Below are positions 1 through 64,000 of a DNA stretch of 64,000 bases, in pieces (within the stretch, counting starts at the first letter, position 1; the number at the start of each line of letters is the position of its first letter). Location of the stretch: contig SDOX01000001.1 of NCBI GenBank assembly GCA_004565275.1, positions 248,001 through 312,000 on the forward strand, read 5' to 3'. The notes below the pieces were generated by a model. That model saw nothing but the letters and a program-made list of their open reading frames with translations. It was not told the DNA's origin and did not search any database. A program made the position numbers and the translations under genes. Origin of the DNA: Nannochloropsis salina CCMP1776. Lineage: Eukaryota; Sar; Eustigmatophyceae; Eustigmatales; Monodopsidaceae.

Positions 1-338
1 GGCGCATCGAGCCATGCACGCCATGTCCCTGAAATGTTTCTTGCGTTGGGTTTCTCAAAACCTTTAATGCTACCGACAGCATTCTCAACAAAGCCCTCAC
101 CTCAAACCGTTTCATACTAAATTAGCATAATCAGTACATAAAAGGTCACATGTATTATCGACCTATTCTTCACACCCTGTATGGCCGTGGCAAGCAACAT
201 ATGCTTCGTCATTCTTTTTCCACACGTCCTAGTCCGGTGCGTATGATTGACAATTTAAACGCAGCAATTGCCATCCCGTTAGTCAACACGCTATTTTGTT
301 ATTCTGTACGTGAAAATCAGCTCTTTTAAATACCCCAT
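1..338. other. non-coding start of window
   Basis: AT-rich sequence with no open frame that looks coding. It may hold the promoter of the small gene that follows. Confidence 0.4.
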
Positions 339-524
339 ATGTCTCGATATCGTCAGGTCACCACAACCGATGCCATGGCTCAGAAGCCGTACGCAACGAT
401 GTTTGGTGGCATGACTATTGGCTACTTTGTCGCGATGTATTTTGAGCGAACTAAGTACAAGAATGAATACATACGGGACGAGCGCCACAGGCCGGGCGTC
501 GGTATTCCTGGTGTCTCAAAGTGA
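339..524 (+). CDS. possible small single-TM protein
   Basis: A 61-residue frame opens with ATG at 339. It has a polar N-terminus, one hydrophobic stretch at about residues 20-36 (TMFGGMTIGYFVAMYF), then a charged tail rich in Lys, Arg, Glu and Tyr. This layout resembles the small one-helix accessory subunits of mitochondrial respiratory complexes, but I recognise no family. The reverse strand is also open here; the forward product has the more natural composition. The frame may continue through an intron near its end, because possible GT donors lie just before the stop. Function unknown. Confidence 0.4.
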   Translation: MSRYRQVTTTDAMAQKPYATMFGGMTIGYFVAMYFERTKYKNEYIRDERHRPGVGIPGVSK

Positions 525-1638
525 GAGTCCTTTCAGCGAGAGTGGGCATATTGTACGCTCAGCTTGTACACCATCGTTCGGAGAATTGAACTTTACCTCT
601 GGTCTACTACTTTCTGCAGCCAACATTCCCGGAGGTGTACTATCTTTCAGCAGCGGAAGAAGACGCAGTCCTAATTGGAGTTGAATGATAAGACAAGCTT
701 AACAACGACGGCCCGAGATTTCACTTGATGAAAGAAATTTAGCCAGGTATCATGAAACTTTTCAAAACGTATCAATTGTGCACCTCGGGTTTTGGAAGAT
801 GGGGGTCTAAGCCGTTCCGTCACTTCTCTTTTTCTTGACCAGTATCGAACCTCCTGAATTCGATCTTTTTTCGTTGTTTGTTTCCTCGCAGCTCATAAGG
901 GGGGGAGGGAGGGAGGGAGGGAGGGGCACGAAGTCAAGCACGGTCCGTCATTTCATTTCTTCATTGATTTGTGTTAAATCGAGTACAATGTATTATCATT
1001 TTCCTCTAATGTGAGAGAAAGCTGTTCAAAACTTTGACCGAACCGGCTGCGGATACGTCACAGAGCAAGACGCTCTAGTGCTTCGAAGTCCTTCGCGTGG
1101 GGAAAGTTTTTTCCTTTCGTAGCGTTCATTCTTTAAAAAAAGTCGAGACGAAAACATGATCAGAAAGTCATGAGCCGGTACACGGAAATGCAAGAATGCC
1201 TACAATTCATGTCCAATATTCGACCTTAAGGAGGTTGGCCCATGCTACAGCCCGAATTGCATGTACCCCGTGGGTTTTTGGAGTATTTGGAAAGCCCTGT
1301 GATCACATAAATGATCTATCGCGCTGTAAAGTAAGCACCGGGATGAAAAGAGAGAGGAAGCACGAAAAGAAATGCCCCGTCGAAATGTTCTGCGTGGCCA
1401 GCGCGCGCGAGGTACACAAATGGAACCCCCCCGAGAAGGATCAGGAATCCGCGACGTGGCGTTCGGAAACACTGAGGTGGTGGCAGCCGGGGGTTCCGGG
1501 TGCTGGAGTGAGCAGGTGCTTGTTGGAAAAGCAATTATTGGCGGGTATCTCACGCATTTCATTACCTTTACCATATTCATTAGGTGTGCTGAACTGGATT
1601 TTCGCCAGAGTAGGTGTATTCGACGTTGTCCAATCAGC
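525..1638. other. intergenic / promoter region of ABC1K gene 1
   Basis: No convincing gene is present. A G-rich run of GGGA units at about 899-926 could form a G-quadruplex. An open frame runs into the next gene from 1372, but its N-terminal part has no features and lies before the probable signal peptide, so I treat it as leader. Confidence 0.4.
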
Positions 1639-4600
1639 ATGGCACGAACAGGTTTCCCTGTGCGCAGTCGGCGGCGGAGGCAGCGGACTTCGACCGTCGT
1701 TACATTACGAGCTTTAATTCCTCTGTTGTGGCTGAGTGCAGAGATGGTTATGGCTTTTGTGGGTCCCTCGATCTCGGTCTCCCCTCTTGCACGGGCAGCT
1801 CCTCGGAGAGCGGTAGAAATGATGGCCATCCCCCCCTCAAACCAGGCGCCCCGCAAACCGCCAGGAAGTTTCGTGGGCCGAATTTTACGACGAGTACTTG
1901 GGACTGTGGGCGGCGTAGTTGGTCTATCGGTGGCCCCTCTACCGCGTGAGAAAGTTGAGGAAGTGCTGTCCAACCCGGAAGCGGCCTTCCAGCAATTGGC
2001 GGAGGTGGACGTGAGCGCCACGATGCGCGAGACGGCTGATGATTTGAGGAGGTCACTTGAATCGATTGATCTCTCGTCTCCCTCAGGGATTGCGAGCCTA
2101 GACTATGAATCAACCATGAAGATGCTTGCATCCAGGGCAAGCAGCTTTACATCATCCGTGCAAGAATCAGTCGAACATATAGGGGAGGTGGATCTCGCGT
2201 CCCTTATGGAGCTTGTGAAAGCGGGGAACTTCCTAGAGGCCGTGACCCGAGCCACGGGGGCAGATGCCGTCGCGACAAGTGAAGTGTTGCAGGGCAAAGG
2301 GGCCGAGTGGTTCGCGGCGTTGGACGGGCGAGTTGAGGAGGCAGCGAATGGCCTTGGTGACATGCTGGGGGGTGCCAACGGAGTGCTCCCGGAGGGTCTT
2401 GCCGCTCAGGACATGACGCGATCCGTAGCTTTTTTCCTTAAGCAAGCGGCCGTCAACCCGGCGCTGCGCATGCAGACGGAGGAAACCTTGGCCGGCGTGC
2501 TTGTCGCCGGCCTGGGACTGGCTTCGGCCAGAGCCCTCTTTGACGCCAGGTCGAGTCTGGGGGCCTCCATGACGGGCCCGCCCGCCGTGTACGACCCGGC
2601 GCTCATTGACGCTTACTTCGGCGCCCGGCCCCGCAAAGTCCTGAACCGCCTGGTCAGCGGTCTTACCAGTGCGAGCAGCTTCCTCTCGGGTCTGCTCGTG
2701 GACTATGTGATGGGGACAGGGGAGGAGAAGGCCCCAGAGCGGGCGAAGCAGTTGACGGCCCTCATCACGGAGCTGGGGCCTGTCTTTATCAAGGTCGCGC
2801 AACTCATATCTGTCCGTCCTGACATCGTCGGGCCTGTGTACCTGAAAGAACTCCAGTCCCTGCAGGACCAAGTACGGCCTTTCTCTTCCCGCGAGGCCCA
2901 GAAGATCATCGCCGCCAACCTGCCCAAGGGGGTCGCTTTGAAGGACGTGTATAAGAATCCTGACACGGATTTCTATGAGCCCGTGGCGGCAGCAAGCCTG
3001 GGGCAGGTGTACCGGGCGGAGCTTGTGGACGGGAAGGTGGTGGCGGTGAAGGTGCAGCGCCCGAACATGCTGGAGACCATCACCTTGGACCTTTATACCA
3101 TTCGGTTGCTCTGCAACGTGGGCAAGACCATTCCCCGCTTTCAAGCCAGCTGTACAAGTTTCATCGAGGTTCTGAACAACTGGGGAGGCAGATTTCAGCA
3201 GGAGATAGATTACGTACAGGAGAAGAAGAATACCCGGAAGTTCGCTAAAGCCATGGGGGCTTTCCCGCTCGTGAAAGACGCCGTTGTGGTGCCGGAGGTG
3301 TATGAGACCATCTCCTCGAGGGACGTGCTGGTCACGGAATGGATCGAGGGGCGGAAGATCCAGTCTTTCGACAAAAGCGACCCGAATGACAAGGAAAAGC
3401 TGGAGAAGATCCTGGCGGTGATGTTAAACAGCTACCTGGTCCAACTCCTGGACACCGGCATCTTGCACGCGGTGAGTCGCTTGGCTGGAAATGCTGGAGG
3501 GACTCATATGCCTTTACAAAATCTCGTTGCCGGCGTGTCGTGTTGAGACGCCGATTCGTCAGGCCAGGACCCTATCTCAACCCCTCTCTTCTACAATCCT
3601 CCCTCCAGGACCCCCATGCAGGGAATTTCCTCGTCACTCCGGATGGACGTCTGGCCATCCTCGACCATGGCTTGGTCACCGAGATCGACGCGGACCGACG
3701 ACTTGCTCTCATAGAATACGTGGCGCATTTAACGGCGCAAGACTGGGAGGTAGGTGGAGTTACCTTCTGCCCTTGGGCTTTTTGTGTCACTCGTATGCTG
3801 AGAAGAACGGGCGATTTTAGTCTTGCGAGACTCGAATGGAGAGATTTGTCATTTCATGAGATCGAACCTCTCTAAGATGTCAATTGATTTAAATTCATTC
3901 AAACGTCTGCCTCCAGGCTACTGTATGCGATCTTGTCCGTCTGGGGTTCATACCACAAGAAATTGCGGACGATAAAAAGAAGCTAGGCATTGTCGCTCCG
4001 ATATTGGGCTCGGTATTGGAGCAGTTGAGCAACGGTGGAGGCGCCAAGGCGGTGAATGTGGACGAGATCGGCGACCAGGTCGAGTCCCTTGCTGAGCAGT
4101 ACCCGCTGACTATTCCCCCCTGGTACGTCTTTTCCAGAAGTCTGCTTCAACACTTATGGTCGCTCGTATGTCCCTGACTGTGCAAACAAATGAATTCATC
4201 GCGCATGAAGTCAAAATGTCTCTCTTGACGGAAGAGAGGTGCTTTTACAGTCATACGAGTCTGGGTTGATTAACTCATGCGGCACGATGCTGTCTCCCTC
4301 TAATCTCTCTCTACATCCTTTAGGTTTGGACTGATTGTGCGCGCATTTAGCGCCATAGAAGGCTTGGGGCTGGGCATTTCTCCCACTTACTCCATCGTCA
4401 ACCAATGCTTTCCTTTCCTGGCTAGACGCCTTCTGACGGACGACTCACCTCGCATCCGTGCCGCCCTAAAATCGTTTTTGTACGGGAGCGACAGTCAGCT
4501 GAAAGTAGAGCGTGTCAACGACATGATAGAGGGATACCGAAATTTTACAAATTCGTTCGACGATATGGCTGTGACGGTAGGGGGGTCCCCGATTGTGTCC

Positions 4601-5392
4601 TCGTCCACTGCCCCCTCTTTCGCCGCTACCTCCTTGCCCAGTCGTGAGCGGCTCATGGCTCTCGGCAGCAGCGGCAGTGGAAAAGGAGGGAAAGTATACC
4701 TGGAATTCGATAAGCCCACCATGGAGGTTCTTCAAATCCTTTTTCATAAGGATGGCAATTTCGTCCAAGAGCTGGTCACAGACGAGTTGGTCCGGATGGC
4801 GGACGCTGTTATCAAGGAAGTGACTGGCTTGGCGGCTCGTCGTGCTAAGACGACCCCCTTAGCCCTTTCCAGCAATTTTCGCCGTCTTCCTGGGCCACTG
4901 GGAAATCTTGCGCTTGTCCCTTTTATCCCCATTATCTCCTTGTTAGGCCTTTTCACAGCGCTAGCAGAGCGGGCTGAAACGCTCTCGCAATTAACAGAAG
5001 AGGACAGAGAAAGTCTGAAGACACTGCGCTTACTTTTGGGTGCTGTGAGCGTACAAGCGCCCCTAGACGAGACAAGGAGTGGCAATGGCATGAATAGAAG
5101 CCCATTTCCCTTCCCCTTCCCTCCTTCGCCACCGTTCCTGTTCCCCTTTCCCGGTCGCGGCAGTGGCAGCAACAACAATTTTCCATTCTCTTTCCCGCCT
5201 CCCTTACCACCATTCGGCCCTTCCGCTAACAGCATCGCATTTATCGAAACAGCTCTGGGAGTGTCGCGTCAGGTCCTCCCCGAAATCGCGCCTGGCATGG
5301 CTGCTATAGGTCGTCGATTCTTGGCCCAGTTAACTGGTCGGGTATTGAATAGACTAGCAGATGAGTTGGAGGGACAAGGAAATAGACTGTAG
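1639..5392 (+). CDS. ABC1/UbiB-family atypical kinase (ABC1K), plastid-targeted, 4 exons
   Basis: Exons are 1639-3471, 3609-3749, 3917-4122 and 4324-5392, all with GT-AG introns, giving about 1082 residues. The chosen ATG at 1639 starts a basic segment, a hydrophobic core and the cleavage site VMA-FVGP, a heterokont plastid presequence. The kinase core shows the ABC1 landmarks: the KxGQ position reads KVAQ (K385), then the Ala-rich loop AAASLGQVY, the VAVK lysine (about K471), EIDYVQE and HADPHAGNF. The usual DFG reads DHG with Asp kept. Family members, many plastoglobule-bound in plants, act in quinone and tocopherol metabolism and stress response. The N-terminal 300 residues are unassigned and helical. 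The C-terminal part (exon 4) contains a hydrophobic helix and an odd Pro/Phe-rich stretch (about 5101-5220). The frame upstream to 1372 is open, so an earlier start is possible. The family call is firm; the substrate is unknown. Confidence 0.88.
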
Positions 5393-5653
5393 ACATGCAA
5401 CTGCAATAAAGAAGCATTGCGTATACGTGGAAGTTGAAGAATAATAGGAATGTAAGCTTTTCAGCAGCGATACCGCATGTATGATACGGAGAAGCACACG
5501 AGAAGGCGAAAAATCATGTGAAGGGATTTTTGTGTGAAAGGACCAGTTAAAATTCTGATAAACATGAATGTTTTGTTTTAATTGATAAGTCTCAGGCGCT
5601 GGATAATTCTTTCCAATCAAGCCAGGGATATCTTTAATCCGGAAGTCTTTCTT

Positions 5654-7496
5654 TCAAGCAGTTGCGATTCTCAACTCTATGTCAGCAGGCGGAAGTAACC
5701 CTATAGAACGTAGATTGTTTACAATATTGAATAAAGCATCTTCTACCATGCGACGGTAACACGGCCACAAAGTGCTTCTCCGATTAAAGGCATTTGTCGC
5801 AAATGAAGACATTTGAGAAGGCTTTGTCCACAATTCACTAAGCAGAAGCTGCGCCAAACGGGAACATTCGACGAGCATATCAAGTAAGAATCCTATAATG
5901 TGCGCAATCACCGACAGAATACCAATTATATAGAGGATGAGAGTAGGGAGCAGGTCTACAGAGTAGTAGAGCGGCAAGAATACCACGGCAGTAAGAAAAG
6001 CTACATGTGCAGATTGCAATAGTTGTTTGCCTCGGCCGGTCAATAACAAGCAGGCTGGCGGTGCAGCCATAAGGCCGTAAAGTAATTTTGTCATTCCCCT
6101 CCCAAAATACCACATGCCATATGCATAAGGAGCATCGGTATCATGAGAAGGTGATCCAACTAAGCCGTGCACGCCTGCAAGGATCAGCATACCAGTCGTG
6201 ATATTTCCGAGTAGGCGAGACGTGATGTCGTCCTCCGGCGCGTATCCCGGGCCATCTAGCAAACGACGGAGCCATCGACTAATCCATGATTGATCGTTTG
6301 TGTGATTAGGAGTACTGACCAGTCCTATAGAGGCGTTCATGTCCAGGGACGGGATCTGGCCTCCGTTCAAGACTTTCTTGACTTCCTCGACTTGTATGCC
6401 GACATCGGCTAGATCCTGGGAAACGGGGCCGCGCGACTCCAGCACTTCCCTGACAAAGGCTGGGGACTCTTGCTGTGAAATCCATTTCAGGTATTCTGTC
6501 ACCCCCACTAACCGACGTTTTCGTTGAATGTCGTTAAATCTTTCCAAAGTGCCAAACACGCCATAATGCACGTCTCGACAGTGATTATGGGCGTCATCTC
6601 CGCAGTCCTCAATACAAGCCGCACAAAATCCACACCCACATCTCGGACACGTCAAAGCAAAACAACCATCGAAATCTAGGAACGCCCGACGGCAACCTTT
6701 CCGCGGGCACTTCAAGGTCAGAATTTCCTCCGCGATGTGTTGCCGACAAGTGCTCATTTTCAAATCGAAAGGTTGAGATGTGGATCCCTCCCACAGAGAA
6801 GGAGCTGCTGGTGGTTCACTCTTCGGCAAGTGAGATCGCTGCCTACGGCCCACACTTCCACGATAGGGAGAAAGAGGTGCTTCCCCCGAAACAGCCCTCT
6901 CTGCCAAAAGGACAGTGGCCAACAAGCCTTCGAGGCGCTGCACATATTTTCGTTGGGTGCCTGGGTCGAGAAGATTCACGAGATCATCATAACTCCAAGG
7001 TTCTGCAGAACAAGCTTGGTTGGTGATTGTGTCTATGGCCGGGCAGGTCACACAGCCTCCGCTACGGCGAATGGTGACAGGCTCCAAGTTGCAGATAAAG
7101 CCCTAAAAACTTAAAAAAATTAACATCAGGGTTGCTCAATTTTGCCTATTCTATGCTGAGTGTTGACATGTGCACGCAGTTTTATCATGAAGAACAAACG
7201 ATACCATTTCATACGATATCTCTTCGCATTTGCATCTGTTTCCGGAGACCCCTCGATTTTATTACCTGAAGGCATCCACGGCATACGAAGTGATTCTGCG
7301 AGCATATTACCCCGTCACGTTCTAGATCAAAACAAATGACACATGGATTGCCTGCGGGACTGAGAACAATAGGTACTGGCGAACGGGGCGTGGTCTTGGA
7401 CGGACTTTGTATCGCAGTTTGTGAATCACGTACAGGCGGTACGGTAGTCGATGCGTTTGTGGCAAATGCAATGGGGGAAATGAGAGGTTGGACCAT
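5654..7496 (-). CDS. RING plus RCAT/IBR-like membrane protein, probable E3 ubiquitin ligase
   Basis: Two exons: 7496-7266, then 7102-5654 (intron 7265-7103, GT-AG), about 559 residues. The first exon carries CVIC, then SQNHFVCRGC; the second supplies GGCVTC, together a RING-type cross-brace split by the intron. Near residues 200-250 a second cluster, CPRKGC, DGCFALTCPRCGCGFC and a final C-H-C group, matches the RCAT (RING2) module of RBR ligases, including a Cys in the catalytic 'GC' position. Several hydrophobic helices follow (about residues 380-490), so the protein is probably membrane-anchored, as are RNF19-type ligases. I see no separate IBR domain between RING and RCAT. The open frame extends to a GTG at 7553 with no ATG, so the start is ATG 7496 unless another 5' exon exists. 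Activity is inferred from motifs only. Confidence 0.65.
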
Positions 7497-8302
7497 CTTA
7501 TTTCGGCGTACACTCGATCTTGCTATGACTTTAATGCCTCTGTGTTGCGCCACAGCAATCGAAGGAAAGCGACGTGGGGTCCCTCGGGGAGCTGCTGTGC
7601 GTTCCTGTGTTTACAATTGGAATGTGTGCGGGTTACCTTACTGGCGTGTAAAAATAGTCATAAATCCAGGGAAACAAGCAAGAGCTTGCATTTGTCCATT
7701 CTCAAACAGCGTCGATATGTAGACGGCATGGGGGCGAATTGTCCAGAGCCGAAGAACGTGCCCGGCTCCCAGGTCCAAGCCCGTGGAAGAAAAGAAACGT
7801 TCGGCCAGCCGTTAAGAAACGGATGAAGCGTGGAAATGATAGACCTCCGTGGGAGGAGAGCCCCTTTCTACACATGGCTGCTTTCCATGAATGTTCACCT
7901 ATCCCTAATTATTACTATTTCTTACAGGATACGATTGCATGTGCACAGTCACGCGGGGATCGGTGTGTGATCAACGAACAAAATCCTCGAGATAGTGCAT
8001 AATCAAACCAAAGCTACGAACAAGGCATATCAGCTACATTTGGCATGAGGGGTGGGTACCTCGAGGCAAGCGAAGTGCAAGTAAGTGCATCCCATCTTCT
8101 ACCAACAATTTCTCAGAGCTTTTCACCGGCAGAATTGCATGAGCAGAATGAAACTTCCTATGGCGTCTATCGGTTCAAGGTATGTTTCAAGGAAGAAGAC
8201 GAATGAGCCGGGGGTTGGTGATGGATTAGTTGTGTTAAATTTGTACTATTATAGTCCATGGGAGGATGTTTGACGACATCATGACAACTTAATCATTCTC
8301 TA
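7497..8302. other. divergent intergenic region
   Basis: Lies between the RING/RCAT gene (-) and the DHHC gene (+) and probably contains both promoters. I see no convincing gene or RNA. Confidence 0.4.
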
Positions 8303-8362
8303 ATGGACAGCCTAATGGCGACTTTCGCAGCTTGCTTGTTCACACGGCGCCAGACTGTATGA
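8303..8362 (+). promoter_or_regulatory. upstream ORF overlapping the DHHC start (ATGA)
   Basis: A 19-codon frame starts with ATG at 8303 (a second in-frame ATG at 8315) and ends with TGA at 8360-8362. That stop overlaps the probable DHHC start codon at 8359 as ATGA. If both lie on the mRNA, the uORF would dampen translation or feed reinitiation. It could be chance. Confidence 0.35.
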
Positions 8363-9732
8363 GCTCCATTGCGGCAGTCCTTCGCAGACCCGTCTTGTTC
8401 ACGGTGCGGCAGATTGCAACAGATGCACCTGGACCAGAAGTGGTCATGGAAGAAGGAAGTGATCCCGTGGGTCCACAAGACCAGATTCATAATCTCAGTG
8501 GTCAAGACCATTACCAGCGCGTTCACGGAGTATGGTGGCGGGTGGAATGGCATAATAAGGAGGGTTGGTTGCAAGGGCAGGATTCCTTAACAGGTCAACC
8601 ATGGCCGTGTCTGCACTCTGTTACGTCGTATCGTCTTTTTGAAGCTTGGCGAGGAGCTCACACCTTTTGGTGTCGAGGTCGGGTCATGCTGGGTCCAGAT
8701 TCGAAGGCATTCATATGCAGTAACGTCCTTATTTTACTTCCCGCGCTTACTTTCCTTATCTGGATCGCACCTTCCCTCCCCACTCTAATCGCTAGATTTG
8801 TGGTGGAAGTTCTTGCTGGATGCCTTATTATGAGCTCCATGTATTTCCTCTGGCGAACTGCCTTGTCGGATCCCGGGATCATCCCCGCGCTCCCAGCACA
8901 CGTCCGGCCGGCGCCACCCACCAGTCCGACGCACGATGTTGCCCCTCTTCCTTGTCCTGTAGAGGTATCGACGATGACGAGAGACCTAAGAGAAGGGCAA
9001 GAAAGAGATTTGAGAAGCAGAGAGGGGCAGCTCCACGGTTGGCGGTACTGCGAAACCTGCAACGTGTACAGGCCCCCGCGGGCGAAACATTGCCGCTCTT
9101 GCAACTGTTGCGTCGAGCGGATGGACCATCATTGCATCTGGGTGGGCACCTGCGTCGCCAAGAGAAATTATCGAAGCTTCGTTCTCTTCGTCCTGACCAC
9201 CACTGTTCTCAGCGTCTTCGTCTTCGCCACATGCCTAGCTGTCGTCGTTCGTCATTTGTTGCATTCTCCGGAGCCAGTGCAGGCACTCTGGATGGTTGCC
9301 GGGGAGTTTCCCGCCGCTGCCGGGGTGGGAGTCTTCACTTTCGTCATGTCTTGGTCCCTGGCCTCCCTTTGCTCCTATCACATTTACCTCATTGCCACCG
9401 CACAAACAACGAACGAGGCGCTTCGACGCCCCTCGCGTGGGAGGGAAAACGAGTTCAATCAAGGCTTTTGGCAGAATTGTGTGAATGTGTGGACCGAGGA
9501 CGTAGGAGGATCGCGCTTGCCAGCCACTTTCCATAGGAAAGTGTGCGTGGAAGCCTGGCACAAGCGTGGGGCTCGCTCGGGGTGGGAGTGCCCGGAGTCA
9601 TGCAAGGAGACGAAGGAAAGAGGAGGAAGCGGGGAGGAAGGGAGGCAAGATCTACAAGGACAAAACGACGAAGGCTTTTCTGGCGACGGAGACAGGTGCC
9701 ATCTCTTGTCAACAGAAGATGTTGGCAGTTAA
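8359..9732 (+). CDS. DHHC-type protein S-acyltransferase (palmitoyltransferase)
   Basis: One exon, about 457 residues from ATG 8359. Two hydrophobic helices (NVLILLPALTFLIWI and the segment after LPTLIARF) precede SDPGIIP, the usual DPG motif. The Cys-rich zinc domain follows, with CETCNVYRPPRAKHC, then CVERMDHHC, the catalytic DHHC. Two more helices (LFVLTTTVLSVFVFATCLAV and VGVFTFVMSWSLASLCSYHI) complete the four-TM layout. The TTxE motif reads TTNE, and the family's 'GFWQN' C-terminal signature is present. The enzyme attaches palmitate to Cys residues of membrane proteins, usually at Golgi or plasma membrane. The charged tail after about residue 390 shows no domain. The frame is open upstream to 8332 (non-ATG), so a 5' exon cannot be excluded. 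Confidence 0.9.
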   Translation: MSSIAAVLRRPVLFTVRQIATDAPGPEVVMEEGSDPVGPQDQIHNLSGQDHYQRVHGVWWRVEWHNKEGWLQGQDSLTGQPWPCLHSVTSYRLFEAWRGAHTFWCRGRVMLGPDSKAFICSNVLILLPALTFLIWIAPSLPTLIARFVVEVLAGCLIMSSMYFLWRTALSDPGIIPALPAHVRPAPPTSPTHDVAPLPCPVEVSTMTRDLREGQERDLRSREGQLHGWRYCETCNVYRPPRAKHCRSCNCCVERMDHHCIWVGTCVAKRNYRSFVLFVLTTTVLSVFVFATCLAVVVRHLLHSPEPVQALWMVAGEFPAAAGVGVFTFVMSWSLASLCSYHIYLIATAQTTNEALRRPSRGRENEFNQGFWQNCVNVWTEDVGGSRLPATFHRKVCVEAWHKRGARSGWECPESCKETKERGGSGEEGRQDLQGQNDEGFSGDGDRCHLLSTEDVGS

Positions 9733-10074
9733 GGTCGAGCGAACGGTGAATCCTATGTGAAAAATCAATGTAAAATACTCTATAAAGCTTCCTTTGATAT
9801 CCCCTTGGGCCAAAGACTGGTATATTGCTTTCCAAGGCAAAAATCACAAGCCTTTCGACCTCTTTTGTTCCCAGTCCAAGGCGATATTGCTGACTGCACA
9901 TCTCTGTACAGGATTCCTCTGTACAAACTTCAAGAATTCACCTCACACATAACGGACAGATGTATTCGACGGTTCAAATCATTCCCGGAACTCCTCAGTA
10001 CGGATGCTTTTTCTTCCATGGATCGAACAAAAATCCCACGATGAGGCGGGAAAGAGCCTCATATAGGTGATACG
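9733..10074. other. convergent intergenic region
   Basis: Separates the 3' ends of the DHHC gene (+) and the sugar transporter (-). No gene seen. Confidence 0.4.
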
Positions 10075-12143
10075 TTAAACCTCTCCTTCACCTAGATCGA
10101 CTGATTCGACCTTGCTTTCTTCTCCCATCGGAGCGGTTGTAGCCTTCTCTTCCATCCTGCCCACTCCGTACCTGGCAAGCGAAGGCGGTGCCAGTAGATG
10201 GTGCTTGGCCGACGTCGCCGTCGTCCCGCTGGCGTCCGAGAGCCCCATGGACGCGACTCCGTCTTGCTGCTTCTCCACGGGCAGGAGCTGTTCGATGAAG
10301 GTCTGAGTGACGCTACTTCTTGTCCCCAGGGTCTTGGCGGGCCTCGCTGGCGTGTTCTGCGGCTGTGCGAGTTGCTGCTGTCCTCCGTGCTGGGTGTTAG
10401 GCCCCTGGAGGACGTGGCGGTGGAACCAGGACAAGAGCCCCTCGGTCCCGACCATGCCACTGCCCCATCGACTGGTGGAGGCAAAGGACTGAAACTGGGC
10501 TCCGATCATCTCCAATGCCAGCCCCTTGGTCTCCGGTAACAGCATGTACACAAACAACCAGGCCGCCATCGCCACCCCCAGGAACAAGCCGAAGGTCGCG
10601 CTGGTCCCGATCGACTCCCGCACCGGGTCGAAAGCGAAAGTCACCAGCAAATTGGAGCCAAAGTTTGCCATCACCGCCAGACCTACGGTCTCTCCTCGCA
10701 CCTCGGTGGGGTATATCTCCGAGACCAAGATCCAGCTCACGGGCCCGAAGCCCACCTGATAGCCGGCGATGTACAGGAACATGGCTGCGATCAGCACGCC
10801 GTCCAGAGCCTGCCCTTTGGCGCCTGGTTCCTTCTCCACGGCGAACATGGCCGACAGAAGGGCGAGGGCAAGGACCATGACCCCGATCCCCAGCAGGAGC
10901 AGCGTGCGGCGTCCCCGTCGGTCGACGGTGAGGACGGCCCCCATGGTGGCGACCAGCTTGAAGACGCCCACCAAGAGGGTGGCGGAGTCGGCCAGGCCGA
11001 AATCTCGCAAAATCTCGTTGCTGAAGTACAAGACGGAGGGCTGCCCGCTGACCTGTTGGAAGGTGACCACCCCGAGCCCGACTATCAACGGTCGGCGATA
11101 GCGGCTATTTCGAAGCACTTGTAGGACCGTCGTCTTCTTCCTCTTCTTCCCTTTCCACGCATCTTTCGTGCCCTCCCCGCCGTCAAAGACAAGGCTGTGG
11201 TGCGTGCTCTTCGCGCCCTCGCTCTTGTCCCCGCCACTGCCCCGCATGCCCCCCCCATCCCCTAGGACCCGGGCATCCCCATCCATCCCGTCGCCGCCCG
11301 CCGAGTCCGCCTCCGTCCACTCCTCCTCATTCTGCATGCTCGCCTTGATCTCCTCCATCGCCAGACCGACACCCCCCTTCATAAAAAACCGCAAGCTGTT
11401 TTCCGCCTCCTCCAGTCTTCCCTGAAGCGCCAACCACCTCGCCGACGAGGGCAGTCGGGACATGCCCAGCCCCATCGCCGCACCCAAGGGGATGGACATG
11501 AAAAAGGGCCAGCGCCAGCCCCCCTCCATGTCTTTGAAGACAAAACCCGCCACCTGGGAGAGCAGGATGCCGAGCACAATCATGCCCTCCTTCAGCGCCA
11601 CCATGAAGCCTCGGATCCCAGGGGGGCTCATCTCCGCCAGATAGGCAGGGGCTGCGTGCATTGCAAAGGCGATCCCTCCACCGTATACCCATCGTCCCAA
11701 TAGGCATACCACCAGCCCGGCATCGCTCGACAAAAAACTTGAGGCGAATTCGAAGCCTCCTCCCACCATGTAGAGGAGCGCCGCAAGCAGCAGTTCGCGG
11801 CGCCGACCCATCGAGCCCTCTACCTGCAGCACCACCATTGTCCCCAGTAGGGCACCTCCTACCGCAGAGGCCGTGAAAAACCCTCGCAGGACAGAGGAGC
11901 TTTCGATCCGCTCGCCCCACGCGACGCCTGCTTTGTCTGACTGAAGCTGTGTCAAGACATAGGCCGTCGCACCTGACAGCACGGGGTATCGAATTCCAAA
12001 TCAAACCATTGTTCATGACGACTCTCTCTTCCTTTCTTTGCTCTCTTACCTATGTCCCAGCCAAAGAGTAATCCGCCTAATGCACAAAAGATGAAGATAG
12101 CGATGACCGCACAAGTGCGCATGCCGGATGTCGATCCTTCCAT
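10075..12143 (-). CDS. MFS sugar transporter (proton/sugar symporter type)
   Basis: Two exons: 12143-12050, then 11972-10075 (intron 77 bases, GT-AG), about 663 residues. The junction restores the classic TM1 motif LLFGWDIGATAY. Sugar-porter signatures are all present: the GRWVYGGGIAFA and YLAEMSPPGIRG stretch, QQVSGQPSVLY in TM7, DRRGRR in the cytoplasmic loop, and PETKG after TM12. QQxxGQPSVLY is typical of the vacuolar/plastidic glucose and xylose-symporter-like branch (VGT and pGlcT relatives). The central cytoplasmic loop is long and rich in Gly, Asp and Ser with basic KGKKRKK, and the C-terminal tail of about 130 residues is Gln- and Ser-rich. The likely role is uptake or vacuolar/plastid movement of hexose; membrane and substrate cannot be told from sequence. 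Confidence 0.9.
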
Positions 12144-12721
12144 CGAAAGAAGGACGAAAAATCAGCTATGCCTTGACACCCACCTTGTAAAGACCTTTGT
12201 CTGGCAGTTCAGTGGTTTTCACGGGCGCAGTTGCTGTCGTCGTGGGATCTTTTTAGAATGAGTTAACATGCTGCGTACGCAACTTAGTAAAAAGGCCCGA
12301 TCGATCTTCAACTGAAAAGTAAAGTGCCACAAACCAAACCTCCTCATTCCACAAGCCAAAAGCTGGCCGAAATGTACACGGCCTTGCCACGACATAGAAT
12401 GTCTGAATCAGCCCCACATCTTGAGCGTGGTCGCACCACGTGTCACCCGAAAAGGTCGTGCGCGGCAGTAGAAGCTCCGGCCTCGGCGAGGCTATCGCCC
12501 AGTCCCCCTGCGCTTGCCCTGCCTCTGAAAAGAAGGGAGGCACTAGGAATGCCGGCAGGGGGAAAGCCAAGCAAGCGCGATGACTACGATTTGTTATCAA
12601 GTGTACTGATTCAGAAACGATATATCACGCTGCCTCATCGCATCGCGTTTGCTCGCATAAACTTTGATAGGAAAGGGCGATTGGGACCACCACCACCATG
12701 ACTTGACGTTGTTGCAGAACG
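12144..12721. other. divergent intergenic region
   Basis: Promoter region shared by the sugar transporter (-) and the ubiquitin protease (+). No gene seen. Confidence 0.4.
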
Positions 12722-12733
12722 TATAAAAATAAA
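12722..12733 (+). promoter_or_regulatory. TATA-like element of the USP gene
   Basis: TATAAAAATAAA begins 32 bases before the ATG at 12754. At normal TATA spacing the mRNA would start at or next to the start codon. Confidence 0.5.
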
Positions 12734-12753
12734 CGCGAGACGCACCTACGGAA

Positions 12754-15700
12754 ATGACGTCCCCTAATGCTGCAGCAATACATTTAAGGGAAGAAGGCCT
12801 TGCAAAATCTGGGCGGCGGGACTACAGGGGTGCCATCGCTGCCTACGATGAGGCTATCCAACTTTATAGAGACTTACCACGCCTTAACGCATCCTGTCGC
12901 GAGGACCTGGTGCTGTGCTGGATGAAGCGTGCCGAGGCATATTTCCGTCTCAAGGAATTTGAAGCATGCATAGAGGACTGCACCCGCGTCCTGGCCGTCC
13001 ATCCAGGCCTCGTGGAAGCTCGTCTGCGACAGGAATACGCCCGGCAAAGCCTAGAATTGCAGAAGGGACGCTCGGAGGAGGCGGTGCATTCCCACAGGAA
13101 CGGCCTGAACGGGCGTAGGAAGCCCGAGAAGAAGGGCAAGAAAAAGGGAGAGCCGTGGGTGGCACCGTGCGAAGCCTCTCAGGCCTCGAGCCCCCCTTCT
13201 CCCACGCGCGTCCCCCCGCCCTCCCCTCCCCCTCCCTCCCCACCCCGGAGGCACCGAAAGGGAAGGGCCCACGGCCTGGAACGAGAGGTAACGAACGGGC
13301 AGAGCGCTTCTCGCATATCCTCGGGGGGTTCCGGAGAAGCTGCACGGGCAGACTCATCCCCCTCCGTCCCCATCAACCCGCCCGCCGAAACTGCTGACGG
13401 CAACCAGAACGGCTTGGGAGCCCTCCCGCGAGGGGTGTCAGCACCCTCCCCCTCGGAGCAGGCCCTGATCGTGCGACAGCTGCTGATGCAGACCGGAAGG
13501 CTGGGCTCGGAGCCTGGGGACGTGTGGGCGGTGCTGCCGGCCTGGTGGTGGAGGCAGTGGCGGGGTTACGTGGGGTGGAAGGAGGAGGAGGAGGAAGAGG
13601 AGGAGGAAGGGAGGGAGGGGAGAGAAGGGGGACAGGAGAGCGGGCGTGCGCTTCCTCGACCTCCGCCGATCGAGACGTCCTCGTTGGAGAGCGCGGGGGA
13701 GGAAGGGGGGGAGGGGAGGGGGGGGGTCTTGCTCAGGGCGGGCTCGCTGCGGGGACGTGACTGGGTGGGCGTGCCGGTGGAGGTGTGGAACGCTCTGACC
13801 GATTGGTACGGAGGGGGCCCGGCGGTGTGGCGGGAAATGCGAGGGAGGCGGCGGCGGGGGGCGTGCTCGACGTCGGTGGGGCCGGGGGGGGGGAGCAAGG
13901 AGGGGAGGGAGGGAGGAAGGCAGGGAGAGGAGGGCGAGGGAAGCGAGGGGGGAGAGCGCAATACGGATTTGGGAAAGTCTGGTGACGCAGTTATTCCGAA
14001 CGACGAGAACGGAGTGTCTGGAGCGGGGGAGGAGGGGGAGGACGAGAGCAGCGAGCAGGGCCCCTCCGCCTTCCCCTCCTCCTCTCCCTCTCCCCCTCCC
14101 TCGGACCCGCCCTCCCGGCATCCCTGCCACGCCTGCACCACCCCCACCTCTCAGCGCTGCGGGCGATGCAAGGCCGCTTACTACTGCTCCAGGGGCTGCC
14201 AGCAGGCCCACTACCCCTTCCACAAGCTCAGCGGCTGCTGCTCGCCCCGTCCCTCCCTCTCCCCCTCCCTCCCGCCCCCCCACCTTCCCCGCCTCCCCGG
14301 TCGGCGCGGGAGCGTGGGCCTGCTCAACCTGGGCAACACCTGCTACCTTAACTCGGCCGTCCAGTGCCTGGCGCACACCCTGCCCCTCACGCGCTACTTC
14401 CTCGCCCACCGGCTCGCGGAGGACTTGAATCCGTCCTCCCCCCTGGGGTCGGGGGGCCGCGTGGCTCGGGCCTACGAGAGGCTGGTGAAGGAGATGTGGT
14501 TCGGGGAGGCGCGCGTCTGCAACCCGCAGGCGCTCAAGGCGGCCGTGACCCGATTTTCCCCCCAATTTACGGGCCACGCCCAGCACGACGCCCACGAGCT
14601 CCTGGTCCTCCTCTTGGACAAGCTCCACGAGGACTTGAACCGCGTCCGGCAGAAGCCGTACGTGGAGGCCCAGGACTTGGACCCCGCCCGGTCCCAGGCG
14701 GCCCAGGCGGCGGAGGCCTGGGGCCGAGTGCGGGCGCGGGACGAGAGCGTGGTGGTGGACTTGACCTGGGGGCTGCTGCGGAGCACCCTCGTCTGTCCCG
14801 CCTGCGGGCACGTCTCTGTGGCGTTCGACCCCTTCCATTGCTTGACGCTGGAGATGCCCGCCTGGGAGGGGCGCCGGCGGGTGGAGGTGTTGGTGTGGCC
14901 GCGGGTGGGGGAGGCAGAAGGGCGGGGGAGGGGGCGGGGAGGGGGAAGGGCCACGGAGGCCGCCCTCCCCCGCCTGGTCGTGCTCGACTTGCCCCGCCGG
15001 GCTCTGGTCCGAGACTTGAAGGAGGAGCTGGAGGCGATTTGCGGCGTGCGTCATGAGGACCTCTACGTGGGTGTGGTGCGGGAGCGATCCCTGGACCGGT
15101 TTTTGAGCGACCTGGTGCCAGTGGCGCGGGTGGAGGAGGGCGGACGGGCGGGCGGGGGGGGGGGCCTGCCGGTGGAGGGTCCGCAAGAGGGAACGCTACT
15201 GGCGGCATTTGAAGTGGAGGGTGGGGAGGGGCGGGCGGGAGGGAGGGAGGGAGGGCGGGAGGAAGAGGAAGCCTCCTCGTTTTTGATTCTGCACCACCGA
15301 CAATGTATGGCCGCCAGTCCGACGAGCGTGGAGGGAGGGGTTTTGGGGGGGAGGGAGAAAGGGGAAATGGAGATGATCGGCTTTCCCTTGCTGATGAAGT
15401 TCCGGCTGGAATGGACGGTCGGGCAATTTCGGCAGCAGGTTTGGCGGGAGATCAGGAGGATCGTAGCGCCCGCCTCTGACGAGGAGGAGCGGGGGGCAGT
15501 GTGGGGGGAGCTGGGATGGAGCGAGGGGGGAAAGTTGCTGCGGTTGGTGCAGACGGATGAGGAGGGAAGGGAGGTGGCGGGCACAAGGGAGGAGGAGGAG
15601 GATGAGGAGGGAGGGAAGGAGGAGAGGCAGGGCGTGTGGCAAGGAGGGAGGAGGAGAGCTGCGAGGCCGGGGTGGAGGGAGGGGAAAGACGAGGAGAGGG

Positions 15701-16746
15701 GGCGGGGTAGGGCAGAGAGGGGAAAGGGAGGGGGAAGTCAAGTGGAGGAAGAGAGAGAGGAGGAGGAGGAGGAGGAGGAGGAGGAGGAGGGAGGAAGGAA
15801 AAGGTTGTACCTTCCGAGTGGCGTCGCGGCGGAGAAGCTGCGTATGTCCGACGTCCTAGCCGAGCCTGAGAATCACAACGCCTACTGGATGGCGCTGGAC
15901 TGGGAGGGGGCGCTGAAAAACCGTTACTGGGGGATGCCGTTACAAAGCCGTTGCGGGGAACGGCTGGCCCCGCCAGGAGAGAGGGAGGAAAAGAAACGGA
16001 AGGGAGGGAGGGAGCAGGAAGGAGAAGAGGGAGGGGAGGAGGAAGGGGAGGAGGAAAGGGACAAAGAGGAAGAGGAAGGTGGAGGAGCGGAGGCGGAGGG
16101 CCCGAGAGGCCGAGGCGGGGGGGCGGCGCGTCCGATGGCCGTCTTCGGCGTGGTCCCAGCCGACCCCGGTAGCCCCTCCGCGCCGCCCTCCCTCCCTCCC
16201 TCCCCATTCCTCACGCTCGACCACTGCCTGGAGCGCTTCTCGTGGCCCGAACGGCTGGATCGAGAGAACAGTTGGTACTGCAGCCGCTGTCGCGAGCACA
16301 CGGCCGCCACCAAGACCCTGGCGCTCTGGCGCCTGCCCCCCATCCTCATCCTTTCCCTCAAACGCTTCGACGCCCGCGACCGGAAGCTGGACGCGCGCGT
16401 GGTTTTCCCCGTCGAGGGGTGGGACGTGGGTCGGTATTGTCGGGGGGAGGGCAAGACCGAGGGCGGGGGGGAGGACGGGGGGGAGGGCGGGGGGGAGGAA
16501 GGGCCGGTGTACGACCTCTTCGCCGTCTCGAACCACTTCGGGAGTCGCGGCTGGGGCCACTACACGGCCTACGCGCGGGGGGAGGGGGAGGGAGGGAGGG
16601 AGGGGCAGTGGTTCAGGTTCGACGACTCGGTGTGCGAGCCCGTGCCCTCCAGTCAAGTCGCTGGCGCAGGCAGAGAGGCCTACATCCTTTTCTACAGGAG
16701 GAGGGAGAAAGAGGGAGGGGAAGCGTCGATGCGGTCGTGCCTGTAG
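12754..16746 (+). CDS. ubiquitin-specific protease, TPR-DUSP-MYND-USP
   Basis: A single exon of 1330 residues, very GC-rich. Residues 1-110 form TPR-like helices (AIAAYDEAIQLY, AYFRLKEFEACIEDCTRVL). A DUSP-like domain follows (about 225-375), with WAVLPAWWWRQWRGYVGW and VEVWNALTDWYGGG separated by a Glu-rich insert. Residues 458-495 are a MYND zinc finger (CHAC, CGRC, YYCSRGCQQ, final H and C). The USP fold starts near 518: Cys box NLGNTCYLN (C530), zinc-holding CPAC and CSRC pairs, and His box GHYTAY (H1269) followed by FRFDDS, so the catalytic triad looks complete. The enzyme removes ubiquitin from proteins. The USP domain is swollen by Glu/Gly/Arg low-complexity inserts (about 14930-15270 and 15560-16130), encoded by GGA/GAG runs. 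DUSP-USP resembles human USP4/15 and MYND-USP resembles USP19; this combination is unusual. Confidence 0.88.
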   Translation: MTSPNAAAIHLREEGLAKSGRRDYRGAIAAYDEAIQLYRDLPRLNASCREDLVLCWMKRAEAYFRLKEFEACIEDCTRVLAVHPGLVEARLRQEYARQSLELQKGRSEEAVHSHRNGLNGRRKPEKKGKKKGEPWVAPCEASQASSPPSPTRVPPPSPPPPSPPRRHRKGRAHGLEREVTNGQSASRISSGGSGEAARADSSPSVPINPPAETADGNQNGLGALPRGVSAPSPSEQALIVRQLLMQTGRLGSEPGDVWAVLPAWWWRQWRGYVGWKEEEEEEEEEGREGREGGQESGRALPRPPPIETSSLESAGEEGGEGRGGVLLRAGSLRGRDWVGVPVEVWNALTDWYGGGPAVWREMRGRRRRGACSTSVGPGGGSKEGREGGRQGEEGEGSEGGERNTDLGKSGDAVIPNDENGVSGAGEEGEDESSEQGPSAFPSSSPSPPPSDPPSRHPCHACTTPTSQRCGRCKAAYYCSRGCQQAHYPFHKLSGCCSPRPSLSPSLPPPHLPRLPGRRGSVGLLNLGNTCYLNSAVQCLAHTLPLTRYFLAHRLAEDLNPSSPLGSGGRVARAYERLVKEMWFGEARVCNPQALKAAVTRFSPQFTGHAQHDAHELLVLLLDKLHEDLNRVRQKPYVEAQDLDPARSQAAQAAEAWGRVRARDESVVVDLTWGLLRSTLVCPACGHVSVAFDPFHCLTLEMPAWEGRRRVEVLVWPRVGEAEGRGRGRGGGRATEAALPRLVVLDLPRRALVRDLKEELEAICGVRHEDLYVGVVRERSLDRFLSDLVPVARVEEGGRAGGGGGLPVEGPQEGTLLAAFEVEGGEGRAGGREGGREEEEASSFLILHHRQCMAASPTSVEGGVLGGREKGEMEMIGFPLLMKFRLEWTVGQFRQQVWREIRRIVAPASDEEERGAVWGELGWSEGGKLLRLVQTDEEGREVAGTREEEEDEEGGKEERQGVWQGGRRRAARPGWREGKDEERGRGRAERGKGGGSQVEEEREEEEEEEEEEEGGRKRLYLPSGVAAEKLRMSDVLAEPENHNAYWMALDWEGALKNRYWGMPLQSRCGERLAPPGEREEKKRKGGREQEGEEGGEEEGEEERDKEEEEGGGAEAEGPRGRGGGAARPMAVFGVVPADPGSPSAPPSLPPSPFLTLDHCLERFSWPERLDRENSWYCSRCREHTAATKTLALWRLPPILILSLKRFDARDRKLDARVVFPVEGWDVGRYCRGEGKTEGGGEDGGEGGGEEGPVYDLFAVSNHFGSRGWGHYTAYARGEGEGGREGQWFRFDDSVCEPVPSSQVAGAGREAYILFYRRREKEGGEASMRSCL
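15590..15790 (+). repeat. GAG/GGA low-complexity tract
   Basis: A purine-rich run of GAG, GGA and AGG units codes the acidic insert within the USP domain. Similar shorter runs lie at 13575-13650 and 15960-16090. They probably expand and contract by slippage in frame. Confidence 0.7.
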
Positions 16747-17364
16747 GCAGTGGGCGGGGCGGGCGTGCCAGGGTCGGTAGCGGATGGAGAGGAGGGGGGG
16801 GACAAGGGGGGGGGGGGACAGTAGAGGGGGGGGACAGTAGAGGGGGGGGACGAGGAGGGATCTGGAGGGTCTGGGCCTCGGGGCGGCGGCATGGAGCGGG
16901 TGGGAGGGCGACGGGGAGGGCGCCCGGGCCCTCCATGGGGTGACAGGGGCACATCAAAGGGAATCAACTCGGAGGTCACGCACCCGGGGGTGTCGCCCTC
17001 TCCTGTAAGGTGCATGCATGGACTGTTTCGAACGCGTCCTACCACCAGCCATCGACGCAGCTGTCCTCCTGGTGGTCTTTTCATGATTTTTAATTTCCCC
17101 TCCTCCCACGTCAAGCTAGTCAACTACTTTGTCCTGTCGCGCAAGACCTCAGCCCCCCTCCCTCACATCGCTCCCTGCGCTTACTACCTCTCCCTCGCTC
17201 CCCGGTCTCTCCCACACCGTCTCCGCTAGCCTTGCTACGCCTCTAACGGCGCCAATAATCCCCCCTGGTCCTATGCAACTCTCTCGCTGCGGCCCCTCTC
17301 TGTCTATCGCTCGGCTTGATCGCTCGCCGACGGCCCCCCGAGCCCTCAGGCATCCGCCAACTCC
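16747..17364. other. convergent intergenic region
   Basis: G-rich just after the USP stop (repeated GGGGGGGACAGTAGA units at about 16797-16850), then pyrimidine-rich. It holds the 3' ends of the two flanking genes; no gene seen. Confidence 0.4.
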
Positions 17365-17829
17365 CTACTTCTGAACCGCCATCTCCTCATGCACTTCTCG
17401 GACGATCTCGTCCACGTCCTGATGCCGGTAGGGGCCATGGAGTGGGTGTACGTTGAATGAGGCAATGACCGGCGCACGAACTAGATCAACAGGCTCATGA
17501 GACATGCAAAACATAGCGAGGGCAATCATAGACGCCACCCGCCGCAAACTTTACGGGGAGAAGAACATTCCTGCAACCAAGCCTTGCTCTTCATGCACAA
17601 CCCAGCTAATAAACCGTGCATCCGAAATGCACACGAGGGGGACATACCCTCTCCGTGCCCTTACCTCGAGCTCGTTCCCCCAATTGGCTTTTCCGGCACC
17701 ACCCTTCTTTTGCGTTTCCTCCCGGCCAGTTCCACTGCGGCGTTCAAATTGACGCCCTCTAGCCACATCCGGGCGGGTATGTGCCTTCTTGTCGTGGGGG
17801 TCGTGGATTTCTTTGCCTTGTTGGTCCAT
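17365..17829 (-). CDS. small SERBP1/Stm1-like (HABP4/PAI-RBP1) RNA- or ribosome-binding protein
   Basis: Exons 17829-17665 and 17418-17365 (GT-AG intron of 246 bases) give a 72-residue product. The core RPDVARGRQF, RRSGTGREE and KKGGAGKANWGNE matches the hallmark of the hyaluronan/mRNA-binding family: F-D/E-R-x-S-G-T-G-R, a basic Gly-rich bridge and G-N-W-G. Family members bind inactive ribosomes and mRNA (yeast Stm1, human SERBP1) and are usually several hundred residues; tiny versions exist in algae and fungi. The second exon adds an acidic helix ending EEMAVQK. A TTTAG acceptor sits just before the ATG, so a further 5' exon may exist and the product may be slightly longer. Family identification is by motif. 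Confidence 0.65.
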
Positions 17830-18680
17830 GGCGAGTACCTAAACAAAAGTCGCTGGGTGACAGGAAGGAAGAAGTTGTGAGTGAACGCCATCCCTCCAAA
17901 TGGTCTAAAAGCACCCTGTGGCCATCCAAAGCATAGCACCCGTGCTATTCTTACGCGTAATATCTATGCTGCCATTATACACGCACGACGTCGCCCCTCA
18001 AGTCAGAGAGACATACGTGAACTCACTGCCTGTTTACTTCAAGAGACATGGCGTGTGTAGCACCTCAAGGAGGCTTTGGCGGCGTCGTCGTGTCCGACTT
18101 TGCAACAAGGGTTAAAAATCGAGGATGCACCAGGTTTAAAACTTCAAAAGGGATTTATCGTCATAATCAGGCCATCCTTGCCGAGTGTTCGAGAAAGCGC
18201 ACCATCCCCGGGGCATGGCCGTGTGTCATTTCTAATGATATGTGTCCTACGGCAACCTGCCTCGCTTTTTCCTTCCCGGCCCGGGACACTCCTTCTTAAA
18301 GGCTCTTTTCAGCCAAGTGCAGCCATGTGGTCTGTGCTTCCGCGTATGCAGGGTGTGTGACATGCAGGCTTCTTCAAATGTCCAGTTGTTTGTTTGAGCG
18401 CGACGCGAAAGTATCTATTACCCTCACGTGTCGTGAGCACAAAGCGGAAGGAGGTGGGTTGGGTGACAGCCTAGAGCTCAAGGACAGGAAAATACCCCCT
18501 TGCAACCGGTTAAAATGATAAATTTCTATCATTTTGTCTGAAATCATACGACTGCTCAACATGGAAACGGGGAAAACATTGACTTGATAAACGAGGAATG
18601 CAACGTTTAAAAAGGCATTCCTGCCCTGCACCCGTGTTTGAAGTTATTTATTCAATTGAAAAATTAATCTTGACGCGCCA
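17830..18680. other. divergent intergenic region
   Basis: Promoters for the SERBP1-like gene (-) and the deiminase-like gene (+). It becomes AT-rich after 18500. A missing first exon of the SERBP1-like gene could lie here. No other gene seen. Confidence 0.4.
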
Positions 18681-18686
18681 TATATG
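18681..18686 (+). promoter_or_regulatory. TATA-like element of the deiminase-like gene
   Basis: TATATG begins 25 bases before the ATG at 18706 in AT-rich sequence. This is one reason to prefer 18706 over the upstream in-frame ATG at 18598. Confidence 0.35.
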
Positions 18687-18705
18687 CCGCAATTTGCGAG
18701 ACAGT

Positions 18706-20163
18706 ATGTCATCTATAGCACCCCTGTCTGCCAAAGGGGCGGCTTCGATGCTTCTGTTCCTAGGTTTTGTGATGGGAAGCGCTACAGTCATTGCTGCCGT
18801 CGCGATTCAAGATCTCCTTGATTTGGACCCGATACTCCGAGGCTGGTTGAAAAAGAGGCGGAACTCCAAGGGAAATGGCAGCAATGGCAGCCCTTTGAAA
18901 AGGCCGGTCCCGTCGTTTTTGGAAGCCATGTATTTGTACGAAAGAAAGGTGGGATGGGGGGAAGTTATCCCCTCTAGTCCGCAGGAGGACGGTTTCTGCA
19001 TGCCGGCCGCGTGGGAGGCTCACGCGGGCTGCTGGCTCCTCTTCCCCTGTCGTCGCGACAGGCGGGCGCACGAGTTGGAGGGCGTTCAAAAGGTGTACGC
19101 ACACATTGCCAACGCCATCCAAGAACACGGGAGCGAGCAAGTGACGGTGGGAGTGCGGGCTGAGGACTGGGAGGAGGCCAGGGCGTTGCTGCACCCCGGG
19201 GTGCGCGTGGTGGAGCTGGAGTCGGACAGCGCCTGGGCGAGGGACTCGGGACCGACGTTCGTGGTGAGGGATGACGGGGAGGAGGAGATGCGGGAGGTGC
19301 GGGGTGTGGACTGGGCGATGGGCACGGAAGGCCCGTGCGGGAGGGACCAACTCGTGGCGCGGAAGGTGCTGGAGGTGGAGAAGATCCGGAGGTATGCAGC
19401 CCCCTTGGTCATGGGAGGGGGCTGCTTTCACGTGGACGGAGAGGGTACGTGTCTGGTCACAGAGGAATCGCTCTTGTCGCCGACGCAGCGGCCGAGCCTG
19501 GCCAAGGAGGCGGTGGAAGAGGTCTTGCGGAGGTACCTGGGGGTGGAGCGAGTGATTTGGCTGGAGAAAGGCGTGTGCGGGGACGAGGATAGACAGGGAC
19601 GCGTGGACAGCCTGGCTTGCTTCAAGGGCCCCGGGGAGGTGATCCTTCACTGGACCGACGACGAGATGGACCCTCAGTTCGACCGATCCTGGTCGGCCTT
19701 TATCCGCCTGACGCAAGCCACCGACGCCAAAGGCCGAGCTCTCCGGATCCACAAGATGCCCATGCCTGGGCCCATCTTCGACGAGCAAGGGGGTGTGGAG
19801 GGGTCGCTATTGTCGGAGGCGGGCTTGACGCCTGCGGGAAGGGAGGAAGGAAAGGAGGGAGGGAATGAGAAAGGGACGGAGGAAGGGAGGGAGGGCACGC
19901 ACGAAGAGGGAAACGCGCGCGTCGTTGGACGCAAGGTGGGCCGGCGCATGGCGGCCTCGTATGTGAACTTCTACATAGCCAATGAGGCTATAGTCGTACC
20001 GCAGTTCATGGACCCCAGGGACGAGGAGGCCGTGGAGCTCCTCCAGTTCCTGTACCCAGAGCGGCGCGTGATAGGCGTCTGCACGCGGGATCTTCTTCGG
20101 GGGGGGGGCAACATCCATTGCGTCACGCAGCAGCAGCCGACCAACCAGTTCGATGCGTTTTGA
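18706..20163 (+). CDS. agmatine-deiminase-like protein, membrane-anchored, altered active site
   Basis: One exon, 485 residues from 18706 (521 if ATG 18598 is used). A hydrophobic helix at about residues 13-35 suggests a signal anchor, unusual for a normally soluble family. From about residue 100 the protein follows agmatine deiminase closely: MPAAWEAHAGCW, WARDSGPTF, FHVDGEGTCLVTEE, WTDDEMDPQF, AASYVNFYIAN and the Cys-bearing GGGNIHCVTQQQP (C472). Agmatine deiminase turns agmatine into N-carbamoylputrescine for polyamine synthesis. Two residues that plant enzymes use in catalysis are replaced: the Glu of 'LEGGSIHV' is Gly (residue 237, MGGGCFHV), and the His of 'GHIDN' is Arg (residue 299, GRVDS). 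The WGG segment before them is also absent. A charged Gly/Glu-rich insert lies at 19830-19920. The fold is clear; classic activity is doubtful. Confidence 0.88.
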   Translation: MSSIAPLSAKGAASMLLFLGFVMGSATVIAAVAIQDLLDLDPILRGWLKKRRNSKGNGSNGSPLKRPVPSFLEAMYLYERKVGWGEVIPSSPQEDGFCMPAAWEAHAGCWLLFPCRRDRRAHELEGVQKVYAHIANAIQEHGSEQVTVGVRAEDWEEARALLHPGVRVVELESDSAWARDSGPTFVVRDDGEEEMREVRGVDWAMGTEGPCGRDQLVARKVLEVEKIRRYAAPLVMGGGCFHVDGEGTCLVTEESLLSPTQRPSLAKEAVEEVLRRYLGVERVIWLEKGVCGDEDRQGRVDSLACFKGPGEVILHWTDDEMDPQFDRSWSAFIRLTQATDAKGRALRIHKMPMPGPIFDEQGGVEGSLLSEAGLTPAGREEGKEGGNEKGTEEGREGTHEEGNARVVGRKVGRRMAASYVNFYIANEAIVVPQFMDPRDEEAVELLQFLYPERRVIGVCTRDLLRGGGNIHCVTQQQPTNQFDAF

Positions 20164-20972
20164 AGGCGGGAAGCAAGGACGTGTGGGCCTGTAAATACTT
20201 TGAGGGAGGGACTTGGGACAGGGTGGGGGGCCGGAGTGACTCACGAAGGTCTGCTCCGGCTGGAAATGGCCCGGTTGCACATTAGGTGGGATCGAAAGCA
20301 TTATTTTTGGAGAGCAGCACTGTTTGCCTGTGCCCGCAGCAAGGGGTAAAAGGCGTTTGAGACCATCCTTTCAAGGTGAAGGAGGCAGGGGTGTCTGCTT
20401 TTCCATTTCCATTGGAACGATTTCTTTTGCCTTTTTGCGTTTTAGCCGTCGGTTCATCCTGCGAAGCTTTGTCAATCCATCAATACTTCTCTTATTTCTA
20501 TAGTTAACAGTATTTGAGCCTTCATTTCCAGAAAAAAATGTGAATTTTGATCCGATCACCGGTCTTGGCATCGACCTTTCCCTTCATCACGGATCGACCT
20601 TTCCCTTCATCCGTGATGCCAGAGCAATCCCACCCATTCGTCATCTTCCTCCCGCCTCCTGCGATGCATCTGACCCTCGTCACCCAATCATTCCAAACAA
20701 CACCAGGTCAAGCCCGTCGACGCGTCCTACGGTCTTCCTCTGTGACCTCGGCCCCGCTCTATCCGCAATCCCACTCGGGCGCATCAGCTCGTGATACAGC
20801 TTTCCCAGTCCTCCCTGGCCCATACGCGAGAAATTCCCCAAGAAACGGAGGGCAAGCCCTCCTGCTCGGCAACAGTGGATTCCTCCATCGGCGCCTCCGG
20901 TATGCATGGATTTCCACGCTATTCTGGCGCTCTCACCCTCCTGAGCGCCCTTCCCTGGACGCCGAGGCTGGC
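20164..20972. other. convergent intergenic region
   Basis: Holds the 3' ends of the deiminase-like gene (+) and PI4K (-). A short basic frame on the minus strand (20571-20371) is not supported by a family. Confidence 0.4.
20571..20617. repeat. short direct repeat with inverted ends
   Basis: A 17-bp unit TCGACCTTTCCCTTCAT occurs at 20571-20587 and 20594-20610. The base stretches after each copy (ATCACGGAT at 20586 and ATCCGTGAT at 20609) are reverse complements. Meaning unknown. Confidence 0.7.
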
Positions 20973-23900
20973 CTAGGGCATGATCCCATTCGTCCACAAT
21001 TGAAACTTGTCGTACCACCGCGTCCCACAGGCATCGTAGGAGCGAGCAACGAGCCCGTCCACTATTCTAATGATCTGGGCGTCCGAGAGAGTCTGGCCGT
21101 AACAGAGGCGGGCCTTGAAGGCAGCAATCGCCTGCGCCGGCCCTACTTTCACGAAGCACGGGAACTTGGACTGGAAGGACATGATTTCCATCAGACAGAT
21201 CACGGTTTCGGCGTGGGCGTGTGCCGTCTTGAAGCCTTGGACCATTAGCTCCTTGTAGTAGCTGAGGAGGGGGAGGAGAGGCACAAACGGAAAAGTGAGG
21301 GTGGAGGAGTGGAACAGACGGCATACGACCCCAACCTCCATGTCGGGAGCGACAGAGGGATCCATGTCTACAATCAAGGCAAGCACGATAAGTCCAATGA
21401 ACTCACGATGCAGCCACCTTCCTGTCTCACCTGAATAAGGCAGAATCGGGTCCGTCGAGAATCTCCAGCATCTCCGCGGTCAGCTTGAAGGGTGCGCGTT
21501 CAAAAGAAAATCTCCCCCCGGGCCTGACCCCCAGGACGAAGCCGAAGTCGATGTGGATGACGTGGCCCTTCTTGTCGATCATGATGTTCCCGTTGTGACG
21601 GTCCTTAAAGAAGAGCAGGTAGGAGAGCAAGGAGTACCCCGCCAGTGACTGGGCAAAATTCTGCTGCGCGGCTTTGAATTCCGGCGAACCGCTCCCCCCG
21701 TAAATCTTCTCAAAGTGGCCCCGCAACGTCCCGGGGTAGTCACTGCTCTTCTTGAGCCCGTCGAAGGAGATCGCGTCCGTCAAGAAGGCGATCAGGCCCG
21801 TGCTGTTGCCGGTGCTGATAATCTTGTAGGACCGCAACCAGATCGCGAGCCCCGCCAGCCTGAACACCTCCTCGTAGAAGGAAATCAGCTCCATGATGAA
21901 CACCTCCTGCCTCACGTCGTCGTGGCTCTTCACGATCACCGCCTGGAGGTCCCATCGGCCCGCCGCCACGGCCTCCGTGAAGGAAGTCTTCTCCCGCAAT
22001 CGGTTCCTCTTCTGCACCCACACCTCCCCGTAGCAGGGCACGATCTTGTTCGGGTCCTCAAAGTCACTTTCCCGTCGTCCTCCCTCCCCTTCCATCGACG
22101 ACCGCATGGAAAGTCCCAGCGCGGCTTCGATCTTGGAACCCATGCTCATCAAGCCGCCCCCCCCGCCTCCCCTTGTGCTTCCCCCCAGCCCTGCCAAAGC
22201 TCCTCCCCCAATTTCCTTTCCTTCCCCACGCGCACTGTGCATAGAGGGCATCCGCCGTTTCCGAAGAGCAGCTCGAAATTCGGCCGGGATCTTCCGCAGC
22301 TCCTGCGCTATGTTGGGGCGACTGACGCGCCACAAGGAGGGATTCGTGCGCCCGCTCGCCGACGCGCGCATTCCGATGCTGGGCAGACTCAACCGACGCT
22401 GTGCTTGAGCGCCTTCCCCTGCCTGCACGTCCCCGAGATCCTCGTCCTCCCGGTCCACAAGGGGCCCCAGGCAGAGGGGGGCTTCCTGCCCGTGCTGTTT
22501 GGAGGACGGCCCGAGGCTGGAAATGGATTGCACCGAAGTGATCGAGGTAGGGACGTGGTTTCCATTGGCGTCTGCGTCCTGGGTGTCAGTGTCGGTGGCG
22601 GAGGAAGCCCCGGTCTGGGAGGATGAATGGTACGAGATGGAGGAGAAGATGGTCGCAAATGTGGAGGGGGCGGGCCCTTTCGCGCGGCTGTCGGTGATGG
22701 CGCCTGCCTGGGCGTCCTCCGCAGCTTTGCGTGGGAGCGTCTCCCCGCTCCCACCGTTCGCGTTGGCCATCTCCAGCCCCCCACCCCCCTGGCTGGCGCT
22801 CAGACGCAAGGAGGGCGGCGTCTCTCCGTCCGCGTCCAAGGCGCCGTACCGCTGGTGCAAGTAGTTGGCCACGTCCACCTGCATGTCCTTCTCCACCTCG
22901 AAGAGAACCAGGCAGGGGCAGCGCTCCTTGGTGCTGAAAGCCCGGGCCTCTTCGGGAAGGAGGCCCAGGATGCGACACCAGGGTTCGGTGGACTGGCAGA
23001 GGGGCAGGTAAGCGGCGGGCGGGATCTTCACGTCGGGGAGGCGTTCTTTCAGGGCCCGAGTGCGGATGCCTCGGTCCAGGAAACGCATCTCCTCGGAGAT
23101 GTCCGTCAGTCGGTTGATAAAGTCGCGCTGGGACTTGAAGAATTGGTAGCGTCCGAACTCTGCGGGGTAGAGCATGTGCTCCTCCCCTTTCTGCAGAAAG
23201 GTGGGGGCCATAGACTGGGCCTTCAGCTGGTTCACCCATTGCTCCATCTCCTCCTTCGTCTCCGCCTTGAGCATGTAGACACAGGCTGCCCCCCCGGTGG
23301 CGGCCGGGGAGACCTCGAAGTAGTGCTCGTGCCGAGGGTGGTCCACCACGGCCACGACGGCCGCCTCCAAGGGAACGGCCCGGTGCAGGCGTCCGCAGTC
23401 CTTGCTGTTGTAGCAGTAGAGGACCCGGTCCTGGATCTTGAACCAGCGAAGCTTCCAGCCTTTGGAGTGGCAGCACGAGCGCCGGAGATGCCGCTTGTAG
23501 GCGAGCTGCCCCTCCATGACACTGTGCTCCTTTCCTCCCACGGTGATTTCCGTCGGATCCAAAATTTGTGCCGCCTGAAACCGCCGCTCCGCGATCCCCA
23601 GCTCCTCCAGCTCCGTCTTGCTCAGCTTGCCCGACCGGTACAGGTCTTCCAGATGCCGGACACGGGGGGCGCCGTAGACTACACAGCGGTGGACGTTTTG
23701 CAGGAGCTTGGCGCACCGGCGGTAGTATCGCTGGTTCCCATGCACAGTCCTGCGCCCGTCCGACCCCTCCACCTGATAGTCTTCCATGGCGCCCACCAAG
23801 ATGAAGTGCAGCTGCAGGGCGAAATGCAACGAGTGTTGGCAAACGATTAGCACGAATTGCTCCAATGCCGCTGTCGGCCAATCGACCTCGAGGTGGATAA

Positions 23901-24105
23901 TCATGTGGGCGAGCTGAGGGAGGTAGAACTCAATACCCTCGAAGACCGTCTTCTGGTCCGAGTACTCCGAGAGCAAGTCCGCAAGCTCGCTGATGACTTC
24001 CGGCCTATGCCGGTTTTTCCAAATGATGATGGTCGCTTTGCGCATGTCGACCGAGTCGTCCGCGGTGAGCAGGTCCTCCAGCGAGCTGATGGAGGGGAGC
24101 GACAT
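20973..24105 (-). CDS. PI4KB: phosphatidylinositol 4-kinase, type III beta, with PH domain
   Basis: Exons 24105-21431 and 21261-20973 (GT-AG), about 987 residues. The N-terminal 190 residues match the helical lipid-kinase-unique region of PI4KIII-beta (EFYLPQLAHMIIHLE, HFALQLHFILVGAMED). A PH domain follows at about 195-300 (VMEGQLAYKRH, GWKLRWFKIQDRVLYCY, EEMEQWVNQL). A long Ser/Gly-rich linker leads to the catalytic domain from about residue 690: KSHDDVRQEVFIMELI, then the loop FFKDRHNGNIMIDKKGH and HIDFGFVLG. The junction restores FSYYKELMVQGF, and the typical C-terminal WYDKFQ ends the protein. The enzyme makes PI4P on Golgi membranes. A frame continues upstream of 24105 without an ATG, so a 5' exon is possible. 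The PH domain is not part of the animal or yeast enzyme. Confidence 0.92.
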
Positions 24106-25635
24106 CGAATCGGAAAAGAGAGAAAAACATTCAACATGAGCCTTGCGAACACAAGAGGCGGATGACAAAAAATCCGTCCATCTCTCTGATAGGTTGAAGG
24201 TCACACACACGATCTTGCAGAAGCTCTTCGCAAAAGCGGATTGCTAATCTGTCAGGCAATCGCTCAGATCGGTTTTTCCACTTACAAGTGCTCCGTCCTG
24301 ACATTCTTTGACGCCGCACCTCCCATCTTTGTATGGATCTGCTCCTGCCGCTTTGCCTTCTATCCAATGAAGGGTAAATTAGTATGTTTTCGGTAGAGTA
24401 GCGGCGCTGTCTGGATGACTCTTCGACGGGCAATGGTCAGATTCCCCTTCCGCTCCTTTTCAAACAGTCAGCCGCCTCCGTCTCGGTTGGCGCAAAGACA
24501 ACGTCCTAAGGTTAGTCACAGGCGAAAAGAAATGTTTAAAAGGCTGTGGCACACCATACACACGCGGCACGGGTGATGTAAAGCCCCTATAAAAGGAGGC
24601 CTTCTAGTCTACACGTTCCGCCTCTCGCTCGTTCCAATCTCGGAAATGAGGAAACAGGGCATCTAGTGAGAGGAAATTCCCACCGCCTGTCGCAAGTAAG
24701 CATTTCCGACAAAGCCTTTCCACGACAGACAGAGCGGATATGACAGGGGTGATGAAAACAAATCGGTCGTGAGAGCAAGAAGTAGACTGACATGCAAGCC
24801 AGAGATGGCACGTTAGCGCATGACTTGCGTCGCCGCATGGAAGTACCGCGATGGTCCCAGCTCAATGAGCGGCTCGGAACGGCCGGGCGAGCGGGAAGCG
24901 AAATAAATGAGAAAAAAACGTGCGCAACAAACAGACAAATCTCGTTGCCACGCACGCAATAGGGATAACATATTGAGTTCCAGTCGATGAATGGAAGCTT
25001 CGTCTTATTTTTACAGAGCTTGAGATAGGGGTTAGGCTTAACGGACAGGGGCGGGAAGCTTTTTTGTTGGTAAGATCCACCGACCTAGGGAAGGGCGTGC
25101 CAGAGATAACAAGCTACACAGACATGCTGTCACCTTGTAACTCTTTCGATTGTGAGTGCATCGCGTTCGATCATGGAGTTGCGCAAAGTCTATCGCTTCT
25201 TTTTCGTTGCTCGGGCCAAGACACCTAGACCAAGCGGTGGGCCTGCCATTTTCTTTTCCTGCTCCTGTCAAACAGATGATCAATGGGCAGAGATACCCAG
25301 AAAAAGAGGAAGATGAGCTTGAAAATTTATGAGCAATAGGATATGTATTTTGTGATTTATCGGATATTTTTGTGAGCAAGCGTACAAACAAACTATCTGC
25401 AATACACACATGCAGACACACCTCCCAAAAAATATGAAAATAAGCGTTGGAAGCCATGGAAACCAGCGTAACGACCTTTTAAATGTCCAAGCGGTAGGGT
25501 CGCAGGAAGCGATCGTGGTACGATTCACACCAAGAGGGCTGTCAGGAGAGAATCGTCTCCTCCTTCTGCCATGTTCGAGCATGCATGAACCAAAGAGGTC
25601 GAAGCCCTCCCTCCGTGGAACCAGGCCGAAAGATT
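24106..25635. other. intergenic region, about 1.5 kb
   Basis: It carries the promoter side of PI4K. Short open frames here show no coding character or family. No RNA gene or repeat stands out. Confidence 0.4.
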
Positions 25636-25967
25636 TCATACAGGCAATATTCCACCCACCGCGAGGAACAACTTGAATTCATGATTCGACATAAGCGCAG
25701 GGCGGCGGACACAGTGACATTTGCTGCTCTATTAACTCCCTCTTCTCCATTATATGAGGTACTCACCGCCTGGTGCAAACAGTGCTCTAAGGCAGTTTGC
25801 AGCATCCTGATGTTCACATTCGCTTCCCCGTTCTCCTTGCGCTCCATGGCTGTCAACAAGGCATTGAGCTCCCGCTGGCACGCAGCCGCCTTCTTGGGTT
25901 TCAGCATGCGTTTAGCCATCTGCAGCTCACGAACAGTCAGTACTTTCGTCGGTCTAGGTCCCGGCAT
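25636..25967 (-). CDS. small mS37/MRP10-like (CHCH-type) candidate
   Basis: Exon 25967-25767 encodes 67 residues from ATG, and a 95-base GT-AG intron leads to a probable short last exon 25671-25636; together 78 residues. The protein is basic at first (KVLTVRELQMAKRMLKPKKA), then has a Cys, a helix, an Asn/Gly turn, a second helix and a Cys (ACQRELNALLTAME and QTALEHCL). Length, basic N-terminus and spacing resemble the mitochondrial ribosomal protein mS37/MRP10, a twin CX9C protein. Only the outer Cys pair (positions 1 and 4 of the twin motif) is present; the inner pair reads Ala and Ile. The last exon is the least certain part. This is a suggestion, not an identification. Confidence 0.4.
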
Positions 25968-26329
25968 GGCAACACAAAGCTCACGAAGTGGCAAAGGGGG
26001 TAACTGAATGAACGTGGCGACTTGAGTAATGAATACCTTGGCTTCTCAAGCCGGCAGGACAGGGCAGACGCTCCTAGAGGGGCGCCAGACACCACCCGAG
26101 TATCGTCCTCCCTGGTCCGCAAGCCTGTGTTTAAACGCGTTAGTGCAGGCATGATAGTGAATGCATGTGTAAGGATGATGGCGGCGGTGAAGAGGCTGGC
26201 CGATGGATTGCGCATACAGATTTTAGGACAGCTTTAAACGCGGACGGGCGCCAGGCAGATCCTCGTCACCTACAAGCTGTCGCCGAGTGACCTCCCTCAT
26301 GTCCATGCCAGGGCGCACACACCGAGACC
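25968..26329. other. divergent intergenic region
   Basis: Between the mS37-like candidate (-) and the unknown coiled protein (+). No gene seen. Confidence 0.35.
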
Positions 26330-26929
26330 ATGCTCCGCTTGCAGAAGAAATACACCGTCATCATGCGTAAGTATGCACGTGCATTAAACAGGCAGCGCGA
26401 AGTGAGTGACGGGGAGAGCGGTAAAGCTTTGGCTTTGCCTTTTGGCGTCCTAATGGGAAACACCACATCGGGAAAAATGTTGAAGGAAGTAGTGGCAGAC
26501 GCGCGCGCGGTCCTGAAGGCAACTGGGAAAAATACTTTCGAGCAAGTCAAAGCTCGACGTCAAGATGTGCAACGACAATTGGATGAGGTCAGTAAGCACA
26601 AAGAGGATCTGTTGCAGCGTCGTGCGGCAGGTGTTCGAGCCATAGTCAAAGAGTACGCGGCCAAACGAGAGATGATGTTGGAACACTTTGCCTCAGACAA
26701 AACTCAGCAGCCACCCGCGTTTGGAGCAGGTTCAGCACCCCTTACAGACACAGCTTCGAGTGCCAAAGACAGTCAGAAGAAAAAAGTATTCAGGGCTACG
26801 GAAAGCTCGTCAAGCACACACAGATTGCTGCCATCTCCAGAAGAGGTGTTTCGAAAAGCGAAAGGCTTTGATGAGAGCAGGGGCTCCAAGATTTCCTCCA
26901 CTGATCCTTCAAAAAATGGACCTCACTGA
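26330..26929 (+). CDS. unknown basic, mostly helical protein (199 aa)
   Basis: One exon from ATG 26330. The first 120 residues are rich in Lys, Arg, Glu and Gln and look like amphipathic or coiled helices (VKARRQDVQRQLDEVSKH, IVKEYAAKREMMLEHF). The last 80 are Ser-, Pro- and Lys-rich and probably disordered. No membrane segment or targeting signal is clear. I do not recognise a family. Coding status is inferred from an intact 200-codon frame with plausible composition and no competing frame. A similar size and character is seen in small mitochondrial or cytoskeletal accessory proteins, but nothing specific supports that. Confidence 0.5.
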   Translation: MLRLQKKYTVIMRKYARALNRQREVSDGESGKALALPFGVLMGNTTSGKMLKEVVADARAVLKATGKNTFEQVKARRQDVQRQLDEVSKHKEDLLQRRAAGVRAIVKEYAAKREMMLEHFASDKTQQPPAFGAGSAPLTDTASSAKDSQKKKVFRATESSSSTHRLLPSPEEVFRKAKGFDESRGSKISSTDPSKNGPH

Positions 26930-27163
26930 TAAGGAAGAAATGCAGCAGATTGTAATGGCGTGATGATCTATAAATCGCAAATGTACAGAAAAGAAAACCA
27001 CGAAAGAAGCTAATGGCAATTTGCTTCCACATCTCAGCCTGCTCACCTTTCCGCCAGAGTTCTACATTAACGGACGCTAGATAATCTACACTGAGAAAAT
27101 TTCTTTATTTTCTTATCTATTATTCACAAATAAGGTCATCCTGGCCTTGTGAAGCTTGCTCAC

Positions 27164-29313
<2,150 letters not shown>

Positions 29314-29332
29314 ATTTTGGACCTTGGAAGGG

Positions 29333-29342
29333 TTTAAATATA
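29333..29342 (-). promoter_or_regulatory. TATA-like element of the PH-MAPK gene
   Basis: TATATTTAAA (minus strand) begins 29 bases before the ATG at 29313. It supports that ATG over the one at 29445. Confidence 0.45.
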
Positions 29343-30023
29343 TTTTTTTATGAGCACATTTCCATTTCGTCGATCGCAGGGAGGGAAGGAATCGCGACGG
29401 CTGCAGCACCAGCCTGGGCCCATTCCGCTTGGCCGATGTCGCCATAAGTCAAAAGTCCCGCATATAAAGCGGGACTCCGAATGGAGAACATTAGACCTTG
29501 CCCACACACACCTGTACTATCATACGCATGGAAGCGTCCAAGACGCATCCCGTGAGGACAAGTGCACGGTCCTTTGGTCCCGTCCGCGGCCCCCCTGTGC
29601 CCACGCCCCCGACCTCGCCGTGCCACCCGCGGCCTCGGCGACGTGGACGGCAAGAAAGGGGGAGCCGGAAATCCAAGGCTTTATTCCACCACGGCCCGTC
29701 TTCCGCCCCGCCTGGAGATGAAAACATGCCCTTGGTGTCAACTTAAGTGCAGGAGAGTGGAATGCGGTCGGGCGTCCGCACTCTCATCTCACGTGTGTCG
29801 GGCTCACATAAAGCTAACCTGCGGCTTACTCCAGTCGCGCCCTCGCTCCTCGCGCTCTGTCATCACCAATGTAGTCCTGAAGCACTCTGCCCGTCCTCAT
29901 CACCCCACGTCTGACAACAAAGCACAGGATAATTTAACAGAGATTCAAAGTACTATCTGGATCACGTGGCCTCCCGGGCCTGCACCGCTCACCCAAGTCA
30001 AACCTTTGCCCGCAGCGTCAGGC
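29343..30023. other. divergent region; possible upstream exon of the Gln-rich gene
   Basis: Mostly promoter sequence. A plus-strand frame open from 29562 runs into the Gln-rich gene and encodes CPWC followed by ALSSHVCRAH near 29723-29810, which resembles a C2H2 zinc finger. If real, the next gene starts earlier than annotated. Confidence 0.35.
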
Positions 30024-33000
30024 ATGGACACACCTGCCACCGAGGAGGGGGAAGGCCGCCAGCCGAAACCACCGGCTACTCTTACGGTATGTTTGAGACT
30101 TGTTATGGCCACAAAAATATCCTACGCCGGTCAAGTGTACTGGCCTCTGTCGAGTGGGATTTGAGAATCGTTGATGAACCAGTGCATAAGTTGCCTTCAA
30201 TGCCGCCCGGGCTCCTGCTCGAGAGACATTGTATCTCTGCCGTCAAACACCAACCGCTTTCTTGTCAGAACCTTAATAAAGCCTCTCCGTCCCACAACAC
30301 AAATCAAAAAATAGCTGCAAGAATGTGGCGGAGGAAGGGAAGGGCAAGTGAGGACCGATGCGGCAGATGGAGGTTGTGAAGGCCCCGTGTCGCCGTCACC
30401 GCCACTGCCACTCGAAGGCCCAGCGGCAGAACTCCTAGACGATCTGGATCCCCGGAATAGAGGCCATGAGAATGGTGAAGGCGGTCTGCATGGGCGTATT
30501 GGGAAGTCGAGTGGAGATGGGAGCCAAGCAGGACATGCTTATGCATCTCAAGTCGCGCCACCTCCGACAACCTCAGTCCCCCATCCGGCGGCCGCGTTCC
30601 CATCCTCATCTACAGATGCCGCGCCCCCACTACGCTCCCAGCCGCAACAGGACGCGTCAAGACAGCAGCAAGAGGAGTCCCACGAACAGTCACCGTCGGA
30701 CGAATACCTGATCGCTCCCTTAGTGCGGTCGGAGCCTCGGCACGGGCAGGCACCTCCTTTCCAGGACCCGAAGCCACCGGCTCCCTCAGCCCACCACCAC
30801 GAGCCATTCCAGACATCTGCGCTGGTGTATCAGCAGCAGTCGCAGCACCAATCAGCGCTGCAAGAGCTCCCAACAGGAAGGGGCGGAGCGAGCACGCACA
30901 GCTCCCACACGCTCCTGCAGCTCCAGCAACAGCTTCACGCCCGGAGCGCACAAGCGGCAGCCGCCGCCGCTACGCAGCAACAGCAGCAGCAGGAGCGCGT
31001 GGCCTATCTCCAGCAGCAGCAGCCCCTTCACAGGCTCTCTCCCTTCCAACAGACTCCCTCCCAGGCGGAACAGGACACCCTGTCCCGCCGCCAGCCACGC
31101 CCGTCCGCGCCTCAACACCTGCCCGCCTCCACCACAGCGCCCCCTCCCAAGGACCCTCAGGCCTTCCAACAGTATCGAACCCACTCCATACCGCAACACC
31201 AGCCGCAGCCATCGTCCCACCACCAGCCTTTCCAACCTTCCCAGCACCCCCAGGAGCAGCAGCGGGCGTTGCAGCCCGAGCATGATCCCCTGTCCCTTGC
31301 GCCCCCTGCCGACCGGCAGAATGCCTCGCTTCCCCACGGCCATTTTCCTCCGCCCTCTCACGTCGTGGCAGCGGCACGGGCCCACAGCAGCGGTGTAAAT
31401 GGCACCTACGGCGGGGCAAATGTGGACAGGCGCGTCGCTAGCATGGACAGCTCGCACGGCGGAAGCGGCAGCAACATTTATATATCCGTTCCGTCACGTG
31501 CCATGCCAAGCTCTGTCAGCGGCGGTGTGAGAGACAGCAGAGAAAATTGGATATATAGGATGCACCAGCCCTACGCCCAACACTCGAATCTCCAGCCAGC
31601 CCGGTCCAATGGCCGGGGCCCGAGTGGCTACCAGGACGCTGAGAGCGCCAACCCGATACTGGAAGCTCAAGGAGGGAGAGACTTCGGTCAACGGGGGGGC
31701 GCAGGGTACCAAGGAGGAGGGGTAGGAGGGGACAGGGTGCTCGGCATGAAGCGGGGGCTGTCGTCGCGCTACGAGGACGGGGGGGACTCGGACCGTGAGG
31801 ACGACCGTAAGCGGCGGTGGATGACCAAGGAGCAGGCGCGGGCGTGCCAGCAGAAATTTGAGGAATGGAACGGCAGCCTGCGGGGCAAACAGGAGGATGT
31901 GGCCCAGTTCGCGAAGGGGATTGGGCTGAGCGCGCTGCAGGTGGAGAAGCGTTTTCATTACATTCGGAAGCACTACGACAAAGTGACGAAGCGCTTGACC
32001 ACCGAGGAGAGCAGTCGCGGAAGGGGCTTTGAGCTTCTGAACAGCGGCGGGGGGGGGATATTCGGACTGTGCACGGGCTCCACGCAAATAGCTCTCATTT
32101 CGCGCGTGAACGAGTGGGCCCAGCACGAGCTGGACTCGGACCGCCTGATGAAGATGCTCATCCACCTCGCCTCCACGGTCCGGCACAAGGAGACCGACGA
32201 GGTCCTAGTACGGCCCTCCCGTCACCAGATCACTAAGTTGGAGGGATGCAAGTTCTTTGACGGGGGAGTACCCCCCCATCTGGTCGTGGAGCCCGCTTCC
32301 ACCGCCGCCTTTGTGGACGTGTTGCAGGAGTTGGACTTAGTCTGGCTGGGCCGACGCACCAATCCCGAACCCTTCGCCCTCTTCATGCTGGATTCGGGCT
32401 TGGCGAACTCAGTCTCCTCCGTGACCAAATGGGTGGACGTCCGCTTGCGGGGGCACCACCTTCCCTGCTTTACCATTGTTCCCAAAGGTAGGATGAAACC
32501 GGTGAAGACGCAGATTGGCGTTCCCTGGATGCAAGCCTTGATGACCTCGGTCCCGGGCATGGGCACCACTCGCCTCATTTCTGAAGAGAACTTAGAGTAC
32601 GTGCTGTCATCCGACTCTCAAGTGCTGGGCAATTTGATGGGGTTGGACGCCTTGGAGCTCCTGTATACGCTGTCCGAGTGCTTGGTCCTCCCCCAGGCGC
32701 CACCCGGCATGCTTATTGCAGATTCCGCAGGCGGTGGAGGTTCTGGCCATCAGACAGTGCCGCTCATAGCGCCACTGGAGCATTCTAGGCAAGCGGTATA
32801 TCCTGAAACACAACAAAGTCAGCAAAGCCATCAACAGCCGCAAATTCAGCTACAGCGCGGCCAATTACAACAATTATCACACCAACAACAAATGCAGCCA
32901 TATCAACAACAGCAGCAACCACCACAACAGGCATACTTGCACCAACCACAACAACCACCACCGCCACAGTCACAAGCGCCACAACCACAACCACAAGCAC

Positions 33001-33057
33001 ATCGTCATCAGCAACAAGAAGAACAACAACAACACCAATCACAACAACAGCATCGAG

Positions 33058-33098
<41 letters not shown>

Positions 33099-33323
33099 CT
33101 ACTACTACTACTACAACAACAACAACAACCACCACAACCACCACCACCACCAAAACAACAACAACAACAACAGCAGCAGCACCAGCCGTTCAAAAACTCA
33201 GATGATGAGCAAGAGTCGACCAGGGCATCGGCGGGGACAGAAAAAGCAGCCAGCCAGTTGCGGAAGTCTGAACAGGATGGGGCTAGGGGGGGAGGAGGAA
33301 CCAAGGTACACACAGCATTGTGA
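30024..33323 (+). CDS. Gln-rich protein with Myb/SANT-like domain; 5' exons tentative
   Basis: The main exon (about 30430-33323) is one long open frame. Proposed 5' exons are 30024-30086 (ATG, donor GTATGT) and 30269-30347. The phases fit and give 1011 residues, but this part is tentative because the long frame itself begins without an ATG. The first 480 residues are Gln-, Pro-, Ser- and His-rich. At about 31810-31990 a helical domain (RWMTKEQARACQQKFEEW, LQVEKRFHYIRKHYDKV) looks Myb/SANT- or homeodomain-like. A conserved-looking globular region of about 230 residues follows (32040-32700) that I cannot name. The C-terminus is a polyGln tract coded almost only by CAA. Such a layout suits a transcription regulator with disordered activation regions, but no function is proven. 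Confidence 0.7.
32808..33185 (+). repeat. CAA/CAG microsatellite coding polyGln
   Basis: Dense CAA with CAG, CCA and a short CTA interruption (about 33100-33115, coding Leu). The near-pure CAA run at 33049-33098 is likely to vary in length. Confidence 0.9.
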
Positions 33324-34296
33324 GATCAAAAATATGAGGCCTAAGCTACACGTGAAGAACTTGACAGTAACTAATGAGGAAATGCGATATGTACATGATA
33401 GTCTGCTGCTCTCAAGCAGCCTTTCGACTGAAAGGAGGAAAACGCCATGTGCCAAGAGTTTCTTCGACTTTGTGGAAAAGGTGTGTGTATTTCTCACGCC
33501 TTGTAAGAAACTCAGCGTATACGCAACCCAAATGTAAGTGATAAATGTGTGCTCCTAGCTGGAAAATATGGAGCTTTTTATCTCATCAGCGACAATGGTT
33601 TGAAATAGCATTGATGACAATATGAGTTATTCAAATGGAAGGAGGACTAAAGAACCGCGCGTCGATACCGAGATGGATCTGGACCTTGCTTGAAATGTTG
33701 AATGAGATGGTCTGTCAAAGATTAAAGTCATGTGAATGAACGTTAGAGCTTTCTTGCCTCTTGACCCCCCGCCTGGATAACTTTTATTCATTTTATCAGC
33801 CCAAGGCAACTTTTTATTAGAATGCGGCTTCTTCTGTACGTCATCGTTTTGCATTTCAAAGGATCGTTTGCGGGATCAAACAAGCCATTTATCGGTGGGG
33901 GTCAGGCTTTCATCCGAAAAAAATATGCTACAAGTAAAATATCATAGCAGGAGGTCCGCTACGACTTTGCGATCCCAAAGAAAAATGTGGCGACCTCCTG
34001 CTCCATCTCGGGCCCTATGGGGGGGTCGTCGTAACGGTTTTTTGAAAAATGTACACATACACGGGTGTGAGCTCATCCTCACATTTTTAATTATAATGCT
34101 CCAAGCGCCTTCATGATTGTTTGTTCTGTAAATGCTACGTGATTCATGCGACAATCAGAAGAGAGAAACGTGCTGTCCTTCACTTGTACTGCGCGTGCGC
34201 GTCTAATCACGTAGCAATTTCGCTCACTCGCGCTGGCGTCACTCCTTCCGTTTTCGTTGACACATACAAGCAAGGAACCCAATCCACATTAAGGAC
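33324..34296. other. intergenic region, about 1 kb
   Basis: Between two plus-strand genes, AT-rich. No gene seen; it should hold the kinesin promoter. Confidence 0.4.
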
Positions 34297-37200
34297 ATGG
34301 CCTCCCAAATGTGGAGTACGATGCGAAAGCGCGGTGGAAAATTTCTGGAGAATCTCAATCACACAGTTGAAGGTACGGCCAGCGAGTTCTTAGAGCTTGA
34401 TGATGGATTTCTCGAGGGTTCGTGCAGGGGCGAAGCAAACAACCAAATTGGGCCGGAGGAAGGATATAAGGCCGCCTTGATTCAATTTCAGCTGGACCAG
34501 GTCAAGCTAACGAAGGAATACCAAAAAGTAATCGGTGAAAAGGAAGCTGAATTGCGCCGGGTCCGTGAACTTTACAAGACTGAGACGGGAAAGGATCTAG
34601 ATGGAGATGACCAAGGCGCAGACCCAGTTGCAGATAACGCGGACACAAGCGTCAGCAGTTTAATTGGCGTGGGCACTGGTAGTGGTGAAAGGAATCCGAT
34701 GGCAGCATTCGCGAACATGAGTGCGGATCAGTTGCGCGCACAAGTGGAGGTGTTGCTGGATAGTGTAACATCCTGGGAGTCGAGGGTGGCCGAGTTAGTG
34801 GAAAGCAAGGCGGAATACGCCGCCCAGGTCGCTCGAATGCGCCTGCAAGTTGAACGTTCTGACCTACGTATGGGAGACTTGGTCGATCGTGTCAAGCTTC
34901 AACAGTCGCAGATGGAAAAGTACATTCTGATGGCCGAAGAGAGCAGGGCGAGGACCGTGAAGGACCGGGAGACGATCGAGGGCCTGGTGAGAGACTACAC
35001 GGCCTTGGTTGCCGAGTCGCAGGCGCAGGAAAGGCAGCAAGCATCCGCAATTGAAGACTTGGAGACCAAGCGTGACGAGCTTGTGGTGAAGCTGAAGGCC
35101 TACGAACGGAACATCATCCACTTGATAGACTCTCAGGCAGAAGCGGGCCTTAAGCACCAGGACGGGAGTGCGCCCAAGGCGGACAGCCATGCAGAAACTT
35201 CCGCTGTGGACAATACCGCGACAATGACGGCGACAGTGGATGCCCTGCAAAAGGAAATTAAGGCCAAAGAAGAAAAAATAAAGCAGTTGCTCGCCTCTCC
35301 TGCAGCATCAGCCCCACACACAGCCCACCCTCCGGACACGGCGTTGCTAGAGCGCGCCCAGGTTGCCGAGGCCGAAGCTGAACGATTGCGTAAAGAGCTT
35401 GAGCGCGCGAAACAGTCCCTTGAGCAGGTCACGAAGGCAGGGGAGAAAGTAAGCAGTGACTACGCAGCCCTGAGGGCCCGGAGGGACGAGGAGGAGCGGG
35501 CGGAGGCCGCTCTTCGGGAGGAGGTAACGGAGCTGCAGGCTAAGCTGGAAGCATCCTACAAGGGAGGCAAAGCGGAAATGGCAGCGCTGCAGGACCGGTT
35601 GGTGAAGATGGAAGGGGCCATGGTGCGGGAGGTGGAGGGAGCGCGCGTGCAGGCGAGAGAGGAAGCCAAGCAGACTTACCAGCGTCTGGTGGAGGTCGCG
35701 AACCAGGAGAAAGAGCAAGCCTTGGAGCTGTACGCCCAGGAAAATCGAAAGCGCAAGGCGGTGCACAACAAGCTGCTGGAGCTGCAGGGTAATATCCGCG
35801 TCTTGTGTCGAGTACGGCCCATGCTGGCGGTAGAGAAGGCGTCGGGGGAGGGCGGGGCGAAGGAGGTAACGGAGTATCCCTCCCCTGAGGACTTACTCGT
35901 CACCCGGGAGGACAAAGGTTCACGAAACAAGATGGCGTTCGAGTTTGACCGTGTCTTCGCCCCCGGCTCGAGCCAAGCGGAGGTTTTTGAGGCCGTTGCC
36001 CCTATTGTCACGAGCGTGATGGACGGGTATTCGGTATGTGGGAGGGTGTGATCGGGGTAACTCGCGTGGTGTCGCTGTCGCTCGAGCATTTGTGCGATGA
36101 TTGTTGTGCGTGGAAGGCTCTGTTTGCTCTCAAACCTCTTGTATTTCCCCGACAGCTGTGTCGACCTCGTTGCCCACTGACCGGCGACACTGTCTCTCCT
36201 ACCCCCTCTTCCAGGCCTGCATCTTTGCTTACGGCCAGACGGGGTCGGGCAAGACCCACACCATGGAAGGTCCTTCCGAGGACCGCGGCGTCAATTTCCG
36301 GGCTCTGGAAGAAATGTTCCGCCTACGCCAAGACCGGCAAGCTGACATGCGCTACACGCTTTCCCTGAGCATGCTCGAGGTCTACAACGAGACCATCCGG
36401 GACCTCTTGGCCGCCAAGGGCAAAGGCGGGGGGGCGGAGACGGCGAAATTGGAGGTCCGGATGGCGGAAAATGGGAGCTATGACGTGCCTGGACTGACGC
36501 TGGTTGAGGTTCATTCCTTAGACGAGGTTTGGCAGTTCATGACAGCGGGGAAACAAAGCCGGGCAGTGGGCGCGCACGATATGAACGAGCACTCTAGTCG
36601 CAGCCATTGCATCGTCTCTTTGCGGGTGCGGGGTGAGAATCTGCACAATAAATCCCTGGCAACGGTTTCAAAGCTGCATTTAATCGATTTGGCGGGCTCA
36701 GAGAGGCTGTCCAAGGTATGGAAATGATGTTGATGACGGAGCATGTAGGAGGTAGTTTGCATGGACAGACCACAGAAAGCACAGAATACCTTGCTTGAGA
36801 TGCGCACAACGGGCATGATGCTAGACTTGACCTGCATTCAAAACCTCGTCTGTGCCCCGTAATCGACTCAACATATAGTAATCCTCTGTCGTTCTTGCTT
36901 CCCCACGTTACAGACCGATGCCACAGGCGATCGCCTCAAGGAGGCTCAGAACATCAACAAATCCCTGTCTGCCCTTGGAGACGTCATCAACGCGCTGGGC
37001 AGCAAAAATAAGGCTCACATTCCCTACCGAAATAGCAAACTCACATTCCTCCTTCAGGATTCCTTGGGGGGCAACAGCAAGGTAAGCCTGGCTGGAGGTT
37101 TGAGAGAGGGCTTGACGGGGCACCGACTAATTCACGTTGATGTCAATTGTCGCTCATATATTTCTGTTTCCTTGAATTAGGTTTTAATGTTTGTGAATAT

Positions 37201-37504
37201 CTCACCGGCTTCATATAATGTAAGCGAGACTGTTTGTTCGTTGCAATTCGCTGGGCGTTGCCGTGCTGTCGCCCTGGGCGTGGCGAAGAAAGGTATGGCT
37301 GACAACGGTGCGGGGCTGGTTGAAGGAGGGGAGAGGGAGCCCTTGCAGGAGGAGGAACGAATAGGAAAGGCACGCGGAGGAGGAGGGATTGCAAGGCCAA
37401 GGTCGACTTCGCCCAAGGCTCCGACATCGTCGCCGGGAGCCGTAGGGATGGGGAACAGGACCTCGCCGTCTCGAAGCACACAGAATGGTGCTTTGTCTCG
37501 GTAA
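34297..37504 (+). CDS. C-terminal-motor kinesin (kinesin-14 / KIFC type)
   Basis: Exons 34297-36033, 36215-36715, 36914-37081 and 37181-37504, all phase 0 GT-AG, about 909 residues. Residues 60-490 are mostly coiled coil. The neck and motor start at [15 protein letters not shown] (about 492), the kinesin-14 arrangement. Motor motifs: P-loop [15 protein letters not shown] (first intron just before it), switch I NEHSSRSH, switch [12 protein letters not shown] (second intron just after), [16 protein letters not shown] and [19 protein letters not shown]. The domain ends with [21 protein letters not shown] Gly/Arg/Pro tail of about 80 residues follows. C-terminal-motor kinesins move toward microtubule minus ends and act in spindles and transport. 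There is no N-terminal domain I can name. Confidence 0.93.
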
Positions 37505-37708
37505 GGCTTAGACCGGCGGATATGGGATTGCATGAGCAAGCATGGACACGGCCATGTCCATCGTTAAGAAAAAGAAAGAAGTTGTGTGTACGTAGACAAA
37601 CCTCCCCGTTGTTAAACGCTTATACTCTGAGGTCAAGATGAATGCTTTACTTTTTGGATACTTGATACATAGACCCTGGCTCCTTGCAAGCCACTTCTTC
37701 CGCTCTTC

Positions 37709-40700
37709 TCACGTTCGTACAGTACTCATGTCTAAGGCAAGCTGAGTTATCCGCACCGACGTAAAGAGGTGCCCGCACAAACAACCTCCCACCGTCAGCG
37801 GGAAGACAGCGTTCTTCTGTTCCATTTGGACTCTGCCGTCCTTGCTCGTGATCGGTATCACGCAGGTTCCCAGCTGTCCCTTTCTACCATCGCGAAGAGA
37901 GAAGATGGCATGGAGTCCTCCGTAGTCCATGCGAGTACAGGAGACGACAGTCACACCGTTCTTTTTCGCCGCGCAGTAGGACATGAGGGAGAAGAAGTTG
38001 AAAGGATTGTACTCGACCTTGTTTGTCAAGAAGACAATCTGTTTGGAAACCGCTGCCACGATGGCTGGCCGACGGAGGGTGCTAAAGCAGTCTTCGTTGT
38101 CCAAGGGGAATAGGACAAAAACGCTGGCCTCGTCCCGAGGCGCCGAGCCTTTGCCTGCCGGACGGTCTCCCCCGTGCTTACTGCTCCCGCCCGCCCTGTG
38201 TATTCCTATCTGGTTGGCAGCCAGCAGCTCAACCCGCAGGTCCGTAAGCTCCAGGATGTAGAAGCAAGCGTCGTGGACCGTAATCACGTCGCGATTGTGG
38301 ACCATGGACGGGTTCTGAAGGCAACTTTTGGCTTGGTGGAATGAGTTGAGTCCCCGGACAGCCACATTCACGCGGGCGGTCACGAGCGTGGAGACCGGGC
38401 GGTGGTCCGAGCCCTGCAAAGCGTCGCACATCTCGTAGGGTCCCAGACGGATACGGTCTTTGAAGTCCTCCACCACGTGCAGGAGGATCCGGTCGGTGTA
38501 GGAGGGGATGCGGGTCGTCGCATGCCTTTGGGCCTTCTTGGCCCCCGCCGGTGCTCGGCTGGAGGCGGACACATCCTCCCCGTCCCTCCCGTCTTCGCCG
38601 TTCTCCACGCCGCTGCCGTTATATGAGCGGGAAAAGGCGCGAGTGGAGCTCGACTCCCACCCGCTGGATGCATACGACGGCGTCCTACTCGACGACTGCT
38701 CCTCCAGGGCCTGTCCTTGCGAATCGCGCTGCAGAAAGCGATAGTAGGGGGCGAGTATCCTGAGCCCGCGGTTCAACTTTTTGAGCGAAAGAGTTTTCTC
38801 CTTCACAACTGTGCTGTACGCAGTTTTTAAGATTTCTACGTCGCAATAGTCCCCACACTCCCCGTGCGGGCCTTTAATTCTCCGGTAGGACGGCGGGAAG
38901 CGGATCTTCCCCTCCTGAAAACCGTAAAAGATTGCCCCCTTCTCCATCCCTTGCCGCATCTCGTCGTCCCGCAAGAGCTGCTCCCAGGACGAGGCGTGCG
39001 ACCTGGCCCGCAGCCGTGAAAAGGACAAGTTGGGCCTTTGTTCAGGGGGGGGCAGCGGGAGCTGGAGCCCACCCGTCTCGGACTCCCCGGGCAGGCGCCT
39101 CTTCCCAGAGGCCAGGCCCGGGTCCCGTCTCCCCTCCTCCAGGTCAGGCCCCTCCGCCTTATGGCGCACGGCCGATTCCAGCGAAGACTGGGGCCTTCTC
39201 CACAGGCGCTCCCGTATGGAGGACCAGAGGCGTGCACTCCACGTCCGGCGCCGAGCTTCCCGTCGGTCCTGGTCGCCAGGTTCATCCAAGCCCCTGGCTG
39301 CAACCTCCACGGGCCCCTCCTGGGAGAGGTAGGAGGACGCTAGCCTCTTCATGGTCAGCTTGGCCATCTCCGTGTTCGAGGGCTCCAGGTATTCCTTGAC
39401 TTGTCGGACCAGACTCGAGACCCCTTGCCGCTCCTGCTCGCAGCAGACCTCCTCCGCCTCCTCGTCCACGGGATCCTCCTCCAGCAGCTCTGGCTCCCGC
39501 TGCCCCCCTTCATTCCCCCCGCTTTCCAATGTCCCTGGCTCATCCACACCCCCACAAGGCTCGCTATCGCGGACCTCGTCATCCTTCTCTTTCCTCCCTC
39601 CCTCCGACGGCGTTCCCTCCCCAGGGCCCGGGCCCCCATTCCCAGGCGCCAAGAGGAGGGCGTACCGATCCCGCCGCCACTCCTCCTGGCCGCCGCACAG
39701 AACGTCTCGTTCCCGCCGGCAAATGCTCGCCACGTCCTCCAGCACCTTCTCCGGATCCGTCCTCCGCAGGCGGTAGTTGACATCCCCAAGGAATATGCAG
39801 ACGTGATGCTGGTGATGCACGTCCAGCAGGTACTCCTCCCGCCACAAATTCGTTTCGTAAGTCAGCTGCCAGGCATCCTGATTCCGCTTGTCCAGCCGAG
39901 AGCGCCCCTTCAGGTCCGAGGACAGATGGCAGGCGAGTAGGGCGAAAGTTGTGTCGTAGTAGCGGAAGGCGAGACCCACGCCTCCCTTGTTCTGGGCGGT
40001 GGTCACCCCCAGGTTCTTCCCTCGGGCCACGGCGCTGTTCTTGGACTCGTGGAGCAGGAACCGGTTGGCTTGCACCTCCTCCGTGCGCGCCAACACCAAC
40101 AAGGCGATCAAGCCGTGGTAGCCGAGGGACTGGTAGGTGGAGCCGATGGCGCGGCGGTACATGACGTACCTCGCCGGGCCCCCCAGATGGGCGAGGACAT
40201 CTTCTCCCAGCCGGCGATAGACCATGCACTCCTGCAGACCCAGCACGTACACGTCCCGGTCCCGGGGAATCCAGGCCGCGAGCGCCTCCGGCCCCAAGGC
40301 TTTCGACTTGCACTCTCCCAGGTTGTAGGTGCTAATGAAAAGCTGCTTGTCCTGGAAGGAGGGCACCGGGGGGTCGGTGAAGAAGGGGAGCGGGTAGGCT
40401 TTCCCGATCAAGGTCAAGCGCACGGGCTCGGCGGCACTGGCCAGGTCCATGGAGGTCCTTCGCTTGGCCCCACGCTTTTGGCGCAGAAAGAAATGCCGGT
40501 AGAAGCGCGCGAGGCGGACGGCCCAGTCCTTGGGTGAGTAGAAAATGGCGTCCACGGGCCCCCGGAAGGCAATGGTCAGCATCTCCATACCACTCAGGAA
40601 GGGGGACTCCGCCCCGTTCCGCCAGATATACGCACGTGCGAGCACGCGGAAGACGTAGCCGTAGAGTATGACGGCCACACCAATGAAGACCAAGCGCGTG

Positions 40701-41368
40701 ACCATGCCGTCGCTGAGACGCCGGAAGAAGTTTCCGTGGTAGACAGTGAGCAGGCGCACGGCGTGCCGATGCTGCGTGACGCGGGCCAGACGGACGATGA
40801 CTATCATGGACACAATCCATGTGAAGAAGACCAAGGTAAAAAAGGCATAGAACTGTGTGGATACGCTGGTCAACCAACACAGTGACCCTGACCGCCCGAA
40901 CTCACGGGAGGCCGCAAGCGGGATGCATACAAAACTGGACACTAGCACGCAAACGAGGATGGATCGATTGAAGTACTCTTTCGTATCAGTCATGTCCCTT
41001 TTCCTAAGCATGAAATGGAAGGGATGCATCACCATGCGCATGATCAGGGCTAGTGTCATCACCTCTTCGAGCTGGAAAAAGAACCCCAAGAAACTGCAGC
41101 CGATCGAGTCTCCCCTCATGAAGAGGCCCCCCAGCAGTATTAAGCAGAGACAGCCATCTAAAATGGCTTTCAAGAGGAGGAAGTTTTCGAACAACCGAGC
41201 GACACTTTCGTTGGCCAAGTCAACTCTTTTTTGGAAGACCCGATGCCGCGCCGTGATGGCTACCGGGATGATTGCCAGGCCGGCAATGGCACCAGTCGCG
41301 CATATTACCCGGGACGTGTAAAGCTCCTCCTCCGTGGAATACCAAGGACCGGTGAAGCCCACAACCAT
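37709..41368 (-). CDS. seven-TM receptor-like domain fused to inositol-polyphosphate 5-phosphatase
   Basis: A single exon of 1219 residues from ATG 41368. About residues 20-270 hold seven hydrophobic helices in a cAMP-receptor-like GPCR pattern: Cys at the start of TM3 (IGCSFLGFFFQ), a second-loop Cys (SLCWLTS) for the usual disulfide, and a TM7 ending GPVDAIFYSP. From about 340 a 5-phosphatase domain has every signature: ISTYNLGE, LGLQE, NKGGVGLAF, CHLSSDLKGR with KRNQD, FLGDVNYRL, FPPSYRRI, PSYTDRILL and SDHRPVS. A disordered, acidic and Ser/Arg-rich insert of roughly 250 residues splits it between the GDVNYRL and FPPSYR motifs. A C-terminal region of about 230 residues (beta-rich by eye) is unassigned. 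The enzyme would remove the 5-phosphate from PI(4,5)P2 or soluble inositol phosphates, perhaps under receptor control. No intron breaks the fusion, so it is not an annotation join. Confidence 0.9.
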   Translation of the reverse strand: MVVGFTGPWYSTEEELYTSRVICATGAIAGLAIIPVAITARHRVFQKRVDLANESVARLFENFLLLKAILDGCLCLILLGGLFMRGDSIGCSFLGFFFQLEEVMTLALIMRMVMHPFHFMLRKRDMTDTKEYFNRSILVCVLVSSFVCIPLAASREFGRSGSLCWLTSVSTQFYAFFTLVFFTWIVSMIVIVRLARVTQHRHAVRLLTVYHGNFFRRLSDGMVTRLVFIGVAVILYGYVFRVLARAYIWRNGAESPFLSGMEMLTIAFRGPVDAIFYSPKDWAVRLARFYRHFFLRQKRGAKRRTSMDLASAAEPVRLTLIGKAYPLPFFTDPPVPSFQDKQLFISTYNLGECKSKALGPEALAAWIPRDRDVYVLGLQECMVYRRLGEDVLAHLGGPARYVMYRRAIGSTYQSLGYHGLIALLVLARTEEVQANRFLLHESKNSAVARGKNLGVTTAQNKGGVGLAFRYYDTTFALLACHLSSDLKGRSRLDKRNQDAWQLTYETNLWREEYLLDVHHQHHVCIFLGDVNYRLRRTDPEKVLEDVASICRRERDVLCGGQEEWRRDRYALLLAPGNGGPGPGEGTPSEGGRKEKDDEVRDSEPCGGVDEPGTLESGGNEGGQREPELLEEDPVDEEAEEVCCEQERQGVSSLVRQVKEYLEPSNTEMAKLTMKRLASSYLSQEGPVEVAARGLDEPGDQDRREARRRTWSARLWSSIRERLWRRPQSSLESAVRHKAEGPDLEEGRRDPGLASGKRRLPGESETGGLQLPLPPPEQRPNLSFSRLRARSHASSWEQLLRDDEMRQGMEKGAIFYGFQEGKIRFPPSYRRIKGPHGECGDYCDVEILKTAYSTVVKEKTLSLKKLNRGLRILAPYYRFLQRDSQGQALEEQSSSRTPSYASSGWESSSTRAFSRSYNGSGVENGEDGRDGEDVSASSRAPAGAKKAQRHATTRIPSYTDRILLHVVEDFKDRIRLGPYEMCDALQGSDHRPVSTLVTARVNVAVRGLNSFHQAKSCLQNPSMVHNRDVITVHDACFYILELTDLRVELLAANQIGIHRAGGSSKHGGDRPAGKGSAPRDEASVFVLFPLDNEDCFSTLRRPAIVAAVSKQIVFLTNKVEYNPFNFFSLMSYCAAKKNGVTVVSCTRMDYGGLHAIFSLRDGRKGQLGTCVIPITSKDGRVQMEQKNAVFPLTVGGCLCGHLFTSVRITQLALDMSTVRT

Positions 41369-41387
41369 GATCCAGTCTCTTCAAAAA

Positions 41388-41395
41388 CTTATATA
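41388..41395 (-). promoter_or_regulatory. TATA box of the receptor-phosphatase gene
   Basis: TATATAAG (minus strand) starts 27 bases before the ATG at 41368, a near-consensus TATA box. Confidence 0.55.
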
Positions 41396-43130
41396 CCTCT
41401 CAGTATTCGGGGCGGCATGCGAAACAAGTTTCCATCCATGCACTTTGACAGCCTTGCTCCGAAAGCACATGTGTACAAAATTATCCTGTGCCGTGTTTTG
41501 GTATATGCATGCGTATGAAAGCATTCGGTGAGGCAAAGTATTTGATGGCTCGGACGTTGTCAAAGCCCAGGTTAAACTTTCAAGGTATGCGAAGCGAAGG
41601 GCTTGAAGACACCACCATGTTGAGATTGTTCGAACCAGACGCCATGGGCTTCTTCGGTTGCAAACAACTCACTCGTCCTCAGTTACAAATGTCTCCTTCG
41701 TTTGCAGACAACGTAGAAAAGGAATGAGGGGGCGGACGCAGCGACGTACATGTGTCATGAAGTTTTCGCTATTTTGGTCTAATTCAAGGCAGACTCCCAC
41801 GCGCTGTTCCCCCTCGGGCTTGCAGCCGTTGACAAAAAGGCACGGACGTCATCTTATGCGCATGCGTTAATCGACCGTAGGCGATATCTGTCATTGCGTA
41901 TAATGCCATGGCTGAAATATTCTTTGATCATGGGAATCAATCGTTAATGGTGTCCGTTCTAAAGGCGATTTATGAAGAAAGGTGCCACGGCACGGCCACA
42001 GAGACTGAGGAGGAGTTACGTTCCCGGGCATCATCACTTTCCTTTCCCCCTAATGTGCATTTATTGATTCTCGCTGAACGAAAAATAAGATAAACAGCAA
42101 ATCTAAATTAAACACGTGAAAGAATATGCTTTAAAATAGCGTGATAAAATTGCGGGAGCTGAAACAGGGGAGTGGAGCCACTGACCCTCCAACCCACTTG
42201 CAGTCCTGTCATACGAAAAGAACCGCGAGTACCCCCTAAACTTGTGAGGAACATGGAAATCGACCATTACAGTAAAATAATTGTGTAAAGTTTGAATGCA
42301 ACGGCGATTCAACAGCAAGGAAAAAATAGCGTTCACGCATCGAAAGTGTCTTCAATGATGCCTACGTTAGGCTATGTGCTCGTACCATTGGTGGTACGTG
42401 TATGTACAATGCATTCCCTAAGATGGTGGTTCCCATAGCACAGGCAAACCTGCGGAAATGAACTTAGTCCCAACAGCAACAGCAGACAAGTACTGATAGC
42501 GGCCAGCGTCGCAATAGCTGAAGAGAGGTCGAAAGATATTGCGAGAAAAGCATGATTTTGTGAAAAAGGTTTTCATCTACTTCTGTGTGCCATGTGAAAG
42601 CATGGAAGCGGGCATACAGAGTAAATAGGCAAGCATGGCATTTCGACCATTAATCCTACAATTCTCGTCACGAGTACATGTTATGTTCTTAATCCTTCCT
42701 GTGTACTCACGTGTGCGTTCCTTTGCAAGTCCGCCTTCCGCGTTTGCTGCTGGTTTGTCAGACATACTTACCCATGCAAGGTGATCTTTTCTTCTTTCTT
42801 AACTAGATTGATCGAGTTCACTTACTCACCTCGCGCACTGTTCCAAAGCATGCACACATAAATACAGATAGCGTCGACTTCAAATATTTTGTCTTCCCAT
42901 TTTGTCCTTACCTCCAACTAATCTTACGGCCCACCTTTCCTTCTCTATACGACCCCCTCCATGTGCTTCTTCTACAAGCATGTTGTCTGTTCCCAGAGCC
43001 CACCACCCCTTACAATACTCAGAATCATGTCTCAGCACATTTTACTTACTAGACTCTTCTTTCTTTTACATGTCTTCAATACCAGATTCTCCCATCCTAA
43101 TTCTATTCCATTTAGCTTTAGGGAACAAAT
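41396..43130. other. intergenic region, about 1.7 kb
   Basis: Between the receptor-phosphatase promoter and the Rab 3' end. A 61-codon frame at 41908-42093 (+) has no family. Otherwise AT-rich with no gene, RNA or repeat I can support. Confidence 0.4.
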
Positions 43131-45380
<2,250 letters not shown>

Positions 45381-45835
45381 TAAGGCAGCACTGGATGCAC
45401 CGTCACATCCAGGTTTGCCTCAACAACGCTACGAAGATAGATATTTCGCGCGCCATTGACGTCTCGATCGCCTATCTACGAACAAGACCGGCGATTGAAT
45501 TTTTTGTTCCCATGCAAATTGGCGTGAATGCTCCCGCAACAGGTGCAGGTATTGTTTGTGTAAGCCTCGTTCACGATCATCACATTGGTGTCTTTGTAAT
45601 TGAGAGCCTTGTCCAGCAATCGCTGGCGGAACTTGTAGTGGGAGACGATGAGCATCATCCGCGCCATTTTGCTGCGGATTTTGCAAGTCGCTATTCTGAT
45701 CATTTCTTGTGTCGTGAACTTGGGCATTAAGATTACATTCTAGCTCGCGCAAAGGTACTTGGCGGCCTTGACATGGAGGTCGGTAATGCAAAGTGCAGGT
45801 AGACCTTTCTCTGTTGCCGACGCCCTAAATTTGTC
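45381..45835 (-). pseudogene. Fanzor (eukaryotic TnpB-like RNA-guided nuclease) relic, C-terminal part
   Basis: On the minus strand one reading frame shows the C-terminal signature of Fanzor/TnpB: DLHVKAAKYL, ILMPKFTTQEM, KMARMMLIVSHYKFRQRLLD, VNEAYTNNTCTCCG (the RuvC Glu and first zinc-ribbon pair) and RDVNGARNIYLR (the RuvC Asp motif). The frame carries about two in-frame stops and the second zinc-ribbon pair is incomplete. The N-terminal RuvC I part is not seen upstream, so the copy is truncated and dead. Fanzors ride in eukaryotic DNA transposons and cut DNA with a guide RNA made from the element's end. The transposase, ends and guide region of the carrier are not identifiable. Similarity is judged by motif and spacing; Fanzor is preferred over bacterial TnpB because of the eukaryotic context. 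Confidence 0.78.
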
Positions 45836-46680
45836 CTGGCCTGGAAATCATGTACATCGTGAGGGTCTCTTCATAGAGAGATTCTCAAGGCTCGGACGGC
45901 AGGCGCGCGCGTCGGTCCGGGTCGCTCCTCACGCCTTGCTGGTGATCTGTGCCACGGTCTCCCCCGACTAGTAGCCCCTTCCACCTCAACACATGAACAG
46001 CGACCCACTCCGAGACACTGTCACTTGAAGTTGTACCGTTTATCAATCATTCACATCCACGAATGCTCATTACACGGGTTCAATAATCTTAAATTCCGGC
46101 AACTTTGTCAGTCTCCTATGAAGCGATGGACAAAATTCTCTAGCGCTTTTTGCCGTCTTAGCGAATGCTTTTTCGATTCATTCCTTTCGCTTAGTCTCGA
46201 CAAAAGCTAAAGAATGGCCAAAAGAGCAAATGTGGTGGCATGGAAACTATTATCCACCAATTGCTACAATCATGTACTACCGTGAATTCGAAGGGTCAGG
46301 CCTCGTTGAAAATCTCGTGTAGATACAGCCTTGCATTAAAAGAAATGCAACAATTCCCATCCTGTCGACCGAAATATAGCTCCAGAAGTAAAGATATGTG
46401 TCCTGAACACCAAATGATGCGGTCGTCTTCGGATGTCCATTACTGTAAAATGACCAAGACTTTCTGCTCAGGCTCCTAGTAATGATGCACGTAAGCACAG
46501 AGGACAAACAAATTCAAGTTACAAGCATTTTTGGCTGAGAAAAGCCTCTTGTGAAAGGAGATGAAATAATCTATGCATAAGTTCATAGCTAATTAAGCAC
46601 CATGTAAGGCACTTGATTCAATGTCTCTGATACTCGTCTTTTTGCTTTCCTTAGTAAGAGTGGCAAAGTAATGGAAGAGA
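45836..46680. other. gene-poor sequence upstream of the Fanzor relic
   Basis: AT-rich with many stops; may be more decayed transposon sequence. No recognisable feature. Confidence 0.35.
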
Positions 46681-46764
46681 AAACACCCATGGCTGCTCAC
46701 AAAAAGACTTACTTTCGAACTCAAACACCCATGGCTGCTCACAAAAAGACTTACTTTCGAACTC
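46681..46764. repeat. perfect 42-bp tandem duplication
   Basis: The 42-base unit starting AAACACCCATGGCTGCTC occupies 46681-46722 and again 46723-46764 without a mismatch, so the duplication is recent. It contains TTTCGAA and no coding frame of interest. Confidence 0.95.
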
Positions 46765-46771
46765 TGGGTGG

Positions 46772-46797
46772 AGTTAAGGACAATACTGTCCTTAACT
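46772..46797. repeat. 11-bp perfect inverted repeat (hairpin)
   Basis: AGTTAAGGACA and TGTCCTTAACT flank a 4-base ATAC loop, seven bases after the tandem repeat. It could be a transposon-end hairpin or a chance palindrome. Confidence 0.85.
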
Positions 46798-47976
46798 ATA
46801 TTAAAATAACTGCGAACGGCGAGCAGAAATGATATCTTGCCGCGACAGCATCCTGCCCTCTGCCTCCACTATAGCTTGTGGTACAACAGCTGGGAAATCC
46901 CGTCCGTAGCACATTACACACAATCTGCATACGTCCTCCAAACGCATCCTCTTTAACACCAAATGAAGCAATCAAATGCATCTTGGCCAGGCAGCAAGTG
47001 GGGCCGGAGTCCGACGTTTTCGGGAAAGGCTTGCAGGCGGCGTCGCCGGCGAAGGGAAGGCGACGTCGGAAGGAAAATTTTCAGCGTGGATCTTCGTATC
47101 ACGCCCCATATATGTGACGACGTCCCTGCGCAGCTATGAGTAATAACCGACCGTCCCGACGCATCGAACGAGGGAACAGTGTCGTGTCCGTCCACTTTCC
47201 CCAAGTAAACGGGGCAGGAATTTGACGTTGTGTGTGCAGTGGATCGGACTCTGTGAGCACTTTTTCCAAGGATCCCCTCCACGCCGCACCACGAGTCCTC
47301 ACCAGGACATATCTGTGCGGTTCCTTCTGCTCTGTGCCACAAACCCAGCAACGGACAGCCAGCCTTACACCCCTCTGGTCTCTGTCTTTCTTTGAGTGCC
47401 GACATGTCTTGTCTTGCTGTTCTGGTGTTTTGCCCACGGTAGGACTCAGGCTCCGGGAGACTACCCCTGCACGTCGGGCTAAGATCCTCGGCGCATTGTT
47501 CTTATTCCCGTGTACCACATCTCCTCGCTTGCCTACGCTTCCTTCCTTGGCGTTACTACTTCCTTTCAACATTTCGACGTGTCCTCTTCGTACACGTTCG
47601 CACCAAAATGTGCCTCTACACTTCTCTTGTCCGTGTGGCAGGAACAAGGATGCGACCATGTCCATGTGGCGTTCCGTTTTTTTAATAAGCTGCGCAAGGG
47701 TGGATGCGCCGAGCGCTTTGCCACGCACAAGCATGTATCAACAAACAGCGCCCCTCTCTTGATTTCATACACCAAAGTCCGTAGTCTCTCAGTTCAATAC
47801 TAAATTGTGCCATTGTTTCCTCTCTCTCTGCACACGAACATCCCAGGGGTCTACTATTTTATTCTGGTCATTCCTACGCGTACCTTCCCGACCGGCTTGC
47901 CTTACTTATCAAGAGTTCTCGATCCGGCTCTCAACTCGGTTGCGTCAAAGTCTTTTATTTCTATTCGTTGAAACAA
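46798..47976. other. gene-poor sequence before the acyltransferase-GT2 gene
   Basis: Both strands have open frames at 47099-47762, but neither product has a recognisable family or natural composition. The last 200 bases are the probable promoter of the next gene. Confidence 0.35.
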
Positions 47977-50900
47977 ATGAAGGGACGTGGTGTTGAGTAC
48001 CGAACGGCCCCAACCAGCCCCTCCAAAGCGGACATGCAGGATGCTGTGCGGGGGCTAAAAGGCCTGACCAGATATGTAGACACACCAAACAAGTCAGCAG
48101 CGTCCTTTCAGTGCCCAAAGGAACTCTGCGCCGGTATGTTATATAGATGAACATAGACTGAAGGGTACATGGAAGTAAGGATTCTCACGACTGCCTCGAG
48201 ATTCTCGTGTATATCCCGGGGATGTGGCCCTCGGAAGATTCATCCACACCTGCCACGCCCTTACTCCTGGGGTAACTGCGACATCTTTGGTATTTTGATA
48301 TCTCAATGATTAGGTGATGCCTCTTTCTAACACATTTTTCTGCTCCCCCCATTTTCCCTCCACTTATCCCTCCTCTCAGTGCGCATCCTCGTTGTCCTCC
48401 ATCTGGTCCTCCACTTCTGCTACCAGACATTCGGCCCCGACGTTTTTCGGAACGTCTTCGTAGCTCGCCTCGCTGAGTGGGGTGCAATCCAATACAGCAC
48501 ATTATTGTGTCTGGAGGGAATGATCTTGGCTATCCGTTACGGTCGAGTCCCGGGGGGGGAGAAGGAAGAGGAGGACGAGAAGGACGCTCAAGCTCCGGAG
48601 GCCATTGCTTTCTTCAAGAGACATGCCTTAGAGGTGAGCACAAAAGGAGGGATGGTAGTAAAGAGACCAGAATGGACCGTCATCCGACCTGCAAGGCTGT
48701 TTGCTCGTTGTAGACGCCACGCTCACGCGCCTCTTGCACTCCCTTCCGCCCCTTTCCTCTCGCCCTCAGATCTATCCCCTCTACCTCATCGGCGTGGCAG
48801 CAACCGCCTCTTTCTCCCTCCTCACGACCGGGACAGGCTCCATGCGGCGTTTCCTCCTGACCGCCTCCGGGTTGGACGCCTGGACGCTCGGCAGCCCCGA
48901 CCTCCTCTCCCGGGACCCGACCTGGCTGGTGGCCACGCTCCTCTTCTACCTCAGCTTCTTCCCCGCCCTCCTCAAGCTGGCCCTGCCCGCCTCCCGCGGC
49001 ACCCTCTTGGGCGTGATGGCCACGGCGTGGGCGAGCACGGCAGTGGTCCCTCTCACCTTCCTCGGCTTCGACCTGGAGCTCGGCGCCGCGCCCCACCTGT
49101 TCACGCTCGGCACCACCTTTCCGCTCATGCACGCGGCTTCCTTCGTCTTCGGGGTCACCTTAGGTCTGTACTTCCTGAAGCTGGACAGAGAGGCAGTGGC
49201 AGGACTTTCGCAGTCCTTCCTTGGTACGGCGGCGGCGGCCGGCCTCCTCTTCTTCTTCCTCTCCACGGACATGTTCGAGGGGCGGATGCTCCTCTGGTGC
49301 TACGACGGGCTTTTCTTGGGCTTCATGGGTGTGATCCTGCTCCTCGCAGCCATTGGCAAAGACGCCTTTTTGGGAATCGCGCTCCGGGTCAAGTTCCTCT
49401 CTGAATTCTTGGGGCCCGCAGCCCTGACAGTCTACCTCCTGCAGGGGTTCTTCCTGGGCGTGGCTGGCTCCGTGGTGAACGCAGAGACGAGCACCCTCTT
49501 CTGGCTCGCGTTCTGGGCCGCGCTTTTGACTGCCGGCTTTTTTCTGCACAGGAGCTACCAGGCTGTTTACCTGCAGCAGATGCTACCTCTGATCTTAGCG
49601 GGCGAGGAGAGCGTCGCGACCGCAGGCAGGGGCCAGCCAACCCCCCCCCACCGCCCTTCCTCCCCGGCCTCCACTGCCTCCTCTTCCTCCACCTCCTCTC
49701 CCATCGCGGGCGCTTCAGCCGTCTTCCAGGACGACTTATCCTCCATCGAGGACCACGGCGCTGAGTACCCCATTCAAGGTTGGTTTTGGCACAAGAGTTT
49801 TCTGATGGTGGGCTTCCGCCTCGCCTGCTACTACGGGTCCATGGCCCTGACTATCTTTTTCTACATGACGCTGGCACTGCGCTTCGACTGGAAAGGCTTC
49901 GCCTCCGTCTATGATATGCCCGTCGCCAACGCTTTTGTGAACTTCTTGAAATACTGCGCCCTGCTTTCCCTGCCCTCCCTGACATTTTCCATGGTCGGAC
50001 ACATTCTCTTTCCCCCCGTCCTCCGCAAGCGGACGCCCTCCCTCGAAGCCCTGAAGAAGGCTTTCAAGCACAAAGTTTTCTTCAGGATCGTCACGAGAGG
50101 GAAGCACCCCAACCTGGTGCGATCCCACGTCCTGCACGCCAGCAACGTCCTCCGGGCCGCCCTGCCTCACTCCCAGTTCTGCCTCGAGGTGGCCACGGAC
50201 GCGCCCCTCGACCTCGACACTTTTTGTCCGGGTATGGCCACCGAGCTTCTGCTGCCCAAGAACTACGCCCCGGTGGGCGGCGCCAAGTTTAAAGCGCGGG
50301 CCTTGCAGTTCGCCATCGAAGCCTCCGCGGCGGAGCCCGGGGACTGGATCGTGCATCTGGATGAAGGTACGTCTTGCTCGGACTCCCCCCGCATTTTGAC
50401 ATCTCTCTCTCACTCCCCGAGATCATGTTCTTTTTCGCACATTGTACCTACGATACTCATTGGTGCCTTCCACCTTGATTTCTTCCTGTACAGAGACGCG
50501 TTTCGATGCTGAGACGGTCCGGGGGGTCCTAGCGCATTGTGTCGCGGAAGACGAGGCTATCGCCCGCGGGGCCAAGATCTACGGCAATATCGGACAAGGT
50601 GTGATCCTGTACGGCACGCAAGAGCCCGACAACTGGCTGACCACACTGGCGGACTCCGTTCGGGTGGGCGACGATTTCGGGAAGTTCCGCATCCAGTACG
50701 AGCTGCACGAGCCCCTGATCGGCATGCATGGCTCCTTCGTGGTCTCTCAGAACGCGGTGGAGAAACTGGTCACCTTCGACCACGGGATGGAGGGAAGCAT
50801 CACGGAGGACGCCTACTTTGCCCTGGTGGCGCAGGTGAAAGGGATTAAGTTCTCCTGGATCGACTCCTTCATGTACGAGCAATCCCCCTTCTCCTGCATC

Positions 50901-51389
50901 GACTTCATGCACCAACGCTGCCGGTGGTTCGCGGGCCTCTGGCTCATCGTCCTCTCCCGACGCATCCCCTTTTTGAACCGCGCCGTGCTCCTCTTCTTCA
51001 TGGCCACCTGGGCCGCCACGCCCTTGATCTGGCTCGCCATGACCCTGTGCATGTGCGTAGCTTCCTCCGTCCCTTACTGGTTCCGCGCCTGCATCGGACT
51101 CATCAGTGGAATGAGCACTTGGGGCTACATACTCGGCTTTGCCTTCACCTTCAAGGCCCGCGACGGCTCTGCGCGCCTTCTTCTCCTGTTCGGACTACAG
51201 CTCCTACTCCAACCTCTGTTTGCAGCCATGGAGCTGAGCGGAGTGGTGCTTGGCATCGTTGCGCCGCCCACACAAGGTTTTCATATCGTACAAAAGGAAG
51301 GGACAAAGGTCCAAAAGTCGACGGGGGCCATGTCGAGGAACAGCTCCCTGGCCTCCATTGGCAAATTGAACTCGGTCGATCACGTGTAG
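47977..51389 (+). CDS. acyltransferase-3 domain fused to egghead-like GT2 glycosyltransferase
   Basis: Exons 47977-48133, 48380-48633, 48770-50366 and 50494-51389 (all GT-AG), 967 residues. About residues 50-400 are an acyltransferase-3 multi-TM domain: ILVVLHLVLHF with the His of TM1, FFKRHALEIYPLYLIG across the second junction, WLVATLLFYLSFFP, and AASFVFGVTLGLYF. A Ser/Pro linker leads to a GT2 domain flanked by TM helices. It resembles animal egghead/BRE-3: WIVHLDEETRFD, ILYGTQEPDNWLTTLADS, DDFGKFR, GMHGSFVVSQ, GSITEDAYFA, EQSPFSCIDFMHQRCRWFAGL. Egghead adds mannose to glucosylceramide at the Golgi; AT3 proteins move acyl groups onto sugars. The combined protein may make an acylated glycolipid or glycan; the product is unknown. 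Frame and junctions fit one gene; the acyltransferase and GT parts share the same 1.6-kb exon. Confidence 0.87.
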
Positions 51390-52259
51390 TCCAAAGTTAG
51401 ACATTAGCGAGGGAGAGGGGCTCGACTTGATGACTTAATACAGGGTTACAAACAGGGGCGGGGCTCCAAAGGTGTGTCGCGCTGTGGAAGCTAGAGAGAA
51501 TCGTCGTGTATATGGTGTAGGAATCCGCTCTGGTCGATCTGGCTCTGATCCAGTAGATCTTTTGAGACGAGAGGACGGTAGAGGGGAGGGCGCGAGGGGG
51601 GTTGGCGCCTGGGTGTGTATGCGGGAGCCGATGGGCTTGTTCATTAGAAATGATTGATTGCAAGCGGGGCAGTCGAGACTATGATTCGCTATGGGAAAAG
51701 TTGCAAGACGGGAATAAAGGAAATCGCCGGGTGTCTTATGAGGATATGAGGTGGAGGCAAATCTGTGCGTGCGTGTGTGTGTGGTCCGTGACTTTGCCGG
51801 CGCGAGCGCATCCTGAGGGAGGGATTGTATCGAGAAAGCAGACTTGCGCTAGGAATACGGGAAGGCGAGATGCATCACACGAACGCTGTTACGCACAGTA
51901 CTTAAGAAGAACATGCAAATCTACTGCAAGCAGGCGTTCATGTCTCACACCATGCAAATTTACCGAGAGAAGGACCGGGATAGGGAAAGGGGAAGTGATT
52001 TTGACCTGCGGGCTTTCTTGGTGTTGTGTAAGAAAGCTGCGTACCTCAATGTATCTACATAGTTATATTCAAAGAAGCAAGAACTCGTGACCAAGAATGC
52101 TCGCCCTGCCGGGCTCGATTCCTCTCTCGTATCACGAGGTACCCGTCAAATCCTACGGCAGTTTGCTACTTTACAAGCACCTCCGCTGGAAAGTATACAC
52201 AAGGGAAACAGTTTCAAAGACCTCCCATTCGAATGTGGCCCTGGACGTCCGTCCGCTTC
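51390..52259. other. convergent intergenic region
   Basis: 3' ends of the AT3-GT2 gene (+) and the unknown gene (-). No gene or RNA seen. Confidence 0.4.
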
Positions 52260-53489
52260 CTAAGTCAGTGAATCGAGGCCTCCCCCTTTCCCTCTTCCCG
52301 TGCTCCCCCCTTCGGGCAGAGGAGGCTTTTGCCGGGCCGCATGCATTTCCTCCTTGGTCAGGCGCGGCCATACCCATGCGTCGTGCCATGTAGCGCTCGC
52401 TGTACTGCTCTGCCAAGAACCAAGATTGCGGGGGGCATCCTCAACAGCCTCCGAATTTGGAAGCAGCGACCGTGGGAGCTGCGACTCGCTCGTCCTGGAC
52501 AGGAAGAAAGATGCACGCTTTTCCCGCCGTTTTTCCGCGATGGCTTGTTTCAAAAGGGAGGACGAGGCGCTGAATAGTGGAGCGCCAGGTCCATCTTCCA
52601 AGCGACGGTCCACGTCTGGGACATTTGGCACGTTGGTGTCCGAGGTGGGCGAGTCGATGTGCTGCGAACTCGTCGGAGACGACCACGGGCTTCTGCCTCG
52701 GTTCAAGTCATCCTGAAGCCCTGACATTACTTCTCTTCTCACCTTTATTTCCCCCTTCCTGTTCGTTTCCTCGCGGAGCAGCAATTTCTCGACGCGGGCT
52801 TTCAGTGCGTGCAACTTGGCATTCCGTGGCCGCTGCTTATCTGGTGAGGAGCAAGGCGCATGCGAAGCGGCTATGCAAGGGAACATCTGATGGGCATCAC
52901 TGATAAGGTTTCTATGCGAGGACGCAGATGGCGGCGGCGAGGAAGCTCGCTGGCTGCGGTACGAGTTGGTGTCGTCAATGTGGAATTCACCCTCGCCTTT
53001 ACCATGCACTTTTCCATTCTTTAGCTGCTGCTGCATTCCTACATTTTTGCTTTCTTTTGAAACATCGCCAGCCCCATAGTTTGCGAGTTTATTCCTATTT
53101 TGACCGCCTATTCGCCCGTCATTGTCACGATGCGTACGTGCTACATCGTGTTTATAAGAGCCCGTCCCGCCTGGCAAAGGCAGGGCCTTCGAAACAAATT
53201 CAACGCCGTAATTTGAGTTATAAAAGCTGTCGAGCTTTGCGTCGTCCGTTCCGACATGGTATCCATGCGGAATAGACCTGCTGAATCCCCCTCTATCGAC
53301 GGTTTGTTCCTGCAGAGCCCTCATCTCCTCCCGTGCTGCCTGAGCAGTATCAATTGCTTGCTTCAGCAGCTTCCGGGCGGCATCTCCGGGAAGACACTCT
53401 CGAAGATGGGACTGCTCCACCTTCTGTGCCATATTTTGCCCATAAAGAGCGAGCCACTCTGTGAGTATGCGGTGATGCGCGTCAAACAA
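52260..53489 (-). CDS. unknown, mostly disordered protein; 5' end unresolved
   Basis: A 409-codon open frame with no ATG at its start (first ATG at 53432). A helical N-terminal part (WLALYGQNMAQKVEQ, LLKQAIDTAQAAREEM) is followed by long Ser/Asn/Arg-rich disorder with one basic helix (KLHALKARVEKLLLREE). No domain is recognisable. A second minus frame from ATG 53650 (MDPYTVAIYDPV...) overlaps its start; a small intron could join the two, for example from after MDPYT to an acceptor near 53510 in matching phase, but the donor is weak. The gene would then be head-to-head with the PDZ-FKBP gene with touching start codons. Function unknown. Confidence 0.5.
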   Translation of the reverse strand: MFDAHHRILTEWLALYGQNMAQKVEQSHLRECLPGDAARKLLKQAIDTAQAAREEMRALQEQTVDRGGFSRSIPHGYHVGTDDAKLDSFYNSNYGVEFVSKALPLPGGTGSYKHDVARTHRDNDGRIGGQNRNKLANYGAGDVSKESKNVGMQQQLKNGKVHGKGEGEFHIDDTNSYRSQRASSPPPSASSHRNLISDAHQMFPCIAASHAPCSSPDKQRPRNAKLHALKARVEKLLLREETNRKGEIKVRREVMSGLQDDLNRGRSPWSSPTSSQHIDSPTSDTNVPNVPDVDRRLEDGPGAPLFSASSSLLKQAIAEKRREKRASFFLSRTSESQLPRSLLPNSEAVEDAPRNLGSWQSSTASATWHDAWVWPRLTKEEMHAARQKPPLPEGGSTGRGKGGGLDSLT

Positions 53490-53648
53490 GCAAGTTGTCG
53501 GAAATCGCTTTCAGGCGGGTTGGCGACAGCTGGAAATTGAAGACGCAAGAGGCGGCAACCGACATCGTTAATTTCAAGACTCCAGCACTTAAGTTTACGA
53601 CATGTGCCATCTGTAACAGGGTCATAAATCGCTACTGTGTATGGATCC

Positions 53649-55016
53649 ATGTCTTCTTCAGCCAAAGGCTTTTTCGAGTCCCTTGTCGGCCGACAAACTC
53701 GGCATCCTCATGCCACGATAATTCGTCCCACGACCCGCACATGCTGCAAGCAACTTCTCATGATGTTAGCGGGCATGTTTGCCATGGGCCAAAGCTTCAT
53801 GCTCAAATCACCGCTACATGCCGTTTTAGACGGCAGCGTTGCTGTGTCGGCACGTCTGGCTCCCGGGGGCATCCGAGTAGTAATGTCTACGTCATGTCCA
53901 GACCGGAGAGGCCTGCTGGAGGGCTGGGCCTCCGTCTTTCTTGCAGTCGGCTTACCCCACGTGGCACAGCCTACTCAGCGCGCACATGCTGTCAAGGACG
54001 ATGAATATGATGTCGCATTCGACGCGAAACAACCCCTGGGCTTGGCTTTGGAGGATTTCGGGCAAAACGGCAAATATCGGACTTACGTGAGCAAGACCTT
54101 GCGAGGCTCACAAGCCACGAGCAAAGGGATCCGCATTCCCGCGTTGGTCGTGGCCGTGAATGGCAGAAATGTCGAAGGGCTCCCACGGAAAATGGTGGTG
54201 CAGCTCATACGGGACGCGCAGGAGGGCCGTAATGGGATGGGTGAGGGATCGTCTCTGATGGTAACTTTCCGCGACCCGGCTAAGTTCATGGAGCTGCTGG
54301 TACGTGTATGTGCACCGAATGCCTCCGGCTTTACTGAATAGCTTGCACATTTCAACAAATACTTCCTCTGCCTACCAGAGCGCTCCGGTTGTCCGTCTAC
54401 GTCCCCCTAACCCTGACCCTAGCCCCAAGCCATAGTGCTGGAGCCTGGACGTCTATTATTTTCCCTGTCTTCTCGCCTCCCTTCTGCCACCCATTCGGTC
54501 GCATGAGTCGTCTCAATCGATTCTCACACCCTCGTTTCTTTACATTTGAACCCACAGAGCGAGAAGAGTACCCCGGGCGGGGGGGAGGGAGCAGAAATCA
54601 GCACTCAGCTAGCACCCCAGACTCAGGCCCGAGAGGCCCAAACCCTAACAGTTAAGAAGACGTACGTGCCTGAGATCTGCCAGACGGGGGCCAAGTACGG
54701 CGATTTGCTCGAGATCAAGTACGCGACCCGCTTGGAGGACGGCACCTTTCTGGACGCCACGGGAGTCTCGACGCCTGGGCGGGGAGGGGACTCGACGCTC
54801 TACTTCGTATTGGGGGAGCAAGTGGCGGGCACGGTGCCGAAAGGCTGGGATCTGGCCTTGGTGGGCGCGTGTGTGGGGGAGAAACGCAGGATCAAGACGC
54901 CGAGTGTGCTGGCCTTTGGGACCAAGGGGCTGAAGAGGAAAGGTATCCCCCCCGACGCCACCATCGTCTACGACGTGGAGGTGATTGGGATCAACGGCAA
55001 CAACATTCCCCGTTGA
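53649..55016 (+). CDS. PDZ-FKBP peptidyl-prolyl isomerase, probably thylakoid lumen
   Basis: Exons 53649-54299 and 54558-55016 (GT-AG), 369 residues. The N-terminus looks tripartite: a hydrophobic signal (LLMMLAGMFAMGQSF, residues 36-50), a plastid-type stretch, then a twin-Arg segment (DRRGLL, residues 85-90), a second hydrophobic run and AHA at 112-114, as in Tat lumen precursors. A PDZ-like domain follows at 122-217 (PLGLALEDF, RIPALVVAVNGRNVEGL, LMVTF). The second exon encodes an FKBP domain (about 255-366): LLEIKYATRLEDGTFLDAT, YFVLGE, VPKGWDLAL with the pocket Trp, and GIPPDATIVYDVEVI. Pocket Tyr, Phe-Asp and Trp are kept; the Tyr of AYG is Phe. FKBPs fold proline-containing proteins; many lumenal ones exist in plastids, but a PDZ partner is unusual. 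Targeting is inferred. Confidence 0.82.
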
Positions 55017-55278
55017 GGGGGAATACGGACAGTCGTTGCCACGCCTGGCGGCTGCTGTGTATGCCCACACGAGCCCAGACCGGTGACTCTTTTCAAAAGA
55101 AACAGGGGGACTGGCGAAGGTCCTGAGACTACTGATTCCAAGCGTGCTTTACTTTGATTTGAATGATCTTGACCGGCAGGATGCGGGTTTTCTTCCCAAC
55201 TGCCAGACTCGTGGATTCCTTCTTTTAGATTCACCCGACCTTCCATAGTACCCCCTCATTTGCTCTCCCCAGCTTCCA

Positions 55279-57032
55279 CTATTCCCGCTTCCTCTCCACC
55301 GCCTGCTGGCGCGCCCAAATAGCTTCCAGTCGCTCTGTCAGGGGCGGGTGCGAGTAGTGGTAAAAGCTGTACCAGGGGTCGGGCGAGGGGTTGCTCAGGT
55401 TCTCGATCTGCAGCTTGACGAGTCCCCGCTGCAGGCCCTCGGAGTAGCCCAGGCCCACTGCGTACTCGTCCGCCTGGAGGGAGGGCCCGGGAAGGGGGGA
55501 GAGAGTGAGTGGTCGGGCGGGAGCAGGGAGGCACGGGGCGCTGACTCGCTACCTGAAATTCATTCCTGCGGGTCCAGAGGGTAAAAACGAAGCTTAACGC
55601 CTTGTCGACGGGCGACCAAATCGCTTGGAAGAAGAGCAGAAGGGCAATGATGGTGGGGCGAGAGGAGAAGCCGAAGGAAGCAAAGAGCGCGGCGTTGTCC
55701 AAGGAAGAGGCGAAGAGGAAGAAGGCAAGGAAGAGGTGCACTTGACTGACCAGAAACATCTGCAAGGTGTGGGAGTGCGCCCAGTGGCCCAGCTCGTGGG
55801 CGAGGACGGAGAGGAGCTCGGAGGGTCGGACCTGGAGGAAGGGCCAGGGAGAGGGGATGAGCGGGGGGGGAAAGAGAGGAGAAGAGGCAGAGAAACCCAG
55901 ACGTCCTGGCCGCAAGCTGGCCCTAGGGATGCGGGAGAGCCACCTTCCTCCCTTCCACCTTTCTCGGTGGAGTGGGCAGATGGGGTCCTACCTGAGCGAT
56001 CAAGGTGTCGAAGAGGACGATCCGCTTGTTCTTGAAGAAGCCGTAGAAGTAAGCATTGCTGTGGGCGCTACGTCGAGAACCGTCCACCACGAAGACTTTC
56101 GTGAGCGGAAACTTGACACGGGAGGCCAAAGCGTCTATCTGAATCTTCAGCTCCGAGTCCTCCGGCAGGGGCTCGTACTTGTTGAAGAGCGGGGCGATAA
56201 CCGTGGGGTAGATAGTGAGGAGGAGGAGCTGAAACGCCAGCACCAGCAGATATAGGTACAAGAAGAAGCTCCGTCCTCCAGCCTTGATCACGTACAGCAC
56301 CGCCAATGTCATGGGCCCCCCCAGGAGAGCGGAGAGAGCGAGGCCCTTGAGCTTGTCCAGGAAGAAGTTGCCGAGACTCTGCTTGTTGAACCCATGCCGC
56401 TCTTCGACCACGAAGACGGCCCACAGGGAAAAAGGCAGGTGCACGACTTGCTCGAGGACCATGTTCAGGCCCAGGAGGACAAGGGAAACCACGTATTCGT
56501 TCTCTCTGTTTCCCAGCCATCGACCCGCCAGCTCTACAGAGATATCCCAGAACCAGGGCATGCTGCCCAGTAAAAGCAGGGTGGTGTTCTCGGTTTGCGA
56601 GAAGGCGGTTTCCACAAAACCTAAATGGGCCTTGTCGATCGAGTATTTTCGAGCGGCTTCGAATTTGGATGTCAGACGGTCTAAGAGAGACGTGGCAGCG
56701 GGAGGACTGGGGTCATCCTTGGAGCGAGAAGCCTGCTCGGGCGGCGCACTACCGCTAGCGGTGGCACGGCTGTCGAGCTCCGCGATCCTTTCTGTTAAGG
56801 CGCTTGGAATGTCCTTACGCTGCAGTGCACGATACTGCCGGACGTCGAGGTAGAATTCCCACACAAAGACGATGAAGCTGAACAGGATGAGCAGCTCCAA
56901 ATAAGGCACATCCGCCTCGCCAGCCCCTTTCTGTCTGTATACAGGCAATGAAAGCCCAGTTCCGAACGACCGTACGTGCGCCCAGTGATCCGCCGCGCCC
57001 GCGGCTGATACTGCATGCATCCCAAAGATCAT
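55279..57032 (-). CDS. STE24: CAAX prenyl protease 1 (STE24), M48 zinc metallopeptidase
   Basis: Exons 57032-55992, 55831-55553 and 55473-55279 (GT-AG, all phase 0), 504 residues. Several TM helices fill the first 300 residues. The STE24 zinc motif HELGH (H359, H363) begins exon 2, and the third ligand lies in ADEYAVGLGY (E443) at the start of exon 3. SNAYFYGFFKNKRIVLFDTL before HELGH and YHYSHPPLTERL near the C-terminus are typical of STE24/FACE-1. The enzyme cuts the CAAX tripeptide from farnesylated proteins and a-factor-like precursors in the ER and clears clogged translocons. The N-terminus has a charged insert of about 40 residues (A-S-G-S rich) not in yeast Ste24. Ends 262 bases from the PDZ-FKBP gene, tail to tail. 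Confidence 0.94.
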
Positions 57033-57419
57033 TGTCCTGTGTGTTGAGTTGTCGTGTGTTGATTCTTACTGCATACCGTGTAACCAGCACTCGCCCTTGG
57101 CGAGTTTCGGGATCGCAGGCAAGTTTAGGATGTGCACCCTTACGACAGAGTCCGCGTGCCCTGGTTACAGTCAGATGCCCTTGGCGCGAGATGGTTATAT
57201 CAATATGGGTCCTCGTGTAATCGGACATGAAAGCGGCGACAAGTTCATGGGAGATAAGGACAACAAGTGTCTCGAACCGACACGTCCACTTTTTCTGATC
57301 TTTTTAGCCCTTGCTCACTACCGCGCAGTAGGACAGTGTTCCAACCTCGTGAAGAATTCAGAAGGAAATTTTGGCGTGCGTTTTCCCACACTCACTTATC
57401 TTCTTATTTTTTGTTCAGG

Positions 57420-59889
57420 ATGGCTCAAAGCAAGCCTGTACCGGTTACGCCGCGGGCCCGCCTTTCCGACCTCCTCCCCCCGCTGCTTCTCCCCTTACTC
57501 GTCATTGCAACCATGCCCCGTGCTTATGCCTTTACCTATTCTCCACTGCATCCAAAATCATATGTGAGCCGCGCACCTGCGGCGATCGAGTCCACCGTCC
57601 GGGTGGCTTCCACAGCCACAGCCACGCCCGATCTGCCCCCCGAGGCTCTCATTCCAGCACCCCTTAATCCGGTGCAGCGCCTCAGACGGGCGGCAACCTT
57701 TTGGTCTCAAGTGGTGCCTATTCTTGGTAATTATGCTTTAATACAGCGTAAACTTGCCGCTGCTAAAGAGAAAGGCGATCCGGTGAGCCCCGAAGAGGAA
57801 GTCAAGCTGTGGGAAGATGCCCACAATTGGGGAGCCGAGCGTCTGGCCTCCACGATCCAGACTCTGAAAGGCTTCTACGTCAAGGTATGTCCTCAGTTCT
57901 CTCACGCATATATTTTATGTGTGTCCTGTACCGTAAGCTGTAGGAGTACCACGCATCTGGTGTCGACGCGTCCGCCGCGTGACTGAATCTTGATCCCTCT
58001 CCGTCCCTCCCTCCCCGGGACCACCCTCTCCAGAGCGGCCAAGTCATTTCCACACGGGTGGACATGTTTCCAAAGGCGTACACAGATCGCCTCATGTCTT
58101 TGCAAGACTCTGTGGAGCCTGTCCCCATCTCCGTGGTCAAGGCCGTCGTCCGCCAGGACCTTCTAGAGGGGGAGCCCTTGGAGAACTTGTTCAAAGAGTT
58201 CGACGAGGTCCCTTTAGGTAGCGCGTCCATCGCTCAGGTGCACAGGGCGGTCCTTCGGGACGGGAGGGAGGTTGCGGTGAAGGTGCAGAGACCGAGCGAG
58301 GAGCCCAAGCTACGGGGGGACATAGCGAACCTGAAAGCGTGAGTGAGTGGGCGGGGCAAGGGAGGGCCCGCGGAGGTTTTTCAGGCTCCGGCTTCTGATC
58401 CCGAAGAGCGTGCCTCCATCTCTCACGTCCTCTCTTTTCTGCTCCTTCCCTCCTGACTCAATCACTCCTGACCACCCTAAGCTTCTCCAAGCGTTTCCGC
58501 GACTCCTTGCCGGTGGACTACTACCGCGTCTTCTTGGAGCTTGAACGGGCCTTGACCAACGAACTCGATTTCCTCGCCGAAGCCCAAGCCATGGAGAAGA
58601 TCGCCGCTGCGGTAGCACATACCCCCGATGGACGCCCCGCAGTGGCACCCCTGGTGGTCCCGCGAGCGATCAACGGCCTCGTCTCTAAGCGGGTCATCGT
58701 CATGGACTTCATCCATGGCACCCCCCTGACCCGGCTCAAGGACCGGATGGCTGAGCGGGGCATTCCCGAAGGCTCTCCCGAGGCTGCCATCTTTTCCCGG
58801 CGGCTCTTGTCCTCACTGACCGAGGCCTTCAGCCGCATGGTCTTCGGTGACGGCTTCTTGCACGGGGGTAGGTTCGGGCGAGCCTCCTGTGTCTCGGTGG
58901 GAAGCCGGCCTTGCAACTGTCTGTTTCCGATTCTTATTGCAAACTTCTTGTATTCATTCATTTTTTCTAACAAAAGTATTCATCCATTTATTCGAACCCA
59001 CCGCTCAGATCCCCACCCAGGGAACATCTTCGTCATGGAGGGTGGGGGTATCGCCCTTATCGACTGCGGGCAGGTCAAGCAGATTGGTAACTCGCAAAAA
59101 TTGCGTCTGGCCGATTTGGTGTTGAAAGTTTCGCGATATGGCAAACCCGATGGTCCGACGGCCATTGAGCTCTCCAAAACTGTGGAGGGGTTTGGCGTGG
59201 AGTTTAAAGAGGGCGCTCGGCCCGAAATTGGGGCGGCCCTGGCTCTCTTACTCTTCGGAGGCACAGGGACCATCTTGCCAGGTGGGTATAGCAGCATGGA
59301 ATTAAGTGCCAGCAGCCCATTGCGGGAGATCAAGAGCTTTCCCAATGATTTAGTCATGCTTGGCAGAGCCACCGTCATCATCAAGGGGATCGCAAGCAAA
59401 GTCGGGGTTCCCTGGAACTTGGCGGACAGGTTTGCGGAGGGCGCCCAGATGGCTCTTGAATGCGGGATGGATGGATGCTCTGTACCTATTTACAGTACCA
59501 TCGCGCCGACTCGCTTGGGAAAAGAGATGCCTCGTACTGCGGGCGGGACCGGAATAAGCCGTCGCCGTTTTTCGGAGGTCCGGGATGCATTTAGGATGGT
59601 GAGGCAGGTGGCAAGAGAATGGGCTCTTGGAAAGGCTTGGGAGTCGTTACCTTCACCAGCCAAGCAATTTTTCATCCAGCGTGAGGCCCGCCGTTTGCAA
59701 AGACTTGAAGCAAGGGAGCAGGAAGAGGAGGATGAACTACGGAAGTTGAGGGGGGGGCTCAACGAAAAATCCTCTCCTCCTTTGCCTCCTGGGCCATCGG
59801 TATCGGAAAATGACGTGTCTTCAGGAGACACAGAGCACGAAAATGTCATTTTATTACCTACAGAAAAGGTGGCTTCCTCGGATCACTGA
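57420..59889 (+). CDS. second ABC1/UbiB-family kinase (ABC1K), plastid-targeted
   Basis: Exons 57420-57884, 58034-58338, 58482-58867 and 59009-59889 (GT-AG), 678 residues. A signal peptide (LLPPLLLPLLVIATMPRAYA) is followed by FTYSP, giving AYA-F, a plastid presequence. ABC1 landmarks: KSGQ (KxGQ motif), LGSASIAQVH Ala-rich loop, VAVKVQRP, the ELDFLAEA helix, HGDPHPGN across the third junction, and a DCG in place of DFG. The substrate-binding C-lobe ends near 59600 with a charged tail. It belongs to a different subfamily from the ABC1K at 1.6-5.4 kb: sequences differ widely, and the intron before DPH is phase 1 here and phase 0 there. The role is presumably plastoglobule or quinone regulation. 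Confidence 0.9.
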
Positions 59890-60571
59890 TACAAATCTCT
59901 TTGTGGCAGGAACCGTGTAGTGAAAGATACTTCCGGGACTGTTGGCATCTTTGCGCTGAGCTTGGATGCCAGCATATTTTTCATCTGATGTAAAAAGTCT
60001 TCACAGTAGTCGTTGTGGGCAAGTGCAGCTTGCTAGCCTCTAAATAATTTCCAAAAGAACGAAAAGGAAACGGCGACTAATTTGTGCAGCAGGCAGTAGA
60101 TTTTGAATTTTAACCGTCGCACGTTAGATGCCCGTTACCTCAACCGTTTTCAGGACAGACATTACGCGGGGGTTCTGCCTCCCCGTGTGTGTCCGCCTTG
60201 GGGAAAGCGACGTGGATTGAATAACTGTGGGATGCCATAGCACCACATGGTATGAAGAGATGCGTAACCTTTGATCTTATACAAAAGTACAATGCCACTC
60301 GCCCTACCTCACTTTTTTGGGTCGTTTGAAGTGCCGAAGCACAAACGATGCATCTCTCCACATTACTTATTGCCTCCCTTTATCATGATAACAAATATTT
60401 GCATTAAAACGTCACGCTGCCAATATCTATATGGATACATTGATGTATTCAATGTATCTTTTACCCATTTATTCGTTCGTACTCCCCAAGAGGTTAATGA
60501 CATCTTTTCGAGAAGGAATTACAGAAGCTCAGATGTACGTGTAGGAAAGCTAGTATCCGATGTCTTCAATT
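59890..60571. other. intergenic region
   Basis: Between two plus-strand genes, AT-rich near the end. No gene seen. A CTACTACAG just before the next ATG looks like a splice acceptor, so a non-coding 5' exon may lie here. Confidence 0.4.
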
Positions 60572-60579
60572 TATATTTT
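60572..60579 (+). promoter_or_regulatory. TATA-like element before the C2-like membrane protein gene
   Basis: TATATTTT starts 25 bases before the ATG at 60597. Confidence 0.35.
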
Positions 60580-60596
60580 CAATTCTCTACTACAGG

Positions 60597-61700
60597 ATGG
60601 GGGTGAAAAAAAGATCTCATCTCCGCCATGAGAAAGAGGATGTGTTTGACGACGATGATGAAGACGAAATGCAGGTTTTTATGACAAGAGATGGAGACTT
60701 TATTTTCGCCGAGACAAGGACATGTTGGGATTTGGATGTATGGTTGAAGGGAGCTATGATTTCTCAGAGTTCGTGCCCTACGAGCGAAGGTTCCTCGTTC
60801 GTTTCCGTGTCTATTGGAGGAACCTCCCTTTCTAGCAGGTCCTTGGGAGCCGGGATAAGTGTGCCCGTCTGGAATCAGCGATTGTCCCTCGGCTGCCACC
60901 TCAGCAATGAGCCCTTAAAGATCCAACTATACACCGGCGGAAATCAACGGGTCCCGTGCACAGAATGGGTTATGCCAGATTGGCTTGCACAGGCAGCGTT
61001 GAACGACATGCCGGTGGGAGGACCTGAAGAGGATGTTCAAAGCAACACCATTCCCTTACTTGGTGGGCGAGCAACTCTAATGATTGAGCTTGCCTCATAT
61101 ATTCACCACGATCCACCGGCCAAAAGGGGTCCCGTGGCTCTGGACGACTTTCCTTTGAGTAGCGGAAAGGTAATCGGAGGCCTCATTGGAGGCTTCATCC
61201 TTATCATCCTCATCGTCTTTGTCTGCATGTGGTGCTGCTGTTCCTGCTGCTGTCCTCGAGTGTATCAAGGACGACGTCTCTGGTTGCGGTCCATTTTAAG
61301 CCGCTCGTCAAATGCAACCGGAACAGCGGCGCAAGCTAATGCCTCCACTTCCAGGCCCATCCCGCCGCCTACAACAACTAGCAGAGCCCATTTTCCCCCC
61401 GCCCCTCCACCGCATCTCCCCTCTCCTCCTCCATCCCGGTTCCTTAACAATCGTCCTACGTATCTAAATCCCCAAGCAGCAGTGCCATCCGCACCGCCAG
61501 CGCGCGAAGCACCGGTCATGATGGCCATACCAGTTGCTGAAGCCGTCAATACGTATCGGAGCGGGAATGTGCCCTTGGCAGAGGCGAGAATTCTCACAAG
61601 CTTCAACGAAGGCCGAGGCCAGGCAGGTAACAACGGCCGATACGGGGGCCGGCAAGGGCGACAGGGAGGTTCTGATAACGATCGAAAGATCAGTGTGTAA
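60597..61700 (+). CDS. single-pass membrane protein with C2-like N-terminal domain
   Basis: One exon, 367 residues. An acidic start (EKEDVFDDDDEDE) precedes a beta-rich region of about 130 residues that resembles a C2 domain (LDVWLKGAMIS, SVSIGG, VPVWNQRLSLG, EPLKIQLY). One TM helix at about 195-212 (VIGGLIGGFILIILIVFV) is followed at once by CMWCCCSCCCPR, a Cys cluster that would be a natural site for S-acylation, fitting with the DHHC enzyme in this window, though no link is shown. The cytoplasmic tail is Pro-, Ser- and Ala-rich. No signal peptide is visible. A calcium- or lipid-binding membrane adaptor is a guess; I recognise no named family. A splice acceptor precedes the ATG. Confidence 0.7.
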   Translation: MGVKKRSHLRHEKEDVFDDDDEDEMQVFMTRDGDFIFAETRTCWDLDVWLKGAMISQSSCPTSEGSSFVSVSIGGTSLSSRSLGAGISVPVWNQRLSLGCHLSNEPLKIQLYTGGNQRVPCTEWVMPDWLAQAALNDMPVGGPEEDVQSNTIPLLGGRATLMIELASYIHHDPPAKRGPVALDDFPLSSGKVIGGLIGGFILIILIVFVCMWCCCSCCCPRVYQGRRLWLRSILSRSSNATGTAAQANASTSRPIPPPTTTSRAHFPPAPPPHLPSPPPSRFLNNRPTYLNPQAAVPSAPPAREAPVMMAIPVAEAVNTYRSGNVPLAEARILTSFNEGRGQAGNNGRYGGRQGRQGGSDNDRKISV

Positions 61701-61816
61701 ATATGAATGAAAATAAACAGATCCATTAAAGTATTGAGTCACGCGAAAGCATAATTTCATTGTCTTGAAAAGCTTATACTTTGTTTTTACCCCCTTCACG
61801 GCAATGCGGGTATCCA

Positions 61817-64000
61817 TCACTGCCCTCCTCCACTCTTGTCCGCCCGATCGTATGTCTGTCTGTCACTCTCCCTCTTTTTAAGCATGTCGGAGTACACCAA
61901 CCGCAAGCCCTTGCGCATAGCGGGGTCTAAAAGCATACTTTTGCTGGCAGCGGGGCCATCCGATGATACCGGTATATCTTGATGTTTATAGTCGCCATTG
62001 CTCTTTGCTTCCATGTCATCTTCGCAAACTGTTTCTATGAACTTGACCAGTGCGCGCTTGGGGGCCTCGTCCAAACTCGAGCGCAGAGCCTTGCTCACGA
62101 CTGTTTCGCGGAGCAGGGAGGCCAAAGCACACACAAACACGGAAGAATACGGAGGCTGGGCAGCCACGAGTGTCAGCCCGAGGAAGTGCCGAACCAAGGC
62201 ATGGTCCATTTCGGCGAGATTTTCGTGGAAGAAGGCCACGACCGGGAGGACGAAGCCATGCGACATGAGAAAAACGCAGCACTGCAGGGCTTGCCGTTTC
62301 ATCTTGATAATGTTAAAGGAGCTTTCCGTCGGCTTGAGGGTCAGCAGGGCCTTCAATGCCTCGAAAATTGCGGGGTGGTGCAAGGGTCGCTCCAAGACCA
62401 GGAACTGGAGGAGGCGCATGAATACATGCATGACCTCGTTAAATTGCCGGGAGTTGTGGAACTCTGGGTCTTGGATTGTGACACGCAACCAGTGCAAGAA
62501 ACCCATGGCCACCACGGGGTGCGCCCGTAGGAGCCCTTTCAGGACAGGGGGCATTCCTGACGTGCACATGTTCCAGCGGAGCATCTCCTCGTCGGCAAGG
62601 AGGGCTGAAGCCTGCCGCAAGCCCCCGTAGAGGGCATCTGCCTCCTCTCGGTCCACGCTCCCGTCCTCCAGCGCCGTGCTTGCTACGGCCAGCACCTGGC
62701 AGGCGGATGCCCGTCGAGTCTCTGTGTCTAAGCGGTCCTTGGGGTCAAAGACCGCTCGCACCAGGACCTCCAGGAGTCGTGGATGGCGCAGAAAGGCCAG
62801 AGGGCCTCGAATTTGGGCAATGTCGTTCCCGTCCTCGTCCTCCTCGCCCTCCTCGCCTGCCGTCGATCCGGGGACCTCTTCGGCTCCTGTGCGCGCCTCT
62901 TGTCTCTCTGTGAACAAAATATTGGCGTCCACGTATGTCTCGAGCAGGGTCGCCGCCGCCACATCTGTCAAGCGCCCCTCACTGAAGAGCACCACCAGCA
63001 TGTCCACCACTCTTCGGCGTTTCTCCACCGCCTCCATCGGATCGTCCTCTTCGGCCAGATTTAATGGTGGAGCTTCAGCTTGCCATGCACTCAGTCGGTG
63101 CACAAATCGACAGCGATTGTACCAGCTTCCCCCCTGACTCCCCCCGGCTGCACCTATCCCTTGTTCGGCCGCCTCCCACGCAGCACTCTCTAGTTCCTGA
63201 CGAATGCGACGGAACCTGCGATTAGCAGCCATAAGACTCTGTGCCGTGCTGATATTGCTTGTGTCCCGAGAGGCGTCAGCCCGAGCGAGCAGTTTGCTCT
63301 CCAAGCTCCAAAGGACATCTTGGGAGAAGGCGTGCAAGTAGGCAGTCGAGCAGCAAATCCGCTTCAAGTTGGCCGAAAGCCGGGACAGATGGACGTGGTC
63401 CGCCCAAGGCACCTCGGCCAGCAGCTCCGTCACCACCCCGCGCGCCACACTCCAGTAGTCCTCCACCGACACCAGGTCAGCCATCTCCGTGTTGTGGCCC
63501 GTCCTCGACAAGTGCTGCATGCAGTAGCCGCCCAGTAGCTTGCTCTCCTTATGCTGCGCGAAGATTTCCATCAGCGTCCGCCGCCACCGCTTGTAGCCCA
63601 TCATGTCGTCGATGAATACCATGTCCTGCTTCCGCCCGAAGAGGAGCGCGTCGGCCTTGTCCACATCGAAGCGGCCCTTGATCTCCCCCCTCAGGTGCTC
63701 CAGCACCAGCTCTTGTCCGTCCATGTCGGGCTCTGCCCCGTCCCCCCCCAGCTCTTGCAGCCATTTCCCCACCAGCAGGGCCATGTTCGCCATTCCCCTG
63801 TAGTTTCCCGCCAGCAGCTCGTCCACATCCATCACGTCCTCCTCTACCTCCTCCCCAGCCTCCACCCGGCGGCTGTGCTCCTTAATGTAGGTCCGAACGG
63901 CGCCCACAATGCCCGGGTCCATGATCGAGTCCTCCGAGCACAACAGGGCCCTTGCCTGTGCCAAGGCCTCCTCTGCCGCCCTCATAGCCGCCTCCGCCTC
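61817..64000 (-). CDS. TH1: NELF-C/D (TH1) negative elongation factor subunit, 5' end outside window
   Basis: At least 727 codons in one frame; the frame stays open to the window edge beyond ATG 63985, so the N-terminus is missing. The protein follows human NELF-C/D across its length: NYRGMANMALLVGKWL, FDVDKADALLF, GYKRWRRTLMEIF, HPVVAMGFLHWLRVTI, LMSHGFVLPVVAFFHENL and PPYSSVFVCALASLL align in order with the TH1 helical repeat. NELF-C/D joins NELF-A and NELF-B to hold RNA polymerase II near promoters. An acidic Glu/Asp insert (around 62840-62870) and a charged C-terminal tail are extra. NELF is best known in animals; a stramenopile copy is notable. No intron appears in the visible part. Confidence 0.8.
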   Translation of the reverse strand, partial: EAEAAMRAAEEALAQARALLCSEDSIMDPGIVGAVRTYIKEHSRRVEAGEEVEEDVMDVDELLAGNYRGMANMALLVGKWLQELGGDGAEPDMDGQELVLEHLRGEIKGRFDVDKADALLFGRKQDMVFIDDMMGYKRWRRTLMEIFAQHKESKLLGGYCMQHLSRTGHNTEMADLVSVEDYWSVARGVVTELLAEVPWADHVHLSRLSANLKRICCSTAYLHAFSQDVLWSLESKLLARADASRDTSNISTAQSLMAANRRFRRIRQELESAAWEAAEQGIGAAGGSQGGSWYNRCRFVHRLSAWQAEAPPLNLAEEDDPMEAVEKRRRVVDMLVVLFSEGRLTDVAAATLLETYVDANILFTERQEARTGAEEVPGSTAGEEGEEDEDGNDIAQIRGPLAFLRHPRLLEVLVRAVFDPKDRLDTETRRASACQVLAVASTALEDGSVDREEADALYGGLRQASALLADEEMLRWNMCTSGMPPVLKGLLRAHPVVAMGFLHWLRVTIQDPEFHNSRQFNEVMHVFMRLLQFLVLERPLHHPAIFEALKALLTLKPTESSFNIIKMKRQALQCCVFLMSHGFVLPVVAFFHENLAEMDHALVRHFLGLTLVAAQPPYSSVFVCALASLLRETVVSKALRSSLDEAPKRALVKFIETVCEDDMEAKSNGDYKHQDIPVSSDGPAASKSMLLDPAMRKGLRLVYSDMLKKRESDRQTYDRADKSGGGQ

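Follow-up and report, generated by a model that had tools for sequence, protein, structure and literature searches.

A single uninterrupted reading frame in the window (the whole stretch of 64,000 nucleotides that was analysed) joins a receptor-like seven-transmembrane (7TM) region to an inositol polyphosphate 5-phosphatase:

37709..41368, minus strand: complete single-frame gene for a 7TM region plus an inositol polyphosphate 5-phosphatase, GPCR-INPP architecture, 1219 aa (ORF, motifs and codon score)

We consider it highly probable that the product is a GPCR-INPP bigram, probably of a stramenopile, in which a 7TM receptor-like bundle anchors a PIP2-lowering cytosolic 5-phosphatase and controls it. 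According to the proposed mechanism, the seven-helix region, with its N terminus outside, would keep the cytosolic phosphatase at the membrane; an external cue would alter the helix bundle and so change phosphatase access or activity; and the enzyme would take the 5-phosphate off PI(4,5)P2 or a soluble inositol phosphate, with a local drop in PIP2. Membrane tethering and the enzyme class follow from the predicted protein sequence; GPCR homology, catalytic activity, substrate, ligand and coupling we infer. The coding frame, the PF22669 match, the PDB matches, the topology with its charge distribution and the publication of the same architecture argue for this reading. Against it stand the lack of a GPCR sequence match, a low-confidence structural model, a weak TM7, two inserts and a tension with PMC9694693.

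The GPCR-INPP class was named by van den Hoogen et al. in 2018, and its members have the same N-terminal 7TM region and C-terminal inositol polyphosphate phosphatase as the present protein (PMC5784254). The screen described there accepted 5 to 9 predicted TM helices; the present protein has seven at its N terminus, as six strong segments and one weak, and its C-terminal phosphatase domain (PF22669) belongs to the same protein through the continuous frame. Phytophthora infestans is reported to have seven such genes and other oomycetes one to nine; beyond the oomycetes the class is placed only in Nannochloropsis gaditana, a stramenopile microalga for which seven of these genes but no GPCR-PIPK are reported (PMC5784254). 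The present gene may be one of these seven or come from a relative. The fusion of 7TM region and 5-phosphatase is real, but the architecture was already described in 2018 from oomycetes and N. gaditana. The sequence-only reading had held that a photosynthetic stramenopile version is little described; this is out of date, and the argument for novelty fails because the published class includes the seven N. gaditana genes (PMC5784254). In tension with that class, PMC9694693 reports that human INPP5 is without a robust homologue in the oomycetes examined there. Dictyostelium RpkA and the oomycete GPCR-PIPKs are likewise described as a 7TM region fused to a phosphoinositide enzyme (PMC6033456, PMC5784254), which is a kinase in their case and a phosphatase in the present protein, and the LRxGI linker motif is reported in PMC5784254 for the GPCR-PIPK class only. 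With GPCR-INPPs but no GPCR-PIPKs reported in that source, N. gaditana would offer a clean setting for the phosphatase half alone.

The whole protein matched Pfam PF22669 with an E value of 2.7e-31 over three stretches, the best of them at residues 347-542, and residues 780-1000 alone matched the same family at 1.2e-17. The PDB search gave 14 sequences at E up to 1, every one of them an inositide phosphatase (10 bear the name 5-phosphatase, three are synaptojanin-1 and one is a phosphatidylinositol phosphate phosphatase), with SHIP2 ranked first and the 72-kDa 5-phosphatase, which we take to be INPP5E, second; an NCBIfam search returned no family. Six preset patterns were matched in order along the chain, namely NKGG at residue 460, CHL at 480, GDVNYR at 528, FPPSYR at 824, PSYTDRIL at 955 and SDHRPV at 987. 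The only match to the preset QE pattern lies within an insert (681); GLQE, at residue 377, was spotted by eye. The signatures of 5-phosphatases, GD.NYR, P[SA][WY].DR, SDH and NKG, are all present. The earlier claim of a 5-phosphatase with its signature motifs is thus borne out by the PF22669 match, the six ordered motifs and, by eye, GLQE. The parts of the domain and its motifs are as follows:

39740..40348, minus strand: N-terminal part of the 5-phosphatase, residues 341-543 (PF22669 at 347-542; PDB matches)
40229..40240, minus strand: GLQE, residues 377-380, aligned with the QE of SHIP2, presumably containing the metal-binding Glu
39980..39991, minus strand: NKGG motif, residues 460-463 (pattern match)
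39917..39931, minus strand: CHLSS, residues 480-484 (pattern match), presumed catalytic His region
39770..39787, minus strand: GDVNYR motif, residues 528-533 (pattern match), presumed catalytic Asp/Asn
38882..38998, minus strand: middle part of the 5-phosphatase, residues 791-829, ending in FPPSYR (PDB alignments, Pfam)
38369..38518, minus strand: C-terminal part of the 5-phosphatase, residues 951-1000, with PSYTDRIL and SDHRPV (Pfam, PDB alignments, motifs)

The 5-phosphatase motifs in the catalytic domains of SHIP2 and the 72-kDa enzyme (PDB 3nr8 and 2xsw) align with those of the present protein. Those two chains are without a 7TM match, whereas the present protein has its catalytic domain broken by two long inserts, beyond which lies a further region:

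38999..39739, minus strand: insert 1, residues 544-790, limits set by hand, coding by codon usage (codon score; spacing relative to SHIP2)
38519..38881, minus strand: insert 2, residues 830-950, between FPPSYR and PSYTDRIL, limits set by hand (codon score; spacing relative to SHIP2 and the 72-kDa enzyme)
37712..38368, minus strand: C-terminal region, residues 1001-1219, about 220 residues, without a Pfam or PDB sequence match

From residue 543 to 794 there are 251 positions against 7 in SHIP2 (204 to 211), and from 834 to 949 there are 115 against 13 (251 to 264), the last SHIP2 stretch being weak when taken alone; the two inserts therefore amount to about 245 and 100 extra residues. Insert 1 has a high content of Glu, Arg, Gly, Ser and Pro and is probably disordered. 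Insert 2, which codon usage likewise marks as coding (segments 791-872 and 873-945), presumably occupies the position of a short substrate-contacting loop in the human enzymes. Splitting the catalytic domain in this way could impair the enzyme. A model of residues 330-1219 was very poor (pLDDT 33.6, pTM 0.24). From our impression of human SHIP sequences, residues 1001-1219 are possibly C2-like; a C2 assignment is not claimed, since residues 995-1219 found no match in Pfam or PDB sequence searches.

The action models collected by van den Hoogen and Govers in 2018 include both direct activation and G-protein routes (PMC6033456). Under their models C to E the protein would be a receptor that signals through a G protein, with a phosphatase that is either regulated by that G protein or an inactive passenger. 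We regard this as doubtful for the present protein, although it has been put forward in print and the inserts within the catalytic domain are in keeping with it; the searched-for motifs are intact, and this speaks against an inactive enzyme. Direct control of the catalytic domain by a ligand, as proposed within the preferred GPCR-INPP reading, is itself one of the published models, put forward there as a hypothesis. We offer only tentatively a form of it in which a ligand would switch the tethered 5-phosphatase without a G protein, the two long inserts and the C-terminal region, possibly C2-like, acting as a regulatory relay. Were the coupling direct, a single protein would connect an outside signal to PIP2 removal, and direct signal transfer of that kind was called unprecedented in the 2018 review (PMC6033456).

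The features of the receptor-like half are the following:

40538..41314, minus strand: seven-helix region, residues 19-277 with hand-set limits, TM7 weak (hydropathy; helices also in a low-confidence model)
41096..41098, minus strand: Cys91, at the beginning of TM3, which may take part in a disulfide (sequence)
40877..40879, minus strand: Cys164 of the CWL motif, within predicted extracellular loop 2, which may likewise take part in a disulfide (sequence)
40439..40537, minus strand: basic region after TM7, residues 278-310, with 10 K+R, helix-8-like (charge count; helix 279-306 in a low-confidence model)

On the Kyte-Doolittle scale with 19-residue windows and a threshold of 1.4, six groups of windows exceeded the threshold within residues 16-249, and an isolated window did so in the C-terminal region (1187-1205, value 1.48). 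With helix limits set by hand, TM1 to TM6 reach hydropathy maxima of 1.52 to 2.35 and TM7 (257-277) is weak at 0.97. On hand-set limits as well, the loops predicted to lie inside carry 23 K+R against 4 in those predicted outside, consistent with an N-out/C-in topology, and the phosphatase is therefore predicted to be cytosolic. Cys91 and Cys164 are present where a TM3-ECL2 disulfide would sit, and to our eye the CWL motif and the end of TM7 resemble cAMP-receptor-like and adhesion receptors.

Searches for GPCR relatives gave no such match. Pfam scans of the whole protein, of residues 1-323 and of the cuts 1-290, 51-290 and 90-290, which allowed E up to 10 and whose filters drop most matches above 0.1, found no GPCR family; the Pfam names returned besides the phosphatase were non-GPCR and all below their cut-offs. 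Residues 1-345 had no PDB sequence match at E up to 10. A profile search of residues 1-280 against GPCR families, proposed with the sequence-only reading as its check, thus gave no GPCR match in Pfam (cut 1-290 and the others above). A single-sequence AlphaFold model of the 7TM part contains seven helices and a helix 8 at low confidence (pLDDT 46.9, pTM 0.29). Foldseek with this low-confidence model yielded 12 matches at E up to 10, of which none was a GPCR and none had E up to 0.001, an unusable result that is to be expected because confidence in the model is low. What stands of the proposed receptor-like 7TM domain is therefore its six strong segments and one weak, its N-out/C-in orientation and the Cys91/Cys164 pair; GPCR homology or fold was not confirmed. 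The GPCR label is plausible and based on predicted topology only, and the P. infestans screen likewise picked proteins by predicted helices and removed known non-GPCR membrane proteins (PMC5784254). Helices without detected homology to any GPCR family would also suit a simpler arrangement, in which they only place a membrane-anchored 5-phosphatase and sense no ligand. We think this unlikely, since the seven helices, their inside-positive loops and the candidate Cys pair between TM3 and loop 2 look receptor-like, and the 2018 authors interpret the GPCR-INPP class as receptors (PMC5784254).

The two halves lie in a single stop-free ORF of 1219 codons on the minus strand (37709-41368), which starts with an ATG at 41368, shortly after an in-frame stop; measured from stop to stop, the frame begins at 41380. 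When a 6-kb region was shuffled by mononucleotide 200 times, the longest stop-free run reached 312 codons (mean 171). A codon score was trained on nine hand-chosen long frames from the same window (4953 codons) and applied to nine segments, i.e., TM1-4, TM5-7, the linker, three phosphatase parts, the two inserts and the C-terminal region. The ORF frame scored best of six in 9/9 segments, and codon bias was lowest in TM1-4, where a CAI-like value of 0.652 compares with 0.583 +- 0.027 under random synonymous choice. That the ORF frame comes out on top throughout, linker and inserts included, makes one continuous coding exon likely; candidate splice sites are present in both inserts (insert 1 has one donor and insert 2 has two, and each contains one pyrimidine-rich acceptor). 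The inserts are unlikely to be introns retained in frame, as the ORF frame is the best of six in each and their synonymous codon choice, with CAI-like values of 0.759 and 0.749, stays within the 0.652 to 0.833 spanned by the other segments. The uninterrupted frame reported earlier between seven-helix domain and 5-phosphatase was thus confirmed by the absence of stops and by the codon score. That separate genes for the 7TM region and the 5-phosphatase, or alternative transcripts of the two, are joined only in the genomic frame is very improbable given 1219 codons without a stop, a linker whose codon bias is strong in that frame (0.36 bits per codon, best of six) and the published description of this pair elsewhere as a single protein (PMC5784254). 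No second copy of the gene was found within the window, where only two chance matches appeared (E above 5), and no relative turned up in a search of viral contigs and phages.

Other genes were observed in the window. Encoded on the minus strand at 21430-24243 is a phosphatidylinositol 3-/4-kinase that carries a PH domain internally (E 8.3e-12) and, slightly short of its cut-off (26.7 vs 27 bits), a PI4KB-type accessory domain; it is a second phosphoinositide enzyme in the window. A protein kinase, of MAPK type by eye, extends over two minus-strand frames at 27167-29448, with its first half at 28450-29448, where the kinase domain is preceded by a weakly matched N-terminal PH domain (E 0.002, short of the Pfam cut-off), and its second half at 27167-28066. 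On the plus strand, 48662-51389 contains two frames in succession: the first has a weak acyltransferase-3 match (E 0.00046, below the cut-off), and the next resembles a membrane glycosyltransferase by eye, so that the two are perhaps one fused gene. Convergent with the fusion gene lies a plus-strand kinesin gene (34261-36727), with a long N-terminal part that appears coiled-coil-like by eye and a C-terminal motor start (Microtub_bd and Kinesin matches), the motor continuing, again by eye, in 36263-36727.
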